A stretch of 64,000 bases of DNA, taken from the NCBI RefSeq assembly GCF_000426725.1, contig NZ_KE384560.1, positions 1,076,960 to 1,140,959 on the forward strand, written 5' to 3'. The notes below the pieces were generated by a model that was not told where the DNA came from, searched no databases, and saw nothing but the letters and a program-made list of their open reading frames with translations. Source of the stretch: Sporocytophaga myxococcoides DSM 11118 (GTDB taxonomy: Bacteria; Bacteroidota; Bacteroidia; Cytophagales; Cytophagaceae). The translations under genes and the position numbers were made by a program. Shown here in pieces: positions 1 to 64,000 of this stretch; positions within the stretch are counted from its first letter, which is position 1, and each line of letters opens with the position of its first letter.

Positions 1-56
1 CTTGAATGTTTACTGCTAAGTTTTTGGCATCCAGCGAGTAAACCGGTTTAAATGAT

Positions 57-89
57 AATCGTATAATTCATTAATTAATTTATACGATT
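57..89 (+). promoter_or_regulatory. Leader inverted repeat before the first gene
   Basis: A perfect 10-bp inverted repeat, AATCGTATAA (57-66) and TTATACGATT (80-89), with a 13-base loop. It ends on the base before the ATG at 90. It could be a leader hairpin that occludes the start or a regulator-binding dyad; the sequence does not decide. Confidence 0.5.
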
Positions 90-575
90 ATGAGAGTTTT
101 AAAACTGTTCTTTTTATTTTGCTTTATAGTTCAAATTGCTGATGCCCAAAGCTTTCAGACTGGGGATGCAAATTTGGATGCAGCCCTGAGAGATTTTAAT
201 ATTCACTCAAAGACTGATTTGAGCTTATTTAAGAGGAAAATCAGTGTTGATTTTGGTTTGTCGGAGGGACGAATAGATCATTTGCTGATTTCGTATAAGA
301 TGGAACCCGCAGATTTATTATTAGTTTTAGAGACTTCTCGTCATTGTAGCAAGCCTGTTGAAAAAGTAATAGAGTGTTATGAAGGACATAAAGGTAACGG
401 ATGGGGTGTAATAGCCAAAGATCTGGGTATTAAACCTGGATCTCCCGAATTCCATGCTATGAAAAAAAATCTAAAGTATAAATGCAAAGGGGATAAAGAT
501 TATAAGGGACATGAAAATCATGAGGGGCATGGCAATGGTAAAGGTCACGGCAAAGGAAAAGGGAAGAGGAGATAA
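90..575 (+). CDS. Small secreted protein with Gly/Lys/His-rich tail
   Basis: I do not recognise a named family. The 161-residue product begins with a clear signal peptide (basic MRVLK, hydrophobic core, cleavage after ADA at about residue 19), so it is exported. The middle (about 35-125) is mixed-charge and probably helical, with Cys95 near the middle and a second Cys in the tail region. The last 30 residues are dominated by Gly, Lys and His (GHENHEGHGNGKGHGKGKGK), suggesting metal or polyanion binding, but this is inference. The ATG at 90 sits directly after an inverted repeat and a strong terminator follows, so it is probably monocistronic. The next gene encodes a copper-binding protein, which makes metal binding worth considering. 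Confidence 0.65.
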   Translation: MRVLKLFFLFCFIVQIADAQSFQTGDANLDAALRDFNIHSKTDLSLFKRKISVDFGLSEGRIDHLLISYKMEPADLLLVLETSRHCSKPVEKVIECYEGHKGNGWGVIAKDLGIKPGSPEFHAMKKNLKYKCKGDKDYKGHENHEGHGNGKGHGKGKGKRR

Positions 576-597
576 ATTTAAAAATAAATAAAATATT

Positions 598-631
598 AAG
601 CTCAATGCTGAAATGGCATTGAGCTTTTTTT
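598..631 (+). terminator. Rho-independent terminator
   Basis: An 11-bp perfect stem, AAGCTCAATGC (598-608) with GCATTGAGCTT (616-626), a 7-base loop and a T-tract to 631. It terminates the preceding secreted-protein gene. Confidence 0.85.
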
Positions 632-700
632 ATGCAATGCTGAGTGTATTAAATGACAACTGTTTTGCCCTTACTTACTGCCGGATTAACATTCCTATAA

Positions 701-729
701 ATTGGTGGTTTTATTTATAAACCACCAAT
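701..729 (+). promoter_or_regulatory. Leader inverted repeat before the copper-protein gene
   Basis: A perfect 11-bp inverted repeat, ATTGGTGGTTT (701-711) and AAACCACCAAT (719-729), with a 7-base loop. It ends 11 bases before the ATG at 741. The position fits a metalloregulator operator or a translation-blocking hairpin; I cannot tell which. Confidence 0.55.
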
Positions 730-740
730 GGAAAAACAAC

Positions 741-1088
741 ATGTTAAATCAAAATGACCTTGCTTTAATAGAAATTTTAAATGACTGCGGAGCCGTCTGC
801 GAAATGTGTGCTACAGCTTGTCTCAGAGAAGATAATGTAAAAATGCTGACAAAATGTATTGAGCTTGACAGAGACTGTGCGGATATTTGCAGAACCGCAG
901 CGGCGCTTTTAAGAAGAGATTCCAGAATTGCACATCAGTATCTTTTATTGTGTGAAGAAATCTGTAGAATGTGTGCTGAGGAATGCAAAAAACACTCTTC
1001 TATGCGTCATTGTAAAGAATGTGCAGAAGAGTGTCAGCGCTGTGCTGAAGCTTGTCATGAACTTCATGAACCTATTTTGCAAAAGTAA
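741..1088 (+). CDS. Four-helix bundle copper-binding protein (DUF326/Csp type)
   Basis: A 115-residue cytosolic protein with 16 cysteines arranged along predicted helices as C-x3-C-x2-C-x3-C and C-x2-C-x3-C motifs (CGAVCEMCATAC near the N-terminus, CRMCAEEC and CQRCAEAC later). This is the pattern of the DUF326/Csp copper-storage family, in which Cys residues line a four-helix bundle and bind many Cu(I) ions. No signal peptide is visible, so it resembles the cytosolic Csp3 group. An in-frame TTG at 702 would extend the product by 13 residues but lies inside the inverted repeat; the ATG at 741 gives the usual N-terminus. A bidirectional terminator follows. The family call is firm; copper as the ligand rests on family knowledge. 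Confidence 0.85.
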   Translation: MLNQNDLALIEILNDCGAVCEMCATACLREDNVKMLTKCIELDRDCADICRTAAALLRRDSRIAHQYLLLCEEICRMCAEECKKHSSMRHCKECAEECQRCAEACHELHEPILQK

Positions 1089-1093
1089 TATCT

Positions 1094-1119
1094 AAGGCTG
1101 TTTAATATTAAACAGCCTT
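1094..1119. terminator. Bidirectional terminator between convergent genes
   Basis: A perfect 26-base palindrome with arms AAGGCTGTTTAAT and ATTAAACAGCCTT, A/T-rich on both sides. It lies between the stop of the copper-protein gene (1088) and the stop of the opposite-strand nucleosidase gene (1123), so it can serve both. Confidence 0.8.
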
Positions 1120-1122
1120 TAT

Positions 1123-1881
1123 TTATTCATTTATCTTTGACAGAATCTTGCTTACCACTCCAAGTGTATAATACTTGGCAACATTTTCAATGTATTTGGA
1201 GAAATCTATGGGAGCATGATCATTTGCTGAATCTGAAATAGTTCTTACAACAATGTAGGGGATATTAAATTCATAACAGATCTGTCCAACAGCACCACCT
1301 TCCATTTCTACACATAAAGCATCTGGCAATTCCTTCTGTATTTTATTCAGTTGCTGTGCAGAGCCAATAAACTGATCTCCGCAACATATCTGTCCACTAT
1401 AAACAGCAGGGCTGTCAAGAGAAAACTGATCTATATATTCCCTGTCAATATATTTTTGGAAATCATCCTGAAGAAACTCTTCGCAACAGGAAACAGCAGA
1501 GCAGACAAGCGAATCATGGCATGGGAATATTGCCTTATCTAGCAAAGGTGCTTCAAATTGAGGAAATAAAGGACGGGCGTCAAGATCATGTTGAGTTGCT
1601 TCTGTTGCTACTACTATATCTCCGACTTTTAATTTTGTATTAACAGCGCCTGCCACTCCTGCAACAATAAGACGATCTATTCCGAAGCGCTCAATCATAA
1701 TTGCAGCAGTTACAGATGAGGCTACTTTACCAATACGAGAAAGCGCAACCACACATTCGTGACCATTGAGTGTTCCTTTATAGAAATTTCTACGGCCCGA
1801 TTCATACACTGATTCTATATTCATATTGGAAATGATCAGCTCGATTTCCTCTGGCATTGGTACAAGTATTCCCGTAAGCAT
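1123..1881 (-). CDS. mtnN: 5'-methylthioadenosine/S-adenosylhomocysteine nucleosidase
   Basis: A phosphorylase-superfamily enzyme of 252 residues that hydrolyses the N-glycosidic bond of methylthioadenosine and S-adenosylhomocysteine, recycling by-products of SAM use. The family features visible are the N-terminal GILVPMPEE with the conserved acidic residue, VAGVAGAVN after the core sheet, the substrate-site CVEMEGGAVGQ, and RTISDSAN carrying the catalytic Asp. It is slightly longer than the usual 230-odd residues because of an insert around 105-160. The longest frame begins with a TTG at 1887; the ATG at 1881 is the better start. The gene begins 29 bases after the stop of the large secreted-protein gene on the same strand, so read-through is possible although the functions are unrelated. 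Confidence 0.88.
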   Translation of the reverse strand: MLTGILVPMPEEIELIISNMNIESVYESGRRNFYKGTLNGHECVVALSRIGKVASSVTAAIMIERFGIDRLIVAGVAGAVNTKLKVGDIVVATEATQHDLDARPLFPQFEAPLLDKAIFPCHDSLVCSAVSCCEEFLQDDFQKYIDREYIDQFSLDSPAVYSGQICCGDQFIGSAQQLNKIQKELPDALCVEMEGGAVGQICYEFNIPYIVVRTISDSANDHAPIDFSKYIENVAKYYTLGVVSKILSKINE

Positions 1882-1910
1882 AGTCAATTTTATTTAAATA
1901 ATTTTAAAAG

Positions 1911-4900
1911 TTAATATTTCAACTCAACAAATCCTTTTATTATGCTGTCTCCATTGTAGAAAACATAATAATAGGTTCCGGCCTGAAGCTGCAACCCCTC
2001 TTCAGTGGTGCCATTCCAGTTGTTTGCATAGCTTTTTCTGCTATACCATACCTGGCCAAAACGATCAAATATTTCCAGTTTATTTTCTTCTTTGTTATTG
2101 ATTCCTCGAATAACGAAATAATCATTCATTCCATCGTTATTGGGGGTAATAATACTCGGAGCTTCCAGGCGATCGTGGTTGGTTAGCTGTATCAGGTAGT
2201 CTTCTGTTTCTCCTGTTTCACCCTGAGAGATACATCCTTGTGAAGAAGTAAAAGCACCGGTAGTACGCATACGCACTCTGAGTCTTCTTGCTCCTGCAAA
2301 ATCAGCATTGCTTGATATGGAAAGATTCTGAAGTGTTATTACTGAATCTTTACCGAAAGATGAAGTAAGGAATTCACCTGCATCATCAAACTCTCCGTTG
2401 TTATTGTAATCTATCCAGATGGCGCTGTAATAAGTGGGAGAGGAAAGCTTATAACTGGATGTATGAATCTCTGCATTATAAATATCTCCCAGGAAAATTT
2501 TTGTACTTATCTCCGATTGGGTATAATCCGAATAACCACTTGGATTACATCCTGAATCTTTGTTACCTATTGATGCCAGTCTGAAATAATCAATCTGTCC
2601 TCCAGCGCAAGGTTCAAATGCTGTAGAAGCGGGGCAGGAGGTGCCCGGAAGAATTACAGTTGATCCTCTATTAATTTTAACTTCAAAGTTGACAGTGTCA
2701 TATGGACTTCCTTCCGGGGTAAAAATGAAGCATCGCAGATTGCCGTTTTCAGAATTTTTATTAAAACCTATTGCAATTGTAGGGCCCGTTTTGTTAGGAA
2801 AAACAACATTTTCGTCTGAGTATTCCCAGTCATATGTATGTCCGCTTAACTGAGGCACTATTGAATACGCCTGCAAGGTATTTTCAGCAACAATTTCTCT
2901 TCCTGAAATAGATAAGATAGGCCCTTTTACTTTCAGTTGTCTTTCAATAGTAGCTGGGAGATAATTCTGATTCCCTTCCTGGTGAGCAATTATAGAAGTA
3001 CTTCCTATACCAGTGAGAGTGACCACACTTCCTGATGTTGAGGCGACAGCAAGATTAGAACTTTCAAATTGTAAAGGTAAACCGGAAGATGAAGTTGCAT
3101 TTAAGGTAAAAGGTGGTTCTCCATAAGTGCGCTCTGCCATTGGCTCAAAGGTTATTAATTGATTAGCCTTGTTTACATTTAAGATTCTATAAACAACATT
3201 TGATGGAAAATAATTCTTGTCTCCGTCGCACCAAGCACTGATCGTAACAAAACCTGCTCCGGTAATTGTAATAACATTTCCAGAGGTAGTAGCTATAGTT
3301 TGAATTTCACTGTAAAGGGTAATAGGAAGACCTGCACTCGACTTGAAATCAGGTACAAATGGAGCATCACCATATGTTTTTGTGGGAATATTTTCAAAGG
3401 TTAATTCTTGTTGTGCCTTGTTAACTGTAAAATCTCTGGGTGTTGATGAGCCGGGAAAATAATTTTCATTGCCTCCTGCATTTGCTGTTAACATAGTAAA
3501 GCCTGCTCCTGTAATATTTGCTATTGCTCCTGAAAATTTAACAACAGAGGTATCAGAGCTTGTAAAAGTTATAGGCATTCCTGAATTAACGGAAGCTTCC
3601 AGTGTAAAAGGCTTATCCCCATATGTCATTTGTAAAAGTGGGTTAAAAGTAAACACAGGTTCAATTCTGCTATCGTACTTTGCAATAAACAGGTCACCAT
3701 TGTTCCCTGAGAAAAAAGCCTGTTTTTGCTGGTCAGGATCGAAGTTACCGCTACCATTGACAGCTCCGCCGATAAATATTTTTCCTTTGCCATTAATAGC
3801 TAATGCAGATACAGTATCGTTGAGATTTCCTCCCATATTTTCAGCCCATATAAATTTACCCTCTTGAGAATATTTGGCCATTACTATATCAGTTGCTAAT
3901 CCATTTAATGTGCTTGAATTTGAATTGACCGGATCTGGATCTAATCTGTTTTGAAAAACTCCGGCAAGGTAAATGGTACCTGATGATGAAGCAGCCACAT
4001 TTAATCCACGAGTCACAGCACCACTTCCAATGACAAGTGACCACCTGTAGGTTCCAAGTGCATCAAACTGAGCAAGGAGGATATTGCAGGAAGATTTTGG
4101 ACTGATGTTATTAGTGACAAATGATGGATCTATGTCTGTCTGTGTTTCCAATGATCCTGTAATGGTAATGTAACCAGAGTTATCAATACAAAGATCATGG
4201 ATCATGTTGGTCTTTCCGGAAAAATTATTTTGAAATGTGTTGATCCATTCCAGCGTTCCTGTCTGAGAATACTTTGCAAGAAAGACAGAACCATAGTTGC
4301 TTTTTTGATCATTAGCGGTTTCAGTAATATCAAAATCTACTGATTCTATAAAATAACCTGTTGTATAGATACTTCCCTTAGAATCTGTAATATGAGCCGT
4401 AATTTCACATTCTGCATTAAAACCGGTCATTATTCCGCCCCATTTAATTTCTCCTGTGGTTCCACTGTATACTGAAATGAAAGAAGAAGTTTGTCCTCTG
4501 CTTTGTTTATAATAACCCTTGCTGTTAAGGTCTAAATCAATCTGGTTTAACTGATTTTTAGATATCCAATTTCCGGTTAAAGTAATGTTGCCGGACTCTT
4601 CAGTTGATATACCAATTCCCACATTATCTGAAGAGGATTTTACCATGCCAGACCAGATTAATGAACCATCGGTTCCTTTATATTTAGCGACAAAAGTTTG
4701 TTTGACATTAAATTCCCCAAAAAGGCTGCGGATGCCTTCTCCAGGATCGACGTCTATATTTCCCTGGAAATAACCGGTGATGTATACATTACCATCTTTA
4801 TCAACGCAAATACTTTTACCTTCATCGTCCTGTGAGGATCCGAGTCCAAAGGCCCAGGCTAGTTTCCCGTCTTGATTATATTTGGCAACAAAGATATCTT

Positions 4901-5138
4901 TTTCACCATGTCCTACTATAAATTTATTGGTGTTATCTGGGTCAAAATCAAGTCCGGAGCCGGTATAATAACCTGTAGCTATAATACTTCCATCACCATC
5001 AAGAACAAAGTCATTTGTTTGCTGAAGTAAGCCCTGGCCTTCATAAATGGAGAATCCCCAGTCAAACTTACTATGCTGAGCTTTTAATCCTGTGATGGAA
5101 AGCAATAAAAGGATAATTAAGAAAAATTTACTTTTCAT
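1911..5138 (-). CDS. Large secreted mosaic protein with type B T9SS sorting domain
   Basis: A predicted exported, surface-attached protein of 1075 residues. In order it has a signal peptide (MKSKFFLIILLLLSITGLKAQ), about 470 residues of SBBP-like beta-propeller repeats (recurring phrases such as GNVYITGYF and DFDPDN), three MBG-like Ig repeats of about 78 residues (about 493-740, each starting with a YGD/E-x-PF phrase), a PKD-like segment, a GEVED-type domain (about 833-983, with the IDYNNNGEFDDAGEF loop), and a C-terminal gliding-motility/CHU_C-type sorting domain (about 996-1075, TPNNDGMNDYF, FDRFGQVWY, GTYYYVF). The C-terminal domain marks it as a type IX secretion substrate. I chose the ATG at 5138 rather than 5156 because it places the signal peptide at the N-terminus. 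Its ligand or biological target cannot be read from sequence. Confidence 0.85.
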   Translation of the reverse strand: MKSKFFLIILLLLSITGLKAQHSKFDWGFSIYEGQGLLQQTNDFVLDGDGSIIATGYYTGSGLDFDPDNTNKFIVGHGEKDIFVAKYNQDGKLAWAFGLGSSQDDEGKSICVDKDGNVYITGYFQGNIDVDPGEGIRSLFGEFNVKQTFVAKYKGTDGSLIWSGMVKSSSDNVGIGISTEESGNITLTGNWISKNQLNQIDLDLNSKGYYKQSRGQTSSFISVYSGTTGEIKWGGIMTGFNAECEITAHITDSKGSIYTTGYFIESVDFDITETANDQKSNYGSVFLAKYSQTGTLEWINTFQNNFSGKTNMIHDLCIDNSGYITITGSLETQTDIDPSFVTNNISPKSSCNILLAQFDALGTYRWSLVIGSGAVTRGLNVAASSSGTIYLAGVFQNRLDPDPVNSNSSTLNGLATDIVMAKYSQEGKFIWAENMGGNLNDTVSALAINGKGKIFIGGAVNGSGNFDPDQQKQAFFSGNNGDLFIAKYDSRIEPVFTFNPLLQMTYGDKPFTLEASVNSGMPITFTSSDTSVVKFSGAIANITGAGFTMLTANAGGNENYFPGSSTPRDFTVNKAQQELTFENIPTKTYGDAPFVPDFKSSAGLPITLYSEIQTIATTSGNVITITGAGFVTISAWCDGDKNYFPSNVVYRILNVNKANQLITFEPMAERTYGEPPFTLNATSSSGLPLQFESSNLAVASTSGSVVTLTGIGSTSIIAHQEGNQNYLPATIERQLKVKGPILSISGREIVAENTLQAYSIVPQLSGHTYDWEYSDENVVFPNKTGPTIAIGFNKNSENGNLRCFIFTPEGSPYDTVNFEVKINRGSTVILPGTSCPASTAFEPCAGGQIDYFRLASIGNKDSGCNPSGYSDYTQSEISTKIFLGDIYNAEIHTSSYKLSSPTYYSAIWIDYNNNGEFDDAGEFLTSSFGKDSVITLQNLSISSNADFAGARRLRVRMRTTGAFTSSQGCISQGETGETEDYLIQLTNHDRLEAPSIITPNNDGMNDYFVIRGINNKEENKLEIFDRFGQVWYSRKSYANNWNGTTEEGLQLQAGTYYYVFYNGDSIIKGFVELKY

Positions 5139-5333
5139 TTGTAAAGACAATGTCATTTGAAAAATAGACTAAATTTATATATTCAAAAATACGATTTTTA
5201 GACCGCTTGACAATGAGTTTTATAAAGAGTCTTGAAAGATTGATTTTGGGAAGATTAAAAGTTTTAGTTATTGATTTATAGTATTTTAGGTTTTGTTGGA
5301 TGTAAGCTTATAAAACTTTCAGATCTAAAGTAA

Positions 5334-5780
5334 ATGGAAGCAGTTATATTTTGTGGTATTCAGGCTTCTGGAAAATCCACTTTTTTCAAGGATAAGTTTT
5401 TTAAAACGCACGTGCGCATTTCTATGGATTTGCTAAGGACAAGAAACAGAGAAAGGCTTTTTCTGGAAACCTGTTTGAAAACACAACAGCCTTTTGTGGT
5501 TGAAAATACAAATCCTACAAGAGTAGATAGAGAGAAGTATATATCAATGGCCAGGGAAAGAGATTATAAGGTCATAGGTTATTATTTCAAAACAAACCTG
5601 AAAGATGCTCTTGAAAGGAATAGCTGTAGAGATGGCAAGGAGTGTGTACCAGAAGTAGGAATAAAAGCCACATTGAAAAAGTTTGAACTACCTTCTCTTG
5701 ATGAAGGCTTTGATAAGTTGTATTGTGTTGAAATTATTAATGGGGAATTTATATTAAAAGATTGGTCAGATGAAGTTTGA
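5334..5780 (+). CDS. Polynucleotide-kinase-like P-loop kinase
   Basis: A compact 148-residue P-loop kinase. Walker A is GIQASGKST (residues 8-16). It is followed by D32-L-L-R35, the D-x-x-R spacing of the general base and acceptor-phosphate-binding residues in T4 Pnk-type 5'-kinases. A NTNPTR segment (about 60) and an Arg-containing lid (about 99-113, ending in VPEV) also fit that group. The predicted reaction is phosphate transfer from ATP to a 5'-hydroxyl polynucleotide end; the substrate is inferred. The last 11 bases overlap the start of the Thg1-like gene, so the two are translationally coupled, which points to an RNA-end-processing pair. No phosphatase or ligase domain is attached. A small-molecule kinase remains possible. 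Confidence 0.72.
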   Translation: MEAVIFCGIQASGKSTFFKDKFFKTHVRISMDLLRTRNRERLFLETCLKTQQPFVVENTNPTRVDREKYISMARERDYKVIGYYFKTNLKDALERNSCRDGKECVPEVGIKATLKKFELPSLDEGFDKLYCVEIINGEFILKDWSDEV

Positions 5781-6540
5781 TGAATTGGATAGTAAGATGA
5801 GGGTTTATGAAACTGCTCATGATATATCCGTATTACCTGGTATTTACATGGTTGCCAGAATTGATGGGAGAGGCTTTACAAAACTTACAAAAGAAGTACA
5901 TCCGTTTGAAGCTCCTTTTGATGTGAGGTTCAGAGATTATATGATTGAAACGGTGAAACACCTTATGAACTGTGGCTTTAAGGTCATTTACGGATATACT
6001 GAAAGTGATGAAATATCACTGTTGTTTGATTTAAATGAAAATTTGTTTTCTCGCAAACACAGAAAGTATAACTCAATACTTGCAGGTGAAGCCAGTGCTA
6101 AATTTTCCTTACTTCTATGCGGGCTTGCAGCATTCGATTGCAGAATCTGCGAGTTGCCAAACAAGCAACTAGTGATAGATTATTTCAGATGGAGAAATGA
6201 AGATGCATACAGAAACTCTTTGAATGCCCATTGCTACTGGAGGTTGCGGAAAGACAATTTTACACAAGCCGATGCGACTAAAAAGATAGAAGGGATGAGT
6301 GTTGCGGAGAAGAATGAATTATTATTTTCTTATAATATAAACTTCAATGATTTGCCAGTCTGGCAGAAGAGGGGCATTGGGTTTTACTGGGAAATGGTCG
6401 ATAAGGAAGGCTTTAATCCTAAAACAAACCAGCAGGTGATATCTAAAAGAAGACAGCTAAAGGTAGATATGAAACTACCAATGAAAGATGAATATTCAAA
6501 GTTCATTTCGGACATCATTGAATTGAATAATATAGAATAA
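5770..6540 (+). CDS. Thg1-like 3'-5' nucleotidyltransferase (TLP)
   Basis: A 256-residue member of the tRNA-His guanylyltransferase (Thg1) superfamily, which adds nucleotides to RNA 5' ends in the 3'-5' direction. The metal-binding motifs are intact: RIDGRGF with D32, and TESDE with D80 and E81, in the places of D29, D76 and E77 of human Thg1. An AHCYWRLR segment near residue 157 is of the bacterial/archaeal Thg1-like type. Bacterial TLPs are known to repair 5'-truncated tRNAs. The ATG at 5770 lies inside the end of the upstream kinase gene (11-base overlap). A bidirectional terminator follows. The family is firm; whether it matures tRNA-His or repairs broken tRNA is not shown. Confidence 0.9.
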   Translation: MKFDELDSKMRVYETAHDISVLPGIYMVARIDGRGFTKLTKEVHPFEAPFDVRFRDYMIETVKHLMNCGFKVIYGYTESDEISLLFDLNENLFSRKHRKYNSILAGEASAKFSLLLCGLAAFDCRICELPNKQLVIDYFRWRNEDAYRNSLNAHCYWRLRKDNFTQADATKKIEGMSVAEKNELLFSYNINFNDLPVWQKRGIGFYWEMVDKEGFNPKTNQQVISKRRQLKVDMKLPMKDEYSKFISDIIELNNIE

Positions 6541-6579
6541 AAAGACAAAGCCCCTGTTTATTATCAGGGCTTTGTCTTT
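6541..6579. terminator. Bidirectional terminator
   Basis: A stem of about 15 bp, AAAGACAAAGCCC(C)TG with CAGGGCTTTGTCTTT and one bulged C, with A-rich and T-rich flanks. It lies between the convergent Thg1-like gene (stop 6540) and TPM gene (stop 6587). Confidence 0.85.
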
Positions 6580-6586
6580 TTAACTA

Positions 6587-7996
6587 TTACCAGCTTCCAC
6601 CAGCACCGCCACCACCAGATGATCCGCCTCCAAAGGAACTACTGCTACTACTGCTGCTTGATGAAGAACTGGAGCGCTCTTTTTGAGGGATAGTATATGT
6701 TTGTTTATAAGTATGATCACAGTTTTTGCATGCATAAACCTTTTCCCCGACCCCGGAACTGCTATAGGTAGCTGCTTTCAGTGTTCTATTTGATTTTAAA
6801 TAACCAGTAATGTATTTGCAGCCAGGGCAATTCGAATATTTGGAAAAGGTTCTTTCATATTTGTGAACCTTTTGTTCATCGTTATCTTCTGTAATCCACA
6901 CATCGTAATCAACGGATTTGATGCCTTCTTCAACAAGCTGTCCTTTATTCAAATACTGATCATCTGTCTCTTCATCCAGTTTGGTCATGGGTTTACCTAA
7001 GGAAGAAAATCTTGGAGCATTTCTTAAAAAATGTTTGCGTTTGTAATACCATATAAAGTAGGGTATAAATACAAATGGGAAGAAGATGATGTACAATGCA
7101 ATGGAAGAATGGCTATTCTTTAATTTGGTCAGTTCTACATAAGGATCATTGTCTTTGACATATTTATTAGTTTTACGACGGGAAACAACAGATAGTATAA
7201 GATACTGACTATAAAATAATAATATAAAAGACCAATGGCTGGATGAATCAAATATGATGTCAGGCATCATATAGTTAAGAAGTAATATTACTGGCACTGA
7301 ATATATAATTAGATAAAACCAAAGAGGATCGAGTGGGCGGCTTTCGATTTTACCATCAGTCTTAAATTTTTTAACCTTTGAGTTTCTTACAACCAATGTG
7401 ATGACGAGGCATAGAAAAGCCAGACCTGCATAGAATTTATAGTCGGGGATGCTTTTAAACAAAGCAGAGTTGTTTTCGCTCCTGATCGATTCAGCTACCT
7501 CAGGATCCGCAAGAATTTCGCTTAATTTGGCAAGGCCTGCAAGTATGCCACCACCAAAATTGCCTTCTTTAAAATGGGGTACCATTTCCTGTTGGCCAAT
7601 TCTGAAGAGTGTGACATCGGGAAGAGTTCCTTCCAGTCCATATCCTGTTTCAAACTCCCATCTTTTAGATTCCATTACTATGAGAAGTAGCAGACCATTG
7701 TTTTTATCTTTTTGGCCGATTCCCCAATGGTTAAACAACCTGTTTGCAAAATCCTTAGGTACCTGATCTCCGATGGATTGCAGCACCACTACTGCAATCT
7801 GAGCAGTAGTTTTATTTTCTACATCTGTAATAAGCGAATTGATAGCATTTACATCCTGTTCACTTAGAAGGTTGTCAGGATTGCTTAACCATCCACCATC
7901 TATATTTTTAGGATTAGGAACTGTTTCAATTGTGTATTCAGCTTTAAGTTGAAAAGATTGAAAAGCAATCAATAATAGAAAAATGTATTTGGCCAT
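6587..7996 (-). CDS. TPM-domain membrane protein (YgcG family) with zinc-ribbon
   Basis: A 469-residue membrane protein. It has a signal sequence (MAKYIFLLLIAFQSFQLKA), a TPM domain at about 30-170 (LLSEQDVNAINSLI, WGIGQKDKNNGLLLLI, FETGYGLEGTLPD), several hydrophobic helices (about 185-320), a CPGC...CKNC metal-binding pair (about 392-428), and the low-complexity C-terminus typical of the family: a run of Ser followed by FGGGSSGGGGAGGSW. TPM proteins have been linked to phosphatase activity in plants and to envelope functions in bacteria; the role here is unknown. The Cys4 zinc-ribbon between the membrane part and the Ser/Gly tail is an addition I do not associate with most YgcG proteins. 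Confidence 0.8.
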   Translation of the reverse strand: MAKYIFLLLIAFQSFQLKAEYTIETVPNPKNIDGGWLSNPDNLLSEQDVNAINSLITDVENKTTAQIAVVVLQSIGDQVPKDFANRLFNHWGIGQKDKNNGLLLLIVMESKRWEFETGYGLEGTLPDVTLFRIGQQEMVPHFKEGNFGGGILAGLAKLSEILADPEVAESIRSENNSALFKSIPDYKFYAGLAFLCLVITLVVRNSKVKKFKTDGKIESRPLDPLWFYLIIYSVPVILLLNYMMPDIIFDSSSHWSFILLFYSQYLILSVVSRRKTNKYVKDNDPYVELTKLKNSHSSIALYIIFFPFVFIPYFIWYYKRKHFLRNAPRFSSLGKPMTKLDEETDDQYLNKGQLVEEGIKSVDYDVWITEDNDEQKVHKYERTFSKYSNCPGCKYITGYLKSNRTLKAATYSSSGVGEKVYACKNCDHTYKQTYTIPQKERSSSSSSSSSSSSSFGGGSSGGGGAGGSW

Positions 7997-8018
7997 GATT
8001 AAATATTGTATCTTTAAA

Positions 8019-8055
8019 TTTACTGAATTTTTAAGGATAAAATAAATTCAGTAAA
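8019..8055 (-). promoter_or_regulatory. Leader inverted repeat before the TPM gene
   Basis: A perfect 12-bp inverted repeat, TTTACTGAATTT (8019-8030) and AAATTCAGTAAA (8044-8055), with a 13-base loop, 22 bases upstream of the TPM start. It has no T-tract on the minus strand, so it is not a good terminator for mobA; a leader hairpin or operator is more likely. Confidence 0.45.
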
Positions 8056-8147
8056 AAATGTAAGTCGCTGTGGGAATAGTAATTATAATGATGTTTGTAG
8101 TTTAAAAATCAACCATCATAAAAAAAGACTAGGTGGCGATTCGGAAC

Positions 8148-8756
8148 TTATTTTATTGCAAATGATTCCATAAGATCGCCGGGAGTATTAAAATTTTTTA
8201 CACCAATTTTTTCACTTTCATTAAGATGAATGTAAAATCCCCTTCCAAATGATAGGATATATTTTAAACTGTTTTTAGCCAAAAGATTTTTCTCCGTCAT
8301 GAACATTATCCTTTTCAAAAAGTCTGATTTATATATACCTATAAGCGGTTCTTCCTGCATGTCGTTTTTAAGTATATAATAATCATAATCTTCTGAAAAA
8401 TTAGAAATGTGTGCGTGATAAATTTTGCTTAATAAGTCCGTACCAATATCGCGCACATCGCATGCCAAAAGGAAAAGATCTTTAGTTGGTAAATGTGTAT
8501 GTACTGTAAGAATACCGTTTAGCGGGCCTTCTACAATGTCTTTATCTATAATCAATAGCTCCGGATGAAATAAGTCGGAGTAAGGAAGTCTCTGTTTCTC
8601 ATTAATAGAGACAACAACTTCCATTGGTAACTGATTTAACTTTACAAAGGCGTTTTCAGCCCATGTCTGACCGGTATCCTTTAACAAACCTTTGTCTTGG
8701 CCCATTCTGCTGCTAAGGCCTCCGGCCATCACTACTCCAAGTACATTTTCTTCCAT
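8148..8756 (-). CDS. mobA: Molybdenum cofactor guanylyltransferase
   Basis: This enzyme attaches GMP to molybdenum-molybdopterin, giving the bis-MGD cofactor needed by the nitrate reductase of the same operon. The 202-residue protein has the nucleotide-binding signature VVMAGGLSSRMGQDKGLL at the N-terminus, a GPLNGIL segment near residue 80, and LACDV where the metal-binding Asp sits. The ending (NFNTPGDL) matches the N-x-NTPxDL of MobA. It is the last gene of the nitrate operon and starts 12 bases after moaE. Confidence 0.88.
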   Translation of the reverse strand: MEENVLGVVMAGGLSSRMGQDKGLLKDTGQTWAENAFVKLNQLPMEVVVSINEKQRLPYSDLFHPELLIIDKDIVEGPLNGILTVHTHLPTKDLFLLACDVRDIGTDLLSKIYHAHISNFSEDYDYYILKNDMQEEPLIGIYKSDFLKRIMFMTEKNLLAKNSLKYILSFGRGFYIHLNESEKIGVKNFNTPGDLMESFAIK

Positions 8757-8768
8757 AGCTTATTTCAA

Positions 8769-9206
8769 TTAATGACTGTGTTGGTGCTCAAAACAACTGC
8801 AATTATGTCCCCATTCATAGGTACCATCTGAGAAAAACTCTTGTTTCCATATGGGTGCTTCATGCTTTACTCTATCTATGATATATCTGTTCGCAGCATA
8901 GGCTTCTTCTCTGTGAGATGAAGCTGTAATAACAACCACCGCACTTTCGCTGATGCCAACTTTACCAATTCTATGGCAGCACAATGCTTTGTGCAGTTTA
9001 AATTTGGTGTAGCTGGTTTCAATAATTTCTTTAATGATCTTCTCTGCCATTGGTATGTAGCACTCGTAAAAAAGATAATCTACATCTCTTTTATGGCTGT
9101 GATTTCTGACTTCTCCGCTGAACAGCACAACTGCACCGGCTTTAGGGTCATGAGCCTCGGAAAGCATTGTTATCAAATTTATCTGATCCTCTGTAATTAA
9201 CTGCAT
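8769..9206 (-). CDS. moaE: Molybdopterin synthase catalytic subunit
   Basis: The large subunit of molybdopterin synthase, which converts precursor Z (cPMP) to molybdopterin using sulfur carried by MoaD. The 145-residue protein has AVVLFSGEVRNHSH, then CHRIGKVGISESAVVV, SSHREEAY, and the catalytic KHEAPIWKQE with its conserved lysines. The His-rich end (CFEHQHSH) is unremarkable. It begins 1 base after the end of moaD, so the subunits are made together. Confidence 0.93.
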   Translation of the reverse strand: MQLITEDQINLITMLSEAHDPKAGAVVLFSGEVRNHSHKRDVDYLFYECYIPMAEKIIKEIIETSYTKFKLHKALCCHRIGKVGISESAVVVITASSHREEAYAANRYIIDRVKHEAPIWKQEFFSDGTYEWGHNCSCFEHQHSH

Positions 9207-9207
9207 A

Positions 9208-9450
9208 TCAGCCCCCGCTTGATGGTGGAATAATTAATAAATGTTCATTGTCTTTCAGAGTATAAGTTCCTTCGACAAAACAATCGTTTACTGCTAACTT
9301 TGATTTGCGGAGAATACTTTCAGCCATCGGATGCTCTGTTAGTAGTTGGGAACGCACTTCGTTTGCTGTAGTGCCTTCTTGTAACTCAAGATAAAACTGC
9401 GGATCAAGATAATCTTTTAATGCAGCAAATACCTGTATTTTAATTTTCAT
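9208..9450 (-). CDS. moaD: Molybdopterin synthase sulfur carrier subunit
   Basis: An 80-residue ubiquitin-fold sulfur carrier ending in the required Gly-Gly (PPSSGG), which is adenylated and then thiocarboxylated. The N-terminus IKIQVFAALKDYL is typical of MoaD. It lies between moaA (2 bases upstream) and moaE (1 base downstream). No MoeB/ThiF-type activating enzyme is in the window, so that step must be supplied from elsewhere. Confidence 0.92.
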   Translation of the reverse strand: MKIKIQVFAALKDYLDPQFYLELQEGTTANEVRSQLLTEHPMAESILRKSKLAVNDCFVEGTYTLKDNEHLLIIPPSSGG

Positions 9451-9452
9451 TT

Positions 9453-10406
9453 TTATCCTCCAATATATCTCATAGACATAACACTGCCTGCAAACTGAAC
9501 TTCTTGTTTTTGCAGAAGCGCTTGTTTTAATGAATATTCTAATTTTAATGAATCATCAGAGTGATCTTTAATACTTATACCATTATCATTGCTCAGGCAG
9601 CCATAAATATTGCCATAACTATCAAGTCGCAATCTATTGCAATCTCCACAAAAGGGATGACTTTCATTTGCTATAATTCCAAAGACTTGTTTTTTGTCGG
9701 TTATCCAGTAAGTAGCCGTAGCGCCATGTTCTCTGTCCATTGGTATGAACTGATGTTGCTCGGCAATTTTTTCAAGTATTTCTTCCTGTGAAAAATACAG
9801 GTCCTGATAGCTATTGTGAAGATGTCCCATTTTCATTACCTCAAGAAACCGAATGCTGATACTCCTTTCTCTTGCAAATTCAAGTAAAGGAAGGATCTGA
9901 TCAGTATTCATTCCTTTCATCACAACTGTATTAACTTTTACAGGAATGCCTATGGCGAGAGCATGATCAATACCCTCAAGGATCTTCTTCAGATTTCTTC
10001 TTTTTGATATTTTAAAGAAAGATTCCGGATCCAGGCTGTCTAGTGAGACATTAATATTGGTTATACCTGCATTCTTTAGAGGTACAGCTTTTTCTTTCAG
10101 GAAAACTGCATTGGTAGTCAGTTTAACATTTTTGATACCAATCTCTCTGATACCTTCAATCAGGTTGCTGATATCTTTGTAGAGCAAAGGTTCTCCGCCT
10201 GTAAGCCTTATTGTTTCAAGGTTTAGACGGTTGTGTAGACTATTAATAATTTTAATATAATCCTTTGTAGACAGAACATTGTCTTCAGGTTGTGAAGCCT
10301 TCTCGCTGGCAGGCTGATCTGTACAGTAGTTACAGAACAGATTACAGGCATTGGTAAGACTTACCCGTAATGTTTTAAATGTTCTACCATATTTATCAGC
10401 CAACAT
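9453..10406 (-). CDS. moaA: GTP 3',8-cyclase
   Basis: A radical SAM enzyme that starts molybdenum cofactor synthesis by converting GTP to 3',8-cyclo-GTP, which MoaC turns into cPMP. The 317-residue protein has the SAM cluster motif C-x3-C-x2-C (NACNLFCNYC), a GGEP segment (TGGEPLLY), and the C-terminal second-cluster cysteines (CGDCNRLRLDSYGNIYGC). It ends in YIGG, matching the double-glycine tail of MoaA. It begins 12 bases after the rubredoxin-fusion gene, leaving no room for a molybdenum-cofactor riboswitch. Confidence 0.95.
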   Translation of the reverse strand: MLADKYGRTFKTLRVSLTNACNLFCNYCTDQPASEKASQPEDNVLSTKDYIKIINSLHNRLNLETIRLTGGEPLLYKDISNLIEGIREIGIKNVKLTTNAVFLKEKAVPLKNAGITNINVSLDSLDPESFFKISKRRNLKKILEGIDHALAIGIPVKVNTVVMKGMNTDQILPLLEFARERSISIRFLEVMKMGHLHNSYQDLYFSQEEILEKIAEQHQFIPMDREHGATATYWITDKKQVFGIIANESHPFCGDCNRLRLDSYGNIYGCLSNDNGISIKDHSDDSLKLEYSLKQALLQKQEVQFAGSVMSMRYIGG

Positions 10407-10418
10407 AATTATATTTTT

Positions 10419-11885
10419 TCAAAGTAATATTTCTGAATTTACTGAATTAAAAGATTCTTTTTCTGAATCACACACAGGACATCTGTATGATGGTGGCAAC
10501 TCTTCAAAAAGCCTTCCTGCCGGGATTTCCCCGATGTCATCTCCATATCTGGAATCATATATAGTCAGACAGTTTTGACATTGAAACAGTTCTACTTCCT
10601 CATGTGGCCGCTGATTAATTTCAATTTCGTCTTGTAAATATTCTGATTCAGACTGAGCGTCAATTGAGTTAAGCTTCTTATAAAATACTTCTGTAAGGTA
10701 CGTTAATACTGTAGGTACATCTCGCTTCTTGACATAATTAGCGTAAGATATTGCCTCTCTTGAGTTGATATCAAAATTTTTCTTATAACTGATGTTATAA
10801 AAATCTAATAGCTTTATATTTCCAATCTGTATTCTGAACTTTCTTCTTATAATAACCGAACAGGCAAGGTCAACATCCGTAGTCCTGATTCCAAATATCA
10901 AGCCGTTTGTTCTTAACCCTTCTTTGATGAAAGATCTGGTGATAAACTTTTTTAGTTTGGTAGCTTCTTTATCAAGGTCCGGTATTTGCCAATTGAGCTC
11001 AAGAGAAGAGTGACCAGTATTGATTTTATATTTTCCAAGCAGCTTTTCCCATTCAAATATATCTTTTCTTTCTATGTTTTTAATAATAACAGAGCTGTTA
11101 GATGTCAGATATATAGAGTTGTTGTTCGTTTCAGAACACAAGAGGCAAAGAGATTCCAGAAAGTTTACATTATAAGAGTTATCAGAATTGTAGATACCCA
11201 ACCACCATTTCTGATCTTCCTGCTGATGGAACCCTTCGTAATAGGGTAGCTGATAGGGTGGAAAGTCAAGATGATTGATGATCGGTATGGTATTCCACTT
11301 CCTGAAGCTGAGTACATCGTCTTTAAGATATTCACAGGATGCTGATGGGAATTTTTCAAATGTTTGCTCTATTGCTTTGCAGAGAGGAGGGATTTCATTG
11401 GACTCTACGAGAAAAGGCCAAAGATCATATCCTTTCTGATTTTTCATTTTAAGATAAAGAAACCAGAACCCTCTGAATTCAGAAGCAATAAAATTTAATT
11501 GTCCTATAAACAGTGGTGTCAGTGACTGCAAAGGATCTACCAGATTGACCTTTAGATTTGGCTGAAAGTCAAAGTTTGAAAGTATCTGATGGAATGTTCC
11601 TTCTGATAACCAATTGGTAGTTTCCTGTATGTGAATAGCAGGATAGGAGGTGACTATATTTTGTTTCTGAGTTTTTTCAGTTTCGAATTTATACTGAAGG
11701 AAGCTGAACCTTTGTTCTAAAGATTTTTTATACTGCGACTTACATTTTAAAAGTAGCTCTTGTCTTGAGCTTATATGAATAGAATTAGTGCCAAAGTGGT
11801 ATGCTGATGAAACTACTTTGCGCAAATCTCCAGGAGATAAAATCCCACCGGGAATAAAGAGCCTTATAAATATGTCTTTGCTCAT
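10419..11885 (-). CDS. Nitrite-reductase-like domain fused to rubredoxin
   Basis: A 488-residue two-part protein. The N-terminus (IPGGILSPGDLRKV, then IHISSRQELLLKC) resembles the ferredoxin-like half-domain of nitrite/sulfite reductases. The C-terminus (about 432-478) is a rubredoxin with C-x2-C (FQCQNC) and CPVC, intact for one Fe(Cys)4 centre. The [4Fe-4S]/siroheme cysteines of true reductases (C-x5-C plus C-x3-C) are not visible, so I do not expect siroheme catalysis. It sits directly after a nitrate reductase carrying an NADH:rubredoxin-reductase-like flavoprotein, so an electron carrier between that flavoprotein and an acceptor is the most economical role. This is inference. Confidence 0.7.
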   Translation of the reverse strand: MSKDIFIRLFIPGGILSPGDLRKVVSSAYHFGTNSIHISSRQELLLKCKSQYKKSLEQRFSFLQYKFETEKTQKQNIVTSYPAIHIQETTNWLSEGTFHQILSNFDFQPNLKVNLVDPLQSLTPLFIGQLNFIASEFRGFWFLYLKMKNQKGYDLWPFLVESNEIPPLCKAIEQTFEKFPSASCEYLKDDVLSFRKWNTIPIINHLDFPPYQLPYYEGFHQQEDQKWWLGIYNSDNSYNVNFLESLCLLCSETNNNSIYLTSNSSVIIKNIERKDIFEWEKLLGKYKINTGHSSLELNWQIPDLDKEATKLKKFITRSFIKEGLRTNGLIFGIRTTDVDLACSVIIRRKFRIQIGNIKLLDFYNISYKKNFDINSREAISYANYVKKRDVPTVLTYLTEVFYKKLNSIDAQSESEYLQDEIEINQRPHEEVELFQCQNCLTIYDSRYGDDIGEIPAGRLFEELPPSYRCPVCDSEKESFNSVNSEILL

Positions 11886-11908
11886 TTCTATTCTTAGAAT
11901 CTTCTGGT

Positions 11909-14900
11909 TTATCTGTAAGTATGCCTGAAATCAGAGGAGGCAAGTTTATCAGATTCTGTATGTTTGTTTTTATTTGAAAGTAGTAAAGAAACTCGTTTGT
12001 CGGCAAGTTCAACTTTGCGAAGTATAAGATTTTTAAATTCAGGAAACTCTGATTTGTCTCCAACTAATACTGCTCCGACAAGTCTGTCATTCTGCACTAT
12101 ACATTTTTTGTAATAACGTTTGGATTTATCAATATATACAATTTCTTCGAATTCATCTTCCTTTTTACCCGGCACTTCTATCATGCCTATAGAGCATATG
12201 TCAAAGCCTGAAACTGTTAGTACATTGACTGGTAGTGTGCCTGAATAAGACTTAGTTTCATCTCCGTTTAGAAATCCTGCTACAACATCTGCCTGCTCTT
12301 CAGCGGCGGTAGAGCTTTCAAATAAAGATTTTTCAAACTCCGCAACTTCGCCTATTGCATATATGTAAGGATTGTTGGTTCGAAGATATTCATTAACTAC
12401 GATTCCTCTATTGCAATTTAGTCCTGCTACTTGAGCAAGTTCAATATTAGGCCTGGTACCAATCGTATATACGAGAACATCGCATCCTAGATCTTTTCCT
12501 GATTTTAATTTTACTCCTGTAATTTTATCTTTTCCTAAATGAGAAAGAACTTCATCATTGTAGTAAAAACTAATGTTTCTTGCGGATAGTTCTTCATGCA
12601 GGAAACTACTTGATGTTGCGTCTAACTGTTTGTTCATCAGTCTTGAGGATCTGTGTACAACAGATACTTTTATAGAAAGCTGAGTAAGCGCATCTGCCAA
12701 TTCAAGCCCTAATAAACCTCCGCCTGCTATTACTACATTGCTTTCTGGAGAAATTGATCTTTTAAATTTATCCGCATCTTCTTTGCTTCTCATAGTAAAT
12801 ATTCCCTGAATTTTTGGAACTCCTCTCGGAAGAGCAGGTCTGCTGCCTGCGGCGATAATTAAAACATCGTAAGAATGAATTTTTCCTGTATGGTCAGTAA
12901 TTACTTTTTCACCAGGGTCAATTGACATTACCGAAGTGCTCTTGTGAAGAAAAATTTTCGATGTGTTGAGCTCATCTTCATTGATCCTGATAAGATTATT
13001 CCAATCCTCTTTACCTCTTATATAGCCAGGAAGCATTATCCTATTGTAAAAGAAGTTCTTTTCCTTGCTGAAAATATGAATTTCATCTTCAGGATTGAGT
13101 GTACGATATTTTCGGACAAACTGGCTGGAGCCTACACCGGCACCAATGACTATTATTTTTTCTTTTTTCTTATTATATTTTTTAACCTGAACCACTGAAA
13201 ATCCAGAATCTGATTTGCTGCTCATCTGATCTGGCCTTGTATGCATGGAAGCAGAAAACCTTTCCAGATCTTTGTTCAGAATTTTACCCCATTGCAATGG
13301 AAGAAAAACAACCCCTTTTTTTATATCTATAGAATATTGGGCGGTCACTTTCACAGAGCCAGTTTCATTAAATACCTCCACAACATCTCCATTCTTAATG
13401 CCTCGGTTCAGTGCGTCTTCTTTATTGATTTCCAGAAATGGTTTATCAGTCTGGAGGTTAACTTTTACTAATTTACCAGAACTGCTAAAGGCGTGCCAAT
13501 GGTCTTTAGTTTGGCCCGAAGTAAGGAGTAAAGGAAAGTTCTGACTTAGTTCATATGGTATATGACTTTTTGCTAAAGAATGAAAATTTGCTTTACCCGA
13601 GAGGGTGTTAAACCTATGGTCTGAGTATAATATTTTCGTGCTGTTTCCTGAAGAAGATTCAAATGGCCATTGCATTGATCCTTTTTGAAAAAGTAATTCT
13701 ATATTGATATTGCTGATATCAAAGTTTGTTTGCTTTGTTAATCTGCTATATTCAAGAAATATATCCGTTGTCTTTTCATAGTTGAATATATTTTCAAATC
13801 CCATTTTTTTAGCGAACCGGGATATGATTTCAACTCCTGGAATAGCATCACCTGGGGCATTGGTGAGTTTATGAGCTAGACTTATTCTTCTTTCCGGATT
13901 TGTTACTGTGCCCTCTTTCTCAAGCCAACCAGCTGCAGGTAATATAAGATCAGCATAGGGTACTGTCTCTGATTTTAAAGACATATCCTGTACGATTACA
14001 AACTTTGCATTCTTCAAGGCTACTTCGACATTTCTAGCAGAGGGCAAGCTAACCAATGGATTGGTATTAATAATCCAAATAGCTTTGAGTTTTCCGGAAA
14101 GCAGGTTGTCGAACATTTCTGTGTCTGTATATCCTCTTTTATCAGAGATAGAAGGTACTCCCCAATATTTGGCAACCTCTTCTCTGTGCTCGGGATTAAT
14201 AAGACTTCTGCGCGCAGGGAGAAAATCAGAAAGACCTCCGGCTTCTGTTCCTGTAATTGTATTCGGCTGATCCGAAAGCGGAAAAGGTCCGCAACCCTCT
14301 TTTCCTACTTGACCAGTTATCAGAGAAAGGTTAATTAAAGAAAGATTTTTATTGATGTCTGTTGCGCTTTGGTTATTGCCAGCAGACCACATAGGTATAA
14401 AGCCCTTAGCTTTGCCTATATATTCGGCTGCAAGTATTAGATCATGAACAGGAATGTCACATATGGAAGAAGCTTCTTCGAGTGACTTCTCCATCGCTTT
14501 GTTTTTATATTCATTAAACCCTTCAGTATGTTGTTCTATGAAATCTTTATCTGTCAGGTTATTTTCTATAAGAAACCTTCCTATGGCCCTGTAAAGAATA
14601 ATTTCAGTGCCAGGTTTCAGCTGAAGGTGTATATCTGCTATATTACAGGACTCTGTTCTTCTTGAATCTGCAATAATTATTTTAACCTCAGGATTGTTGG
14701 CTTTATATGCCTCTAGTCGTTTGAAGACAATTGGATTGGAACGGAAAGGATTGGCATCGGTAATAAAAAAACAGTCTGCAAGTTCAAGATCTTCAATGGA
14801 TCCGGGAATGGCATCCATTCCAAAAACAAGTTTGTTTGCAGTAAATTCGGATCCTGCACAAATGAGCGTATTGGTGTCGATATTGTTCGTTCCAATAAAC

Positions 14901-15280
14901 CCTTTGACAAGTTTGTCAATTAAATAATATTCTTCAGTAAGGCATTGTCCTGAAATATAAAAGCCCACCGAGTCGGGACCGTATTTGGAAATGAAAGTTT
15001 TGAATACAGCAGAGGCTCTATCAAGAGCTGTATCCCAACTTACCCTCTGTCTGGGCATATTTCTGTTCCACCGCATTTCAGGGTATAATATCCTGTCGCT
15101 GTGGTCAGAAACTTTACTATGGAGGGTAACTCCTTTAGAACATAGTATTCCTTTATTTACCGGATGGTCCTGGTCACCTGACACTGTGATTCTTCCGGAG
15201 GTATCTTTTCCAATGATAACACCACACCCTAAGCCACAATAGTTACAGGTAGTTTTTGATATATTTTTTTTTGCGGGCAT
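11909..15280 (-). CDS. nasA: Assimilatory nitrate reductase fused to FAD/NADH oxidoreductase
   Basis: A 1123-residue single-frame fusion. Residues 1-about 690 are a molybdopterin oxidoreductase of the cytosolic assimilatory NasA/NarB class: [4Fe-4S] ligands C12, C15, C19 and C47, bis-MGD-binding segments, and the molybdopterin-dinucleotide-binding domain (about 560-690). After a lysine-rich linker at about 700 comes a class I FAD/NAD(P)H oxidoreductase (IIVIGAGVGSSQFV, then VVIAGGGLLGLELADAL and a YAIGEVAEF segment), like the N-terminal part of NirB or NADH:rubredoxin reductase. There is no signal peptide and no BFD-type [2Fe-2S] domain. The predicted reaction is NAD(P)H-driven reduction of nitrate to nitrite in one polypeptide. 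The upstream leader is highly structured. Confidence 0.88.
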   Translation of the reverse strand: MPAKKNISKTTCNYCGLGCGVIIGKDTSGRITVSGDQDHPVNKGILCSKGVTLHSKVSDHSDRILYPEMRWNRNMPRQRVSWDTALDRASAVFKTFISKYGPDSVGFYISGQCLTEEYYLIDKLVKGFIGTNNIDTNTLICAGSEFTANKLVFGMDAIPGSIEDLELADCFFITDANPFRSNPIVFKRLEAYKANNPEVKIIIADSRRTESCNIADIHLQLKPGTEIILYRAIGRFLIENNLTDKDFIEQHTEGFNEYKNKAMEKSLEEASSICDIPVHDLILAAEYIGKAKGFIPMWSAGNNQSATDINKNLSLINLSLITGQVGKEGCGPFPLSDQPNTITGTEAGGLSDFLPARRSLINPEHREEVAKYWGVPSISDKRGYTDTEMFDNLLSGKLKAIWIINTNPLVSLPSARNVEVALKNAKFVIVQDMSLKSETVPYADLILPAAGWLEKEGTVTNPERRISLAHKLTNAPGDAIPGVEIISRFAKKMGFENIFNYEKTTDIFLEYSRLTKQTNFDISNINIELLFQKGSMQWPFESSSGNSTKILYSDHRFNTLSGKANFHSLAKSHIPYELSQNFPLLLTSGQTKDHWHAFSSSGKLVKVNLQTDKPFLEINKEDALNRGIKNGDVVEVFNETGSVKVTAQYSIDIKKGVVFLPLQWGKILNKDLERFSASMHTRPDQMSSKSDSGFSVVQVKKYNKKKEKIIVIGAGVGSSQFVRKYRTLNPEDEIHIFSKEKNFFYNRIMLPGYIRGKEDWNNLIRINEDELNTSKIFLHKSTSVMSIDPGEKVITDHTGKIHSYDVLIIAAGSRPALPRGVPKIQGIFTMRSKEDADKFKRSISPESNVVIAGGGLLGLELADALTQLSIKVSVVHRSSRLMNKQLDATSSSFLHEELSARNISFYYNDEVLSHLGKDKITGVKLKSGKDLGCDVLVYTIGTRPNIELAQVAGLNCNRGIVVNEYLRTNNPYIYAIGEVAEFEKSLFESSTAAEEQADVVAGFLNGDETKSYSGTLPVNVLTVSGFDICSIGMIEVPGKKEDEFEEIVYIDKSKRYYKKCIVQNDRLVGAVLVGDKSEFPEFKNLILRKVELADKRVSLLLSNKNKHTESDKLASSDFRHTYR

Positions 15281-15282
15281 CC

Positions 15283-15335
15283 GGCATTTATATTAACAAA
15301 TAAGGCTGCAGGCATAAATGCCCACAGCTTATTTG
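15283..15335 (-). promoter_or_regulatory. Structured nasA leader with alternative pairings
   Basis: In the 87-base nrtD-nasA gap, CAAATAAGGCTG (15297-15308) pairs with CAGCTTATTTG (15325-15335; one bulged G), with GGCAT-AA-ATGCC (15311-15322) in its loop. Alternatively GGCATTTAT (15283-15291, two bases from the nasA start) pairs with ATAAATGCC (15314-15322). The two structures share bases and would exclude each other, as in a switch. This is read by eye; no energies were calculated. Confidence 0.45.
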
Positions 15336-15351
15336 CACTAACCTTTACACT

Positions 15352-15367
15352 AACCTTGAACAAGGTT
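15352..15367 (-). promoter_or_regulatory. Dyad directly after the nrtD stop codon
   Basis: AACCTTG-AA-CAAGGTT, a perfect 7-bp dyad touching the nrtD stop codon. There is no T-tract, so it is not a full terminator. It may slow decay of the upstream transporter message, separating nrt from nas expression. Confidence 0.4.
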
Positions 15368-16237
15368 CTATTCTTCAAATTTAACTCCCTCGTCCTCAAT
15401 CGAAAATTTCTCAACCAACAAGTTAAGGAGTCGTTCTCTTATGGATTTATACTCAGGTAAATTTACGATATCTTTTTTGTTTCTAGGTCTTGGCAAACCA
15501 ACTATTTCAATTTCTTTTATAGTTGCTGCAGGACCATTATTTAAAACAACGATTCTATCTGATAAGAAGATAGCCTCTTCGATATCGTGAGTAACCATTA
15601 TAATAGTTTTATTTCTGTTGTCCAGATTCCAGAGTTTCAAGAGCTCTACGTGCATACTTCCTTTGGTTAATGCATCCAGAGCGCCGAAAGGCTCATCCAG
15701 AAGCAAGACACTTGGATTGATGGCAAACGCTCTTGCTATAGCTACTCTTTGTTTCATTCCTCCTGAAAGTTGCTTGGGTAGTTTATCCTGGTGAGGAGTA
15801 AGGTTTACCATTGCAAGATTTTTTTCAACGATTGCGTGTTTTGCATCTGCTGAAATACCCTTCATACATGAATCAACGGCTTCATAGATATTTTCGTATA
15901 CTGTAAGCCAGGGCAATAGAGAATAGTTTTGGAAAACAATTCCTCTGTCAGGGCCAGCACCTGCTACTTTTTTACCGTTAACGATAACTTCTCCTTTGCT
16001 AGGTTTTACCATACCACTTATAGTGCTCATGAGTGTAGATTTTCCACAACCAGAGTGTCCAATAAGTGAGATGATTTCACCTTTTCTTATTTCAAGGTCT
16101 ATGTTCTTTACTGCAACATATTCGCCTTTAGGAGTTGGGAAACTTACAGTTACATCTTTTACTTCAATGCACACCGGACGAAGGAGGATGTTTTCTTTTA
16201 CTTTATCTTCCGAAAGTATATTTGTATTAGCTATCAT
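15368..16237 (-). CDS. nrtD: Nitrate ABC transporter, ATP-binding protein
   Basis: The ATPase of the nitrate/nitrite importer. It has Walker A GHSGCGKST (residues 60-68), Q-loop IVFQNYSLLPW, signature LSGGMKQRVAIARA, Walker B LLLDEPFGALD and H-loop VTHDIEEA. At 289 residues it lacks the C-terminal substrate-binding domain of NrtC and so matches NrtD/NasD. The frame is open from 16282, but the ATG at 16237, overlapping the end of the permease gene by 11 bases, is the better start for coupled translation. A structured 87-base gap separates it from the reductase gene. Confidence 0.88.
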   Translation of the reverse strand: MIANTNILSEDKVKENILLRPVCIEVKDVTVSFPTPKGEYVAVKNIDLEIRKGEIISLIGHSGCGKSTLMSTISGMVKPSKGEVIVNGKKVAGAGPDRGIVFQNYSLLPWLTVYENIYEAVDSCMKGISADAKHAIVEKNLAMVNLTPHQDKLPKQLSGGMKQRVAIARAFAINPSVLLLDEPFGALDALTKGSMHVELLKLWNLDNRNKTIIMVTHDIEEAIFLSDRIVVLNNGPAATIKEIEIVGLPRPRNKKDIVNLPEYKSIRERLLNLLVEKFSIEDEGVKFEE

Positions 16238-17042
16238 AGGAGTATCTGGTTTGGAGTGATTTAAAAGTTTTGTCAAGAACAAAGCCCACGAGGCCTATTA
16301 TTAAAATTGCAGAAAATACTTTTTCAAGACTTAAAGCATTCCAGCTGTCCCAAACAAAGAATCCGATACCAACTCCACCGGAAAGCATTTCTGCAGCAAC
16401 AATAACCATCCATGCGATACCTACACTTAGCCTTAATCCTGTTATGATGTGCGGCAAAGTAAAAGGAAGTAATACTTTGGTTATATACTTGAAAGTGGAA
16501 AATCCGAATGCTTTGGCTACATTTTTATGATCCTGTGGAATTGTAGAGACTCCAAATGCTGTATTAATCAAAGTTGGCCAAAGTGATGTAATGATGATTA
16601 CAAACACTGTTGATGTCTGTGCAGACTGAAATGCGACAAGTCCAATCGGGAACCAGGCCAGAGGAGATACAGGTCTTAACACCTGTACCATTGGATTCAG
16701 AAGGTTCATCCCTAATGTACTTGAACCCATAATAAGTCCAAGAGGGATTGCTATAACAGAGCCTATTATGAATCCTTTAGTAACTCTCTCCAATGAACTC
16801 AGTAATTGATTGCCTATTCCTTTGTCATTCGGTCCGTTGTCGTAAAAAGGATGACTTACAAGGTCATAGAATACAGAAAACGTTTGTATAGGGCCAGGAA
16901 GCTCTCCGTCTGTAGAAAGGCTGGCGATATGCCATATGATCAACATGAATGACATTCCCAGAAGGAAATATAAAAACCTTCCTGTTCTGTAGGTGACGAC
17001 TTTTAAAGCCGCTGTTCCTAATTGTTGATTGGACTTGTCCAT
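16227..17042 (-). CDS. nrtB: Nitrate ABC transporter, permease
   Basis: The inner-membrane subunit of the nitrate importer, 271 residues with about six membrane helices. It contains RPVSPLAWFPIGL, characteristic of the NrtB/SsuC/TauC permease family, and the cytoplasmic coupling-loop phrase beginning VAKAFG. The first 40 residues hold a basic stretch and the first helix. It lies between nrtA (35 bases upstream) and the ATPase gene (11-base overlap). Nitrate as substrate follows from its place beside NrtA and nitrate reductase. Confidence 0.9.
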   Translation of the reverse strand: MDKSNQQLGTAALKVVTYRTGRFLYFLLGMSFMLIIWHIASLSTDGELPGPIQTFSVFYDLVSHPFYDNGPNDKGIGNQLLSSLERVTKGFIIGSVIAIPLGLIMGSSTLGMNLLNPMVQVLRPVSPLAWFPIGLVAFQSAQTSTVFVIIITSLWPTLINTAFGVSTIPQDHKNVAKAFGFSTFKYITKVLLPFTLPHIITGLRLSVGIAWMVIVAAEMLSGGVGIGFFVWDSWNALSLEKVFSAILIIGLVGFVLDKTFKSLQTRYSYDS

Positions 17043-17077
17043 TTTTATGCTATTTAGTAAAGGTTAATGTTGTTGTT

Positions 17078-18319
17078 TTATTTCTTACATACTTTCAAAT
17101 ACGCTTCCGGATTAGAAGGGTCAAACACAGTCTTATCAAAGGTTAAAGAAAATGGTTTCATGTCATCTGCAGGGATTGGGATCTTCATCTCTGCAGCTAC
17201 TTCTTTATACAGGTCCTGAAGTATAAGTTTGTCTGCTATCGCTTTATAATCAGGTGCGGCATCAAGCAAGCCAAATCTTACATATTGTGCCATAAACCAG
17301 ATGCCATGAGCTTTTCTTGGATAGTTTACAGACCCATTTTTGTGGAAAAACATATAGTCTTTATATACTTCCTGACCCTGATCGCAGCCAAGGTCGTATA
17401 TACCGGCTAGTCTGTTATCAATTACATCAGATGGAGCATTCACATAACTAACCTTTCCTATAATAGAAGCAGATTGTTTTCTGTTTCCAGCTTTGTCAAG
17501 GAGTTTGCATGCTTCAATGATTGCCATCATTACTTTTTTCAGATCTTCACGACGTTCCTCAGAGAATTTTTTATTTACTACAAGTGCTTTTTCAGGATGG
17601 TCTTTCCACATATCCTGAGTTGCAATCTGTGTGAAACCGACACCTTGTTTTACAGCAACTCCGTTCCATGGCTCACCTACGCAGAAGGCATCCATATTAC
17701 CAACTTTCATATTGGCAACCATCTGAGGGGGAGGGATAGTAATTTGTTTAACAGAATTTTGGTTAACTCCTGCCACTGCAAGCCAGTTTCTCATCCATAT
17801 ATCGTGTGTACCTCCAGGAAAAGTGGCTGCCACTATTACTTCTTTAGACTTGGTTTTTTCGGATATCGCAGGGCTTACTTTGTTAATTTGTTTAAAACCG
17901 ACTTTGCCGCAGAAATCTTTTGATAAGGTGATAGCCTGTCCGTTAACGTTTAGGATCATAGCTATTTTCATTTCAGAACCTGCTTTGCCACCTATGCCGG
18001 TGTATACAGAGAAAGGCATTCCGAACAGACAATGTGCGCCATCAAGCTCTCCTGTTAATATTTTATCTCTCACATTGGCCCATGAAGCTTCTTTAGAAAC
18101 TTCTACTTCTACACCGTATTTTTTAAATAGTCCATATTCTTTTGCCATCACAATAGGAGAGCAGTCTGTAAGGGGAATAAAGCCCAGTTTTATTACAGAA
18201 TGTTTTTCTTTTGGCTCTGATGCCGGGGCGTTTGTTACTGAAGGAAGTGTGAACAGTACAATTGCAAGAAGAAATGTTACGCCAATTTTATTTAGTAAAT
18301 TTTTCATAAAGGTCTTCAT
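17078..18319 (-). CDS. nrtA: Nitrate-binding periplasmic protein
   Basis: The soluble receptor of the nitrate importer, 413 residues. The first 30 form an ordinary signal peptide without a lipobox Cys. The mature protein starts with IKLGFIPLTDCSPIVMAKEYG, the conserved opening of the NrtA/SsuA family, and has ASWANVRDKI, DGAHCLFGMP and FCVGEPWNGVAV, which are typical of NrtA. A second possible ATG lies at 18307. It is in an operon with the porin gene (9 bases upstream) and nrtB. Nitrate is the likely ligand; nitrite or cyanate relatives are hard to exclude from sequence alone, but the context favours nitrate. Confidence 0.9.
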   Translation of the reverse strand: MKTFMKNLLNKIGVTFLLAIVLFTLPSVTNAPASEPKEKHSVIKLGFIPLTDCSPIVMAKEYGLFKKYGVEVEVSKEASWANVRDKILTGELDGAHCLFGMPFSVYTGIGGKAGSEMKIAMILNVNGQAITLSKDFCGKVGFKQINKVSPAISEKTKSKEVIVAATFPGGTHDIWMRNWLAVAGVNQNSVKQITIPPPQMVANMKVGNMDAFCVGEPWNGVAVKQGVGFTQIATQDMWKDHPEKALVVNKKFSEERREDLKKVMMAIIEACKLLDKAGNRKQSASIIGKVSYVNAPSDVIDNRLAGIYDLGCDQGQEVYKDYMFFHKNGSVNYPRKAHGIWFMAQYVRFGLLDAAPDYKAIADKLILQDLYKEVAAEMKIPIPADDMKPFSLTFDKTVFDPSNPEAYLKVCKK

Positions 18320-18328
18320 TTAGTGAGG

Positions 18329-19858
18329 TTATTTAGGTTGGTTCAACGTGTCTACATCTTTTCTAAGTCCATCTACTGATTTTACAAGTGATGCTAATTT
18401 GTCGTTGATCTGACCTAATAAGTCTGGTCTTATGGTGATCATCAGATAAGCCCAGTTGCCATTATTTCTTTTGTTGATATATGGTACGTTAGCTGTTGCT
18501 GCTATTGCCCCTTGATTTCCACCTCTCTTTAATCTATCCAGGGTATTGGTGCCTAGCATAAGACTATAGCCTGCTTCTATCCCGATTTGTTTTGTGAAAT
18601 TGTAGTTCAGTACAAAGTCAAATTCAGTACCTAATCTGCTGTCAAGCGTTTTTCCCGGAGCAGTTTCGTCAGCTACTTTATTTCCAGCATAGAATTCGTG
18701 GACATCAAGACTTAGAAGCAGATTGTCTTTTAGTTTGTATCTGCTTTTAAGAAAAAGATCTATTAAGCCTGGATTTCTGCTTACATTGCCTTGCACTCCA
18801 TATGCATCAGCCACGTAGAAGTAGTCCATGTATCCCCAGAATTTATGAGGTGTACCGTAGAGTGGATCAAATCTGTGATTAACTTCTCCGCTTTTGGTAG
18901 TATTATTACCTGAAAGGTAGTCACCTCCAAGTCCTAAACTTAATTTTCTGTCAATGGCAAACATGGTTGATAGTGATGCCATATAAGCATCCATTTTATT
19001 TCCCAGTTTGTCTTTATTTCCCTGATAAAAGAATGAGGCATCTATTTTGTGTTTTCTCATCAGAGTACCGAAGATGTTCCCTCCAACAGTGACACGGCTG
19101 TTAGTTCCTTTCGTAAATTTTCCGCCTGCAATAGGTTTTTGAAAGTCATCTTTAAATAGCAGGAATGTTGCTTTTGAAAAGCCTATTTCTTTCGAAATAT
19201 ATAAGAACTGCATGCTTTTGTACATGGTTCCTATGAAGTTGGTTCCTGCAGGTGCAGCTACGTTTGCGCTGTCAGTGGCAATCTGCGTTCCTGGAACGCC
19301 ATAGTATAAGTTACCTGTATTTTTTAGTTCCCTTTGTTGATTGAATGCAGCTCCAAGATCTGCCGTCCATGTGCCTTTGGCAAACTTTAATACTGCAGCA
19401 TCATGTCTTCTACCTTGCTGAAGCCAGTTTAAGCCTCCTAACAGACGTTCATCATCATATACAAGCTCTTGTCTACCCAGCTTAAGTGATACGTTTTTAA
19501 ACGTTTTGAAATAAGTTGTATCATTAAATACGATTTCCCCCCAGGCTTCATGCAGGAAAAGTTTATTCCCATCAATATTTGATATTGTAGAAGCGTCCTG
19601 ACCCCACACTCTTATGTCCTGAATGGATGTGAAGAGCCTTAACTTTTCCATTCCATAACCTATGTTCAGGCGAGTTCTCTGCGATGTGAAAACTGAGGGA
19701 GTTTGATGTGGAAGTGGTAAAGTGCCTTGTCCGTCGCGAAATTCTGTACGGGTTCTAAGTTGGGCATTTATAAGTAACTGAGAAAATCCTTCCTTCTCGA
19801 GTGCGAACAAGCATAAGGTGAGTATTATAAGCACTTTATGTAAAAATCTTTTTTTCAT
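18329..19858 (-). CDS. Outer-membrane channel of the alginate-export family
   Basis: A 509-residue predicted beta-barrel with a signal peptide ending near FSQ, then INAQLRTRTEFRDGQG, IQDIRVWGQD, LKLGRQELVYDDERLLGGLNW and repeated amphipathic strands. This is the Alginate_exp fold found in many Bacteroidota anion channels. The C-terminal 25 residues (MITIRPDLLGQINDK...VDTLNQ) are helical rather than a barrel strand. It is the first gene of the nitrate operon, 9 bases before nrtA, so it probably lets nitrate cross the outer membrane; the substrate is inferred from context only. Confidence 0.75.
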   Translation of the reverse strand: MKKRFLHKVLIILTLCLFALEKEGFSQLLINAQLRTRTEFRDGQGTLPLPHQTPSVFTSQRTRLNIGYGMEKLRLFTSIQDIRVWGQDASTISNIDGNKLFLHEAWGEIVFNDTTYFKTFKNVSLKLGRQELVYDDERLLGGLNWLQQGRRHDAAVLKFAKGTWTADLGAAFNQQRELKNTGNLYYGVPGTQIATDSANVAAPAGTNFIGTMYKSMQFLYISKEIGFSKATFLLFKDDFQKPIAGGKFTKGTNSRVTVGGNIFGTLMRKHKIDASFFYQGNKDKLGNKMDAYMASLSTMFAIDRKLSLGLGGDYLSGNNTTKSGEVNHRFDPLYGTPHKFWGYMDYFYVADAYGVQGNVSRNPGLIDLFLKSRYKLKDNLLLSLDVHEFYAGNKVADETAPGKTLDSRLGTEFDFVLNYNFTKQIGIEAGYSLMLGTNTLDRLKRGGNQGAIAATANVPYINKRNNGNWAYLMITIRPDLLGQINDKLASLVKSVDGLRKDVDTLNQPK

Positions 19859-19985
19859 ATTCCAGGGATTTAAAGGGATTTAAGATTGTTTAATTGCTTG
19901 TTAGGTTTTCTTTCTTCAGGTTAGTTTTCGGGGTTAAAGACTAATGTTTTTTGAGGGCCTCCTTCCAGTTTGTTGAAGTATGAAT

Positions 19986-19993
19986 CAAATGTA
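19986..19993 (-). promoter_or_regulatory. Probable -7 element of the nitrate operon
   Basis: On the minus strand this reads TACATTTG, a match to the Bacteroidota -7 consensus TAnnTTTG. No good TTTG -33 element lies about 19 bases further upstream, as expected for a promoter that needs an activator. A TACGTA palindrome begins 30 bases upstream. The leader would be about 120 bases. Confidence 0.45.
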
Positions 19994-20023
19994 TGTAATA
20001 AAAACTAGACTGATAAGTAAAAA

Positions 20024-20040
20024 TACGTAAATTTTACGTA
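20024..20040 (-). promoter_or_regulatory. TACGTA palindrome upstream of the nitrate operon
   Basis: TACGTAAATTTTACGTA: two TACGTAAA half-sites in inverted orientation around one base. It is placed about 45 bases upstream of the inferred transcription start, an activator position. Related sites lie before nirB and the sensor kinase. It is a candidate binding site for the NarL-like regulator encoded next to it. Confidence 0.5.
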
Positions 20041-20341
20041 AAACGTGAAAGTTCTTTTTTTAATAAAATGGCAAATAAAAAAAGTTATATTTAATTTCGT
20101 TATTTGTTAAAAATGAGTTTAAATTTTCATCATATTTTACTTAAAAAATGATAAATTTTTAAAAAGTGGTTAAGAAAATAACTTATAGTTTGTATAAATG
20201 TATTTAAAGTTAAAAAATAGGTTTAAAATTTATGTTTAGTTGATTTGCTAAAATAATTGTATTTAACCAAGGGATATGTAAGTAAGTTGGTGGAAAACGG
20301 AAGGATTAAAAAGCTGATCTGTTTTCTGTCTATTAAGGGGA
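20041..20341. other. AT-rich spacer, nothing recognised
   Basis: About 300 bases between the palindrome and the terminator of the response-regulator gene. It is very AT-rich with many oligo-A/T runs; I see no gene, RNA or repeat here. Confidence 0.5.
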
Positions 20342-20386
20342 ATAAAATAAAAATGCCCCTTGATTTAAGGGGCATTTTTATTTTAT
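20342..20386 (-). terminator. Terminator of the two-component operon
   Basis: A perfect 20-bp inverted repeat (20342-20361 with 20367-20386) around a 5-base loop. The core is AAATGCCCCTT/AAGGGGCATTT, extended by A/T pairs that give U-rich ends on both strands. It lies 14 bases after the response-regulator stop. Confidence 0.88.
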
Positions 20387-20400
20387 GATAAGGATATTAA

Positions 20401-21051
20401 TCAAACAATCTTATTTTCTAAAGCAAGTTTTACAAGTTCTGCAGCATTTTTTACTTTTAGTTTTTTCATGATATTGAACCTGTGAGTTTCAATTGTTCTA
20501 ATGCTTATTGTAAAACTATCTGCAATTTCTCTGTTGCTGTTTCCGTTGATGATCATTTTTAAAATACCTTTTTCGCGTTTTGTAAGGCCAAAATCATCAG
20601 AGTCATCATCAGGAGTGGTTCCTTTTTTGATTTTTTGTAAGTAACCATCTGCTATAATACTTGAAACAGGAGTGCTAAAATATTTATCCCCTTTGGAAAT
20701 AGTTGTTATAGCTTTTATAAATTCTTCTTTTCCAGTGTCTTTTAAGAGGTATCCTGCGGCTCCGGATTCTATGGATTTTAATATATAGTCCTCATTGTCG
20801 TGCATGGAAAGCACAAGAGTTCTGGTGTTGGGATAACGATCAGATATGATTGATGTAGCTTCAATGCCATTCATTTCCGGCATTGAAATATCCATTACGA
20901 CAACATCGGGTGCTAGTTTTTTAACCTGTTCGATAGCTTCAATTCCATTTGAAGCTTCTCCGACTATTTTTATGTTTTTTTCACTGCTTAGAGTGGCTTT
21001 AATTCCATCTCTTACAATGCCATGATCGTCAACCAATAAAACTTTTATCAT
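20401..21051 (-). CDS. NarL/FixJ-type response regulator
   Basis: A 216-residue regulator with an N-terminal receiver (phosphoacceptor D54 in VVVMDISMPEMNG, D8-D9, and the conserved Lys in LLKDTGKEE) and a C-terminal LuxR-type helix-turn-helix (LTKREKGILKMIINGNSNREIADSF...TVETHR-like IETHRFNIMKKL). It is encoded 4 bases after its kinase, which has a NarX-like sensory helix, and lies between the nitrate reductase and nitrite reductase operons. A role as nitrate-responsive activator of both is inferred. TACGTA palindromes upstream of both operons are candidate targets. Confidence 0.9.
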   Translation of the reverse strand: MIKVLLVDDHGIVRDGIKATLSSEKNIKIVGEASNGIEAIEQVKKLAPDVVVMDISMPEMNGIEATSIISDRYPNTRTLVLSMHDNEDYILKSIESGAAGYLLKDTGKEEFIKAITTISKGDKYFSTPVSSIIADGYLQKIKKGTTPDDDSDDFGLTKREKGILKMIINGNSNREIADSFTISIRTIETHRFNIMKKLKVKNAAELVKLALENKIV

Positions 21052-21055
21052 ATTC

Positions 21056-22840
21056 CTAAGCGTTTACTATAGGTACTTTTATCATTATTTTAGTGCCTTT
21101 ACCAATTCCTGTTTCAATTCTGAATTCTCCATTAATTAGGCTGGTCCTTTCCTGGATGTTTACTATTCCATTTCCTGAGCTTACAGATCTTATTTTAGAG
21201 TCAAGATAGGAGGTGTTAAAGCCTTTTCCGTTATCGGATATGCAAATGTTGAGGCATGTTTCAGAATTTGATACGAAAATTGTCACTTCATCGGCTTCTG
21301 CATATTTTATTGCATTGTTTAATGCTTCCTGTATAATTCTATAAATATTGATTTCTACTGTTTTATTTAACCTTTGGATATTAGATTCATTTTCAAAAAC
21401 CACATCTATATTGGAGCTTTTAGAAACCTGATCGCTTAGGTTCTTGAGGGCAGGGATAATGCCAAAGTCACTCAAAACACTTGGCATTAGATTAAAAGAT
21501 ATTCTTCTGACTTCAACTATTGTTTCATAAAGCATATTCTTTATCTCGGTTAGTCTGGATTTTTCAGTTTTGGAAGCTGCACCTTTTAAACCTTCTATAT
21601 TGAACTTTAATGCTGTTAATTTCTGACCCAGACCGTCGTGTAATTCTCGGGCTATTTTTTTTCGCTCTTTTTCTTGCCCTTCGATTATCGACGATGTTCT
21701 AATTTTCTGTTCATTAATGCTTTGTCTGAATTTTTGGGTAATGTCTGTATAAATTGCGATATAACTTCCCGGACTTCCATCGTTGCTTAAAACAGGTACA
21801 ATTGTAGTATCCAGCCAGAAAAAGCTTCCGTCTTTAGCCTTGTTTTTGATTTCGTCATTCCAAAGTTTGCCGCTGGATATGGTTTCCCACATTCTGTCAA
21901 AAAACTGTTTTGAATGATAATGGCCACTGATCATATGAAATCGATTTCCTAAAAGTTCTTCTCTTTTGTATTTGGAAATTTCGCAAAATTTATCATTTAC
22001 ATAAGTAATGATACCGTATTTGTCTGTTTTTGCTACAATTGATGCGTGGTCCAGTGCAAAATGAATGTCTTTCAGATCTCTTATGGACCTTTCAAGTGAT
22101 TTATTCGCTATTGTCAGTTTTTTTGCAAGGTCTGATGCTTTTTCTTCTGAGAGAATCAATTCTCTTATTGTTAACTTGATCTGTAAAACTGCAGGCCTGA
22201 ATATGAACAAGCCTTCAAATATGAGTATAATTAGAGTTATAATAAGTAAGAAATGTTCAATTTTTCTCAATAGTGCCATTTTTTTCTGCGCTTCAACATC
22301 ATATTGATGTACAATTTCGTCCATTCCATTTAAAAATGTTCTTTCATTGCTTAGGATCCTCCGAATGGCAGCGTCCATTTTAGTTTGAGTTGCTTCGGCT
22401 GGATTTTCTTTAAGACTAATAATGGTTAGGGCTCCATTTAATACGTTGTAAAAGTTTTGGTCTATAGCATCATACATTTCTTCAATTTTGGTGCTGTTTT
22501 TTCCTGGAAGATTGAGGTCCTTATTGCCATATCGCAGGCCTAAATGGTTTTTTTCCCAGTATTCTGTAAGGCTTTTCAGTTCCTTTGTCTTGTCTTTATA
22601 TTCTATATGATCAAGGTTAGCATATAATATAAGGCATAGTTTGACAATTTCCTGACTTTTAAAACGCTGCTTTCCTGCAAGGTTTACAACATGGGAGTCT
22701 GAAATCTGACTACTTATTGATGATTGGATTAAAAACTGGCCTGTAAGGGTTAATAATGCAACCGCTGTAAGGGCGAAAATGTACATTCGGGTGAAATTAT
22801 TCCCCGTTTTTTCATCCAGAACTTCTTTCTTAGGTTTCAC
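21056..22840 (-). CDS. NarX/NarQ-like nitrate sensor histidine kinase with PAS domain
   Basis: A 594-residue membrane kinase. TM1 (about 18-40) is followed by DSHVVNLAGKQRFKSQ (48-63), which follows the nitrate-binding P-box of NarX/NarQ (A-x-x-N-x-AG-x-x-R-x-x-S), including the nitrate-contacting Arg (R59). A helical periplasmic domain runs to TM2 at about 190-210. After it come a coiled coil, a PAS/PAC module (about 255-375), a HisKA_3 dimerisation helix with the phosphoacceptor in ARELHDGLGQ (about 400) and an HATPase domain (NAIKYAEAD, DNGKGF). The start is GTG at 22840; an ATG at 22786 would begin right at TM1. The output regulator is the next gene. Confidence 0.87.
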   Translation of the reverse strand: MKPKKEVLDEKTGNNFTRMYIFALTAVALLTLTGQFLIQSSISSQISDSHVVNLAGKQRFKSQEIVKLCLILYANLDHIEYKDKTKELKSLTEYWEKNHLGLRYGNKDLNLPGKNSTKIEEMYDAIDQNFYNVLNGALTIISLKENPAEATQTKMDAAIRRILSNERTFLNGMDEIVHQYDVEAQKKMALLRKIEHFLLIITLIILIFEGLFIFRPAVLQIKLTIRELILSEEKASDLAKKLTIANKSLERSIRDLKDIHFALDHASIVAKTDKYGIITYVNDKFCEISKYKREELLGNRFHMISGHYHSKQFFDRMWETISSGKLWNDEIKNKAKDGSFFWLDTTIVPVLSNDGSPGSYIAIYTDITQKFRQSINEQKIRTSSIIEGQEKERKKIARELHDGLGQKLTALKFNIEGLKGAASKTEKSRLTEIKNMLYETIVEVRRISFNLMPSVLSDFGIIPALKNLSDQVSKSSNIDVVFENESNIQRLNKTVEINIYRIIQEALNNAIKYAEADEVTIFVSNSETCLNICISDNGKGFNTSYLDSKIRSVSSGNGIVNIQERTSLINGEFRIETGIGKGTKIMIKVPIVNA

Positions 22841-22883
22841 GCGATTACTTAAAGTATAAATTTAATAAGACACTCAGTCAATT

Positions 22884-22908
22884 CAAAGTAAATAAGATAT
22901 AGTACGTA
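22884..22908 (-). promoter_or_regulatory. Possible promoter of the sensor operon with a TACGTA site
   Basis: On the minus strand 22884-22891 reads TTACTTTG, one base from TAnnTTTG. A TACGTA (22903-22908) lies just upstream, between where the -33 and -7 elements would be, a position that would suit autorepression. Weak evidence. Confidence 0.3.
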
Positions 22909-23093
22909 GTTAGATACTTATTAATGTATAAGTAGTTTATTTTTTAAAAGTACTTTAATTTCAAACCTGTTTTTGTTAAAAATCTAGTTTTTGTTTATAA
23001 ACATGCTTAAATTTTAAGTGTTCTTTGATAAAAATACTAAAAAATATTCACAAATAGTATTTAATTAAGTGTGTATGTTATTTAAAGAAGAAC

Positions 23094-23125
23094 TTTACGT
23101 ATGTGTTGATAAAATTATACGTAAA
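23094..23125 (+). promoter_or_regulatory. Inverted TTTACGTA/TACGTAAA pair upstream of nirB
   Basis: TTTACGTA (23094-23101) and TACGTAAA (23118-23125) form an 8-bp inverted repeat with a 16-base spacer. These are the same half-sites as the palindrome before the nitrate operon. The downstream half-site is centred about 41 bases upstream of the inferred start of transcription. Confidence 0.5.
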
Positions 23126-23150
23126 ATTACTTAGTAGTATTTTTTTTCTA

Positions 23151-23158
23151 TATATTTG
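23151..23158 (+). promoter_or_regulatory. Probable -7 element of nirB
   Basis: TATATTTG, a full match to TAnnTTTG, 42 bases before the nirB ATG. No TTTG is seen at -33, so the promoter probably depends on an activator bound at the TACGTA sites. Confidence 0.5.
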
Positions 23159-23200
23159 ATTTAAGTGAATTACTTCTGGCAACCTTATTAATTAAATTTT

Positions 23201-25705
23201 ATGAAGAAGCTAAACAATCTTGTTATCGTCGGAAATGGAATGGTTGGATATAAAATGTGCGAAAAGCTCATTGAAAAGAAGGTGCAGGATGAATATAATA
23301 TAATTGTATTCGGAGGAGAGGCAAGACCAGCTTATGACAGGGTACACCTGTCGGAATATTTTTCTGGCAAATCTGCTGAGGATCTTTTAATGGCGCCTGC
23401 AGACTGGTATAAAGAAAATGGTATTACTCTATACTTAAATGACCCTATTGTAAAAATTGACAGAGATAAAAAAGCTGTAATTTCTTCCCAAGGTCAGTCT
23501 GTTTCTTATTCCAAACTTGTACTTGCTACAGGTTCTAGTTGCTTTATCCCATCTATACCTGGTATTGAGAAAGAGGGGGTTATTGCTTACAGAACTATTG
23601 AAGATCTTGACGATATAAAATCTTATGCATCTAAGTCCAAAAAAGGAGTAGTCATAGGAGGGGGGCTTCTAGGGCTAGAGGCCGCAAAAGCATTGATGGA
23701 TCTTGGTCTTGAAACACATGTAGTTGAGTTTGCTCCAAGACTTATGCCAAGGCAGTTAGATGAAAAAGGTGCTATAATGCTTAAAGAGAAAATCGAATCT
23801 CTTAACATATCTATACACCTTAATAAGAATACTAAATCTATCGATGGGGAGGGAAAAGTTGCAAAGATGGTTTTTGCAGACGGAAGTGAGTTGGAGACTG
23901 ATATGATTGTAGTTTCTGCTGGCATTAAGCCACGTGATGAGCTAGCTAGAGAGGCAGGTCTGGAAGTAGGGCCACGTGGGGGTATCGTAGTAAATGATTT
24001 GCTCCAGACTTCAGATCCTGAGATATATTCAATCGGTGAATCTGCTCTATATAAAGGTATGATTTATGGCTTGGTTGCTCCGGGTTATGAAATGGCAGAT
24101 GTAGTGGCGAATTCACTTGCTGGCGGATCAAAAACCTTTGCTCCGTATGATATGTCTACTAAGCTTAAGCTAATCGGTGTAGATGTAGCCAGCTTCGGAG
24201 ATCCTTTCTGCACAGAGCAAGATCATCAGCACATTGTATTTGAAGATAAAACAAAGGGTGTATACAAAAGGGTGAACATTTCAGCTTGTGGTAATTATCT
24301 GCTTGGTGGTGTTCTTGTTGGGGATGCGAAGGATTACAACATGTTATTGCAGACTTATAAGAATGCAATCATTCTGCCTCCTACACCTGAGGATCTTATT
24401 CTGGGACCAAGAGGTGGAGCGGAGTCGGCAGGCAGCGGAGTTTTAAGTCTTCCTGATGCAGCTTTAATCTGTTCCTGTGAAAATGTTACTAAAGGAGATA
24501 TCTGTTCCGCTGTAACCTATAACAATCTTGAAGATGTTGCAGGTATAAAAAAATGTACTAAAGCAGGAACTGGTTGTGGTGGTTGCGTTCCTATGCTGAA
24601 TGACCTTCTGACTGCGACACTGAAGGCTTCAGGTAAAGAAGTGAATAAAGTTCTGTGTGAGCATTTCAGCTACTCAAGACAGGAGGTATTAGCAATTATC
24701 AAATCAACAGGGATTAAAACTTATGATGAGTTGCTTGCGAAATATGGAAGCGGTGATGGTTGCGAAATCTGTAAACCTGCTGTAGCCTCTATGCTGGCAA
24801 GTACCTGGAATGAGATGATTCTAAGCCAGGATACAATTCAGGATACTAATGATAGGTACCTTGCAAACATTCAGAAGGGTGGGACTTACTCTGTAGTACC
24901 AAGAATACCTGGTGGTGAGATCACTGCTGAAAAATTGATAGCGATTGGAGTAATTGCAAAGAAATATGATCTGTACTGTAAAATCACAGGTGGACAAAGA
25001 ATTGACCTTTTTGGAGCTCGAGTAGATGAATTACCTCTTATTTGGGAAGAATTGATAGAAGCAGGTTTCGAGAGTGGTCATGCATATGGAAAATCTTTAA
25101 GAACCGTTAAAAGCTGTGTAGGCTCTACATGGTGTAGATTTGGTCTACATGACTCAGTAACGTTTGCTATAGAAATAGAAGAACGTTATAAAGGTCTCAG
25201 AGCTCCTCATAAACTTAAGAGTGCTGTATCTGGATGTGTTCGCGAGTGTGCAGAAGCTCAGGGTAAAGACTTTGGGATCATTGCTACAGATAAGGGATGG
25301 AATCTATACATATGCGGTAATGGTGGTGCAAAACCTCAACACGCTAAATTACTGGCTTCTGATATTGATAAAGAAACATGTATCAAATACATCGACAGAT
25401 TCCTTATGTTCTACATACGCACTGCAGAGCCGCTTAATAGAACGTCAACTTGGCTTAATAAACTGGAAGGTGGTATTGAATATCTGAAAGACGTGATCGT
25501 GAATGATTCTCTTGGTATTGCGAATCAGTTGGAAATGGAAATGCAATACATGGTGGATACTTACAAGTGTGAATGGAAAGATGTTGTGGAAGATCCTTCA
25601 AAAAGAAAGAGGTTTACGCACTTTGTTAACTCTACAATAGCAGATCCTACTATCAAATTCCAGGCTATGAGAGATCAGAAGAAGCCAGTAGAATGGGGAG
25701 CGTAA
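23201..25705 (+). CDS. nirB: Nitrite reductase (NADH), large subunit
   Basis: Reduces nitrite to ammonium in the cytosol with NADH. The 834-residue protein has all expected parts: an FAD/NAD-binding oxidoreductase (1-about 300; IVGNGMVGYKMCE, VVIGGGLLGLEAA), a [2Fe-2S] BFD domain (about 425-475, CSCENVTKGDIC and CTKAGTGCGGC), a second BFD-like segment, a ferredoxin-like half-domain (about 555-620), and the siroheme/[4Fe-4S] cysteines CVGSTWC (about 638) and CVREC (about 677). It leads the operon nirB-nirD-moaCB-moeA and has an activator-type promoter. Its FAD half resembles the FAD module fused to the nitrate reductase, suggesting a shared origin. Confidence 0.96.
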   Translation: MKKLNNLVIVGNGMVGYKMCEKLIEKKVQDEYNIIVFGGEARPAYDRVHLSEYFSGKSAEDLLMAPADWYKENGITLYLNDPIVKIDRDKKAVISSQGQSVSYSKLVLATGSSCFIPSIPGIEKEGVIAYRTIEDLDDIKSYASKSKKGVVIGGGLLGLEAAKALMDLGLETHVVEFAPRLMPRQLDEKGAIMLKEKIESLNISIHLNKNTKSIDGEGKVAKMVFADGSELETDMIVVSAGIKPRDELAREAGLEVGPRGGIVVNDLLQTSDPEIYSIGESALYKGMIYGLVAPGYEMADVVANSLAGGSKTFAPYDMSTKLKLIGVDVASFGDPFCTEQDHQHIVFEDKTKGVYKRVNISACGNYLLGGVLVGDAKDYNMLLQTYKNAIILPPTPEDLILGPRGGAESAGSGVLSLPDAALICSCENVTKGDICSAVTYNNLEDVAGIKKCTKAGTGCGGCVPMLNDLLTATLKASGKEVNKVLCEHFSYSRQEVLAIIKSTGIKTYDELLAKYGSGDGCEICKPAVASMLASTWNEMILSQDTIQDTNDRYLANIQKGGTYSVVPRIPGGEITAEKLIAIGVIAKKYDLYCKITGGQRIDLFGARVDELPLIWEELIEAGFESGHAYGKSLRTVKSCVGSTWCRFGLHDSVTFAIEIEERYKGLRAPHKLKSAVSGCVRECAEAQGKDFGIIATDKGWNLYICGNGGAKPQHAKLLASDIDKETCIKYIDRFLMFYIRTAEPLNRTSTWLNKLEGGIEYLKDVIVNDSLGIANQLEMEMQYMVDTYKCEWKDVVEDPSKRKRFTHFVNSTIADPTIKFQAMRDQKKPVEWGA

Positions 25706-25709
25706 TGGA

Positions 25710-25740
25710 AGTTATAAGTTATAAGTCTTAAGTTTTAAAG
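25710..25740 (+). repeat. Heptad AGTTATA-type tandem repeat
   Basis: Four imperfect 7-base units: AGTTATA, AGTTATA, AGTCTTA, AGTTTTA. It lies just after the nirB stop codon. The same unit type recurs at 29489-29516 and, inverted, at about 29538-29565. Confidence 0.6.
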
Positions 25741-25781
25741 AGGTATTGCTTACTACAAACAAAAAATATGCATTCAATAAG

Positions 25782-25815
25782 TCCTTCTCCTTCAGGAGAA
25801 GGATTTAGGATGAGG
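25782..25815 (+). repeat. REP-like hairpin between nirB and nirD
   Basis: TCCTTCTCC (25782-25790) and GGAGAAGGA (25795-25803) form a perfect 9-bp stem around TTCA, followed by TTTAGGATGAGG. From memory this looks like a short intergenic repeat common in Bacteroidota genomes. It falls inside the nirBD operon and may stabilise the nirB message or lower nirD expression. Confidence 0.55.
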
Positions 25816-25860
25816 TTTTCTTTTAAATTCTAACAGCTCAAATATCTAAATACTATTATT

Positions 25861-26214
25861 ATGCAAGTAACTTCAGTAGAAACAACAAAATGGGTCCTGG
25901 TGGCGAAAGAAGAGGATGTTCCGGCAAATGGTGGATCATGCGTGATGTATAAAAATGAGCAGATTGCGATATTCAACTTTAAAAAAAGAAATGAATGGTA
26001 TGCGACGCAGAATATGTGTCCACATAAAAAACAAATGATTCTTTCAAGAGGAATGATCGGAGATAAGGAATGTGAGCCTAAAGTTGCATGTCCTTACCAT
26101 AAGAAAAACTTCTCACTAAAGACAGGTGAAAACCTTAATGGAGAAGAATACAGCATTAAAACTTATCCTATTAAAGTTGAAGCAGGAAATGTGTATATTG
26201 GAGGTTTGGAATAA
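25861..26214 (+). CDS. nirD: Nitrite reductase (NADH), small subunit, Rieske type
   Basis: The 117-residue partner of NirB. It has a complete Rieske [2Fe-2S] ligand set: C53-P-H55 and C77-P-Y-H80. Some enterobacterial NirD proteins have lost these residues, so here the subunit can probably carry electrons rather than being purely structural. It is separated from nirB by 155 bases of repeats but lies on the same strand with no terminator that has a T-run. MoaCB follows 21 bases downstream. Confidence 0.92.
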   Translation: MQVTSVETTKWVLVAKEEDVPANGGSCVMYKNEQIAIFNFKKRNEWYATQNMCPHKKQMILSRGMIGDKECEPKVACPYHKKNFSLKTGENLNGEEYSIKTYPIKVEAGNVYIGGLE

Positions 26215-26235
26215 CAAACCTCTGCTATAACATTT

Positions 26236-27189
26236 ATGAGAGATATTACAGGAAAGCAAATTTCCCTTAGAACAGCTAAAGGTATGGGGGCTGTTCTTTG
26301 TGCCAAGGAGATTGTTGAACTGATTAAAAATGACAAACTTCCGAAAGGAAATCTTTTTGATGTCGCAAGAGCAGCCGCTTTTCTTGCTGCAAAAAATACC
26401 CAAAACCTAATCCCGCATTGTCACCCGGTTTCTATTGACGGGTTGAATATATCCTACAAATTTATTGATGAACTTACCGAAGAGGATGATCCTGAAGGAA
26501 AGCTTAAGGATCAGTCAGGAGTAGTAATTTTTGCCGAAGGTAAATCGATCGGAAGAACAGGAATTGAAATGGAGGTGCTTACTGCCATATCTGTTGCTGC
26601 ACTTACAATTTATGATTTGTTAAAGCCTTTGGGAAATAAAGAGATAGAGATATCTTCGATCAGGCTCCTTGATAAAACCGGTGGGAAGTCAGACAGAGCT
26701 AAATTTTCAAAAAGACAACATCAGGCTGCAATACTGGTATGTTCAGATTCCACAGCTGCAGGTACGAGAAAGGACAATTCTGGGTTAAAGATTAAAGAAA
26801 TGCTGGAACTTCATAATACAGAAGTGGTGGATTACCAGATTATTCCTGATGAAGAGGAGATGATTCAGAACCAGATTAAAGATTGGGTAAATCAGGATAT
26901 CGCATTTATTTTTACAACTGGTGGGACTGGGCTTGGGCCAAGAGATCATACAGTGGATGCTGTGCAAAAAATCCTTGATAGAGATGCACCTGGTATAGCT
27001 GAAGCAATGCGGGTTTATGGAGGAATGAGAACTCCATTGGCTATGATGTCCAGATCCATTGCAGGTTCAATAGGCGGTACCTTGATTGTTACTTTGCCTG
27101 GAAGTACTAACGGAGTGAAGGAGTCTCTGGAAGCTATATTACCTGCAGTATTTCATGCCAAAAGTATGCTTAGAGGAGGCGCACACTAA
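26236..27189 (+). CDS. moaCB: MoaC-MoaB fusion, molybdenum cofactor synthesis
   Basis: A bifunctional 317-residue protein. Residues 1-about 155 are MoaC (cPMP synthase): IPHCHPVSIDG with the catalytic His pair, the GIEMEVLTAISVA helix and LLDKTGGKSD. After a short linker, residues about 160-317 are a MoaB/MogA-type molybdopterin adenylyltransferase: CSDSTAAGTRKD, FTTGGTGLGPRD, and PGSTNGVKES. Such MoaCB fusions occur in other bacteria. The two parts catalyse non-consecutive steps, before and after molybdopterin synthase. It is in an operon with nirBD and moeA. Confidence 0.93.
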   Translation: MRDITGKQISLRTAKGMGAVLCAKEIVELIKNDKLPKGNLFDVARAAAFLAAKNTQNLIPHCHPVSIDGLNISYKFIDELTEEDDPEGKLKDQSGVVIFAEGKSIGRTGIEMEVLTAISVAALTIYDLLKPLGNKEIEISSIRLLDKTGGKSDRAKFSKRQHQAAILVCSDSTAAGTRKDNSGLKIKEMLELHNTEVVDYQIIPDEEEMIQNQIKDWVNQDIAFIFTTGGTGLGPRDHTVDAVQKILDRDAPGIAEAMRVYGGMRTPLAMMSRSIAGSIGGTLIVTLPGSTNGVKESLEAILPAVFHAKSMLRGGAH

Positions 27190-27193
27190 TCTG

Positions 27194-28390
27194 ATGCTTA
27201 CAGTTACCGAAGCTAGAAATCTGATATTGCAACAGGCAAGATCATTTGGCATTGAAACTATTTTGCTTTCTGAAGCATATGAAAGAGTTTTGGCTGAAGA
27301 TATCTATACAGACCGTGACTATCCTCCTTTTAACCGTTCTGCAATGGATGGTTATGCGCTTAAATTTAAAGACTTAAGTAATCATAAAGAATTCAGACTT
27401 GTTGACGATATGCTTGCCGGAGAGCGGATCAAGTCGTTGACAGAGGAGGGGACTTGCATTAAGATAATGACAGGAGCCCCTGTTCCGGAAGGTGCAGATC
27501 TTGTCATTCGTGTGGAAGATTCTGAAATAAATGATGGTATGGTGAAATTTAAATCACTTCCCTTCAGGAACTGGCTGAACATAGCGATGCAGGGAGAGGA
27601 TTCAAGGATCGGAGAAATGGTATTGAAAAAGTCAACCATTATTCATGCAAGCACTTCCGGTCTTCTGGCCTCACTGGGAAGAAGTAACGTTAAAGTTTAT
27701 TCTTTGCCAAAGGTATCTATCATCTCTACAGGAAATGAAATAAAAGCGGTCGGAGATTTTGTATTGCCTCATCAGATAAGAGATAGTAATTCTTATACCA
27801 TCGCTTCATTTTTTCAACATTATAATATTGAAATAGTATCAAGAAAACTGGTATCAGATCGTAAGGAAGAGATAAAGCACGCTATTGAAAGCTTAAAGGA
27901 TATGGATATTCTGATTCTTTCAGGAGGTGTTTCAATGGGGGATGCTGATTTTGTTCCGGAAGTGCTGAATGCTTGCGGTGTTAAGACAATATTTCACAAA
28001 GTTCAGATCAAACCAGGAAAGCCTCTTTGGTTTGGCATCCTGGATAATAAAACAGTTGTATTTGCATTACCTGGCAATCCTGTATCTTGTCAGGTTGCAT
28101 TTAAGGTATTCATAGAACCCTTTCTTAGGGCTTGTTTTGGACTTACTGCTTGTCAGACAATAAAGCTGCCTTTAACAAGTGCAAGGAAAAAAAAGAGTTC
28201 CTTTGAAGAATATTTCCCTTGCATTCTACTTCCATATGGACCTCACTCAGGTCTTCAACAAATTAGAAATAATGGTAGTGGTGATTTTACTTCTATTACA
28301 CGTTCTGCTGGCCTGTCAGTGCATCCGGCAGAAATTGAGGAGCTTAAAGAGGGAGATGTAGTTGAATTTATTCCCTGGAGAGGGATATAA
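27194..28390 (+). CDS. moeA: Molybdopterin molybdenumtransferase
   Basis: Inserts molybdate into adenylylated molybdopterin made by the MoaB part of the preceding gene. The 398-residue protein has YPPFNRSAMDGYAL near the N-terminus, the MoCF-binding fold with ILSGGVSMGDADFV and ALPGNPVSCQV, and a C-terminal barrel domain. The frame extends upstream to 27155 inside moaCB, but the ATG at 27194, 4 bases after the moaCB stop, gives the normal MoeA N-terminus (LTVTEARNLIL). It is the last gene of the nirB operon; no strong terminator is visible after it. Confidence 0.94.
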   Translation: MLTVTEARNLILQQARSFGIETILLSEAYERVLAEDIYTDRDYPPFNRSAMDGYALKFKDLSNHKEFRLVDDMLAGERIKSLTEEGTCIKIMTGAPVPEGADLVIRVEDSEINDGMVKFKSLPFRNWLNIAMQGEDSRIGEMVLKKSTIIHASTSGLLASLGRSNVKVYSLPKVSIISTGNEIKAVGDFVLPHQIRDSNSYTIASFFQHYNIEIVSRKLVSDRKEEIKHAIESLKDMDILILSGGVSMGDADFVPEVLNACGVKTIFHKVQIKPGKPLWFGILDNKTVVFALPGNPVSCQVAFKVFIEPFLRACFGLTACQTIKLPLTSARKKKSSFEEYFPCILLPYGPHSGLQQIRNNGSGDFTSITRSAGLSVHPAEIEELKEGDVVEFIPWRGI

Positions 28391-28663
28391 ATAATAATGC
28401 TTACCCTATTTTGGGTGGTAACCGAAGTTGCAATTGCAGGTCAAAAAATTCTCTAATTAAAAATGAACTTGGAAGGTGAGGTGTTTATTTTCGAACACTA
28501 TATCCAAATTTTTAACCTTCTCATAGATTGGAAAAGATTGTTACAGAAGGTGATATAGTCGCAAAGTCACTACTTTGTATCTTTTTGAAAAGACGTATTC
28601 GGTAAAGGCTCAAATGCCAGCTTGCCCCCTTAATTGCCTATAGATATTTTCATTTAAAGTCTA
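28391..28663. other. Spacer after moeA, nothing recognised
   Basis: About 270 bases with no credible gene. A weak stem with ACCC and GGGT arms lies near 28404-28417, without a T-tract. Nothing else stands out. Confidence 0.4.
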
Positions 28664-28671
28664 TACTTTTG
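28664..28671 (+). promoter_or_regulatory. Probable -7 element of the porin-family gene
   Basis: TACTTTTG, matching TAnnTTTG, 28 bases before the ATG at 28700. No clear TTTG lies at -33. Confidence 0.4.
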
Positions 28672-28699
28672 AATTGATTTATGTTTTACAATTAAGAGT

Positions 28700-29467
28700 A
28701 TGAAAAAAGTTTATTTGATTGCCCTTTTATTTTTAATTCTTGGAGGTACTAGTGCTTTTTCACAATCCAAGGGTAATATACACTGGTCATTTAGATTTGC
28801 ACCAGGACTGAATGTAGCAACAGTGAAAGATCCTGATCCTACTCCATCTGGATTTCATTATGTGGCAGATGGAGCGACTACAAAGGAGGGAAATGTCGGA
28901 GGTATTAGTCTGGGCGCCAATCTTGAATATTTTGTGAATGATAATTTTGCATTTACACCAGGCCTTTGGTTTACTACAAAAAATATACTTATCAGAAATA
29001 CAGATGGTAATTATTCGGGAGTCTCCAAATACAACCTTTTTTATATACAAGTCCCATTGATTGGCAAATACTATACAAAAGAAATTATAGATAATTTAAA
29101 GCTTGTGTTTGCATTCGGACCTACATTAGATTTTAAACTTTCTGAAAATATAAATGGCGGAGATGGAGCACATTACTGGAACCTGGCTAAAAATGAGTTC
29201 TGGGATGATCCTTCTCGTGGAAGAAACGGGGATAACAGACCTCAAAGTTTGTTTAATCCTTTTGATATGGGACTTATCTTTAGTGCAGGAGCAGATTATG
29301 CTCTGAACGACAAGATCAGCCTATATGCAGGGTTGAGCTTAAACAAAGGACTTGTAAATATGATTCACCCGAATTTAAAATTTAATGATCCTTATAGAAC
29401 AAAAGTCAATTCAAGTGTTAAGATAAAAAGCAATATAATTGCTTTAGACTTTGGTGTTAAATTCTAA
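28700..29467 (+). CDS. Outer-membrane beta-barrel protein (porin/PorT-like family)
   Basis: A 255-residue exported protein. The signal peptide ends near SAFSQ. Alternating hydrophobic strands follow, in the pattern of the Bacteroidota OMP beta-barrel family: IHWSFRFAPGLNVATV, GGISLGANLEYFVND, FAFTPGLWFTTKNI, YIQVPLIGKYYTK and a final strand IIALDFGVKF ending in Phe. About eight strands can be read. No partner is encoded next to it: moeA is upstream on the same strand and the next gene is convergent. Function unknown. Confidence 0.75.
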   Translation: MKKVYLIALLFLILGGTSAFSQSKGNIHWSFRFAPGLNVATVKDPDPTPSGFHYVADGATTKEGNVGGISLGANLEYFVNDNFAFTPGLWFTTKNILIRNTDGNYSGVSKYNLFYIQVPLIGKYYTKEIIDNLKLVFAFGPTLDFKLSENINGGDGAHYWNLAKNEFWDDPSRGRNGDNRPQSLFNPFDMGLIFSAGADYALNDKISLYAGLSLNKGLVNMIHPNLKFNDPYRTKVNSSVKIKSNIIALDFGVKF

Positions 29468-29488
29468 AAAGATAATGATATGGTATTA

Positions 29489-29567
29489 AGTTAAAAGTCT
29501 AAAGTTAAAAGTTAAGTCCTTAAACAGCTTTCAATTTTAGACTTTCAACTTTCAACTCTAACTTTTA
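29489..29567. repeat. Inverted heptad arrays, probable bidirectional terminator
   Basis: Four 7-base units, AGTTAAA, AGTCTAA, AGTTAAA, AGTTAAG (29489-29516), face an inverted array of like units (about 29538-29565: TTAGACT, TTCAACT, TTCAACT, CTAACTT). The two arrays can pair imperfectly as one long hairpin between the convergent genes ending at 29467 and 29568. They are related to the array at 25710. Confidence 0.55.
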
Positions 29568-30476
29568 TTACTCTTCCTGCATTTTGGGCAATGAATAAGC
29601 CATGCTGGAGGGGACGATTTTATGATGATATCTTTTTACATAAACCTGTGTAAACTCTGCACCAAAAAGGAGAAGCAAACAGGAATAATAGATCCACAAG
29701 AGAATAAGAATTATTGATCCAGCTGCACCAAATACCGACTCAGGTGATACTTTATTAAAGTACATGTTGAGACATATTTTTCCCAGGTAAAATAATATAG
29801 TAGTAAGAAATGCGCCAACCCACAATGCATTAAATTTAATCTTTATGTCCGGCAGATATTTAAATATAAGCGCAAAGAGGATTGTCTGTATTGAAAACGA
29901 AATAATAAAATCAAACAAATAAAATATATAAATCGAGAATCCCGGAATGATAAGAGTAAGAAAGGAGCTGATGGATGATATAACTGAAGACAAAATGATG
30001 GAGATAAAGAGAAGCAAACCAACTATAAGTATAAGGCTAAACGATTCAACTCTGTCTCGTAATAGCTTGATCCAGCCTGCTTCTTTTTTAACTTTGACCT
30101 GCCATACCTGATTGAGTGAGGTTTGCAGTTGAATAAATACTCCTGTAGCACTTACCATGAGCACACATACTCCCACTATTACCAATATGTCTGAGCGCGG
30201 CTGTTGAGATGCATTTACTATTATCTGCTGAATTTGTTTGGCAGTATCTTTACCCATTAGCATATTAATTTTTTCCGCAATATCCCCCTCAATGACTTTC
30301 TTTCCCAGAAAGATTCCCATGGTATTAATGATTATAATCAATATCCCTGGTAGTGATATTAAAGCATAAAATGAAACAGCAGCTGCATGTGTAAATGCAT
30401 CATCATTGTTCCATTTAATAATGGTTTCCTTAAAAAGGCTTCCTATATCTCTGATTCTGAAACCATGCTTCTCCAT
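29568..30476 (-). CDS. YihY/BrkB family inner-membrane protein
   Basis: A 302-residue integral membrane protein with about six helices. It has the family opening (WNNDDAFTHAAAVSFYALISLPGILIII), where a short cytoplasmic helix with the AAxxxFYAL phrase precedes TM1, then GVFIQLQTSLNQVWQV and the late GAAGSIILILLWIYYSCLLLLFGAEFTQVY segment. The family was once misnamed ribonuclease BN; its function is not settled. No operon partners. Confidence 0.88.
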   Translation of the reverse strand: MEKHGFRIRDIGSLFKETIIKWNNDDAFTHAAAVSFYALISLPGILIIIINTMGIFLGKKVIEGDIAEKINMLMGKDTAKQIQQIIVNASQQPRSDILVIVGVCVLMVSATGVFIQLQTSLNQVWQVKVKKEAGWIKLLRDRVESFSLILIVGLLLFISIILSSVISSISSFLTLIIPGFSIYIFYLFDFIISFSIQTILFALIFKYLPDIKIKFNALWVGAFLTTILFYLGKICLNMYFNKVSPESVFGAAGSIILILLWIYYSCLLLLFGAEFTQVYVKRYHHKIVPSSMAYSLPKMQEE

Positions 30477-30647
30477 AATATGCCTTTACCAGGTAACATA
30501 TTATTACGTGAGCTTTGTTCTCTCAGCGCAGTTTTATAGATATAAGGGAGTTTTAATAACACTTTTTTTTGTAAAAACAAATTGAAAAGTGCTTAGTTAA
30601 GATTGAAGTTTTAAAATTACTAGAGGTCTTACTGAATTTATAGAATC

Positions 30648-32762
30648 ATGAAAAATCTCCTTTTTATCCTTGCCGGTTTATTTATTACTGTAAACGTAAT
30701 GGGACAATGTTTGCAGGTAAATGTCGGAGTTGTGATAGAGCAAGAAGCGGATCCGTGCAAAGGACCAGTCATTCTTGATGCAAATGTTCCCGGCGCAACA
30801 TACCTCTGGAATACCGGAGAAACTACTAAGCAGATAACTGTTACCAAAACAGATACTTTTACAGTAATCGTCGATAAGGCAGGATGTATAGGTGTAGATA
30901 CAGTACCGGTTATTTTTCTTGAAAGTCCAATCGTTTATTTAGGGTCAGATCCATTACCACGTTGTGGTGGCTGCGTTACTCTGGATGTTGGGGATCAGGG
31001 CGGAGCAAAAGTAATCTGGAGTACAGGAGATTCTTCTCAGGTAGTAAAATACTGCGATATTGGAGTGAATAAAGTATGGGCAACAGTTACGAATGATCTT
31101 GGCTGTACTGTTTCTGATACTATCGAGGTAGCTGTGAAGCCTGGTTATGGTATTGATCTAGGTGCTTCTGACACAACTGTATGTGCAGACAGTATAATTA
31201 TTTCCCCCCACAGTTCCTTTGGTGGCAAATATAAATGGAATACCGGTCAGTCAGATACTTCTATTGTAGTGAAACAATCCGGAATTTATTATATAAGTAT
31301 TTTTGATATCGCCGGTTGTAGCCCTGCTGATACAGTAAGCGATACAATCAGAGTAAAATTAAGCGATTCTCCAATTGTCGATCTGGGACCTGATCCTGAT
31401 GTAAAATGCGGTGGATGTGTTTTGCTTGATGCCAGTCCTCTTAGCGATGCAAAATACTGGTGGAACACAGGAGATACGACTTCCTCCATTCAGTATTGCA
31501 AAACAGGATTTACAAGTGTATGCGTTAAGGTTACAACTTCAGAAGGTTGCTTTGATGCAGATACAATAAAGATAAATATTAAAGAAGGTTATGATCCTTC
31601 ATTAGGTGAAGATGTAACATTATGCGGAGATAGTCTTATTATCCGGTCTGCAGATGTTGGAAGAAATATAATCTGGAATACTGGGGAAACTTCAGATTCA
31701 ATCATCGTGAAAAGTTCCGGAGTGTATTATGTCTCTATTACAGATATCCCCGGATGCAATCCTGCAGATACAACTTCAGACACAATCACTGTGACGCTTA
31801 ATAAATTACCAATTGTCAATCTCGGACCTGACCCAGATAAAAAATGTACAGGATGTTTTACTCTCGATGCAGGAGCAGCAACAGGAGGGACATATCAATG
31901 GAGTACTGGTGAAACATCTCAGCAAATTTCTTATTGCAAAACCGGGGAGAATAATGTCTGGGCCAAAGTAACAGATAGTAATTTTTGCAGTGCATCCGAT
32001 ACAATCATCCTGTTTATCAGGGATGACTTAGAAGCCATACTTGGTAAAGATACTACATTATGCGGGCAGGAAGTAACGTTAAAGAGTCCCTTGCTTCAAG
32101 GTGATTATATCTGGAGCACAGGTGAAACTACTTCTGAAATAACAGTTCATGAGTCTGGTTTTTATGCTCTTAAAGTTTTCAATGTGAATGGCTGCTTACC
32201 TGAAGATACATTGACAGATACTCTGGAAGTAAGTTTTGTGGAAGTGCTTGCAAACCCTACTTCAATTCTGGATTTAAGCTCTGCATGCGGAAAGCTTGAA
32301 TTCATGGTAAATCCAGTACCTGGAGCAAGCTCATATGAATGGAAAGTTCCAGATGGATGGAAAATTCTTAGTGGTCAGGGTACAAACCTTGTAGAATTGG
32401 AATCCAATGAAATGAAGCAAGGTACAATTACTGTAAAGGCCAACAATAGTATGGCAAACTGTGCCAGTGGTGAAGCTTCCATTGAATCTAATGAATCCAT
32501 CTATTCGGTGCATGTGCCTAATACATTCTCTCCTAATAGCGATGGTATTAACGACCTTTGGATATTAAGAAACATAGAACACTTTCCTGACAATGAGCTA
32601 GTTGTTCTGAACCGCTGGGGCAATGAAGTATATAAGAAAAGGGGATATAAAAATACCTGGGATGGAAGCAATTTGAATGAAGGTACCTATTACTTCAAGC
32701 TGAAAATCAGGTTTTGTAACTCAGAAAAAACTATCGTTAATTATTTAACCATTGTAAGATAA
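30648..32762 (+). CDS. Repeat-rich secreted protein with type B T9SS sorting domain
   Basis: A 704-residue surface protein. A signal peptide (ending MGQ, about residue 20) is followed by about 500 residues of Ig-like repeats of two alternating types. One contains LGPDPDxKCGGC plus a YCKTG phrase; the other contains LGxDxTLCGDS plus SGVYYVSI and an ADT ending. Both have W-N/S-TG-x-T/S at the strand centre. Each repeat carries a Cys pair. A unique region (about 532-620) precedes the C-terminal gliding-motility-type sorting domain (about 622-704, PNTFSPNSDGINDLW, LNRWGNEVY, GTYYFKL). It is the first gene of an operon with a PorP/SprF protein and an OmpA/LysM protein, the usual setting for type B cargo such as adhesins. 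Confidence 0.88.
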   Translation: MKNLLFILAGLFITVNVMGQCLQVNVGVVIEQEADPCKGPVILDANVPGATYLWNTGETTKQITVTKTDTFTVIVDKAGCIGVDTVPVIFLESPIVYLGSDPLPRCGGCVTLDVGDQGGAKVIWSTGDSSQVVKYCDIGVNKVWATVTNDLGCTVSDTIEVAVKPGYGIDLGASDTTVCADSIIISPHSSFGGKYKWNTGQSDTSIVVKQSGIYYISIFDIAGCSPADTVSDTIRVKLSDSPIVDLGPDPDVKCGGCVLLDASPLSDAKYWWNTGDTTSSIQYCKTGFTSVCVKVTTSEGCFDADTIKINIKEGYDPSLGEDVTLCGDSLIIRSADVGRNIIWNTGETSDSIIVKSSGVYYVSITDIPGCNPADTTSDTITVTLNKLPIVNLGPDPDKKCTGCFTLDAGAATGGTYQWSTGETSQQISYCKTGENNVWAKVTDSNFCSASDTIILFIRDDLEAILGKDTTLCGQEVTLKSPLLQGDYIWSTGETTSEITVHESGFYALKVFNVNGCLPEDTLTDTLEVSFVEVLANPTSILDLSSACGKLEFMVNPVPGASSYEWKVPDGWKILSGQGTNLVELESNEMKQGTITVKANNSMANCASGEASIESNESIYSVHVPNTFSPNSDGINDLWILRNIEHFPDNELVVLNRWGNEVYKKRGYKNTWDGSNLNEGTYYFKLKIRFCNSEKTIVNYLTIVR

Positions 32763-32765
32763 GTG

Positions 32766-33710
32766 ATGAGAAAATTATTTACTTCCGTAATTCTTTTGTT
32801 CTCTGTTCATTGTTATGCCCAGCAGACATTACAATTCAGTCAATATCTGTTCAATGGCGTAGTAATAAATCCTGCCTATGCGGGAAGCAGGGAAGCAATT
32901 AATATTAATGGCCTTTACAGAAAGCAATGGTCAAAGGTAAATGGAGAACCAAACTCTATAACGTTAAGTGGAGATATGCCGCTATACTGGAATAAAGCAG
33001 GTGTTGGAGCTTATTTCATTCATGATGAACTTGGTGCTCAATTTCAGAATTCATTCTTCGGATCTTTTGCTTATAGAATAAAAGTATCCTCAAAAGGAAG
33101 GCTAGCGTTGGGAGTAGCTGCAGGTATTACTAATTATGGTATAGATGGAAATAAGTTAACAACAGATCAGCCAAATGATCCAGCTGTACCTATAGGACGT
33201 GAAGCAAAAACCAGAGCAGCTTTTCAGGGAGGACTTTATTTCAATACCGACAGATTTTTTGTAGGCTTATCATTGAATAACGTGGTGGTAAACATGAGTA
33301 AAGGATCCGACATGATTCCATCCCAAAGAAAGCACTTGTTTCTGGCAGCTGGTTTCGTTTCTCAGATCGTTGAAAAAATAAAGATCAGACCAAGTATTAT
33401 GATTAAGGAAGACTTAAAAGGGCCTACTAATGGCGATGCTTCAGTCTTCTTTATCTTTAACGATATCGTTTGGCTGGGAGGTTCTTATAGAAGCAGAGTC
33501 TTTAATAAAAATGATGTGGAAGATGTGGGAACAGCAAAAGATGCTGTGGTAATTATGGCAGAAGTTTTCCCTATTCCAAATCTGAGGCTGGGATACTCTT
33601 ATGATATTTCATTAAATAGTTTTAAAGACTTTGCTACCCACGAAATCTCTGCGGGATACAATATTAACAGAAAAGGCGGATCAAAAATGTTAACACCAAG
33701 ATACTTTTAA
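32766..33710 (+). CDS. PorP/SprF family T9SS outer-membrane protein
   Basis: A 314-residue predicted beta-barrel with a signal peptide ending CYAQ and the family hallmark at the mature N-terminus (FSQYLFNGVVINPAYAGS...YRKQWSKVNGEP). PorP/SprF proteins work with the type IX system; SprF is needed for export of the SprB adhesin of Flavobacterium johnsoniae, and others are paired with type B cargo. The frame also has a GTG at 32763, but the ATG at 32766, 3 bases after the cargo stop, is preferred. The stop codon overlaps the next start. This is probably the dedicated partner of the preceding repeat protein. Confidence 0.92.
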   Translation: MRKLFTSVILLFSVHCYAQQTLQFSQYLFNGVVINPAYAGSREAININGLYRKQWSKVNGEPNSITLSGDMPLYWNKAGVGAYFIHDELGAQFQNSFFGSFAYRIKVSSKGRLALGVAAGITNYGIDGNKLTTDQPNDPAVPIGREAKTRAAFQGGLYFNTDRFFVGLSLNNVVVNMSKGSDMIPSQRKHLFLAAGFVSQIVEKIKIRPSIMIKEDLKGPTNGDASVFFIFNDIVWLGGSYRSRVFNKNDVEDVGTAKDAVVIMAEVFPIPNLRLGYSYDISLNSFKDFATHEISAGYNINRKGGSKMLTPRYF

Positions 33711-35914
33711 TGTATAAAATTATGAGTCTTCTTATCAGAACCGGATCACTTATCCTATTGTATAGTCTGATCCATAGCTATACTGCGTCAGGGCAGAGTA
33801 TACTTGCAAGGGCAGATAAAAACTATAATCAATTTAATTACTCTCTTGCTGTTAAGGAATATGAAGTTATAGCAGAAAAGAAAGGGCAATCTGCAGAAAT
33901 AGTACAGAAGATAGCAGACTGTTACAGAAAAATGAATAAGTCAGAAGAGGCAGAAAAGTGGTATGCTGTTTTATTGACAAAATTCACCAAAGTAGAACCT
34001 TCAAATTTGTTATTCTATGCAGAAGCCTTGAGAAACAATGGAGATTATCAGGAGGCAAGAAAACAATATATTCAGTATGGTAAGCTTTTTCCATCTGAAA
34101 AAAAGATGGCAGAAGCATTTGCTAAAAACTGCGAAAAAGCAATGGAGTGGATGTCCAATCCGGTACAGGTGAAGATCGAAAATGTAAAATCTGTGAATAC
34201 TGCTTATTCAGAATTTTCTCCTCAGTTAGTCGAAAACAAGCTAATCCTTGCAACAGACAGAAAATTTGATGATACAGATTATTCCAACAAGCAGATCTAC
34301 GGCTGGACCGGAACACCTTTCCTAAACCTTGCTTTTGCAGAGATCGATACAAACTTCAAAATTGAGTTTAAAAACAAACTTAAAGGAGTTAACGGTATGT
34401 ACCATAATGGGCCGGCAACTTTCTCAAAGAAAGGGGATACTATCTACTTCACCAGAACAAACAAAGTTAGTAACAGAGGTAAAATAAATGGACAAAAGAA
34501 AGGTCCTGATTTTGTTAACAGACTTGAAATATTTTATTCGATAAAGAAAAATGGCTCATGGTCTGCGATATTACCTTTTGAATATAATAACGTTTTGAAC
34601 TATTCGGTAGGCCATCCGGCTCTTTCACCAGATGGTAAAACTATATATTTTGTGTCTGACATGCCGGGTTCCCTTGGTCAGACAGATATTTACTTCTGCA
34701 CTATGGAGGCTAATGGGAAATGGAGTTTTCCTAAAAATGCAGGTAAATATGTTAATACACCTGCAAAGGAAGTATTCCCTTATGTTGCCCCTGACGGAAA
34801 GTTTTATTTTTCATCCAATGGTCATACTGGTCTGGGAGGACTTGATATGTTTGTGACAAACGGGAAACATGATAAATGGGACAGACCTGAAAATCTTATG
34901 TTTCCAATGAATTCACCAAAAGATGACTTTGGTATCACACTGGATACTACATTAAATGGAGGGTTCTTTTCTAGCAACAGAGAGGGAGGATTGGGAGAAG
35001 ACGATATTTATAAGTTTTCCAACCCGACATGTGTACTTGCAGGGCTTACATTACATTTGGTTGATAAGTCAGAAAAGCCACTTGAGAATGTATTGGTGAA
35101 ACTTTATAAAATGGGGGATACTTCTAATGTTATTGCCTATGAAAGAACTTATGGCCAGCCTGCAAAGAAGATTTGTCTGAGATCTTATGAACCGTGTGCA
35201 GTAGTAAAAAATCCTGAGGGGAAATTCTTCTTTAAATTGCAGCCTGGAGAAAAGTATGAGTTGAAGCTGGCTAAAAATAATTTCTTCTCTCATTCTACGA
35301 CTATAGAGGCAAAGTGCAATACAGAAGACACAATGAATATTGCTATTCAATTAAAAGAAATAGAAATAGACAAGCCTATTGTTCTTAAAGATGTATTTTT
35401 TAATGAACAGGATAAGCTTTTCGTAATCCGCAATATTTATTATGATCTCGATAAGTCTGAGATTCGGTATGATGCAGCACTTGAACTTGATAAGCTGGTT
35501 GAAGTATTAAAAGAAAATCCGAATATTAAAATGGAACTTTCTGCTCATACCGATAGCAGGCATTCTGATGAATACAATATGAAACTTTCTCAAAAGAGGG
35601 CAGAAGCTGCAGTTCAATACATCGTATCTAAAGGTATCCCCGCAGGTGTTATAGTAGCTAAAGGCTATGGTGAAAGTAAAGTTATGAATCACTGCAAAGA
35701 CGGAGTTAATTGTAATGAAGAAGAGCATCAATATAACAGGAGAACTGAAATTAAAGTAACAGAAATTATAGAGCCTGAAGTACATAGAGTGGGGCCTTAT
35801 GATACGCTTGAGGCTATTTCGAAAGTATATGGGGTATCTGTAGAAGATTTGAAAAGGATTAATAATCTTGAAGAGGATTCTATTACAGCAGGAATGATAA
35901 TAAAATTGAAATAA
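33710..35914 (+). CDS. OmpA-family protein with TPR, PD40 repeats and LysM (PorE-like)
   Basis: A 734-residue periplasmic/outer-membrane protein. The order is signal peptide (to about 29), TPR-like helices (about 30-140), WD40/PD40 beta-propeller repeats (about 164-437, with GHPALSPDGKTIYFVSD and FPYVAPDGKFYFSSNG), a carboxypeptidase-regulatory-like domain (about 445-545), an OmpA C-terminal peptidoglycan-binding domain (about 565-685, LSAHTDSRHSDEYN and LSQKRAEAAVQYI) and a LysM domain (about 690-734). It resembles T9SS component PorE in layout, but the LysM is an addition to that plan as I know it. The ATG overlaps the stop of the PorP/SprF gene by one base. Confidence 0.88.
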   Translation: MYKIMSLLIRTGSLILLYSLIHSYTASGQSILARADKNYNQFNYSLAVKEYEVIAEKKGQSAEIVQKIADCYRKMNKSEEAEKWYAVLLTKFTKVEPSNLLFYAEALRNNGDYQEARKQYIQYGKLFPSEKKMAEAFAKNCEKAMEWMSNPVQVKIENVKSVNTAYSEFSPQLVENKLILATDRKFDDTDYSNKQIYGWTGTPFLNLAFAEIDTNFKIEFKNKLKGVNGMYHNGPATFSKKGDTIYFTRTNKVSNRGKINGQKKGPDFVNRLEIFYSIKKNGSWSAILPFEYNNVLNYSVGHPALSPDGKTIYFVSDMPGSLGQTDIYFCTMEANGKWSFPKNAGKYVNTPAKEVFPYVAPDGKFYFSSNGHTGLGGLDMFVTNGKHDKWDRPENLMFPMNSPKDDFGITLDTTLNGGFFSSNREGGLGEDDIYKFSNPTCVLAGLTLHLVDKSEKPLENVLVKLYKMGDTSNVIAYERTYGQPAKKICLRSYEPCAVVKNPEGKFFFKLQPGEKYELKLAKNNFFSHSTTIEAKCNTEDTMNIAIQLKEIEIDKPIVLKDVFFNEQDKLFVIRNIYYDLDKSEIRYDAALELDKLVEVLKENPNIKMELSAHTDSRHSDEYNMKLSQKRAEAAVQYIVSKGIPAGVIVAKGYGESKVMNHCKDGVNCNEEEHQYNRRTEIKVTEIIEPEVHRVGPYDTLEAISKVYGVSVEDLKRINNLEEDSITAGMIIKLK

Positions 35915-35940
35915 TTTTCTCTAGGTAATAAGTTTATTGG

Positions 35941-35975
35941 TAACCTGTGAAAGCAATTTCACAGGTTATTTTTTT
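35941..35975 (+). terminator. Terminator of the T9SS cargo operon
   Basis: A perfect 12-bp stem, TAACCTGTGAAA (35941-35952) with TTTCACAGGTTA (35957-35968), closed by a GCAA tetraloop and followed by seven T. The right arm contains the stop codon of the opposite-strand kinase gene (35959-35961). Confidence 0.9.
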
Positions 35976-38760
35976 GATTAGAAAATGTTAGTCTGAAGGT
36001 ACTTCCCTTATCAATTTCACTTTCCACATGTATTGAACCATTGTTATTATCCATTATTCTTTTTAGAATGTACAAACCAACGCCAGTTCCTTCTACATCC
36101 AATTTTTGGTTGTGCACTCTTCTGAAGATCTGGAACATTCCCTCTTGGTTTTGGGGGGCAATACCAATACCATTATCTTTTACTTCAAGTATGATATTGC
36201 CTCCTTGATAGTATGTTTTAACCATTATCTTACACGCTCTCTCTCTGGCTCTGTATTTAATAGAATTACTAAGCAGGTTGTATAAGATGCTTCTGAGATC
36301 CTTCATGGAGAACTCAATTTCTGGCGCATCCAATTGATGAGTAATGACACATCTGGAATTATTGAGGTCATTCATTAAAGTGATTTTAGCTTCTTCCAGC
36401 GCATCATAAATATTGATGACAGTTAAATCCTCAGATTTTCCATTGCCTTGTGCTTTTGTAACATCTGTAAGGTCTTCAATAGTTTTTCTGAATTTGGCAA
36501 TACTTTGGTAAATCAGATCTATTAGGTTGTCAACTTCTTCTTTTCGGTCGGTTTTAGAATATAGCTCCTTGAGAAGTTGGTCCAGATATGTTACAAGTCC
36601 TTCGATATTTGACACAGGTGCTTTCAAATCATGAGAGGCAGTATAAATAAAGTTGTCAAGGTCTACATTGGCTTTCTTTAATTCTTTGTAGGCATCTTCA
36701 AGATTTTGGATAGCAATTTTTAAGTCATGAATATCTATGCAGGTACCGAACCACTTAATGATATTTCCTTTAGAATCTTTTAATGGCGTTGCCTTGGAAA
36801 GAAACCATTTGTATTTTCCTTCCTTATTCATTAACCTCAATTCTTTTTCATATTCCAAGCCTTGATATACTGCATCATACCATTCTTTTTCAGTCGATAT
36901 GGCATCTTCAGGATATAAAGCTGATACCCATCCATTATTAAGAGATTCTTTGTCGGATAACCCGGTGAATTCTCTCCATTTTTTGTTAAAAAAATTAACG
37001 GTACCATTCGCATCTGCACTCCAGAAAATCTGAGGAACAGTGTTTGCAAGGAATCGGTATTGTTCTTCACTTTGTTTTAATGCCTCTTCTGCTTTTTTCC
37101 TTGCATCTATATTTTGAGTAATTCCAATGAAATATTGAATCTCATTCTTTTCATTCCTGACTGAACTTAAATTCAAATCGACCCAAAATACCTCTTTGTT
37201 CTTGTTAATGTATCTCTTCTCAATCTGATAATCATTGATTTCTCCTTTAAATATTTTTTCAACTAACTCTCTTTCCATCTTTGCATCATCATGATAAGTA
37301 AAGTCTTCAAAATGCCTTCCGAGAAGTTCATACTTTTTAAATCCAAGCATCTTATAAAATGCTTCATTACTTTCAATTAAGAAACCTCTGTCATCCGCCC
37401 ACGCAAAGCCAATAGTTGGGTTATCAGCGAGAATTTTATATTTTATTTCATTTTGCTTTAATGAATACTCAGCCTTTTTTCTTTGGTCTATGTTTTCAAT
37501 AATTACAATGACATATTCTATTTTTCCATAAAGATTTTTGAATGGTGCAGCATTCACTTCAACCCAGACAATTTTTCCTGATTTCGTTATTAAGCGCTTT
37601 TCAATTTTATAGGTAGATATTTCACCTGAAATCAACTGTTCTATTAATAATCTTTCCTTATCTAGATCTTCGTGAAATGTGAGGACATCTAGTGTTAGAT
37701 TTTTAAGTTCGCTCTGCGAATATCCTGAAAGCTGGCAAAACGTTTTATTAGCAGAAATATATTTCCCATAAGGAGATCTTCTTACAATACCGACAAGTTT
37801 ATTTTCCTCCAGTGCTTTAAATTTTTCATATCCCTCATTCAGTTTATTAATATATTTTATGAGACCGGAAATGTCCATTCCAAGAGCAAGGGTACCTATC
37901 AGTTCTCCTCCAAAATGTACTTCGTTGATTTGCCAGTGAATAATCTTTTCTTCTCCGGTTTTTGTGATAATCGAACTTTCAAAGGTTTTAAAATTAGACT
38001 TGGTTTTGTCATCATAATATTTGTAAACATCTTTAGGCGTTACATATTCAAACCATTTTTTACCGATTATTTCTTTTCTCGAAAATCCCGAAGTAACTTC
38101 AGCGGCTCTGTTAAATATTTGTATGATTCCGTTTTCGCTTATACCTACTATGATCAGATTGGTAGAATCAATGATGTTGTCAAGTATGTAGCTTGAGATA
38201 AGATTGCTGCCTGGGGCTGCTCCTGACTTTTTTGAACCATTTTGATTCTTATCTTCACGATTAATTTTGTTGATTTTTGAAATACATAGTTTAAAACGCC
38301 TGATCTTGTATTTGCTCTCTTCAATCTGAGTGTAAGATGACGGTGTAAAATTTATTTTTCCGTCTTCTATCTCAATAACTGATATTTTATTTTGGAAAAA
38401 GATATCCGGATAAGTTACTATCTGTAATGTTGTTTCAGTAATTTCAATCTGATTTTCCGACGGAACAAGATATACCTTTTCGTCTTTTAATGAAGACTGG
38501 TTAATCAGTTTATGTAAAGAGTGATCATAGCTGTAGAGGAACTTTTTCAGGTTTCTTATTTTCTTTGCCTTAAAGTTATCATCAATCAGGATAATGACAG
38601 AAGTGGGACTGTATATATTAAAAATAGTGGTGAGTATTGTTTTTACAATGGAGAAACTAGAAGCCTCCGCTTTTATTCTAAGGACAATCCTTTGAGGAAA
38701 GGTAGGTCTACCTTTCTCACTCTTTACTCTTGTATCTAAGGTTTTCTTTCTTTTGTCCAT
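35959..38760 (-). CDS. Multi-PAS sensor histidine kinase
   Basis: A 933-residue soluble-looking kinase without clear membrane helices. An N-terminal region (about 1-190) I do not recognise is followed by four PAS/PAC modules (about 195-305, 320-430, 437-560 and 562-685), then a HisKA domain with the phosphoacceptor in YTASHDLKAPVSN (about 710) and an HATPase domain (NSIKYRARE, DNGIGIAPQNQEG, GTGVGLYIL). There is no receiver domain and no neighbouring response regulator on this strand, so it is an orphan here. The N-terminal stretch contains SPTSVIILIDDNFKAKK, which could be a degenerate receiver-like strand; uncertain. Confidence 0.88.
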   Translation of the reverse strand: MDKRKKTLDTRVKSEKGRPTFPQRIVLRIKAEASSFSIVKTILTTIFNIYSPTSVIILIDDNFKAKKIRNLKKFLYSYDHSLHKLINQSSLKDEKVYLVPSENQIEITETTLQIVTYPDIFFQNKISVIEIEDGKINFTPSSYTQIEESKYKIRRFKLCISKINKINREDKNQNGSKKSGAAPGSNLISSYILDNIIDSTNLIIVGISENGIIQIFNRAAEVTSGFSRKEIIGKKWFEYVTPKDVYKYYDDKTKSNFKTFESSIITKTGEEKIIHWQINEVHFGGELIGTLALGMDISGLIKYINKLNEGYEKFKALEENKLVGIVRRSPYGKYISANKTFCQLSGYSQSELKNLTLDVLTFHEDLDKERLLIEQLISGEISTYKIEKRLITKSGKIVWVEVNAAPFKNLYGKIEYVIVIIENIDQRKKAEYSLKQNEIKYKILADNPTIGFAWADDRGFLIESNEAFYKMLGFKKYELLGRHFEDFTYHDDAKMERELVEKIFKGEINDYQIEKRYINKNKEVFWVDLNLSSVRNEKNEIQYFIGITQNIDARKKAEEALKQSEEQYRFLANTVPQIFWSADANGTVNFFNKKWREFTGLSDKESLNNGWVSALYPEDAISTEKEWYDAVYQGLEYEKELRLMNKEGKYKWFLSKATPLKDSKGNIIKWFGTCIDIHDLKIAIQNLEDAYKELKKANVDLDNFIYTASHDLKAPVSNIEGLVTYLDQLLKELYSKTDRKEEVDNLIDLIYQSIAKFRKTIEDLTDVTKAQGNGKSEDLTVINIYDALEEAKITLMNDLNNSRCVITHQLDAPEIEFSMKDLRSILYNLLSNSIKYRARERACKIMVKTYYQGGNIILEVKDNGIGIAPQNQEGMFQIFRRVHNQKLDVEGTGVGLYILKRIMDNNNGSIHVESEIDKGSTFRLTFSNQKNNL

Positions 38761-38861
38761 GCTGGTTGACGTTTTACTAGTAAGAAACCTGTAGTTGAAT
38801 GTTGATTAACTATAAGTTATTATAATATATAACATTGTTTTTGATAAATTAAGTTGTCAAA

Positions 38862-40109
38862 TTATTTTTTCTTTTTTGATTGCTTTCTTTTCTGATGATT
38901 TTTATCAAAATCCAGATCTTCGGCATCCTTCATTAATGATTTCCAGTCTGTGTTATTTTCTTCTGTAGATTCAAGAGTCTCAATGTAGTCCTGCTTGCTG
39001 ATTTCCATCACAGTAATTTCCTTTCCTATGTATTCTTCAATAGTTTCAAGCAATGGGAGTTCTTCCTTGCTGCAGAATGAAATTGCTCTTCCTCGGTCAT
39101 TTCCACGACCTGTTCTTCCAATTCGATGAACATAATTTTCAGGTTGTTCAGGAAGATCGTAGTTTACTACAATCTCTATATTAGATATGTCAATACCTCT
39201 AGCACTGACATCTGTTGCGATAAGTATCTTTGATTTCCCCTGCTTAAATAAGTTCAATACTTTCAGTCTGTCTTCTTGCTCTTTGTCACCATGAAGGGTG
39301 AGGGCAGAGATGCCTGCTCTTTCCATTGCGGCTGACAATCGTTCTGCACGTACTTTGGTTCTTACAAAAGTCAGTATCTTTTTCTGAGAATTATCTTTCA
39401 CAATCCTTTCAAGAAAAAACCTCTTATCATCCATTTCAACAAAAGCTACAAAATGATCTATCTTTTTTGACACAGGATCTTTGGGAGAGATTTGTATTCT
39501 TATGGCGTTTCTGACAAGGGAATAAGCAATTTCTTTAATTTTCTTATCAATCGTAGCGGAAAAGAAAAGTGTTTGATGCTTTTTGGATAGCATTTGTTTA
39601 ACATCTTTTATATCCTTGATAAAACCAAGATCAAGCATGTGATCAGCTTCGTCGAGTACCAGTATTTCTATATTCTCTAGACTTAGATGTCCCTGATGGG
39701 CAAGGTCAAACATTCTACCAGGTGTGGCAATAAGCACATCTATTCTGCCTTCTAATTCTCTGATTTGAGTCTCCTGTTCTACGCCTCCATAAAGGGCAAA
39801 GGATTTTATTTTGGTGTATTTCCCAATCTTCTCAAATACCTCGTTGATCTGCACAGCCAGCTCTCTGGTGGGCACCATTACAAGGCATTTGATGTTATTG
39901 TTTTTATGTTTGGATTCATGTAGTAAGGTGAGAATAGGGATTACAAATGCTGCCGTTTTACCAGTTCCCGTTTGGGCAATAGCCAGCACATCTTCTTTGT
40001 TCAGTATAGGCTGAATACATTTGAACTGAATGTCGGTTGGTCTTTTTAGTCCTGCTTCTTCCAGACTTTTTTTTATTTCTTGTGGAATTGAATATTCTTC
40101 GAATTTCAT
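38862..40109 (-). CDS. DEAD-box RNA helicase
   Basis: A 415-residue ATP-dependent RNA helicase with every core motif: the Q motif (RPTDIQ), I (AQTGTGKT), Ia (PTRELA), II (DEAD), III (SAT), V (ATDVSARGID) and VI (HRIGRTGR). A short lysine-rich tail (KNHQKRKQSKKKK) could aid RNA binding. It is closest to the RhlE/CsdA-like helicases of Bacteroidota, which act in ribosome assembly or RNA decay, but subfamily assignment from motifs alone is weak. A 249-base divergent region separates it from the next gene. Confidence 0.93.
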   Translation of the reverse strand: MKFEEYSIPQEIKKSLEEAGLKRPTDIQFKCIQPILNKEDVLAIAQTGTGKTAAFVIPILTLLHESKHKNNNIKCLVMVPTRELAVQINEVFEKIGKYTKIKSFALYGGVEQETQIRELEGRIDVLIATPGRMFDLAHQGHLSLENIEILVLDEADHMLDLGFIKDIKDVKQMLSKKHQTLFFSATIDKKIKEIAYSLVRNAIRIQISPKDPVSKKIDHFVAFVEMDDKRFFLERIVKDNSQKKILTFVRTKVRAERLSAAMERAGISALTLHGDKEQEDRLKVLNLFKQGKSKILIATDVSARGIDISNIEIVVNYDLPEQPENYVHRIGRTGRGNDRGRAISFCSKEELPLLETIEEYIGKEITVMEISKQDYIETLESTEENNTDWKSLMKDAEDLDFDKNHQKRKQSKKKK

Positions 40110-40251
40110 GTTTAATATTTTTAGAGGTTCCCCCGCTGAACGTTATTTATGAGATAACTGACCGGTTATGAGGAAGGAATTGTAGATTTTTACTATGCTT
40201 TTAGTAAATTTCCGATTTTTTATGTTAAAAATAGGACTTTTCTGGAATTAA

Positions 40252-40267
40252 TTTATGCCTGCATAAA
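40252..40267. promoter_or_regulatory. Operator-like dyad in a divergent region
   Basis: TTTATGC-CT-GCATAAA, a perfect 7-bp dyad between the divergent helicase and pseudokinase-kinase genes, 91 bases before the latter. It is a possible regulator site and nothing more can be said. Confidence 0.3.
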
Positions 40268-40358
40268 GCTTATTTATCTCATTTTTTATAAATTTAACAT
40301 CTCTTTAGGCAAGTCTTATCACTTTATCTTCAGGTATTAAACTAAATATTCATTCGAA

Positions 40359-43300
40359 ATGGAATTTCCATCCTATGGTATAGTAGAAGAAATTCAATCT
40401 GATTACAGCACTGTGCTTTATCGGGTTGCGGTCAATTCTGAAACTTTTCTTCTCAAAGCATTAAAATCTCCAAGTGATCAGAATAGTCTTGCAAGACTAA
40501 GACATGAGTTTGCCATTGCAAATGAAATTTCATTTTCGGGGGTACCCAGACATATACATTTGGAAAGCACATCTGCTCTTGCTGGTATCTTTATTGAAGA
40601 TATCGAAGGAATAAGGCTTTCTGAATTTATAAAAAAGGTGCCGATAGATTTAAATACATTTTTTAAGGTCAGTATAAATATCTGTGGTCTTCTGGATGAA
40701 CTTCATCAAAGAAGAATTGTCCACCATGCCATTAACCCTTATAACCTTTTTATTTCTCCTGACACCTTTGATATTAAAATATTAAATTTTAGCAGTTCAA
40801 CTCATTCAAAGTCTAAAATTGCCAACCTTAACTTTTTAACTGGTGAAACCAGACTTGAATATATTTCTCCCGAGCAAAGTGGAAGGGTGCAGTGGAAGAC
40901 CGATAGTCGCAGTGATATATATTCTCTTGGAGTTATATTTTATGAAATGCTTGCGGGATTAAATCCCTTTTATTCGGAGGATTCAATGGAAATAATACAT
41001 TTCCATATAGCGAAAAGTCCGAGACCTCTCACTAAGCTGAAAGTAGAGGTGCCGGATATTTTATCTTCCATGATAAGTAAAATGATCAGTAAAAATCCTG
41101 AAGATCGTTATCAGTCTGCTAGTGGGATTAAAGATGATCTGGAAAATTGCTATGAACAGTTACTTAACAATGGCGCAATAGAGGTGTTTCCTTTGTGCAG
41201 CACAGACTATTCCTCCAATTTTCAGATCTCAAAGAAAATTTATGGTAGGGATGCGGAAATCCAACAACTTGAAGAAGCTTTTGATGAGGTATGTGCAGGA
41301 CAATCAGGACTCATAAAGGTTACAGGATATTCCGGTGTTGGAAAATCTTTAATGGTAAGGCAAATATGTGCAAAGGTTATTGATAAAAGAGGATGTTTTA
41401 TAGAAGGAAAATTTAACCAGATCCAGCAAAATATACCTTACTATGCTTTTATTATTGCCTTTAGAGAATTTGTAGATTTTATTTTAAAGGAGAAGCACGA
41501 GCGGCTTACCCAATGGAAAAACATCATTAGCGCTGCAGTTGGGGCCAATGGAAAAGTACTTACAGAGGTTGTCCCGAACCTTGAACTACTCATAGGTGTC
41601 CAACCAGAAGTACCCTCTCTTACACCGGCAGAAACACTCAACAGGTTCAATTTCGTTACCAGAAACTTCATTAAATCCATTGCCACTGAAGATAGTCCAC
41701 TTGTAATATTTATTGATGATCTTCAATGGGCAGACAATGCATCTCTTGAATTGCTTAAATTACTTTTATCCGGCAAAGAAACAAATAACCTACTGATAAT
41801 AGGGGCGCTGCGAGATAATGAGGTGGGAGAGTATCATCCTTTAAACAAAGTAGTAGAGGATATAAAAACATCAATACCTGTAAGAGCTATTCATATTCAA
41901 AATCTTAAGTATGATGATGTTAACTGTATGATCAATGAATCATTCGGCATTGCTGAATTACAAAGGAATCATCTTGTTGATCTTGTATATAATAAAACCA
42001 AGGGTAATGCTTTCTTTGTACATCAATTCCTTAAATCCTTATATGAGGAAAAACTTCTGAATTTTGATTTTATAAAACGTCAATGGGAACTTGATATCAA
42101 AGGTACGGAAGAACTCAATATCACTGATAATGTTGTCGATCTTGTCGCTGCCCGGATACAAAAGCTTCCTGAAGAAACTCAGAAGGTATTTAAGCTTGCT
42201 GCATGTCTTGGCAACCGCTTTGACCTTCTCTTACTTTCTATCATTTGCGGTAAACCTGAGCATGATCTGGCACAGGATATTCAAATCGGATTAATAGAAG
42301 ATCTAGTAATTCCGGTAGAAAGAAGTTATAAATTCTCACATGATAAAGTGCAGCAGGCTGTATATACGCTGATCAATGAAGATGAAAGAGATAAGCTTCA
42401 TCTTCAGCTAGGAAAAGTCTTGCTTGCTCACTTTTCAAGAGATCAGATTGAAGAATACATATTTGATATCGCCAATCAGTTTATCTCAGGAATCAATGCA
42501 CTGGAATCGGATCCAGAGAGAAAACAAGCAGCTGAACTCTTTGTGCTTTCTGGTAAAAAGGCTAAGAGAGCTTCTGCATACTCATCAAGTTTGGATTATC
42601 TGACTCGAGGGATAGATTTGCTTTCGGTGAACTCTTGGAAAGAAAGTTATGATTTAAGTTTGGCTTTATATAGTGAAGCTGCTGAAAGTGCTTATCTCTG
42701 CGGAAATTATGATAAAATGGAACATTGGATTGAACATGTTCTGGATAATACGGAGATAACACTTGATCAGGTAAAAGTATATGAGATCAGGATAAGAGCC
42801 TATACTGCTCTTTCCAGAGTTGAAGAAGCAGTTGTTACTGCGCTGAAGGTCCTGAAAATACTTGGAGTTAAATTTCCTGATAAGCCAAACAAGTTACATG
42901 TACTGATGGATGTGCTTAAAGTTAAGGCAGCTTTAGGTACAAATTCGCTTGATAGCCTTTGGAAGAATAAGAAAATGAATAATCCAAAGGTATTTGCTGC
43001 CATAAGAATTATTGCAAGTGTAGCTTCTGCTTCCTATTTTTCATTTCCTGATTTGTTTCCATTGTTTGCCACAAAGCCATTTCTTCTGATGGTGAAACAT
43101 GGCAATTGTGAAATGTCTTCATATATTTCTGTTAGCTATGCACTGATCATATCAGGAGGATTTGAAGATTATGCAACCAGTAAAAGACTGGTAAGACTTG
43201 CAAGTGAACAGGAAAAATATTTTCCACCTGAGCAGCACAAAGCGAGGGTTGGAATGGTTTCCAACACATTCCTTGCGCATGTTGGGGATCACCTGAAAAA

Positions 43301-45452
43301 TACAATAAACCCTCTGGAAGAAGCCTATAAAGCAGGGGTTCAGGCCGGAGATTTTGAGTATGCTGCATATTCAGTGCTTATACAATCCATCAATGAATTC
43401 ATATCAGGAAATCAGTTGAGAGATAGTATAAATTCTATGAGGGAGAGGACCAGAAGAATTATTCAATTACAGCAGAGTACTCCTTTATGCAGTCATAGTT
43501 TATTTGCTCAGGCAGCTCAAAATCTTCATGAAAATCCTAAAGATCCTTTATGGCTCGTTGGGGAATTTTTTGATGAGTCAAAAGTCAATCCATATGAGGA
43601 AGGTTCTATCACCAAGTCTTCGACCTTTGATTATTTTATTTGTAAGCTCATACTTTCCTATTTCCTGTGTAAATATGAAGAGGCTTATAAATATGCTATG
43701 GAAGCAGAAAAATATGTGGCTAATTCCGTTGGAAATCCATTGGTTCCTTCATTCTATCTTTACCAATCCATCGCTTATCTCGCAGTGATAAACGGAAAGA
43801 GTCCAAGGGAAAAGAAAGTTATGTTTGACCGTATTCTGAATAATCAGAAGAAGCTTGCTAAGCTTTCCAAAAGCGCTCCAATGAACTATCTGCATAAGTA
43901 TTATATCATAGAGGCAGAGTTAAATAGAGTTAAGGGTAAAAATGAAAAGGCTCATGCTAATTACATAAAAGCTATTTCATCTGCTCGTCAATATGAATAT
44001 CTGCATGAAGAAGCGCTGGCATTGGAGATGATGGGTAAATTTCATCTGTTTCGTAAAGAGCCTGTTCAGGGGGAATTTTACATTCAAAAGGCGAGAGAAA
44101 ATTATTATCACTGGGGAGCTACTGCGAAAGTTGAAGAGCTGGAAAACAAATACCCTTCCTTTCTGAAGTTCGGTAAAACAACTGGTGGACTTCATTCAAC
44201 ATTGAATGAACAGGAGCAGGCGTCTGGTGATGCAATAGGTTTTGACCTCAAAAGTATCATGAAAGCATCAACTGCAATATCCGGAGAAATAAACCTGGAA
44301 AGACTTCTGGAAAAGATGATCAGGATAGTGCTTGAAAACGCAGGAGCGGAAAAGGGATTATTGGTTCTTAAAAATGAAGATGATGAATTTTATATAGAAG
44401 CTGAAGGAGCGCTGAGCGACCCAATTGTTACTGTGCTTAAGAGTATTGATTTTAAAGAATCAGGACTTATCCCAAATTCTATTTTTCAATTTGTATTGCA
44501 TACACGTGATAGCCTTGTAATAGATAATGCTGCAGAAGATCCTAAATTTTCTTCAGATGAACTGATTCAGGAAAAGAAACTTAAATCAGTCCTATGTTTG
44601 CCGATTCTAAAATCCGGTACCATTATGGGAGTTCTTTATTTGGAGAATAACCTTATATCCAATGCATTTACTCCTGAAAGAATTCAATTCCTTCAGCTGC
44701 TGTCGGGCCAAATGGCAGTATCAATTGAAAATGCATTGAATGAAGAAAAGAAAATAGCAGCTTTCAGAGAACGGGAAAACCTGCTTAAGAAAATCAATAT
44801 TCAGCAAACAATTCTTTCAAAAGAAGTTATCAAAACCCAGGAATATGAACGGAAGAGAATTGCTGAAGAGCTGCATGACGGAATGGGTTACTTGCTATCT
44901 ACGCTAAAATTGAATCTGACAGCCTTCAAAGAGAGCGGTGTAGATGACCGTGAAAGCTATCTTGAAAGCTCATTAAATCTTCTGGAAGATGCCTTTAAAG
45001 AGTTGAAGTCAATCTCAAATAATCTTATGCCTGATGTCCTGCTGCAGTATGGCCTAGTGCTGGCGGTGGATTTTGTTTGCAAGAGGATTACAAGTACTGG
45101 CAAAGTAACCATTAACTTTAAGTCATTTAATATAAATAAAAAATTCCGTACTGATTTTGAGATTGAAGTCTTCAGGGTGGTTCAGGAACTTATCAATAAC
45201 GCATTAAAACACTCCGGAGCAAAAAATATGGATATTCAGTTCGTAAATCAGAATGATTATCTGGTGGTAACTGTGGAAGATGACGGAAAAGGGTTTAACT
45301 TTGAGGCGACTATTAAATCCCGGAAAAAGGGCAGAGGCTTAAACAATATTATTGCCAGAGTAAACTTCCTCAGGGGAACGGTTAATTTCGATTCTTCTGA
45401 AAGAGGTACCTCTGTGATTTTAAGTATACCATTAAAAGTAAAAATAGATTAA
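40359..45452 (+). CDS. Pseudokinase-AAA ATPase-GAF-histidine kinase
   Basis: A 1697-residue signalling protein. Residues 1-about 270 have the Ser/Thr-kinase fold, but the catalytic loop reads HHAINPYN (about 121-128) where HRDLKPxN is expected, and the DFG Asp/Gly are replaced (LNFSSS). Both catalytic Asp are missing, so this is probably a pseudokinase. An AAA-type ATPase follows (Walker A GYSGVGKS about 324, Walker B VIFIDDLQWAD about 449), then a long helical TPR-like region (about 650-1290), a GAF domain (about 1307-1460), a HisKA_3 helix (RIAEELHDGMGY, about 1500) and an HATPase domain with ELINNALKHSG. The histidine-kinase end looks intact. The next gene, 11 bases downstream, is its response regulator. 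Confidence 0.87.
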   Translation: MEFPSYGIVEEIQSDYSTVLYRVAVNSETFLLKALKSPSDQNSLARLRHEFAIANEISFSGVPRHIHLESTSALAGIFIEDIEGIRLSEFIKKVPIDLNTFFKVSINICGLLDELHQRRIVHHAINPYNLFISPDTFDIKILNFSSSTHSKSKIANLNFLTGETRLEYISPEQSGRVQWKTDSRSDIYSLGVIFYEMLAGLNPFYSEDSMEIIHFHIAKSPRPLTKLKVEVPDILSSMISKMISKNPEDRYQSASGIKDDLENCYEQLLNNGAIEVFPLCSTDYSSNFQISKKIYGRDAEIQQLEEAFDEVCAGQSGLIKVTGYSGVGKSLMVRQICAKVIDKRGCFIEGKFNQIQQNIPYYAFIIAFREFVDFILKEKHERLTQWKNIISAAVGANGKVLTEVVPNLELLIGVQPEVPSLTPAETLNRFNFVTRNFIKSIATEDSPLVIFIDDLQWADNASLELLKLLLSGKETNNLLIIGALRDNEVGEYHPLNKVVEDIKTSIPVRAIHIQNLKYDDVNCMINESFGIAELQRNHLVDLVYNKTKGNAFFVHQFLKSLYEEKLLNFDFIKRQWELDIKGTEELNITDNVVDLVAARIQKLPEETQKVFKLAACLGNRFDLLLLSIICGKPEHDLAQDIQIGLIEDLVIPVERSYKFSHDKVQQAVYTLINEDERDKLHLQLGKVLLAHFSRDQIEEYIFDIANQFISGINALESDPERKQAAELFVLSGKKAKRASAYSSSLDYLTRGIDLLSVNSWKESYDLSLALYSEAAESAYLCGNYDKMEHWIEHVLDNTEITLDQVKVYEIRIRAYTALSRVEEAVVTALKVLKILGVKFPDKPNKLHVLMDVLKVKAALGTNSLDSLWKNKKMNNPKVFAAIRIIASVASASYFSFPDLFPLFATKPFLLMVKHGNCEMSSYISVSYALIISGGFEDYATSKRLVRLASEQEKYFPPEQHKARVGMVSNTFLAHVGDHLKNTINPLEEAYKAGVQAGDFEYAAYSVLIQSINEFISGNQLRDSINSMRERTRRIIQLQQSTPLCSHSLFAQAAQNLHENPKDPLWLVGEFFDESKVNPYEEGSITKSSTFDYFICKLILSYFLCKYEEAYKYAMEAEKYVANSVGNPLVPSFYLYQSIAYLAVINGKSPREKKVMFDRILNNQKKLAKLSKSAPMNYLHKYYIIEAELNRVKGKNEKAHANYIKAISSARQYEYLHEEALALEMMGKFHLFRKEPVQGEFYIQKARENYYHWGATAKVEELENKYPSFLKFGKTTGGLHSTLNEQEQASGDAIGFDLKSIMKASTAISGEINLERLLEKMIRIVLENAGAEKGLLVLKNEDDEFYIEAEGALSDPIVTVLKSIDFKESGLIPNSIFQFVLHTRDSLVIDNAAEDPKFSSDELIQEKKLKSVLCLPILKSGTIMGVLYLENNLISNAFTPERIQFLQLLSGQMAVSIENALNEEKKIAAFRERENLLKKINIQQTILSKEVIKTQEYERKRIAEELHDGMGYLLSTLKLNLTAFKESGVDDRESYLESSLNLLEDAFKELKSISNNLMPDVLLQYGLVLAVDFVCKRITSTGKVTINFKSFNINKKFRTDFEIEVFRVVQELINNALKHSGAKNMDIQFVNQNDYLVVTVEDDGKGFNFEATIKSRKKGRGLNNIIARVNFLRGTVNFDSSERGTSVILSIPLKVKID

Positions 45453-45463
45453 TCCCTATATCT

Positions 45464-46114
45464 ATGATAAAGATCTTAATTGCCGATGATCATCAGTTAT
45501 TTATTGACGGGTTATCAAGTTTAATGAAAAACGAACCTGAGATAGAAATCTCCGGCCAGGCACTAAACGGGGCAGAGGTACTTTCTATACTTGCCAGCAA
45601 AAGTATTGATATCATTCTCCTGGATATCAATATGCCTGATACTGATATCGTCGCGCTTACAAAAGAAATCCGTGAAAAATATCCCAACCTGAAAGTCATT
45701 ATTCTGACAATGTACCACGGGACGCGTTATTATACCAAACTTCTTAAATATGGTATTCATGGCTATCTTTATAAAAGTGAAGGCAAAGAAGTATTTCTTA
45801 CAGCCATTAAAATGGCTTCTCAGGGCGAAATGTATATTAGTAAAGAACTTTTTTCAAGCGGAGCCAAAAATACCAAAGATCTTATGCCAGCCTTTAGTTT
45901 AAAGTCTTCCAGCATTGATAATGTATTAACAAAAAGAGAATTGGAGATTTTAAAATTAATCGTTCAGGAATGTTCAAATAATACAATAGCTGAGAAATTA
46001 TTTATCAGTACTGGTACTGTTGATACACATAGAAAGAATATCATTTTAAAATTGGGTGTGAAAAATACCGTCGGACTAATCAAATATTGTATTCAGAATA
46101 ATCTTATTGATTGA
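45464..46114 (+). CDS. NarL/FixJ-type response regulator
   Basis: A 216-residue regulator: receiver with D54 (IILLDINMPDTD) and the conserved Lys (LYKSEGKE), and a LuxR-type helix-turn-helix (LTKRELEILKLIVQECSNN...TVDTHRKNI). It is 11 bases from the pseudokinase-histidine kinase gene, so it is probably phosphorylated by it. It is the same length as the nitrate-linked regulator at 20401-21051 but clearly divergent in the recognition region. Confidence 0.92.
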   Translation: MIKILIADDHQLFIDGLSSLMKNEPEIEISGQALNGAEVLSILASKSIDIILLDINMPDTDIVALTKEIREKYPNLKVIILTMYHGTRYYTKLLKYGIHGYLYKSEGKEVFLTAIKMASQGEMYISKELFSSGAKNTKDLMPAFSLKSSSIDNVLTKRELEILKLIVQECSNNTIAEKLFISTGTVDTHRKNIILKLGVKNTVGLIKYCIQNNLID

Positions 46115-46234
46115 TTCCTTTCCTCTAGTGAAATATCCTTGCCGCTCACTCTTTGAGCTGATTCTAAATTCTTGCCTATTTATCACCTGTTTTATTGGAA
46201 AAGTCATATTTTTTAAAGGATAGTGAAAAATGTT

Positions 46235-46277
46235 ATCCCGTAAACCGGTAGAGAAAAAAAATACCAGTTTACGGGAT
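46235..46277. repeat. Long imperfect hairpin in an intergenic region
   Basis: 16-base arms, ATCCCGTAAACCGGTA (46235-46250) and TACCAGTTTACGGGAT (46262-46277), with one mismatch and an A-rich 11-base loop. There is no T-tract on either side, so it is not a standard terminator for the response-regulator gene. Confidence 0.55.
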
Positions 46278-46545
46278 GGCCTAACTTTTACTTCTTTATC
46301 ATATTTGTGACAGAGTAACAGATAATTATTTTTTGGTATAAATTATACTCTGATAGTCATTTAATTAATAGTCATTAGAATTTTATTTTTAAAATATAAT
46401 CTCTTGAGGGGACTGACAAACTTGTAAATGGGAAATTTTTAGAGGATCCGGTTATTAATAGGGAGATTAAACGGATACTTATTCCTTAGAAAGTATGTAA
46501 AATCTTCGGAGATTTTCCAGTAATGTAAATTTTTTACTTGGGGAC
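46278..46545. other. Gene-free spacer, possible small RNA
   Basis: About 270 bases without an open frame. It contains a direct repeat TAGTCATT (twice, near 46354 and 46368) and a relatively GC-richer stretch (about 46405-46490) before a strong hairpin at 46546-46571. A non-coding RNA ending at that hairpin is possible but unsupported beyond this. Confidence 0.3.
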
Positions 46546-46571
46546 AAGGGTGATCATAAAAGATCACCCTT
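46546..46571 (+). terminator. Strong hairpin, terminator-like
   Basis: AAGGGTGATC (46546-46555) and GATCACCCTT (46562-46571) form a perfect 10-bp stem with loop ATAAAA, extendable outward through ACAA/TTGT past one bulge. It is followed by a T-rich stretch (TTGTTGTTTT). No gene immediately precedes it on the plus strand, so it may end a small RNA. Confidence 0.5.
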
Positions 46572-46644
46572 TGTTGTTTTCGCCCCTTTTGTTAGTCAGG
46601 TTAAAAAAAATCTCAAAAACATTTTCTTTTTCTATTTCGTTTTT

Positions 46645-46663
46645 TAACTTTGAATAACAAAGT
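46645..46663 (+). promoter_or_regulatory. Promoter -7 element overlapped by an ACTTTG-N5-CAAAGT operator
   Basis: TAACTTTG (46645-46652) matches TAnnTTTG. It overlaps the dyad ACTTTG-AATAA-CAAAGT (46647-46663), which is followed by ACTTTTA and the ATG at 46670. The same block lies at 47604-47620. The overlap with the promoter predicts repression, most simply by the winged-helix protein encoded by the second gene of this operon. Confidence 0.6.
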
Positions 46664-46669
46664 ACTTTT

Positions 46670-47281
46670 ATGTCTGAAACATTAGATCATTTAAACGACC
46701 TGAAGGAAATACGCTCTTTAATGGAGCGGTCTTCGAGATTTATTTCTCTTAGCGGCCTTTCCGGAGTATTTGCCGGTATATTTGCATTGCTGGGAGCAGG
46801 ATTTGCATATATCTTAATAGAAGGACTAAAGAGTGGGAGAGTATGGATGTCTGTAGAGGAGATTTATATCTTTCTTTTTATAGATGCATTTCTTGTGGTT
46901 CTGCTGGCAATTGGTTCAGGATTGTTTTTTACTATTAGACAAACCAGGAAGAAAGGCCTGCGCATTTGGGACTCAACCAGTAAAAGGCTAATCATCAATA
47001 TGGCAGTGCCCTTAGCAACCGGAGGCTTCTTCTGTCTTGCATTATTATACTATGGTGTAGTTGGTCTCATAGCTCCAGGTACTTTAATCTTCTATGGTTT
47101 GGCTCTGCTTAACGGAAGTAATTTTACCTTGAATGATATTCGTAATCTTGGCTATTGTGAAATTATATTAGGTATTTTAGCCACAGTATTTATCGGTTAT
47201 GGTATACTTTTTTGGGCAGTGGGCTTTGGCGTGTTGCACATAGTATACGGAGTGGTTATGTATTTCAAGTACGAGAAGTGA
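46670..47281 (+). CDS. Integral membrane protein, function unknown
   Basis: A 203-residue protein with a short charged N-terminus (LDHLNDLKEIRSLMERSSRF) and about five to six hydrophobic helices (residues about 25-50, 62-85, 107-128, 130-147, 160-190). I do not recognise a characterised family. It is followed, with a 4-base GTGA overlap, by a winged-helix regulator, and is preceded by an operator-like dyad at its promoter. The tight coupling suggests the regulator and membrane protein act as a unit, perhaps with the membrane protein sensing or sequestering; that is inference. Confidence 0.7.
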   Translation: MSETLDHLNDLKEIRSLMERSSRFISLSGLSGVFAGIFALLGAGFAYILIEGLKSGRVWMSVEEIYIFLFIDAFLVVLLAIGSGLFFTIRQTRKKGLRIWDSTSKRLIINMAVPLATGGFFCLALLYYGVVGLIAPGTLIFYGLALLNGSNFTLNDIRNLGYCEIILGILATVFIGYGILFWAVGFGVLHIVYGVVMYFKYEK

Positions 47282-47586
47282 AAGGACTAATAACAAATTT
47301 GAATAAAGCATTTGAAAACAGAATCCGCCTGGGAATAATGTCTGTTCTGATGGTCAATGACTGGGTGGATTTTAATGCTTTAAAAGAAACCCTTGATGTG
47401 ACTGACGGAAATCTCGCAAGTCACCTTAATGCACTTGAAAAAATAAAATATATTGAAGTGAGAAAATCATTTATTGGTAAAAAGCCTAATACATCTTATG
47501 GTGCTTCTAAAGAAGGAAAAAATGCATTTAAAGAACATCTGGATGCTTTAGAAGCCCTTATTAATGCAAAAGAAAAACTGAAGTAG
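47278..47586 (+). CDS. Winged-helix transcriptional regulator
   Basis: A 102-residue DNA-binding protein of the small MarR/ArsR-like winged-helix type common in Bacteroidota: FENRIRLGIMSVLMVNDWVDFNALKETLDVTDGNLASHLNALEK carries the helix-turn-helix, and a wing with KKPNTSYGAS follows. The frame extends upstream to 47212, but the GTG at 47278, sharing bases with the stop of the membrane-protein gene, gives the family N-terminus. Its likely target is the ACTTTG-N5-CAAAGT dyad found before its own operon and before the following radical SAM gene. Confidence 0.8.
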   Translation: MKGLITNLNKAFENRIRLGIMSVLMVNDWVDFNALKETLDVTDGNLASHLNALEKIKYIEVRKSFIGKKPNTSYGASKEGKNAFKEHLDALEALINAKEKLK

Positions 47587-47601
47587 TTTTTTTTTATCCT
47601 G

Positions 47602-47620
47602 TTACTTTGAAATGCAAAGT
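47602..47620 (+). promoter_or_regulatory. Second copy of the ACTTTG-N5-CAAAGT operator
   Basis: TTACTTTG (47602-47609, one base from TAnnTTTG) overlaps ACTTTG-AAATG-CAAAGT (47604-47620), followed by ACTTTTA as in the first copy. It lies 13 bases before the ATG of the radical SAM gene. Confidence 0.6.
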
Positions 47621-47633
47621 ACTTTTAAATAAT

Positions 47634-49058
47634 ATGAAAGTTAAATTTATATTACCGGCACTTACTGAAGCTAAAAGTCCTTACTGGAGGCCTGTTAAAT
47701 ATTCTTTATTTCCCCCTCTTGGACTGGCAACACTGGCATCCTGGCTTTCTGATAATGACCAAGCCACTATTCAGGATGAACATGTAGAAGAGATTGATCT
47801 CAACGATGAACCGGATCTTGTAGTGATTCAGGTATATATTACCAATGCCTATAGAGCTTATAAAATAGCAGACCACTATAGAAAAAGGAATAGTTATGTA
47901 ATACTTGGCGGTCTTCATGTTACATCTTTACCCGAAGAAGCAATGCCACATGCAGACAGCATTTTCATTGGGCCCGGTGAGGATACCTTTCCTGCATTTT
48001 TAAAAGATTTTAAAAATAAATCTCCTAAGAAAAAGTATGTGTCTGTTCAAAGGTCTATTGAAGGAATTCCTCCAGTGAGAAGGGACTTAATTAAAAGACA
48101 TTTATACCTCGTACCAAACTCAATAGTAGTGAGCAGAGGATGTCCCCATCATTGTGACTTCTGTTATAAAGATGCCTTTTTTAATTCTAAAAAATCATTC
48201 TATACACAACTAGTAGATGAAGCTTTGGCTGAAATAGAGAGGCTTCCCGGAAAGCATCTTTATTTTCTGGATGATCATCTACTGGGCAATCAGAAATTTG
48301 CTTCAGAGCTTTTTGATGGTATGAAAGGAATGGGAAGGGTGTTTCAGGGAGCAAGCACAATAGATGCTATTTTAAGAAGCAATCTCATAGAGAAGGCTGC
48401 TGATGCAGGATTGAGAAGTTTGTTTATAGGGTTTGAAACATTAAGTGAAAACAATCTCAAGTCAAGTAATAAAAAGCAAAACCTGGGAAGAGACTATCAT
48501 CAGGCTATCCGGCGTGCTCAGGAACTAGGTATTATGATCAATGGCAGCTTCGTGTTTGGTCTTGATGAAGATGATAAAGACGTGTTTAAAAGAACAGTTG
48601 ACTGGGGTGTCAAAATGGGTATTACCACTTCTACTTACCATGTGTTGACTCCCTATCCTGGTACAAAACTTTTTGAAAATTATGAGAAAGAAGGAAGAAT
48701 CCTGACCAGGAACTGGGATCTCTATGATACTCGAAATGTAGTTTTTAAAACAAAGAATCTTTCACCTCAGGAATTGAAGGATGGTTATGATTATGCTTAT
48801 AAAGAGTTCTATTCCTGGAACAATATCTGGAAGGCAGGCACAGCCCATGATTCAATAAAATACAAACTCAAGCATCTCGCTTATGCTGGTGGCTGGAAGA
48901 AGTTTGAGCCACTTTGGAACTTTATCATTAAAACAAAACAATTAAATAATATGCTTCCACTTCTGGAGGCCATATTGTCAAAGGTAAGTCCTGAGAAGGA
49001 ATCTCAAAATGTACCTAAGATAGAAGCAAATTTATCCATGTCAATTGTAAAAAAATAA
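47634..49058 (+). CDS. B12-binding-domain radical SAM protein
   Basis: A 474-residue enzyme with an N-terminal cobalamin-binding-like domain (about 1-150, PPLGLATLASWL, VVIQVYITNAYRAYKI, GGLHVTSLPEEA) and a radical SAM core whose cluster motif is C170-PHH-C174-DF-C177. YFLDDHLLGNQ and FIGFETLSENNL fit strands of the SAM barrel. The B12 domain lacks an obvious DxHxxG, so cobalamin binding is uncertain. The substrate is unknown; relatives include methyltransferases and lipid-modifying enzymes. An upstream TTG at 47607 lies inside the operator, so the ATG at 47634 is chosen. Three membrane-protein genes follow on the same strand. Confidence 0.82.
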   Translation: MKVKFILPALTEAKSPYWRPVKYSLFPPLGLATLASWLSDNDQATIQDEHVEEIDLNDEPDLVVIQVYITNAYRAYKIADHYRKRNSYVILGGLHVTSLPEEAMPHADSIFIGPGEDTFPAFLKDFKNKSPKKKYVSVQRSIEGIPPVRRDLIKRHLYLVPNSIVVSRGCPHHCDFCYKDAFFNSKKSFYTQLVDEALAEIERLPGKHLYFLDDHLLGNQKFASELFDGMKGMGRVFQGASTIDAILRSNLIEKAADAGLRSLFIGFETLSENNLKSSNKKQNLGRDYHQAIRRAQELGIMINGSFVFGLDEDDKDVFKRTVDWGVKMGITTSTYHVLTPYPGTKLFENYEKEGRILTRNWDLYDTRNVVFKTKNLSPQELKDGYDYAYKEFYSWNNIWKAGTAHDSIKYKLKHLAYAGGWKKFEPLWNFIIKTKQLNNMLPLLEAILSKVSPEKESQNVPKIEANLSMSIVKK

Positions 49059-49072
49059 ACCCTAAAATATAT

Positions 49073-50521
49073 ATGAAAAAGAACGATATAATAATTGTAG
49101 TAGCGACGGTGATCTACAGTTACCTGTTTTATGATCAAACACCAGGTATCAACATACTCTTATTTTCAGTTGTGATAACCTTCTTGATGGCATTGAAAGA
49201 TAAGAATTTGTTTTCCAATGGACTTTGGCTTATATCCTCTACAGGAGCATTGGTCAGCGGCGCTATGGCCTTGTTGCACGGCACTGCACTTCCTGTGGTT
49301 GCTAATATCATTTCACTAAGTATGGCAGCTAGTTTTTCCATGCGAAAGGATTCTTCCTTGATATTTGCACTGCTATATTCTGCGTATAGTTACTTTTTCT
49401 CACTGATTAATATCTTCACAAGGCTATTCGAACGTAGTGAAAGGAAAGAAGAGCGAACACCTCAATCATACAGTTTGCTATTCGTTACAGTGATCCCCGT
49501 TATTATTACTTTGATATTTTTCTTCATATACAGAAGCGCCAATCCCTATTTTGATGAATTAGTAGCCAATATAAGGTTTGATTTTCTGTCTTGGGGACTT
49601 ATAGGCTTTACACTTACGGGTTTTGTACTGCTATTTGGTTATTTCAACCAGATGGATATCCTGTCTCTTGTATATAAAGATCTAACTTCTCCAGACCGCC
49701 TAATCAATGATGAATCTACATTCTCAAAACCACTTCTCAACATCAATAATGAAAATATTTCAGGTATTGTATTATTTGTGATGCTGAATGTATTGCTACT
49801 CGTTGTAAATATTGTTGATGTTTATTCACTGTCAGTAATTACAGAATTTCCGGAAGGCTTTCACTACTCTCAGGTTGTTCATCAAGGAATAAATTCATTG
49901 ATAATTTCTATAGTTATTGCAATTGCAATTATCCTTTTTTACTTCAGAGGTTCTTTGAATTTTTATGAAAGCAACACTGCGATAAAAATACTTGCTGTGC
50001 TATGGATTATTCAGAATGCCATACTTGTGGTTACCTGCGGTATTAAGAATTTTCACTATATCGACGAACATGGATTGACATACAAAAGGATTGGTGTGTA
50101 TATCTATCTGATTATGACTTTAGCAGGACTATTGACGACATTTATAAAAATAGTGTCAGCAAAAAGTAACTGGTTTTTATTCAGAAAAAATGCTTGGGTA
50201 GGCTACGGAGTATTACTGTTATCATGTCTGTGGAACTGGGATATGCTTATCGTAAAATACAATCTTTCCGGAGTATCTGCTAAAACTGACCTTATCTACA
50301 ATGAATCACTCTCTGACGTTGTCTTGTCTGATTTGATTTCTTATTGTAATGAGAATGTACATGATATGAAGGATAACAAAAGCCTTCTCATCGCTCTTGA
50401 TATAAGGAAAAAAGCTTTTATAAAAGAATATGAAAGTCGTGATTGGCAGTCATGGAATATGGATGATGATGATATTTACCACGAATTAAAATCGATGGAA
50501 AATTTACCTGGGATTTTTTAG
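49073..50521 (+). CDS. Polytopic membrane protein, DUF4153/DUF4173-like
   Basis: A 482-residue protein with about eleven to twelve hydrophobic helices over residues 1-405 and an acidic soluble tail (about 410-482, ending WNMDDDDIYHELKSM). The overall pattern (RSANPYFDEL between helices, HQGINSLIISIVIAIAIILFYFRG, RIGVYIYLIMTLAGL) fits the DUF4153/DUF4173 group of unknown function, but this is from memory. It starts 14 bases after the radical SAM gene and is probably co-transcribed. Confidence 0.65.
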   Translation: MKKNDIIIVVATVIYSYLFYDQTPGINILLFSVVITFLMALKDKNLFSNGLWLISSTGALVSGAMALLHGTALPVVANIISLSMAASFSMRKDSSLIFALLYSAYSYFFSLINIFTRLFERSERKEERTPQSYSLLFVTVIPVIITLIFFFIYRSANPYFDELVANIRFDFLSWGLIGFTLTGFVLLFGYFNQMDILSLVYKDLTSPDRLINDESTFSKPLLNINNENISGIVLFVMLNVLLLVVNIVDVYSLSVITEFPEGFHYSQVVHQGINSLIISIVIAIAIILFYFRGSLNFYESNTAIKILAVLWIIQNAILVVTCGIKNFHYIDEHGLTYKRIGVYIYLIMTLAGLLTTFIKIVSAKSNWFLFRKNAWVGYGVLLLSCLWNWDMLIVKYNLSGVSAKTDLIYNESLSDVVLSDLISYCNENVHDMKDNKSLLIALDIRKKAFIKEYESRDWQSWNMDDDDIYHELKSMENLPGIF

Positions 50522-50532
50522 TCCAATTTTTT

Positions 50533-50564
50533 TAAGCCCTTCTCTTAGTTATGAGAAGGGCTTA
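50533..50564. repeat. Intergenic hairpin without T-tract
   Basis: A perfect 12-bp stem, TAAGCCCTTCTC (50533-50544) with GAGAAGGGCTTA (50553-50564), and an 8-base loop. The T-run precedes rather than follows it on the plus strand, so it is a poor terminator; message processing or partial read-through is more likely. Confidence 0.55.
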
Positions 50565-50602
50565 GGACAAAAGAGTTATTGAAGTAGAAAAACTAAAATA
50601 GA

Positions 50603-51124
50603 ATGACAATGAAAACTGAATCTTTAAAATTAAGAACAAGGGTAAGAGTTTTGATAAGCTTCTTTATAGCTGGCTTAGTCTTAAGTGGCCTTACTGCATT
50701 TCCTTTGGAGACGGAACTGTTTTTTTTAAGAGATCTGGCACAGCAAATATTGAAACCGGATAATCCACTATATATATGGGTAGATAAGGTTTATACAGGT
50801 TTAAATGATATGAATAATCATCATCCATTTCTTGCTTATGGGACAGATTGGCTTGCGTTTGCTCATATCGTCATTGCCATTGTATTTATCGGACCATTAA
50901 GGGATCCAGTTAAAAATATATGGGTGATTCATTTTGGTATGATAGCATGTTTGGCGATCTTTCCTTTGGCCTTTATAGCAGGAGAGATCAGAGATATACC
51001 TTTTTATTGGAGAGTGATAGACTGCATGTTTGGGGCAATTGGAATCATTCCTTTATTGTATTGTGATAAATATATCAGAAGGATCGTAAAAGTGGAAGAT
51101 TTTCAAACTTATCAAACAGTATAA
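50603..51124 (+). CDS. Membrane protein of unknown function
   Basis: A 173-residue protein with about four hydrophobic helices (residues about 15-32, 84-100, 107-126 and 136-152) separated by a loop with DNPLYIWVDKVYTGLNDMNNHHPFL-type residues. I do not recognise a family. An alternative ATG lies at 50609. It is 2 bases upstream of the DUF1361 gene and probably co-transcribed with it. Confidence 0.65.
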   Translation: MTMKTESLKLRTRVRVLISFFIAGLVLSGLTAFPLETELFFLRDLAQQILKPDNPLYIWVDKVYTGLNDMNNHHPFLAYGTDWLAFAHIVIAIVFIGPLRDPVKNIWVIHFGMIACLAIFPLAFIAGEIRDIPFYWRVIDCMFGAIGIIPLLYCDKYIRRIVKVEDFQTYQTV

Positions 51125-51126
51125 TT

Positions 51127-51774
51127 ATGAATAACAGTAAGAAAGAGATAGCAGCCGGAATAGTTTTGCTCTCAGTATTTTGTTTCATGTTACTTACACT
51201 TAGGATTCATATTTCGGGAAGTTATAACTTTTTATTCCTGACCTGGAACTGGCTTCTTGCTGTAATTCCATTGATATTGGCTTTTATAATCAGTAGTCTG
51301 AATAATAAAAAATTAATTAATATTCTTTCTTTTATGGTCCTTGGTAGTATATGGCTTTTATTTCTTCCTAACGCACCTTATCTGATTACAGATATAGTTC
51401 ACTTGAAAGAAAGAACAACTATTCCTATTTGGTTAGATGCATTGATGTTATTTTCTTTCGCATTTACAGGACTTGTAAGCGGTTTGGTTAGTCTGTATTA
51501 TGTACATCAGCATTTTATGAAATATTCGGGTGACAAGCTTTCCTGGTTATTTATTTGCATTGTGTCTACCTTATGTTCATATGGAATATATCTTGGAAGA
51601 TTCTTAAGATGGAATAGCTGGGATATTTTAACAGAGACAAGCACGTTATTTAATGATATAATTGTCAATCTTTTCAGAGTTAAAGCAATATTGGTTATTG
51701 GAGTTTTTACTTCTTTCCTGATAGCTTCCTATTACATTGTGTATATTCTTTTAACAAAAAAGGAAAATATTTAA
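51127..51774 (+). CDS. DUF1361 membrane protein
   Basis: A 215-residue protein with about seven hydrophobic helices. It carries the DUF1361 hallmarks WLLFLPNAPYLITDIVHL (about 77-94) and YLGRFLRWNSWDIL (about 157-170). The function of the family is not known to me. It begins 2 bases after the preceding membrane-protein gene, ending a run of membrane proteins that follows the radical SAM gene. Confidence 0.82.
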   Translation: MNNSKKEIAAGIVLLSVFCFMLLTLRIHISGSYNFLFLTWNWLLAVIPLILAFIISSLNNKKLINILSFMVLGSIWLLFLPNAPYLITDIVHLKERTTIPIWLDALMLFSFAFTGLVSGLVSLYYVHQHFMKYSGDKLSWLFICIVSTLCSYGIYLGRFLRWNSWDILTETSTLFNDIIVNLFRVKAILVIGVFTSFLIASYYIVYILLTKKENI

Positions 51775-51896
51775 ATTTAAAATAATCATTAGCTGATGAA
51801 AAATCCTGTTAATCATTATAATCAATTACTTTAATATAGATTCTAATGAATTGATTAATAATGATATTTTTTTAAACGATTATTCCCGGTTAAATT

Positions 51897-51966
51897 TAAG
51901 AACTGAAGACTTGTTTCATATTTCGGTAACTCAATGTTACTGAAATATGAAATAAAACAGTTCTTA
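51897..51966 (+). promoter_or_regulatory. Large hairpin leader of the ECF41 sigma gene
   Basis: A 70-base nested hairpin. The outer stem is TAAGAACTG (51897-51905) with CAGTTCTTA (51958-51966). The inner 17-bp stem is TTTCATATTTCGGTAAC (51914-51930) with GTTACTGAAATATGAAA (51936-51952), one G-U pair and loop TCAAT. It ends 6 bases before the ATG at 51973, so it would cover the ribosome-binding region. Confidence 0.65.
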
Positions 51967-51972
51967 GAAATT

Positions 51973-52815
51973 ATGACCCAATTAGATTTTATCGAATACC
52001 AAAAATATTTATTTGTAATTGCCTATAACATTCTGGGAGATATACAAACAGCAGAAGATCTTGTACAAGATACATATGAAAAGTGGCTGGGGCTGGATCA
52101 TGACAAGATCAGAGATGTAAGATCGTATCTAAGCAAGATCACAGTCAATAAAGCAATAGATACTTTAAAAAAAATAAAGCAGGAAAGAGAAGCTTATAAG
52201 GGTATATGGTTGCCTGAACCAATATTAACAGAAGTTGATCATGTTGATGAGCAAACAATAGATTATGCATTTTTAGTAATTCTGGAAAAGTTGAATCCAT
52301 ATGAACGCGCTGTGATTGTGCTCAGAGAGCTGATCGGTTATTCTTATCCACAAATAGCAGATTTGCTTGAGATAAGTCAGGAGAATAGCAGGCAGTTATT
52401 TCATAGGGCCAGCAAGAAACTTAAAAAAAGTACATTTGAACAATATAAGATTAAGGAAGAGCAGAAGGAGTTGTTTAAAGCTTTTATTGAGGCGATTGAT
52501 AGTAAAGATTATAACAAACTAACAATGCTTCTGAAGAATGATGCAATCCTTTATTCGGACGGCGGCGGTAAAGTGGCAGCAGCAATTAATCCTATTTATG
52601 GAGTTGTCAATATTCTTAAGTTTTTTCAGGGAGTATTTAAAAGTGAGAGAGGAGAATTCAAGTTTCATAAAATAAACCTTAATGGAAAGGCGGGTATAAA
52701 GATTGAACTAAATGGAAATCTTCATTCTGTTTTATATCCTGAAATTGTGAATGATAGGATTGATGATATATTTATGATCAGAAATCCGGAAAAAATAGTT
52801 TTTAATAAAAATTGA
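51973..52815 (+). CDS. ECF41-family RNA polymerase sigma factor
   Basis: A 280-residue sigma factor with sigma-70 region 2 (about 8-70, AYNILGDIQTAEDLVQDTYEKW), region 4 (about 100-155, LNPYERAVIVLRELIGYSYPQIADLL) and a C-terminal SnoaL-like extension. It has all three ECF41 signatures: WLPEP at 79-83, DGGGK at 196-200 and NPEKI (usual NPDKL) at 271-275. In ECF41 the C-terminal extension itself controls activity, replacing an anti-sigma factor. The frame starts at 51934 inside the leader hairpin; the ATG at 51973 gives the normal N-terminus. The gene immediately downstream is the AhpD-like partner found with this sigma group. Confidence 0.93.
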   Translation: MTQLDFIEYQKYLFVIAYNILGDIQTAEDLVQDTYEKWLGLDHDKIRDVRSYLSKITVNKAIDTLKKIKQEREAYKGIWLPEPILTEVDHVDEQTIDYAFLVILEKLNPYERAVIVLRELIGYSYPQIADLLEISQENSRQLFHRASKKLKKSTFEQYKIKEEQKELFKAFIEAIDSKDYNKLTMLLKNDAILYSDGGGKVAAAINPIYGVVNILKFFQGVFKSERGEFKFHKINLNGKAGIKIELNGNLHSVLYPEIVNDRIDDIFMIRNPEKIVFNKN

Positions 52816-52821
52816 ATTTTT

Positions 52822-52847
52822 TGTCACAAAATCAGATTGGTGCTGTC
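52822..52847 (+). promoter_or_regulatory. Candidate ECF41-dependent promoter
   Basis: TGTCACA (52822-52828), a 15-base spacer and TGTC (52844-52847). The motif reported for ECF41 is TGTCACA, about 16-17 bases, CGTC, so this differs by one base at the -10 and slightly in spacing. It sits 22 bases before the ATG of the AhpD-like gene. Confidence 0.6.
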
Positions 52848-52869
52848 TATTGGGAAAATGAATGTTCTT

Positions 52870-53313
52870 ATGGAAAGCAGAATCAAAATCAAAGACCTGG
52901 AGCCAAACGCCTATCAGGCAATGTATGGAGTTGAAAAATATCTTTCTTCTACAAGTATTTCAAAGACATATAAAAGTCTAATTAAAATCAGGGCTTCACA
53001 GATAAACAGATGCGCTTTTTGTATTCAAATGCACACAAGAGATGCACGACTGGAAGGTGAAACAGAGCAGCGCATTTATGCTTTGTCTGCCTGGAGAGAA
53101 ACACCTTTTTTTACTCCTGAAGAAAGAGTGGTACTTGCACTCACTGAAGAAGTGACACTAATAGCAAACAATGGTGTATCTGACGAGGTTTATAAAGAAG
53201 CAGAAAAATATTTTGATGGAAATTATATTGCACAGCTGATTATGACTATTGTTTCTATTAATGGATGGAACAGAATAGCAGTTTCTACTCGACTGGCTCC
53301 TGAAGTGATATGA
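52870..53313 (+). CDS. AhpD-like/carboxymuconolactone decarboxylase family protein
   Basis: A 147-residue helical protein with the AhpD-type redox motif C48-A-F-C51 and H55 (RCAFCIQMHTRDAR). Such proteins act as alkylhydroperoxidase-like disulfide reductases. It is directly downstream of the ECF41 sigma gene, which is the known genetic arrangement for that sigma group, and is preceded by a matching promoter. The frame extends to 52837, but that start overlaps the promoter; the ATG at 52870 gives the family N-terminus, with 52858 as an alternative. A strong terminator follows. Confidence 0.88.
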   Translation: MESRIKIKDLEPNAYQAMYGVEKYLSSTSISKTYKSLIKIRASQINRCAFCIQMHTRDARLEGETEQRIYALSAWRETPFFTPEERVVLALTEEVTLIANNGVSDEVYKEAEKYFDGNYIAQLIMTIVSINGWNRIAVSTRLAPEVI

Positions 53314-53318
53314 ATCTG

Positions 53319-53361
53319 AATGAAACAAAGCAGCTTTAAAACAAGGCTGCTTTGTTTCATT
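53319..53361. terminator. Bidirectional terminator
   Basis: A perfect 16-bp stem, AATGAAACAAAGCAGC (53319-53334) with GCTGCTTTGTTTCATT (53346-53361), and an 11-base loop. It lies between convergent genes ending at 53313 and 53366. Confidence 0.82.
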
Positions 53362-53365
53362 TGAA

Positions 53366-53719
53366 TCATTCAGAAATTATGATGGTTACTTTATTCTGTC
53401 TGTTTTCCACCAGTTTTTCGGTTTTTTCACCAGCTCCAAAATTATTTTTATCACCCTTTTCAGCTCCTACATAATACGCTAATGATTCAAGGTCTTCGAA
53501 TACAGCATTTCCTTTTTCATCTGTAACTTGGGTATCTACCGGATTTACACTTTTTTCATAATCTTCCTTTGTCTTATAAAGACTCACAGAGGCTTCGCTT
53601 TCCAGATTGCCCAGATCATTTCGAACTGTTACTTTCAGACTGGTTTTCAACACATGCATTGTAAAAGAGCTTAATACTGCAAGGGTAATAAGGCTAAACA
53701 GGACTGTTCTTATTTTCAT
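53366..53719 (-). CDS. Small secreted protein with a Cna-B/transthyretin-like fold
   Basis: A 117-residue exported protein. A signal peptide (MKIRTVLFSLITLAVLSSFT) is followed by a single predicted beta-sandwich of the carboxypeptidase-regulatory/Cna-B type: LKVTVRNDLGNLESEASVSLYKT, then VTDEKGNAVFEDLESLAYYVGAEKGD and a final strand KVTIIISE. Phrases of the type DEKGNAVFEDL are characteristic of that fold. The role is unknown. The divergent region to the next gene holds a small dyad, ATGTTG-TTTT-CAACAT (53787-53802). Confidence 0.7.
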   Translation of the reverse strand: MKIRTVLFSLITLAVLSSFTMHVLKTSLKVTVRNDLGNLESEASVSLYKTKEDYEKSVNPVDTQVTDEKGNAVFEDLESLAYYVGAEKGDKNNFGAGEKTEKLVENRQNKVTIIISE

Positions 53720-53869
53720 AGGTTTATCTTTTAATGAAATTTTAATATTAATCTCTGAAAATGCAAATATTTACGCTATTGTATTCATGTTGTTTTCAAC
53801 ATAGCAAAATTTATATGGGATAATGTCTCCTTTAATAGTACTTTTGCTATTCTAATTTTTGAATGCAAT

Positions 53870-54502
53870 ATGATAAAATATCCATCCTTCCTTGAAGACA
53901 GTTTTAATAAGGGCTATTCTATTATTGAAGAAGGTGTTACCTATTCATTTCAATGTCAGAATATGGGGAGTATCAATATCCGTACAGGAAAGATTCTTAC
54001 ATGTGACCCTTTAAATACCGAAGAGGTGGATGCATTTGTCAACTTGTTTCCTTTAGGCAGTTTTCCTGTGGAACTGGCAATAGCAGATATTGAAACAGAT
54101 GAACGAATAGCATTTGCTAGAATAAAATTCTCAGAAGAGAAGCCTGTTCGTTGGGAATTTGCTCTTCTTGAAGGCCAACGTATGGAAGATTTGCAGGAAG
54201 GAGAAATATTCGGGTACGCCGTAGATTCAGGTCTTGGTTGTTTTATGGATCTTTCTGCATTGGAAGCATATGAATATTATGCTAAAAAAAATAACGAATA
54301 CCACGAAGAGATTTTTGATCAGATGGATGAGGTTTACAAGGACACCAGAACCTGGTACATGTGGAAATCAAAAGAAGAGACCATTGCCATATTTACAACT
54401 GGATATGGGGATGATGTATATCAATCTTATGTCGGGTTTGATAATGATGGAAGAATTTGCAGAATCGTTACGGACTTCAATTTATTAGATTGGAATAGAT
54501 AA
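53870..54502 (+). CDS. DUF4241-family protein
   Basis: A 210-residue cytosolic protein. The second half has DUF4241-like features (GYAVDSGLGCFMDLSALEAY, then TTGYGDDVYQSYVGFDNDGRICRIVTDF). The first half contains FPLGSFPVELAIADI and RIAFARIKF, also usual for the group. The function of the family is unknown to me, though members are found near contact-dependent toxin-immunity loci; nothing around it here suggests a toxin. A hairpin with a T-run follows. Confidence 0.75.
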   Translation: MIKYPSFLEDSFNKGYSIIEEGVTYSFQCQNMGSINIRTGKILTCDPLNTEEVDAFVNLFPLGSFPVELAIADIETDERIAFARIKFSEEKPVRWEFALLEGQRMEDLQEGEIFGYAVDSGLGCFMDLSALEAYEYYAKKNNEYHEEIFDQMDEVYKDTRTWYMWKSKEETIAIFTTGYGDDVYQSYVGFDNDGRICRIVTDFNLLDWNR

Positions 54503-54507
54503 TTTTT

Positions 54508-54538
54508 TGTGGAATATTTCCACAGAAGTTTTTTATAT
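54508..54538 (+). terminator. Short terminator hairpin
   Basis: A 7-bp stem, TGTGGAA (54508-54514) with TTCCACA (54518-54524), a 3-base loop and a T-rich run soon after. It follows the DUF4241 gene. Confidence 0.55.
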
Positions 54539-54661
54539 TTTTGATAGTTAGATGGTTGACCTGTTGATAGCATATGGCCTGAAGAAATAGAATAAAATAT
54601 ATATTCATATCTTTAAACATATACATTTTTTAATTGTTGTATTCAGTTTTACTTTTAGAGT

Positions 54662-54689
54662 TGTAATAGTAGAATCTATTGCTATTACA
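54662..54689 (+). promoter_or_regulatory. Dyad upstream of the hybrid kinase
   Basis: TGTAATAG (54662-54669) and CTATTACA (54682-54689), 8-bp arms with a 12-base spacer that itself contains TAGA-A-TCTA. It lies 28 bases before the kinase ATG; a possible operator. Confidence 0.3.
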
Positions 54690-54717
54690 GGCTTGTATTA
54701 ATTAAAATTTATTGAAT

Positions 54718-57700
54718 ATGTTGCCTTTTGAAAAATTTGGTCTTAATAAAAAGATAAGACTGGGTTTAGGATTCTCTATTATCCTACTGATATTATCTTC
54801 ATCCCTCTCGTTTTATACAATATTAAAACTGATAGAGCAATCATCATGGGTCGACCATACAAATGAAATACTGATCAATATTGAATCAACCATTTCTCAA
54901 CTGAGAGGGGCAGAGACGGGACAGAGAGGTTATTTGCTCACAGGAGATGAACAATTTCTGGAACCATATCGAAATGCGGAAAGCAAAGTAAAGGTAAATT
55001 TAGCTAAGTTGAAGGAACTTACAGCAGATAATAAATACCAGAGGCAATCCATAGATACTTTGGAAAGACTGATTAGCCTGCGCTTTGATAGAATGAATGA
55101 TGTTTTGGAGAAATTCAGGAGAGATAAGACACAAATCAGTTACCGTGATATGGTTGTTGGTAAGAAGATGATGGATGAGATTCGGTCCATGTATACAAAT
55201 ATGCGGAGTGAAGAGCAGGGGCTTCTTAAAAGCAGGATTGCAGCTGTCAATAAATATTACAGATCATCCCCAATCATTATAATAATTTCATCTCTTATTG
55301 CGATTGTTTTAGCGGGAGTATCATTTTATTTTATAAACAGGGACATTAGAAACAAAGAAATTGTTCAGCAAGAATTAAAAGCTCTTAATAGTCGTCTTGA
55401 GGAATCCAATGAGGAATTGATTAAAAACAGAAATGAAGTCACCAATCAAAATTACTTGCTACAGGCAAATAGCAGGATAAACGATTTGCTAAGAGGAGAA
55501 AGAGACTTAGGTTTATTGAGTAATAAGGTATTGTCATTTCTGACTGAATTTATGAAGGCTCAGGCAGGGGTAATTTATATAGCACAAGATGATGGTAGCT
55601 TTGAGATTACAGATACCTATGCCATTGAGACAAATGCAAATTTACCTAAAAAATTTTATTCTGGAGAGGGATTGTTGGGGCAGTGTGCATTACAAAAAAA
55701 GGTTCAGTTAATTAATGATGTGTCTGTCAAAAATATAAAGATCAATTCAGGCCTTGCCGCTTTTGACGTTGCTGAAATTTTAATAGTGCCATTTCATCAT
55801 TCGGAAAATACCGTAGCATTAGTGGAGCTTTTGAGCAGAGAAAAATTCAATGAACTTGATCTCCAGTTTATTTACAGTGTTGGAAGCACTATATCCATTT
55901 TTATAAATGGTATAAAATCGGAAATGAGGACATTCGAGTTGTTGTCAGAAACCCAGAACCAGTCGGAAGAGCTGGAAACACAGCAGGAAGAACTTCGGAT
56001 TATGAATGATGAATTGAGGGAGCAAAGAGATAAGTTGCAGGCTTCGGATGAAGAATTACGCGCCAGTGAAGAAGAACTTCAGGAAAAGAATGCGGAGCTT
56101 GAGTTGCAATATGAAGCAATTAATTCAAAGAATAAAGCGCTTGAAGATGCAAGACAGGCGTTGCAGTTAAAGATGAATCAGGTAGAGGTAATCAGTCAAT
56201 ATAAGTCAGATTTCCTTGCCAATATGTCTCATGAGCTAAGAACACCATTGAATAGTATCTTAATACTATCAGGCCTTTTAAAAGACAACAAAAACAAAAC
56301 ATTAAGCAAGAAAGAGATTGAACAAGCGGGTATAATTGAACGTTCCGGAAATGATTTACTTAAGCTTATTAATCAGATTCTGGATTTGGCAAAAGTAGAG
56401 TCCGGGAAAGTAAGGCTTGAACTTGGTGATTTCAGACCTAATGAATTTAAGATGGATGAACAGTTCAGAGATCTTGCCAGAGAGAGAAATGTAAATTTTA
56501 GATCTTCAATAGAAAATGGCGTCCCTGATTTTATTTATACTGACAAGTTCAGGGTGGAACAGGTGCTCAAGAATCTATTATCTAATGCCTTTAAGTTCAC
56601 TCCGGATAGCGGAACCGTTGAATACATCATTAGACCGGTAACTGAACCCAATAAGAAATTTCTAAATCCTGATTTGAATAACAAAAAAGTAGTTGCCTTT
56701 GTTGTAAAAGATACTGGTATAGGAATTCCTCCTGATAAGCTGGATCTGATATTTGAGGCCTTTCAACAAGCTGATCCTTCTACTACAAGAAAATATGGAG
56801 GCTCTGGCCTTGGCCTTACTATCAGCAGAGATATAGCAATATTGCTTGGTGGAGAAATTCAAGTGGAAAGTATTGTTGGAAAAGGAAGTAAATTTACTTT
56901 GTACCTCCCGGAGAGAGCTGATGAAAAGAATTTGGAAGAAGCCATCCTGGTGCCCGAGAAATATGCTCCAGTACCTCCAGTATCTCAAATACCGCCAGTT
57001 ACTAGAAGTATTCCGAATGTTCACTCATCAAGGAGTATACTTATTGTAGAAGATGATGTTTACTTCTCAAGAATTCTTGAAGACTATGCTAAAAGCAAAG
57101 GTTATGAGGTGACAGTTATTCATAAAGGAAATGAAGTGATTGACATTGCAAAAGATAATAATTTTGCTGCCATTCTGCTTGATGTGCAATTACCCGATAC
57201 TAATGGATGGGAAGTGCTTAAAGGACTTAAACATAATCCTTTGTTAAAAGATATTCCCGTACATATGATGTCTGCATATGATAAGGAGGCCTATCACAAC
57301 AATATGGGCCAGGAAAACTTTATTCCAAAGCCGGTAGCTCTTGAATCACTTGATAAAGCGTTCAACAAAATCAGTGTTGGTATCGACAGGGATATAATAA
57401 AGGTTTTGATAGTGGAAGACAATGAAAATGAGAGTCTGGCAGTAAAAGATCTTTTAAAATCCCAGGGCATTGAATCCCATAATGCTTTTAATGGGGCAGA
57501 AGCTCTTGAGCTTTTGAAGAAGGAAAGATACGATGGTATTATATTAGATATAAAACTTCCTGATTATAATGGGTATGACTTGCTAGAGTTTATAAAAAAA
57601 GATAATGGTCTGAAAGGAATGCCTGTTATTATTTATTCTGGGAAAGACCTTTCTGTAGATGAGGAAGCCAAATTCAAGAGGTATGCAGATACAATAATTA

Positions 57701-58194
57701 TTAAGACGGAGTATTCATATACAAGACTTCTGGAAGAAGTTAAACTCTTCATGCATAACATGGGAGCAAGCATAGAAAAGTCATCAAGGTCTTCTATAGT
57801 ACAGAGAGATATGTTGCTGAAAGATAAGAAGGTACTTATTGCTGATGATGATATGCGCAATATTTATTCTCTGACCAATGTGCTGGAAGATCAGGGGATG
57901 CATGTAGTAGTAGCTTATGATGGCAGGCAGGCAATAGATGAACTAGATGCTAATCCAGACATTGATATCGTATTAATGGATATTATGATGCCTGAAATGG
58001 ATGGAATCGATGCTACTAAATCTATCAGATCTAAACCTGAATATCATAACCTTCCTATTATTGCAATTACAGCAAAAGCGATGACTGGTGATAAGGAAAA
58101 ATGTATCGCAGCTGGCGTTTCTGATTATATTTCAAAACCTATCGAGTTACCTAAATTATTATCTCTGATGCGTGTATGGTTATATAAAAGTTAA
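54718..58194 (+). CDS. CHASE3-GAF hybrid histidine kinase with three receivers
   Basis: An 1158-residue membrane sensor. TM1 (about 14-35) is followed by a periplasmic CHASE3 domain (about 38-175, TISQLRGAETGQRGYLLTGDEQFL), TM2 (about 182-204), a coiled coil, a GAF domain (about 250-400), a long acidic coiled coil (about 405-490), HisKA (FLANMSHELRTPLNS, H at about 505), HATPase (DTGIGIP, GGSGLGLTIS) and three receivers. Their phosphoacceptor Asp residues are at about 822 (LLDVQLPDTNG), 944 (LDIKLPDYNG) and 1088 (LMDIMMPEMDG). The start is the ATG at 54718, not the TTG at 54712. The CheR gene follows 7 bases downstream. Confidence 0.92.
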   Translation: MLPFEKFGLNKKIRLGLGFSIILLILSSSLSFYTILKLIEQSSWVDHTNEILINIESTISQLRGAETGQRGYLLTGDEQFLEPYRNAESKVKVNLAKLKELTADNKYQRQSIDTLERLISLRFDRMNDVLEKFRRDKTQISYRDMVVGKKMMDEIRSMYTNMRSEEQGLLKSRIAAVNKYYRSSPIIIIISSLIAIVLAGVSFYFINRDIRNKEIVQQELKALNSRLEESNEELIKNRNEVTNQNYLLQANSRINDLLRGERDLGLLSNKVLSFLTEFMKAQAGVIYIAQDDGSFEITDTYAIETNANLPKKFYSGEGLLGQCALQKKVQLINDVSVKNIKINSGLAAFDVAEILIVPFHHSENTVALVELLSREKFNELDLQFIYSVGSTISIFINGIKSEMRTFELLSETQNQSEELETQQEELRIMNDELREQRDKLQASDEELRASEEELQEKNAELELQYEAINSKNKALEDARQALQLKMNQVEVISQYKSDFLANMSHELRTPLNSILILSGLLKDNKNKTLSKKEIEQAGIIERSGNDLLKLINQILDLAKVESGKVRLELGDFRPNEFKMDEQFRDLARERNVNFRSSIENGVPDFIYTDKFRVEQVLKNLLSNAFKFTPDSGTVEYIIRPVTEPNKKFLNPDLNNKKVVAFVVKDTGIGIPPDKLDLIFEAFQQADPSTTRKYGGSGLGLTISRDIAILLGGEIQVESIVGKGSKFTLYLPERADEKNLEEAILVPEKYAPVPPVSQIPPVTRSIPNVHSSRSILIVEDDVYFSRILEDYAKSKGYEVTVIHKGNEVIDIAKDNNFAAILLDVQLPDTNGWEVLKGLKHNPLLKDIPVHMMSAYDKEAYHNNMGQENFIPKPVALESLDKAFNKISVGIDRDIIKVLIVEDNENESLAVKDLLKSQGIESHNAFNGAEALELLKKERYDGIILDIKLPDYNGYDLLEFIKKDNGLKGMPVIIYSGKDLSVDEEAKFKRYADTIIIKTEYSYTRLLEEVKLFMHNMGASIEKSSRSSIVQRDMLLKDKKVLIADDDMRNIYSLTNVLEDQGMHVVVAYDGRQAIDELDANPDIDIVLMDIMMPEMDGIDATKSIRSKPEYHNLPIIAITAKAMTGDKEKCIAAGVSDYISKPIELPKLLSLMRVWLYKS

Positions 58195-58201
58195 TTATCG
58201 A

Positions 58202-59026
58202 ATGGGATATATAGAAATAGATGATGAAGCGTATCAGGACCTGCTCATGGCTATTATGGGACGTTATAGCTATGATTTTTCGGGATACTCCAGAGCTTCA
58301 ATGAACAGACGCATTAGCAGATTTATGATTAATAAAAATCTGGAAACTGTGAGTGAATTGAAATTCAGAATACTTGCAGATACTGGATATTTTGAATCTT
58401 TTTTGGAAGAGGTTACAGTGAATGTAACAGAGATGTTCAGAGATCCTTCGTTTTATCTTTCTCTTAGAAAAAATGTGGTACCTTATCTAAAGACATATCC
58501 TTATGTTAGAGTGTGGGACGCAGGTTGCTCAACAGGTGAAGAGACATATTCGCTTGCAATGCTTTTAAAAGAAGAATCTGTCTTGACTAAATCAAGAATC
58601 TATGCTACAGATATTAATGGTAAAGTATTGCAGACTGCTAAGGAGGGAATTTATCCTATATCCTGTATGAAAGAATATTCAAGAAATTATCTTGAGGCAG
58701 GGGGCTTATTTTCACTGTCAGACTACTATCACGCGCGATATAATAGAGCCATCATGGATTCAGAACTCAGTAAAAATTTTCTGTTTTCAATTCATAATCT
58801 AGTACACGACGGATCATTTAACGAATTTAATCTGATTTTATGCCGCAATGTGCTGATATATTTTCAAAAAGAATTACAGGAAAAGGTATTGGAATTATTC
58901 ATGGACAGCCTGCCAGTTTTCGGATTCCTCGCTCTGGGTAACAAGGAATCTCTTAGGTTCAGCAAGATTGAAAAATATTTCCAGGTAATAGATCAGAAAG
59001 AGAAAATATATAGAAGAATTAATTAA
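58202..59026 (+). CDS. CheR-type protein glutamate methyltransferase
   Basis: A 274-residue SAM-dependent methyltransferase with the CheR N-terminal helical domain (about 5-70, YDFSGYSRASMNRRISRFM) and catalytic domain (VWDAGCSTGEETYSLAM for SAM binding, NLILCRNVLIYF). CheR normally methylates glutamates of chemoreceptors. The ATG at 58202 is chosen over the in-frame 58172 inside the previous gene. It is co-directional with a hybrid kinase upstream and a receiver-kinase downstream; no CheB or chemoreceptor gene is in the window. Confidence 0.9.
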   Translation: MGYIEIDDEAYQDLLMAIMGRYSYDFSGYSRASMNRRISRFMINKNLETVSELKFRILADTGYFESFLEEVTVNVTEMFRDPSFYLSLRKNVVPYLKTYPYVRVWDAGCSTGEETYSLAMLLKEESVLTKSRIYATDINGKVLQTAKEGIYPISCMKEYSRNYLEAGGLFSLSDYYHARYNRAIMDSELSKNFLFSIHNLVHDGSFNEFNLILCRNVLIYFQKELQEKVLELFMDSLPVFGFLALGNKESLRFSKIEKYFQVIDQKEKIYRRIN

Positions 59027-59167
59027 CCATAAGTTGAACTGCATTTAGAACAATATTGTAATGACATAGTTGTGATTAAGTTTTTTCCAGAATCTTAATT
59101 CAGTTTTAGAAATAGAATAATTTCAAAAGGTTCCTAATTGATCATTTAATTTTTACTGCATCCTAAG

Positions 59168-60427
59168 ATGAGTCTAGATAATAATGAAATACCTGTTAAT
59201 ATACTTATTGTAGATGACCGAGATGAAAACATCTACAGCCTTGAAAATCTGCTTATTCAGGAGGGGGTAAGTATTAATTTCCTGAGAGCAACTTCGGGAA
59301 ATGAAGCCTTGAAAATTGCCTACAAAACAGACCTGGCTCTTATAATGATGGATGTGCAGATGCCCGGTATGGATGGTTATGAAGTGGCTACTATTTTAAA
59401 ACAGAAGAAAACAACCCAGAGCATACCTATCATTTTTGTCACAGCACTTACTCATGAAAGCAAATATGTTGCAGAAGGCTATAGTAAAGGAGCGGTAGAC
59501 TATTTATTTAAACCACTAGACCCTTTTATTACAAAGTCTAAAGTAAATTCTTTTATTTCTATTTACCTTCAGCAGAAAATGTTAGAGAGGGATTACAAAA
59601 ACCTGGAGGAAATAGTTCAGCTAAGAACAGTTGATTTAAGACAAAGTAACGAAGAATTAAAGGTTGAAATCAATAAAAGGATGCTTGCTGAAGAACAATT
59701 GAAAAAGTACAATGAAAAGTTGCTTGCGGTGAATAAAGACCTTGATCAGTTTGTTTACATAGCCTCTCATGACCTTAAGCTGCCTGTTGCCAATCTTGAA
59801 GGACTGGTTACTGCCTTAAGAGAAGAAATGGATATCGATGGTCTTAGTTGTTTCAATATTATAGATATGATTGACTTGTCGACAGGTCAAATGCGTGATA
59901 CAATAGATGGTTTGATAAGTATTATCCGAAGTCAGCAGTTAGACAATGGATCCATTGAACCTGTCAATTGTTGCGAAGTGCTGGAGGAAGTGAAGATTAG
60001 TATTTCTGAATTAATCAAAGCCCATAATGCTACAATCAGTTCGGATATTGATAACACAATGGATTTTAATTTTAACAGAACTTGTTTTAAGAGCATTCTC
60101 TTTAACCTTATTTCAAATTCAATCAAGTATAAGCATCCGGATAGGCTACCTTCAATTAAAATCAATTTTCTGATTACAGAAAATTATAAAATTTTGACTG
60201 TAAGAGATAACGGGGTGGGCATGACTGAAGAAGAGCAATCCAAATTGTTCAAAGTTTTCAGCAGACTTCATAATGATGAAGAAGCAGAAGGTACAGGTCT
60301 CGGACTTTATAATCTTAAAAAAATGCTTGAAAGATATGATGCTTGTATAGAAGTGAAAAGTGAAAAGGGAAAGGGAAGTGAGTTTAAAATTCTGTTTCCT
60401 CTGGAATATGAAAATCTTGTAAAGTAA
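59168..60427 (+). CDS. Receiver-histidine kinase
   Basis: A 419-residue soluble protein: a receiver (about 10-130, D62 in LIMMDVQMPGMDGYEV, conserved Lys in YLFKPLDPF), a coiled coil (about 135-190), HisKA with H201 in YIASHDLKLPVAN, and HATPase (NSIKYKHPD, DNGVGMTEEEQ, GTGLGLYNL). The N-terminal receiver before the kinase means its activity is probably controlled by phosphotransfer from another kinase, plausibly the hybrid kinase two genes upstream. A 141-base gap separates it from cheR. A good terminator follows. Confidence 0.9.
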   Translation: MSLDNNEIPVNILIVDDRDENIYSLENLLIQEGVSINFLRATSGNEALKIAYKTDLALIMMDVQMPGMDGYEVATILKQKKTTQSIPIIFVTALTHESKYVAEGYSKGAVDYLFKPLDPFITKSKVNSFISIYLQQKMLERDYKNLEEIVQLRTVDLRQSNEELKVEINKRMLAEEQLKKYNEKLLAVNKDLDQFVYIASHDLKLPVANLEGLVTALREEMDIDGLSCFNIIDMIDLSTGQMRDTIDGLISIIRSQQLDNGSIEPVNCCEVLEEVKISISELIKAHNATISSDIDNTMDFNFNRTCFKSILFNLISNSIKYKHPDRLPSIKINFLITENYKILTVRDNGVGMTEEEQSKLFKVFSRLHNDEEAEGTGLGLYNLKKMLERYDACIEVKSEKGKGSEFKILFPLEYENLVK

Positions 60428-60433
60428 AAAAAT

Positions 60434-60470
60434 AAACCACCCGAAGAACAAAGAGTCCGGGTGGTTTTTT
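60434..60470 (+). terminator. Rho-independent terminator
   Basis: A perfect 10-bp stem, AAACCACCCG (60434-60443) with CGGGTGGTTT (60458-60467), followed by T. It ends the hybrid kinase-CheR-receiver kinase region. Confidence 0.85.
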
Positions 60471-60508
60471 CATACGCTGGTTGTGAAATATATAATATTT
60501 ATTTTTTA

Positions 60509-61612
60509 TTATCTTCCATATCGGGTGATCGCCTGTTCAATATTAGCAATGGTTTTCAGGTTCAGTGATATGATGTGACTTAGGATATCAGTAGAATATC
60601 CGCCGCTTCCATGACTTCTGTCTTTTTGCTGTGCATAAGATTCCTCCGCTAGTTTTTTATGAGGCATCCTAAAGCTTTTTAATCTATTGCACAGAGAAAG
60701 TAAAGCTCTTGCAGATTTTGAAGTTTGAGAGCAATATGAAGGATTTTGCTTCAGTGCTTCAATGGCTTTTGACGCCAGAGAAGGCTGGTTATCGTAGTTA
60801 TAATAAATATCTCTGATATCCGGTTGATTAAATGGAAGGTATGTCACTTTGAACTTAACATATTCTTCATCATCAGTTTCAGAACTCCAAAGGAGATGGT
60901 CAAATACGAAGAGCGGCATTTCAACAGCTCCCGGACCTATAAATTCTCTTCTATATAAAGAAATCGGATCAAAATAAAATCTTAACTCATTAGCAAAAAC
61001 AGCAGGAGAAACATTACGCTTTGCATAAACAATCCCATTGATCATTCCTGAAAGGTTTTCTTCTGCTATATTGCAAAGCTCTTCAAACACCGGGCTGTTC
61101 AAAGGTGTTTGATGTAATTCTATTAAATTATAGATAGCATCTATCAATGGAAACATTGACATCTTAACACTTTCTATAAGATGTATCTCATCGCTAAGAC
61201 CTGTATACGTCCTGATCCGCAGACCAGAGGGGTTCCATATTGTATAATGAAAAAGCGTGTCTCTTGGAGGCAAATTGGTTTTGTCACTTAAAACATCCAA
61301 TACATAGTCCAGTTCAGGTATTATTTCAACTGGTTCTGTACCATGTTTTTTTAATGACCCTAGAAATATTCCAATGTCCCTCATGCAGGCAATCGATTCA
61401 TTGTAAGTGAATCTTTCAAGCCTTTCCGGGTAAGGTAAATGTTTGTATAAAATTTCGGCCAGAGCCTGTACATTCTTTTCTCTGTTGAGCTTATGAATGA
61501 AAGGAACCAAACGATCAATTTGTATCGGATCAAGTTTGTCAATTTCCTGACTAATCTTTTTCCACTTATTTCCTTCGGATAGTAAGGGATATTTTAATGT
61601 TTCCAGGGTCAT
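60509..61612 (-). CDS. Heme-protein homologue of the IDO/TDO/PrnB superfamily
   Basis: A 367-residue all-helical protein. Its closest match by eye is the PrnB group (monodechloroaminopyrrolnitrin synthase-like, DUF1864), and the length is nearly that of PrnB. The segment SPAVFANELRFYFDPISLYR followed by FIGPGAVEMPLFVFDHLLW is typical. H318 (in RMPHKKLAEESYA) is in place for the proximal heme ligand, and GSGGYSTDI (335-343) matches the GTGG substrate loop of indoleamine dioxygenases. It is therefore probably a heme enzyme acting on an indole or tryptophan-like substrate, but no other pyrrolnitrin gene is present, so the product is unknown. The STAS-like gene lies 7 bases upstream in the same operon. 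Confidence 0.65.
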   Translation of the reverse strand: MTLETLKYPLLSEGNKWKKISQEIDKLDPIQIDRLVPFIHKLNREKNVQALAEILYKHLPYPERLERFTYNESIACMRDIGIFLGSLKKHGTEPVEIIPELDYVLDVLSDKTNLPPRDTLFHYTIWNPSGLRIRTYTGLSDEIHLIESVKMSMFPLIDAIYNLIELHQTPLNSPVFEELCNIAEENLSGMINGIVYAKRNVSPAVFANELRFYFDPISLYRREFIGPGAVEMPLFVFDHLLWSSETDDEEYVKFKVTYLPFNQPDIRDIYYNYDNQPSLASKAIEALKQNPSYCSQTSKSARALLSLCNRLKSFRMPHKKLAEESYAQQKDRSHGSGGYSTDILSHIISLNLKTIANIEQAITRYGR

Positions 61613-61619
61613 TGTTTTA

Positions 61620-62015
61620 TCAGCTTAAAAGCCATTTAATACATTCATCTTCACTTTCAAAAGTTCTGATTACAAGATTTCCGACATGGGCATCTTTGTT
61701 TACCTTATCAACAGTTGCTTTTGCAAACAAATCAGGGGCTACCAGTGCCGCGATTTTTTTCATGCCGATCTTTTCTACTTCAGGAAACCACTCTTTTGCA
61801 AGATATTCCTGAACCTCTTTTGAAAGAACTTTTAGATTCCTGTGGTCACTCAAGTGAACTGTAATCTTATTGTTTTTAGCATGTTCTGTAATTTTTGCAC
61901 AGCCATTTTTAACTTGTTCCGGCTTTAAGAATCCATTCCATCTCGCATAGATAATGCCATTTGAACCCTCTAAAACTTCACAGTAAGCTTCCTGAAATAC
62001 TTTTGTTGTAACCAT
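61620..62015 (-). CDS. SpoIIAA/STAS-like small protein
   Basis: A 131-residue cytosolic protein with the alternating strand/helix pattern of the SpoIIAA-like STAS fold: GIIYARWNGFLKPEQVKNG, a His/Asp pair in HLSDHRNLKVLS, then WFPEVEKIGMKKIAALVAP and NLVIRTFESEDECIKWLL at the end. Such proteins occur often in Cytophagales, usually without known function. The frame extends to 62069; the ATG at 62015 is the more likely start. Seven bases separate it from the IDO/PrnB-like gene, suggesting one operon and perhaps interaction. Confidence 0.6.
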   Translation of the reverse strand: MVTTKVFQEAYCEVLEGSNGIIYARWNGFLKPEQVKNGCAKITEHAKNNKITVHLSDHRNLKVLSKEVQEYLAKEWFPEVEKIGMKKIAALVAPDLFAKATVDKVNKDAHVGNLVIRTFESEDECIKWLLS

Positions 62016-62372
62016 TTTTTGATACTCTTTGAGTTGAAAATATAAATTATCTTTATTTGAAAAGTACAATTATTGATGTTTTGTATTCAAATTGAATAAT
62101 TTTACGGTTCCAAGATAATGTAAGTTTCGTCTAATTGAAACTTATTTTTATCTATTGAAGTATAGTTTTAGGCTTTTTTATTTCTTTATACCATTTATTG
62201 AAAAAATACTTTTTATGAAATTTTTTGACAATCAGGCAATTGTGTGTTTGAACATAAGTGTTTTAAAATATTGGAAAATTAAAATTTAACGTGTTTTTAA
62301 CATCAAACCGTGCTTTAAAGTCCTTTTGCAGGGGAATTTGTAAAGGCAAAGACAACATAGTTTAAAAGATTT
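62016..62372. other. AT-rich divergent spacer with one terminator-like hairpin
   Basis: About 360 bases between the STAS-like gene (minus) and the efp promoter (plus). The notable feature is an 8-bp stem, TAAGTTTC (62121-62128) with GAAACTTA (62137-62144), followed by TTTTTATC on the plus strand, with no plus-strand gene upstream. Otherwise nothing recognised. Confidence 0.4.
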
Positions 62373-62403
62373 TTTGTTGATTGGATCTATGGTCGTAGCT
62401 TTG
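62373..62403 (+). promoter_or_regulatory. efp promoter of Bacteroidota type
   Basis: TTTG (62373-62376), a 19-base spacer and TAGCTTTG (62396-62403, matching TAnnTTTG). This is the best example in the window of the -33/-7 consensus. It predicts a leader of about 22 bases. Confidence 0.75.
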
Positions 62404-62431
62404 AATTTGCTTTAACTAAAAATAAAAAAAT

Positions 62432-62995
62432 ATGGCTACTACTTCGGATATTTCCAAAGGCGCATTTTTGAGATATAATGGTGAGTTGGTGATGGTTACA
62501 GATTATACTCACATTACACCCGGAAAAGGTAATGCGATCTATACTGTGAAAAGTCGCAATGTCAAAACCGGTAAACAAAGTGAAATCAGATTCCGCTCAG
62601 GAGAAAAAATTGAGCTGGTAAGAGTGGAAACCCGCGAATTGCAATATCTGTATCAGGAAGGTGATTCCCTTATCTGCATGCATCCTGAGACATTTGAACA
62701 ACTACCAGTTCCAATGGTACTGTTTGGTGAATCTCTTAAGTTTTTAAAAGAGAATACCATTGTTCTTGTAAAGTTTGATGACAATGATATTCCTGTTTAT
62801 GCTGAGCCTCCAACACACGTTGAACTGGAAGTGACTTATACAGAACCAGGATTAAAAGGAGATACGTCAACAAGAGCTTTAAAACCTGCCACTGTTGAAA
62901 CTGGGGCTACCGTTCAGGTTCCTCTGTTTGTGGAGGCTGGAGAAAGAATAAAAGTTAATGCAGAGACAGGGGAGTACGTTGAAAGAGTAAAGTAA
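62432..62995 (+). CDS. efp: Elongation factor P
   Basis: A 187-residue translation factor that relieves ribosome stalling at proline runs. The three-barrel EF-P pattern is complete: an N-terminal KOW-like domain with the modifiable loop THITPGKGNA carrying K32, an OB domain starting near ELQYLYQEGD, and the C-terminal GDTSTRALKPATVETGATVQVPLF signature. The tip residue is lysine, so a lysine-type modification would be expected; no modification gene is nearby. It has its own promoter and terminator. Confidence 0.97.
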   Translation: MATTSDISKGAFLRYNGELVMVTDYTHITPGKGNAIYTVKSRNVKTGKQSEIRFRSGEKIELVRVETRELQYLYQEGDSLICMHPETFEQLPVPMVLFGESLKFLKENTIVLVKFDDNDIPVYAEPPTHVELEVTYTEPGLKGDTSTRALKPATVETGATVQVPLFVEAGERIKVNAETGEYVERVK

Positions 62996-63015
62996 CTACT
63001 TAATATGGCATTTTA

Positions 63016-63049
63016 AAAAAGCCACTCAGAGTCTTATGAGTGGCTTTTT
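63016..63049. terminator. Bidirectional terminator after efp
   Basis: A perfect 13-bp stem, AAAAAGCCACTCA (63016-63028) with TGAGTGGCTTTTT (63037-63049), and an 8-base loop. It serves efp and the convergent gene ending at 63066. Confidence 0.9.
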
Positions 63050-63065
63050 CTTTTTATTGCTTCTT

Positions 63066-63776
63066 TTAATTCCAGTTAGTCTTTATCGTTTTACCGCTTT
63101 TGTATCTAAAGATATAAATATAGCCTTCTTTAAGATCGGCCATCTCCAGCTTTTTACCATCCAGAGAATAAACGGAATGTATTTCGCCAGATTTTTCCAG
63201 TTTAGTATTTGCAATTCCCGCTACAACAGATTCTGAAGATGAAATTAAAATGTTATCAAGCTCGAGAATAGAAAGATCGGGAGTTTCGACGAAGCTTATC
63301 TGATAGCGATATACTCCTTTTGAAGGATAAACCACCGCATAAAATTTTGAAGTAGAACTACTTACTTTACCCTTTTTTAAAATGTTTGATTTCGTGCTAT
63401 CGTTCAGGTTATAATGATTTCCAAAGCTTCCATCTTTATTTTCTTCTGAAATAAAATACGTCAGATTGTTATTGCCAAGAATATCAAAAGTAATTATCAG
63501 GCTATCATAGGCAACAGTGTTAATAGGCTCTGATACTATAAAGTACCAGTTTCTGTCAAACTGATTCATAAATTTTAGATGCTTGGAGCCATTAAAATTT
63601 TCGTTTGTTACATAATTCCAGGTGCCACCTTTTGACCAAATGGTCATGTTGGAAGGGGAGTTGAAGGCTTCCAGCGCCAGGTCATCAAAATTCTGTTCCA
63701 GTATATTTACTTGACCTTTAGTTGTTAGATTTAATGCACTAACTAGCAATAACAGAATAAAAATACTTTTTCTCAT
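63066..63776 (-). CDS. Secreted protein with type A-like T9SS sorting domain
   Basis: A 236-residue exported protein. The signal peptide is MRKSIFILLLLVSALNLTTKGQ, so I take the ATG at 63776 over 63827. The middle (about 25-170) looks like a choice-of-anchor/cleaved-adhesin-type beta-sandwich: ILEQNFDDLALEAF, WSKGGTWNYVT, YDSLIITFDILG, then YRYQISFVET and LDNILIS. The end (EIHSVYSLDGKKLEMADLKEGYIYIFRYKSGKTIKTNW) is close to the type A sorting domain consensus (YxxxGxxL, GxYIxxxxxGK), which would direct export by the type IX system. The function of the passenger is unknown. Confidence 0.72.
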   Translation of the reverse strand: MRKSIFILLLLVSALNLTTKGQVNILEQNFDDLALEAFNSPSNMTIWSKGGTWNYVTNENFNGSKHLKFMNQFDRNWYFIVSEPINTVAYDSLIITFDILGNNNLTYFISEENKDGSFGNHYNLNDSTKSNILKKGKVSSSTSKFYAVVYPSKGVYRYQISFVETPDLSILELDNILISSSESVVAGIANTKLEKSGEIHSVYSLDGKKLEMADLKEGYIYIFRYKSGKTIKTNWN

Positions 63777-63902
63777 CTTACTTTTTGTTCTATCATCTAA
63801 ATTAAAATTTTTAGATGCCTCGTTCAAAATTAATTAAGATTTTTTTAATAGTAAATAAGTATTGAAAATACAGTCAGGTGTATTATCTATAATATAATTG
63901 GA

Positions 63903-64000
63903 ATGAATTATATCAAAAAAAGGATTATGCTACCTTCTCTTTGTCTTCTGCTGTCGAATGTAATACCTCTAAAAGTTTATAGTATATATCCGCGAGTCTC
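63903..64000 (+). CDS. Start of a secreted-protein gene, cut by the window edge
   Basis: From the ATG at 63903 the frame stays open to the last base, giving 32 residues that begin MNYIKKRIMLPSLCLLL, a basic then hydrophobic stretch suggesting a signal peptide. Too little is present to name a family. Confidence 0.45.
   Translation, partial: MNYIKKRIMLPSLCLLLSNVIPLKVYSIYPRV

Follow-up and report, generated by a model that had tools for sequence, protein, structure and literature searches.

The two overlapping genes at positions 5334-6540 of the window (the 64,000-nucleotide stretch of Sporocytophaga myxococcoides DSM 11118 that was analysed, contig NZ_KE384560.1) encode a polynucleotide-kinase (Pnk)-type P-loop kinase and a Thg1-like protein (TLP), and they probably constitute a co-inherited two-enzyme unit for the repair of RNA 5′ ends. 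To our knowledge, bacterial TLPs have no agreed physiological role so far; the near-constant kinase partner and the integration of the pair in Hen1–Pnkp operons suggest that this role is RNA repair. In the proposed mechanism, the kinase would phosphorylate 5′-OH ends arising from RNA damage (ribotoxin-type or hydrolytic cleavage), and the TLP would then activate the 5′-phosphate and restore lost 5′ nucleotides by templated 3′-to-5′ addition, its most likely targets being tRNAs truncated in the acceptor stem. Sealing, after or alongside the TLP step, would fall to ligases whose genes lie outside this locus. We infer 5′-OH RNA as the substrate of the kinase, the kinase product as the substrate of the TLP, and tRNA as the main target.

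Published work on the individual steps is as follows: Thg1 and TLPs first activate a 5′-monophosphate and then add nucleotides in the 3′-to-5′ direction (PMC3701042), those TLPs of bacteria and archaea that have been characterised act preferentially on 5′-truncated tRNA rather than on full-length tRNA-His (PMC6471195), and ends produced by RNases that leave 5′-OH groups need a polynucleotide kinase before use (PMC7824862). In the main text of Anantharaman, Iyer and Aravind 2010 (PMC2904730), a kinase of the polynucleotide kinase family is described as the most persistent neighbour of bacterial Thg1 and is proposed to make the 5′-phosphate for Thg1. Because both the pairing and the mechanism were published there, the idea pursued here is a published prediction.

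The locus comprises the following features:
5334..5780, plus strand: Pnk-type P-loop kinase, 148 aa (Pfam/NCBIfam matches, alignment, AlphaFold2 model)
5770..6540, plus strand: Thg1-like 3′-5′ polymerase (TLP), 256 aa, active site D32, D80, E81 (Pfam matches, alignment)
5770..5780, plus strand: 11-nt coding overlap, ATGAAGTTTGA (kinase ending in DEV and stop codon, TLP beginning with MKFD), length conserved across phyla
6538..6582, plus strand: strong, approximately symmetrical terminator hairpin closing the kinase–TLP unit (MFE -24.4 kcal/mol, z -7.8)

Both open reading frames were found as originally described, with positions 5770-5780 common to the two. The unit is flanked by minus-strand genes (1911-5156 and 6587-7996) and contains no other gene. 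When both strands were scored, the hairpin at 6538-6582 was terminator-like in both orientations, and it is probably shared by the pair and the opposite-strand gene 6587-7996.

The kinase matches Pfam AAA_33 with 43.1 bits (cut-off 27), and its best named relatives are polynucleotide kinases. Its scores against TIGR01663 (PNK-3′Pase, 45.9 bits) and TIGR04075 (bacterial Pnkp, 27 bits) lie far under the equivalog cut-offs of 502.8 and 750, respectively, because these models describe multidomain proteins and the kinase is a single-domain relative. Its motifs are a P-loop (GIQASGKST, residues 8-16), D32, T36-R37-N38, N58-T59-N60 and the lid R95-N-x-x-R99. In an alignment of the window kinase with 70 kinases from related loci (71 sequences), residues G8, G13, K14, D32, T59, R66, N96, R99, P120 and E124-G125-F126 were invariant, the P-loop had the form G8-x4-G13-K14-(S/T) throughout, N58 and N60 were nearly invariant, and basic residues were conserved at positions 37 (R/K) and 39 (R/K) and at lid R99. 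Position 35, an arginine in the window kinase, is occupied by K (39 sequences), N (20), R (6), H (5) or T (1), and this variability ruled out D-x-x-R as evidence for a Pnk. Of the Pnk signature that had been claimed, the P-loop, D32 and the lid arginine (R99, 71 of 71) thus stand, and the D-x-x-R arginine R35 falls away as it is not a signature of this family. The kinase accordingly combines a P-loop, a catalytic aspartate and a lid arginine in a Pnk-type fold, without the D-x-x-R of T4/Cth Pnk; mammalian PNKP also has no arginine at the aligned position, so the missing motif excludes only a T4/Cth-like variant. Residues K14, D32, 39 (R/K) and R99 align with K377, D396, R403 and R463 of mammalian PNKP, which we take to have catalytic roles. 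As these positions match PNKP while R35 varies, the kinase is, judged from its sequence, of the PNKP type rather than the T4/Cth D-x-x-R type.

An AlphaFold2 model of the kinase (pLDDT 94.2, pTM 0.88) gave mammalian PNKP as its best PDB match (Z 18.8, 1.5 Å over 138 residues). The other polynucleotide kinases matched were Clostridium thermocellum Pnkp (Z 17.7) and T4 Pnk (Z 13.6); in the structural comparison with T4 Pnk that had been suggested, this predicted model matched the phage enzyme with a lower score than mammalian PNKP. Two fungal kinases deposited with GDP were matched as well (Z ~18), as were PSTK (Z 15.2), zeta toxin (Z 14.5) and PFKFB (Z 13.8). The predicted fold by itself would not fix the substrate as RNA, because mammalian PNKP, to whose solved structure it is closest, is a kinase of DNA ends.

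The TLP has the attributes of the Thg1/TLP superfamily, namely both domains above the curated cut-off (Thg1, PF04446, 106.1 bits, cut-off 29.2; Thg1C, PF14413, 56.9 bits, cut-off 26.3) and three metal-binding carboxylates. The latter, D32, D80 and E81, were invariant in 81 of 81 sequences, in agreement with the intact active site that had been claimed. Among the PADLOC anti-phage defence models, none matched the kinase and the TLP gave only a partial match (E=0.005); with no PADLOC match for the pair, a known anti-phage defence system was rejected.

The three further genomes sampled from the genus all carry the pair at the same locus. Within the genus, purifying selection acts on both genes, with dN/dS values (window versus G002) of ~0.10 for the kinase and ~0.065 for the TLP. 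The TLP frame is broken in two genus-mates. In G003, the frameshift is likely to be an assembly error because two of the genes nearby carry frameshifts too, and it was rejected as a sign of decay. In G001, a single-base insertion (L012, ~1640-1665) affects only the TLP, the kinase and the other nearby genes compared being intact, and it may be a sign of decay.

Co-occurrence was assessed with the best 80 TLP relatives in GTDB contigs, a set that includes several species per genus, so that the loci are not independent. At 73 of these 80 loci a kinase lies within 600 nt of the TLP (one kinase is cut by a contig end, and one is a remnant), and the Thg1–Pnk-family neighbourhood reported in 2010 is thereby recovered in about ten phyla, assigned from the record titles: Bacteroidota, Pseudomonadota, Bacillota, Myxococcota, Cyanobacteriota, Spirochaetota, Chloroflexota, Acidobacteriota, Planctomycetota and Lentisphaerae. 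The two genes overlap at 69 of the 80 loci; since the overlap measures exactly 11 nt at 61 of them, its length is not due to chance. Of the 395 genomes in a spread sample of Bacteroidota, five encode a protein of the Thg1 family and four a member of the kinase family (E<=1e-10); these four are exactly the genomes with this TLP clade, and the kinase is always beside the TLP. The pair is accordingly rare (~1% of the sampled Bacteroidota), and its predicted co-conservation was borne out both across phyla and reciprocally. Pairwise divergences of kinase and TLP are correlated (Mantel r 0.72, 0 of 5000 permutations), as expected for a unit that is inherited and transferred together. A cyanobacterial sample gave the TLP in 10 of 244 genomes, with the kinase adjoining in nine; the TLP that has no kinase (L256) has lost its D-G-R active-site motif.

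Kinase-free TLPs do occur. Phage TLPs are mostly without a kinase: in a set of 80 viral loci, only two have one adjacent. Two related genomes of the same order carry a divergent TLP without a kinase near a macro-domain protein and RtcB (L009, 874-3618, and L010), and in L017 a TLP without a kinase adjoins RtcB. These cases indicate that TLPs can function without the kinase. A pair with the 11-nt overlap was also seen on a 28.6-kb contig of a viral collection (L148, 4388-5771), which may be host DNA.

In other phyla, the pair sits in or beside genes for Hen1, Pnkp, RlaP and RNA ligases; together with the co-conservation and the polynucleotide kinase folds, these neighbours favour the 5′-end repair function originally predicted. 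The order Hen1–kinase–TLP–Pnkp was found in four cyanobacterial loci (L122, 4078-9150; L128, 3347-9477; L132, 1234-6603; L249, 4176-9461), with NCBIfam scores, for the neighbours scored, of 713-746 bits for Hen1 (cut-off 340) and 1216-1456 bits for Pnkp (cut-off 750). In L140, another cyanobacterial locus, the Pnkp that follows Hen1–kinase–TLP lies 4-5 kb further on. In L116, Hen1–kinase–TLP stands where its contig ends, and L120 retains Hen1 only as a remnant. A planctomycete locus (L127) has the order Hen1–DUF5677–(gap)–RlaP–kinase–TLP–Pnkp; from RlaP to Pnkp, each gene abuts or overlaps the next. On a Deinococcus plasmid, kinase–TLP (4-nt overlap) is followed by two small genes and then by Hen1–RlaP–RlaP; an 870-aa "AAA family ATPase" downstream was rejected as a Pnkp, having no NCBIfam match at 1e-20. 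A Bacillota locus (L101) reads kinase–TLP–RNA ligase–Rnl2-type ligase–HD/PNK, and in Chloroflexota (L117) a lone TLP without a kinase adjoins an RlaP or RlaP-like gene. Linkage to Hen1 amounts to six intact cases in 80 loci, from two phyla, plus the Deinococcus case, against ~0.2% per locus by chance, a rough estimate of our own for a 6-Mb genome with a single Hen1 and an inspected stretch of 12 kb.

Several other neighbours were noted. On a Thiodictyon plasmid (L263, 8016-9774), a TLP without a kinase overlaps an RlaP-like gene, with a BREX-2 defence system ~4 kb away. A MazF/PemK-type toxin gene lies beside or between the pair in L118 (825-1166) and L126 (5440-5913) and beside the lone TLP in L117 (1766-2125). 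MazF cleavage leaves 5′-OH ends; seen at only 3 of 80 loci and noticed post hoc, this proximity is at most suggestive. In three Calothrix strains (L139, 4656-5552; L141, 4644-5540; L143, 4647-5540), a gene for a 300-aa protein abuts the kinase gene by 1-7 nt; neither Pfam nor NCBIfam gave a match for the protein from L139, which is a possible third partner of the pair.

The host has further RNA-repair genes. A TROVE/Ro60–RlaP–RlaP–Hen1–Pnkp cluster is located ~290 kb from the pair on the same contig (G000:C19:780436-789431; L247, 436-9431), and the genome encodes two RtcB ligases. The remark that no ligase was in sight is hence correct for the locus and incorrect for the genome, given Hen1–Pnkp, two RlaP and two RtcB. 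The chromosomal tRNA-His gene (L040) encodes G-1 opposite C73, and a second tRNA-His gene on contig C12 (L060) encodes G-1 too; a tRNA-His without encoded G-1, as would go with Thg1 proper, is therefore not what this host has. The 61.8-kb contig C12 starts with divergent tRNA-Gln, tRNA-His and tRNA-Pro genes (G000:C12:6-263; L060). Phages or plasmids often begin with such tRNA gene sets.

The tRNA-His genes bear directly on the founding function of Thg1, after which the family is named. Were the TLP engaged in tRNA-His maturation, it would add G-1, and the kinase would be an accessory or an unrelated passenger. With G-1 encoded by the host there is no need for its addition, and this function was rejected as highly improbable; the gene is also missing from ~99% of the sampled Bacteroidota, and the conserved overlap, reciprocity and co-divergence mark the kinase as no random passenger. 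More weight is due to the kinase substrate. The kinase might have a small molecule or DNA ends as its substrate, its link to the TLP reflecting another pathway such as DNA-end processing: AAA_33 is a broad family that includes small-molecule kinases, the top fold match is a DNA-end kinase, and PFKFB-type kinases reach Z 13-14. Polynucleotide kinases nevertheless stand several Z units above small-molecule kinases in the fold list, the equivalents of PNKP K377, D396, R403 and R463 are kept, and the neighbours in other phyla (Hen1, RlaP, RNA ligase) are RNA-specific, so that we consider such a substrate unlikely.

A different division of labour was already put forward as an alternative in the main text of the 2010 paper (PMC2904730): the kinase supplies the 5′-phosphate and the TLP only adenylylates, passing App-RNA ends to a ligase with no restoration of nucleotides. 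RNA ligases or Pnkp do adjoin the pair in L101, L122, L127, L128, L132 and L249, and TLPs make a 5′-adenylylated intermediate (PMC3701042). The three polymerase carboxylates are, however, invariant in all 81 sequences, as they should be in enzymes that carry out full nucleotidyl transfer. Pnkp and Rnl2-type ligases, moreover, adenylylate 5′-phosphates unaided, which argues against a separate adenylylating partner, and only a small probability is assigned to this role as a ligation adaptor.

Repair of 5′ ends by phosphorylation followed by nucleotide addition consequently remains the preferred reading. Counted against it are the rarity of the pair, the TLPs without a kinase, the TLP frameshift in G001, and the 5′-kinase domain that the Pnkp of Hen1–Pnkp operons already possesses, which makes a second kinase look redundant; in these operons the second kinase may provide a dedicated hand-off to the TLP. 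As a more speculative extension, for which we would claim no more than a tentative standing, kinase–TLP could be a portable 5′-end gap-filling module of a Hen1–Pnkp–RlaP pathway, in which RlaP would rebuild the 3′ side of the break, kinase–TLP would use reverse polymerisation to rebuild the 5′ side, Pnkp would seal and Hen1 would protect. If so, cells could mend RNA breaks with lost nucleotides, beyond clean cuts.

Among known systems, the closest is the Thg1–polynucleotide kinase neighbourhood of 2010 (PMC2904730), the main text of which has the same pair and mechanism as well as macro-domain and RNA-ligase neighbours; its passages on this neighbourhood do not mention Hen1, RlaP or the 11-nt overlap, and Bacteroidetes is not named in the main text. 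No paper naming both Hen1 and Thg1 was found among the papers searched. The present analysis adds how widely and how reciprocally the two genes are paired, the conservation of the 11-nt overlap, the resemblance of the active site to that of PNKP, and the integration with Hen1, Pnkp and RlaP, although the last may already be in print. The Hen1–Pnkp RNA repair operon (TIGR04074/TIGR04075) contains the pair as an insertion in cyanobacteria and the planctomycete, and in Deinococcus the pair stands beside Hen1–RlaP; in the window genome, that operon is separate and the pair has its own terminator. BtTLP (4KGK) and the Methanosarcina acetivorans TLP (5AXK) are homologous over most of the TLP length (80 and 94 bits, respectively) and have the same active site; their preference for 5′-truncated tRNA has been reported (PMC6471195), whereas the window TLP is known from its sequence. 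The mammalian PNKP kinase domain (1YJ5) and the C. thermocellum Pnkp kinase (4GP7) provide the closest folds, and the window kinase shares the PNKP catalytic residues. It differs from both in being a stand-alone protein of 148 aa without a phosphatase or ligase domain, and from T4/Cth Pnk in that the D-x-x-R arginine is not a conserved residue of its family.
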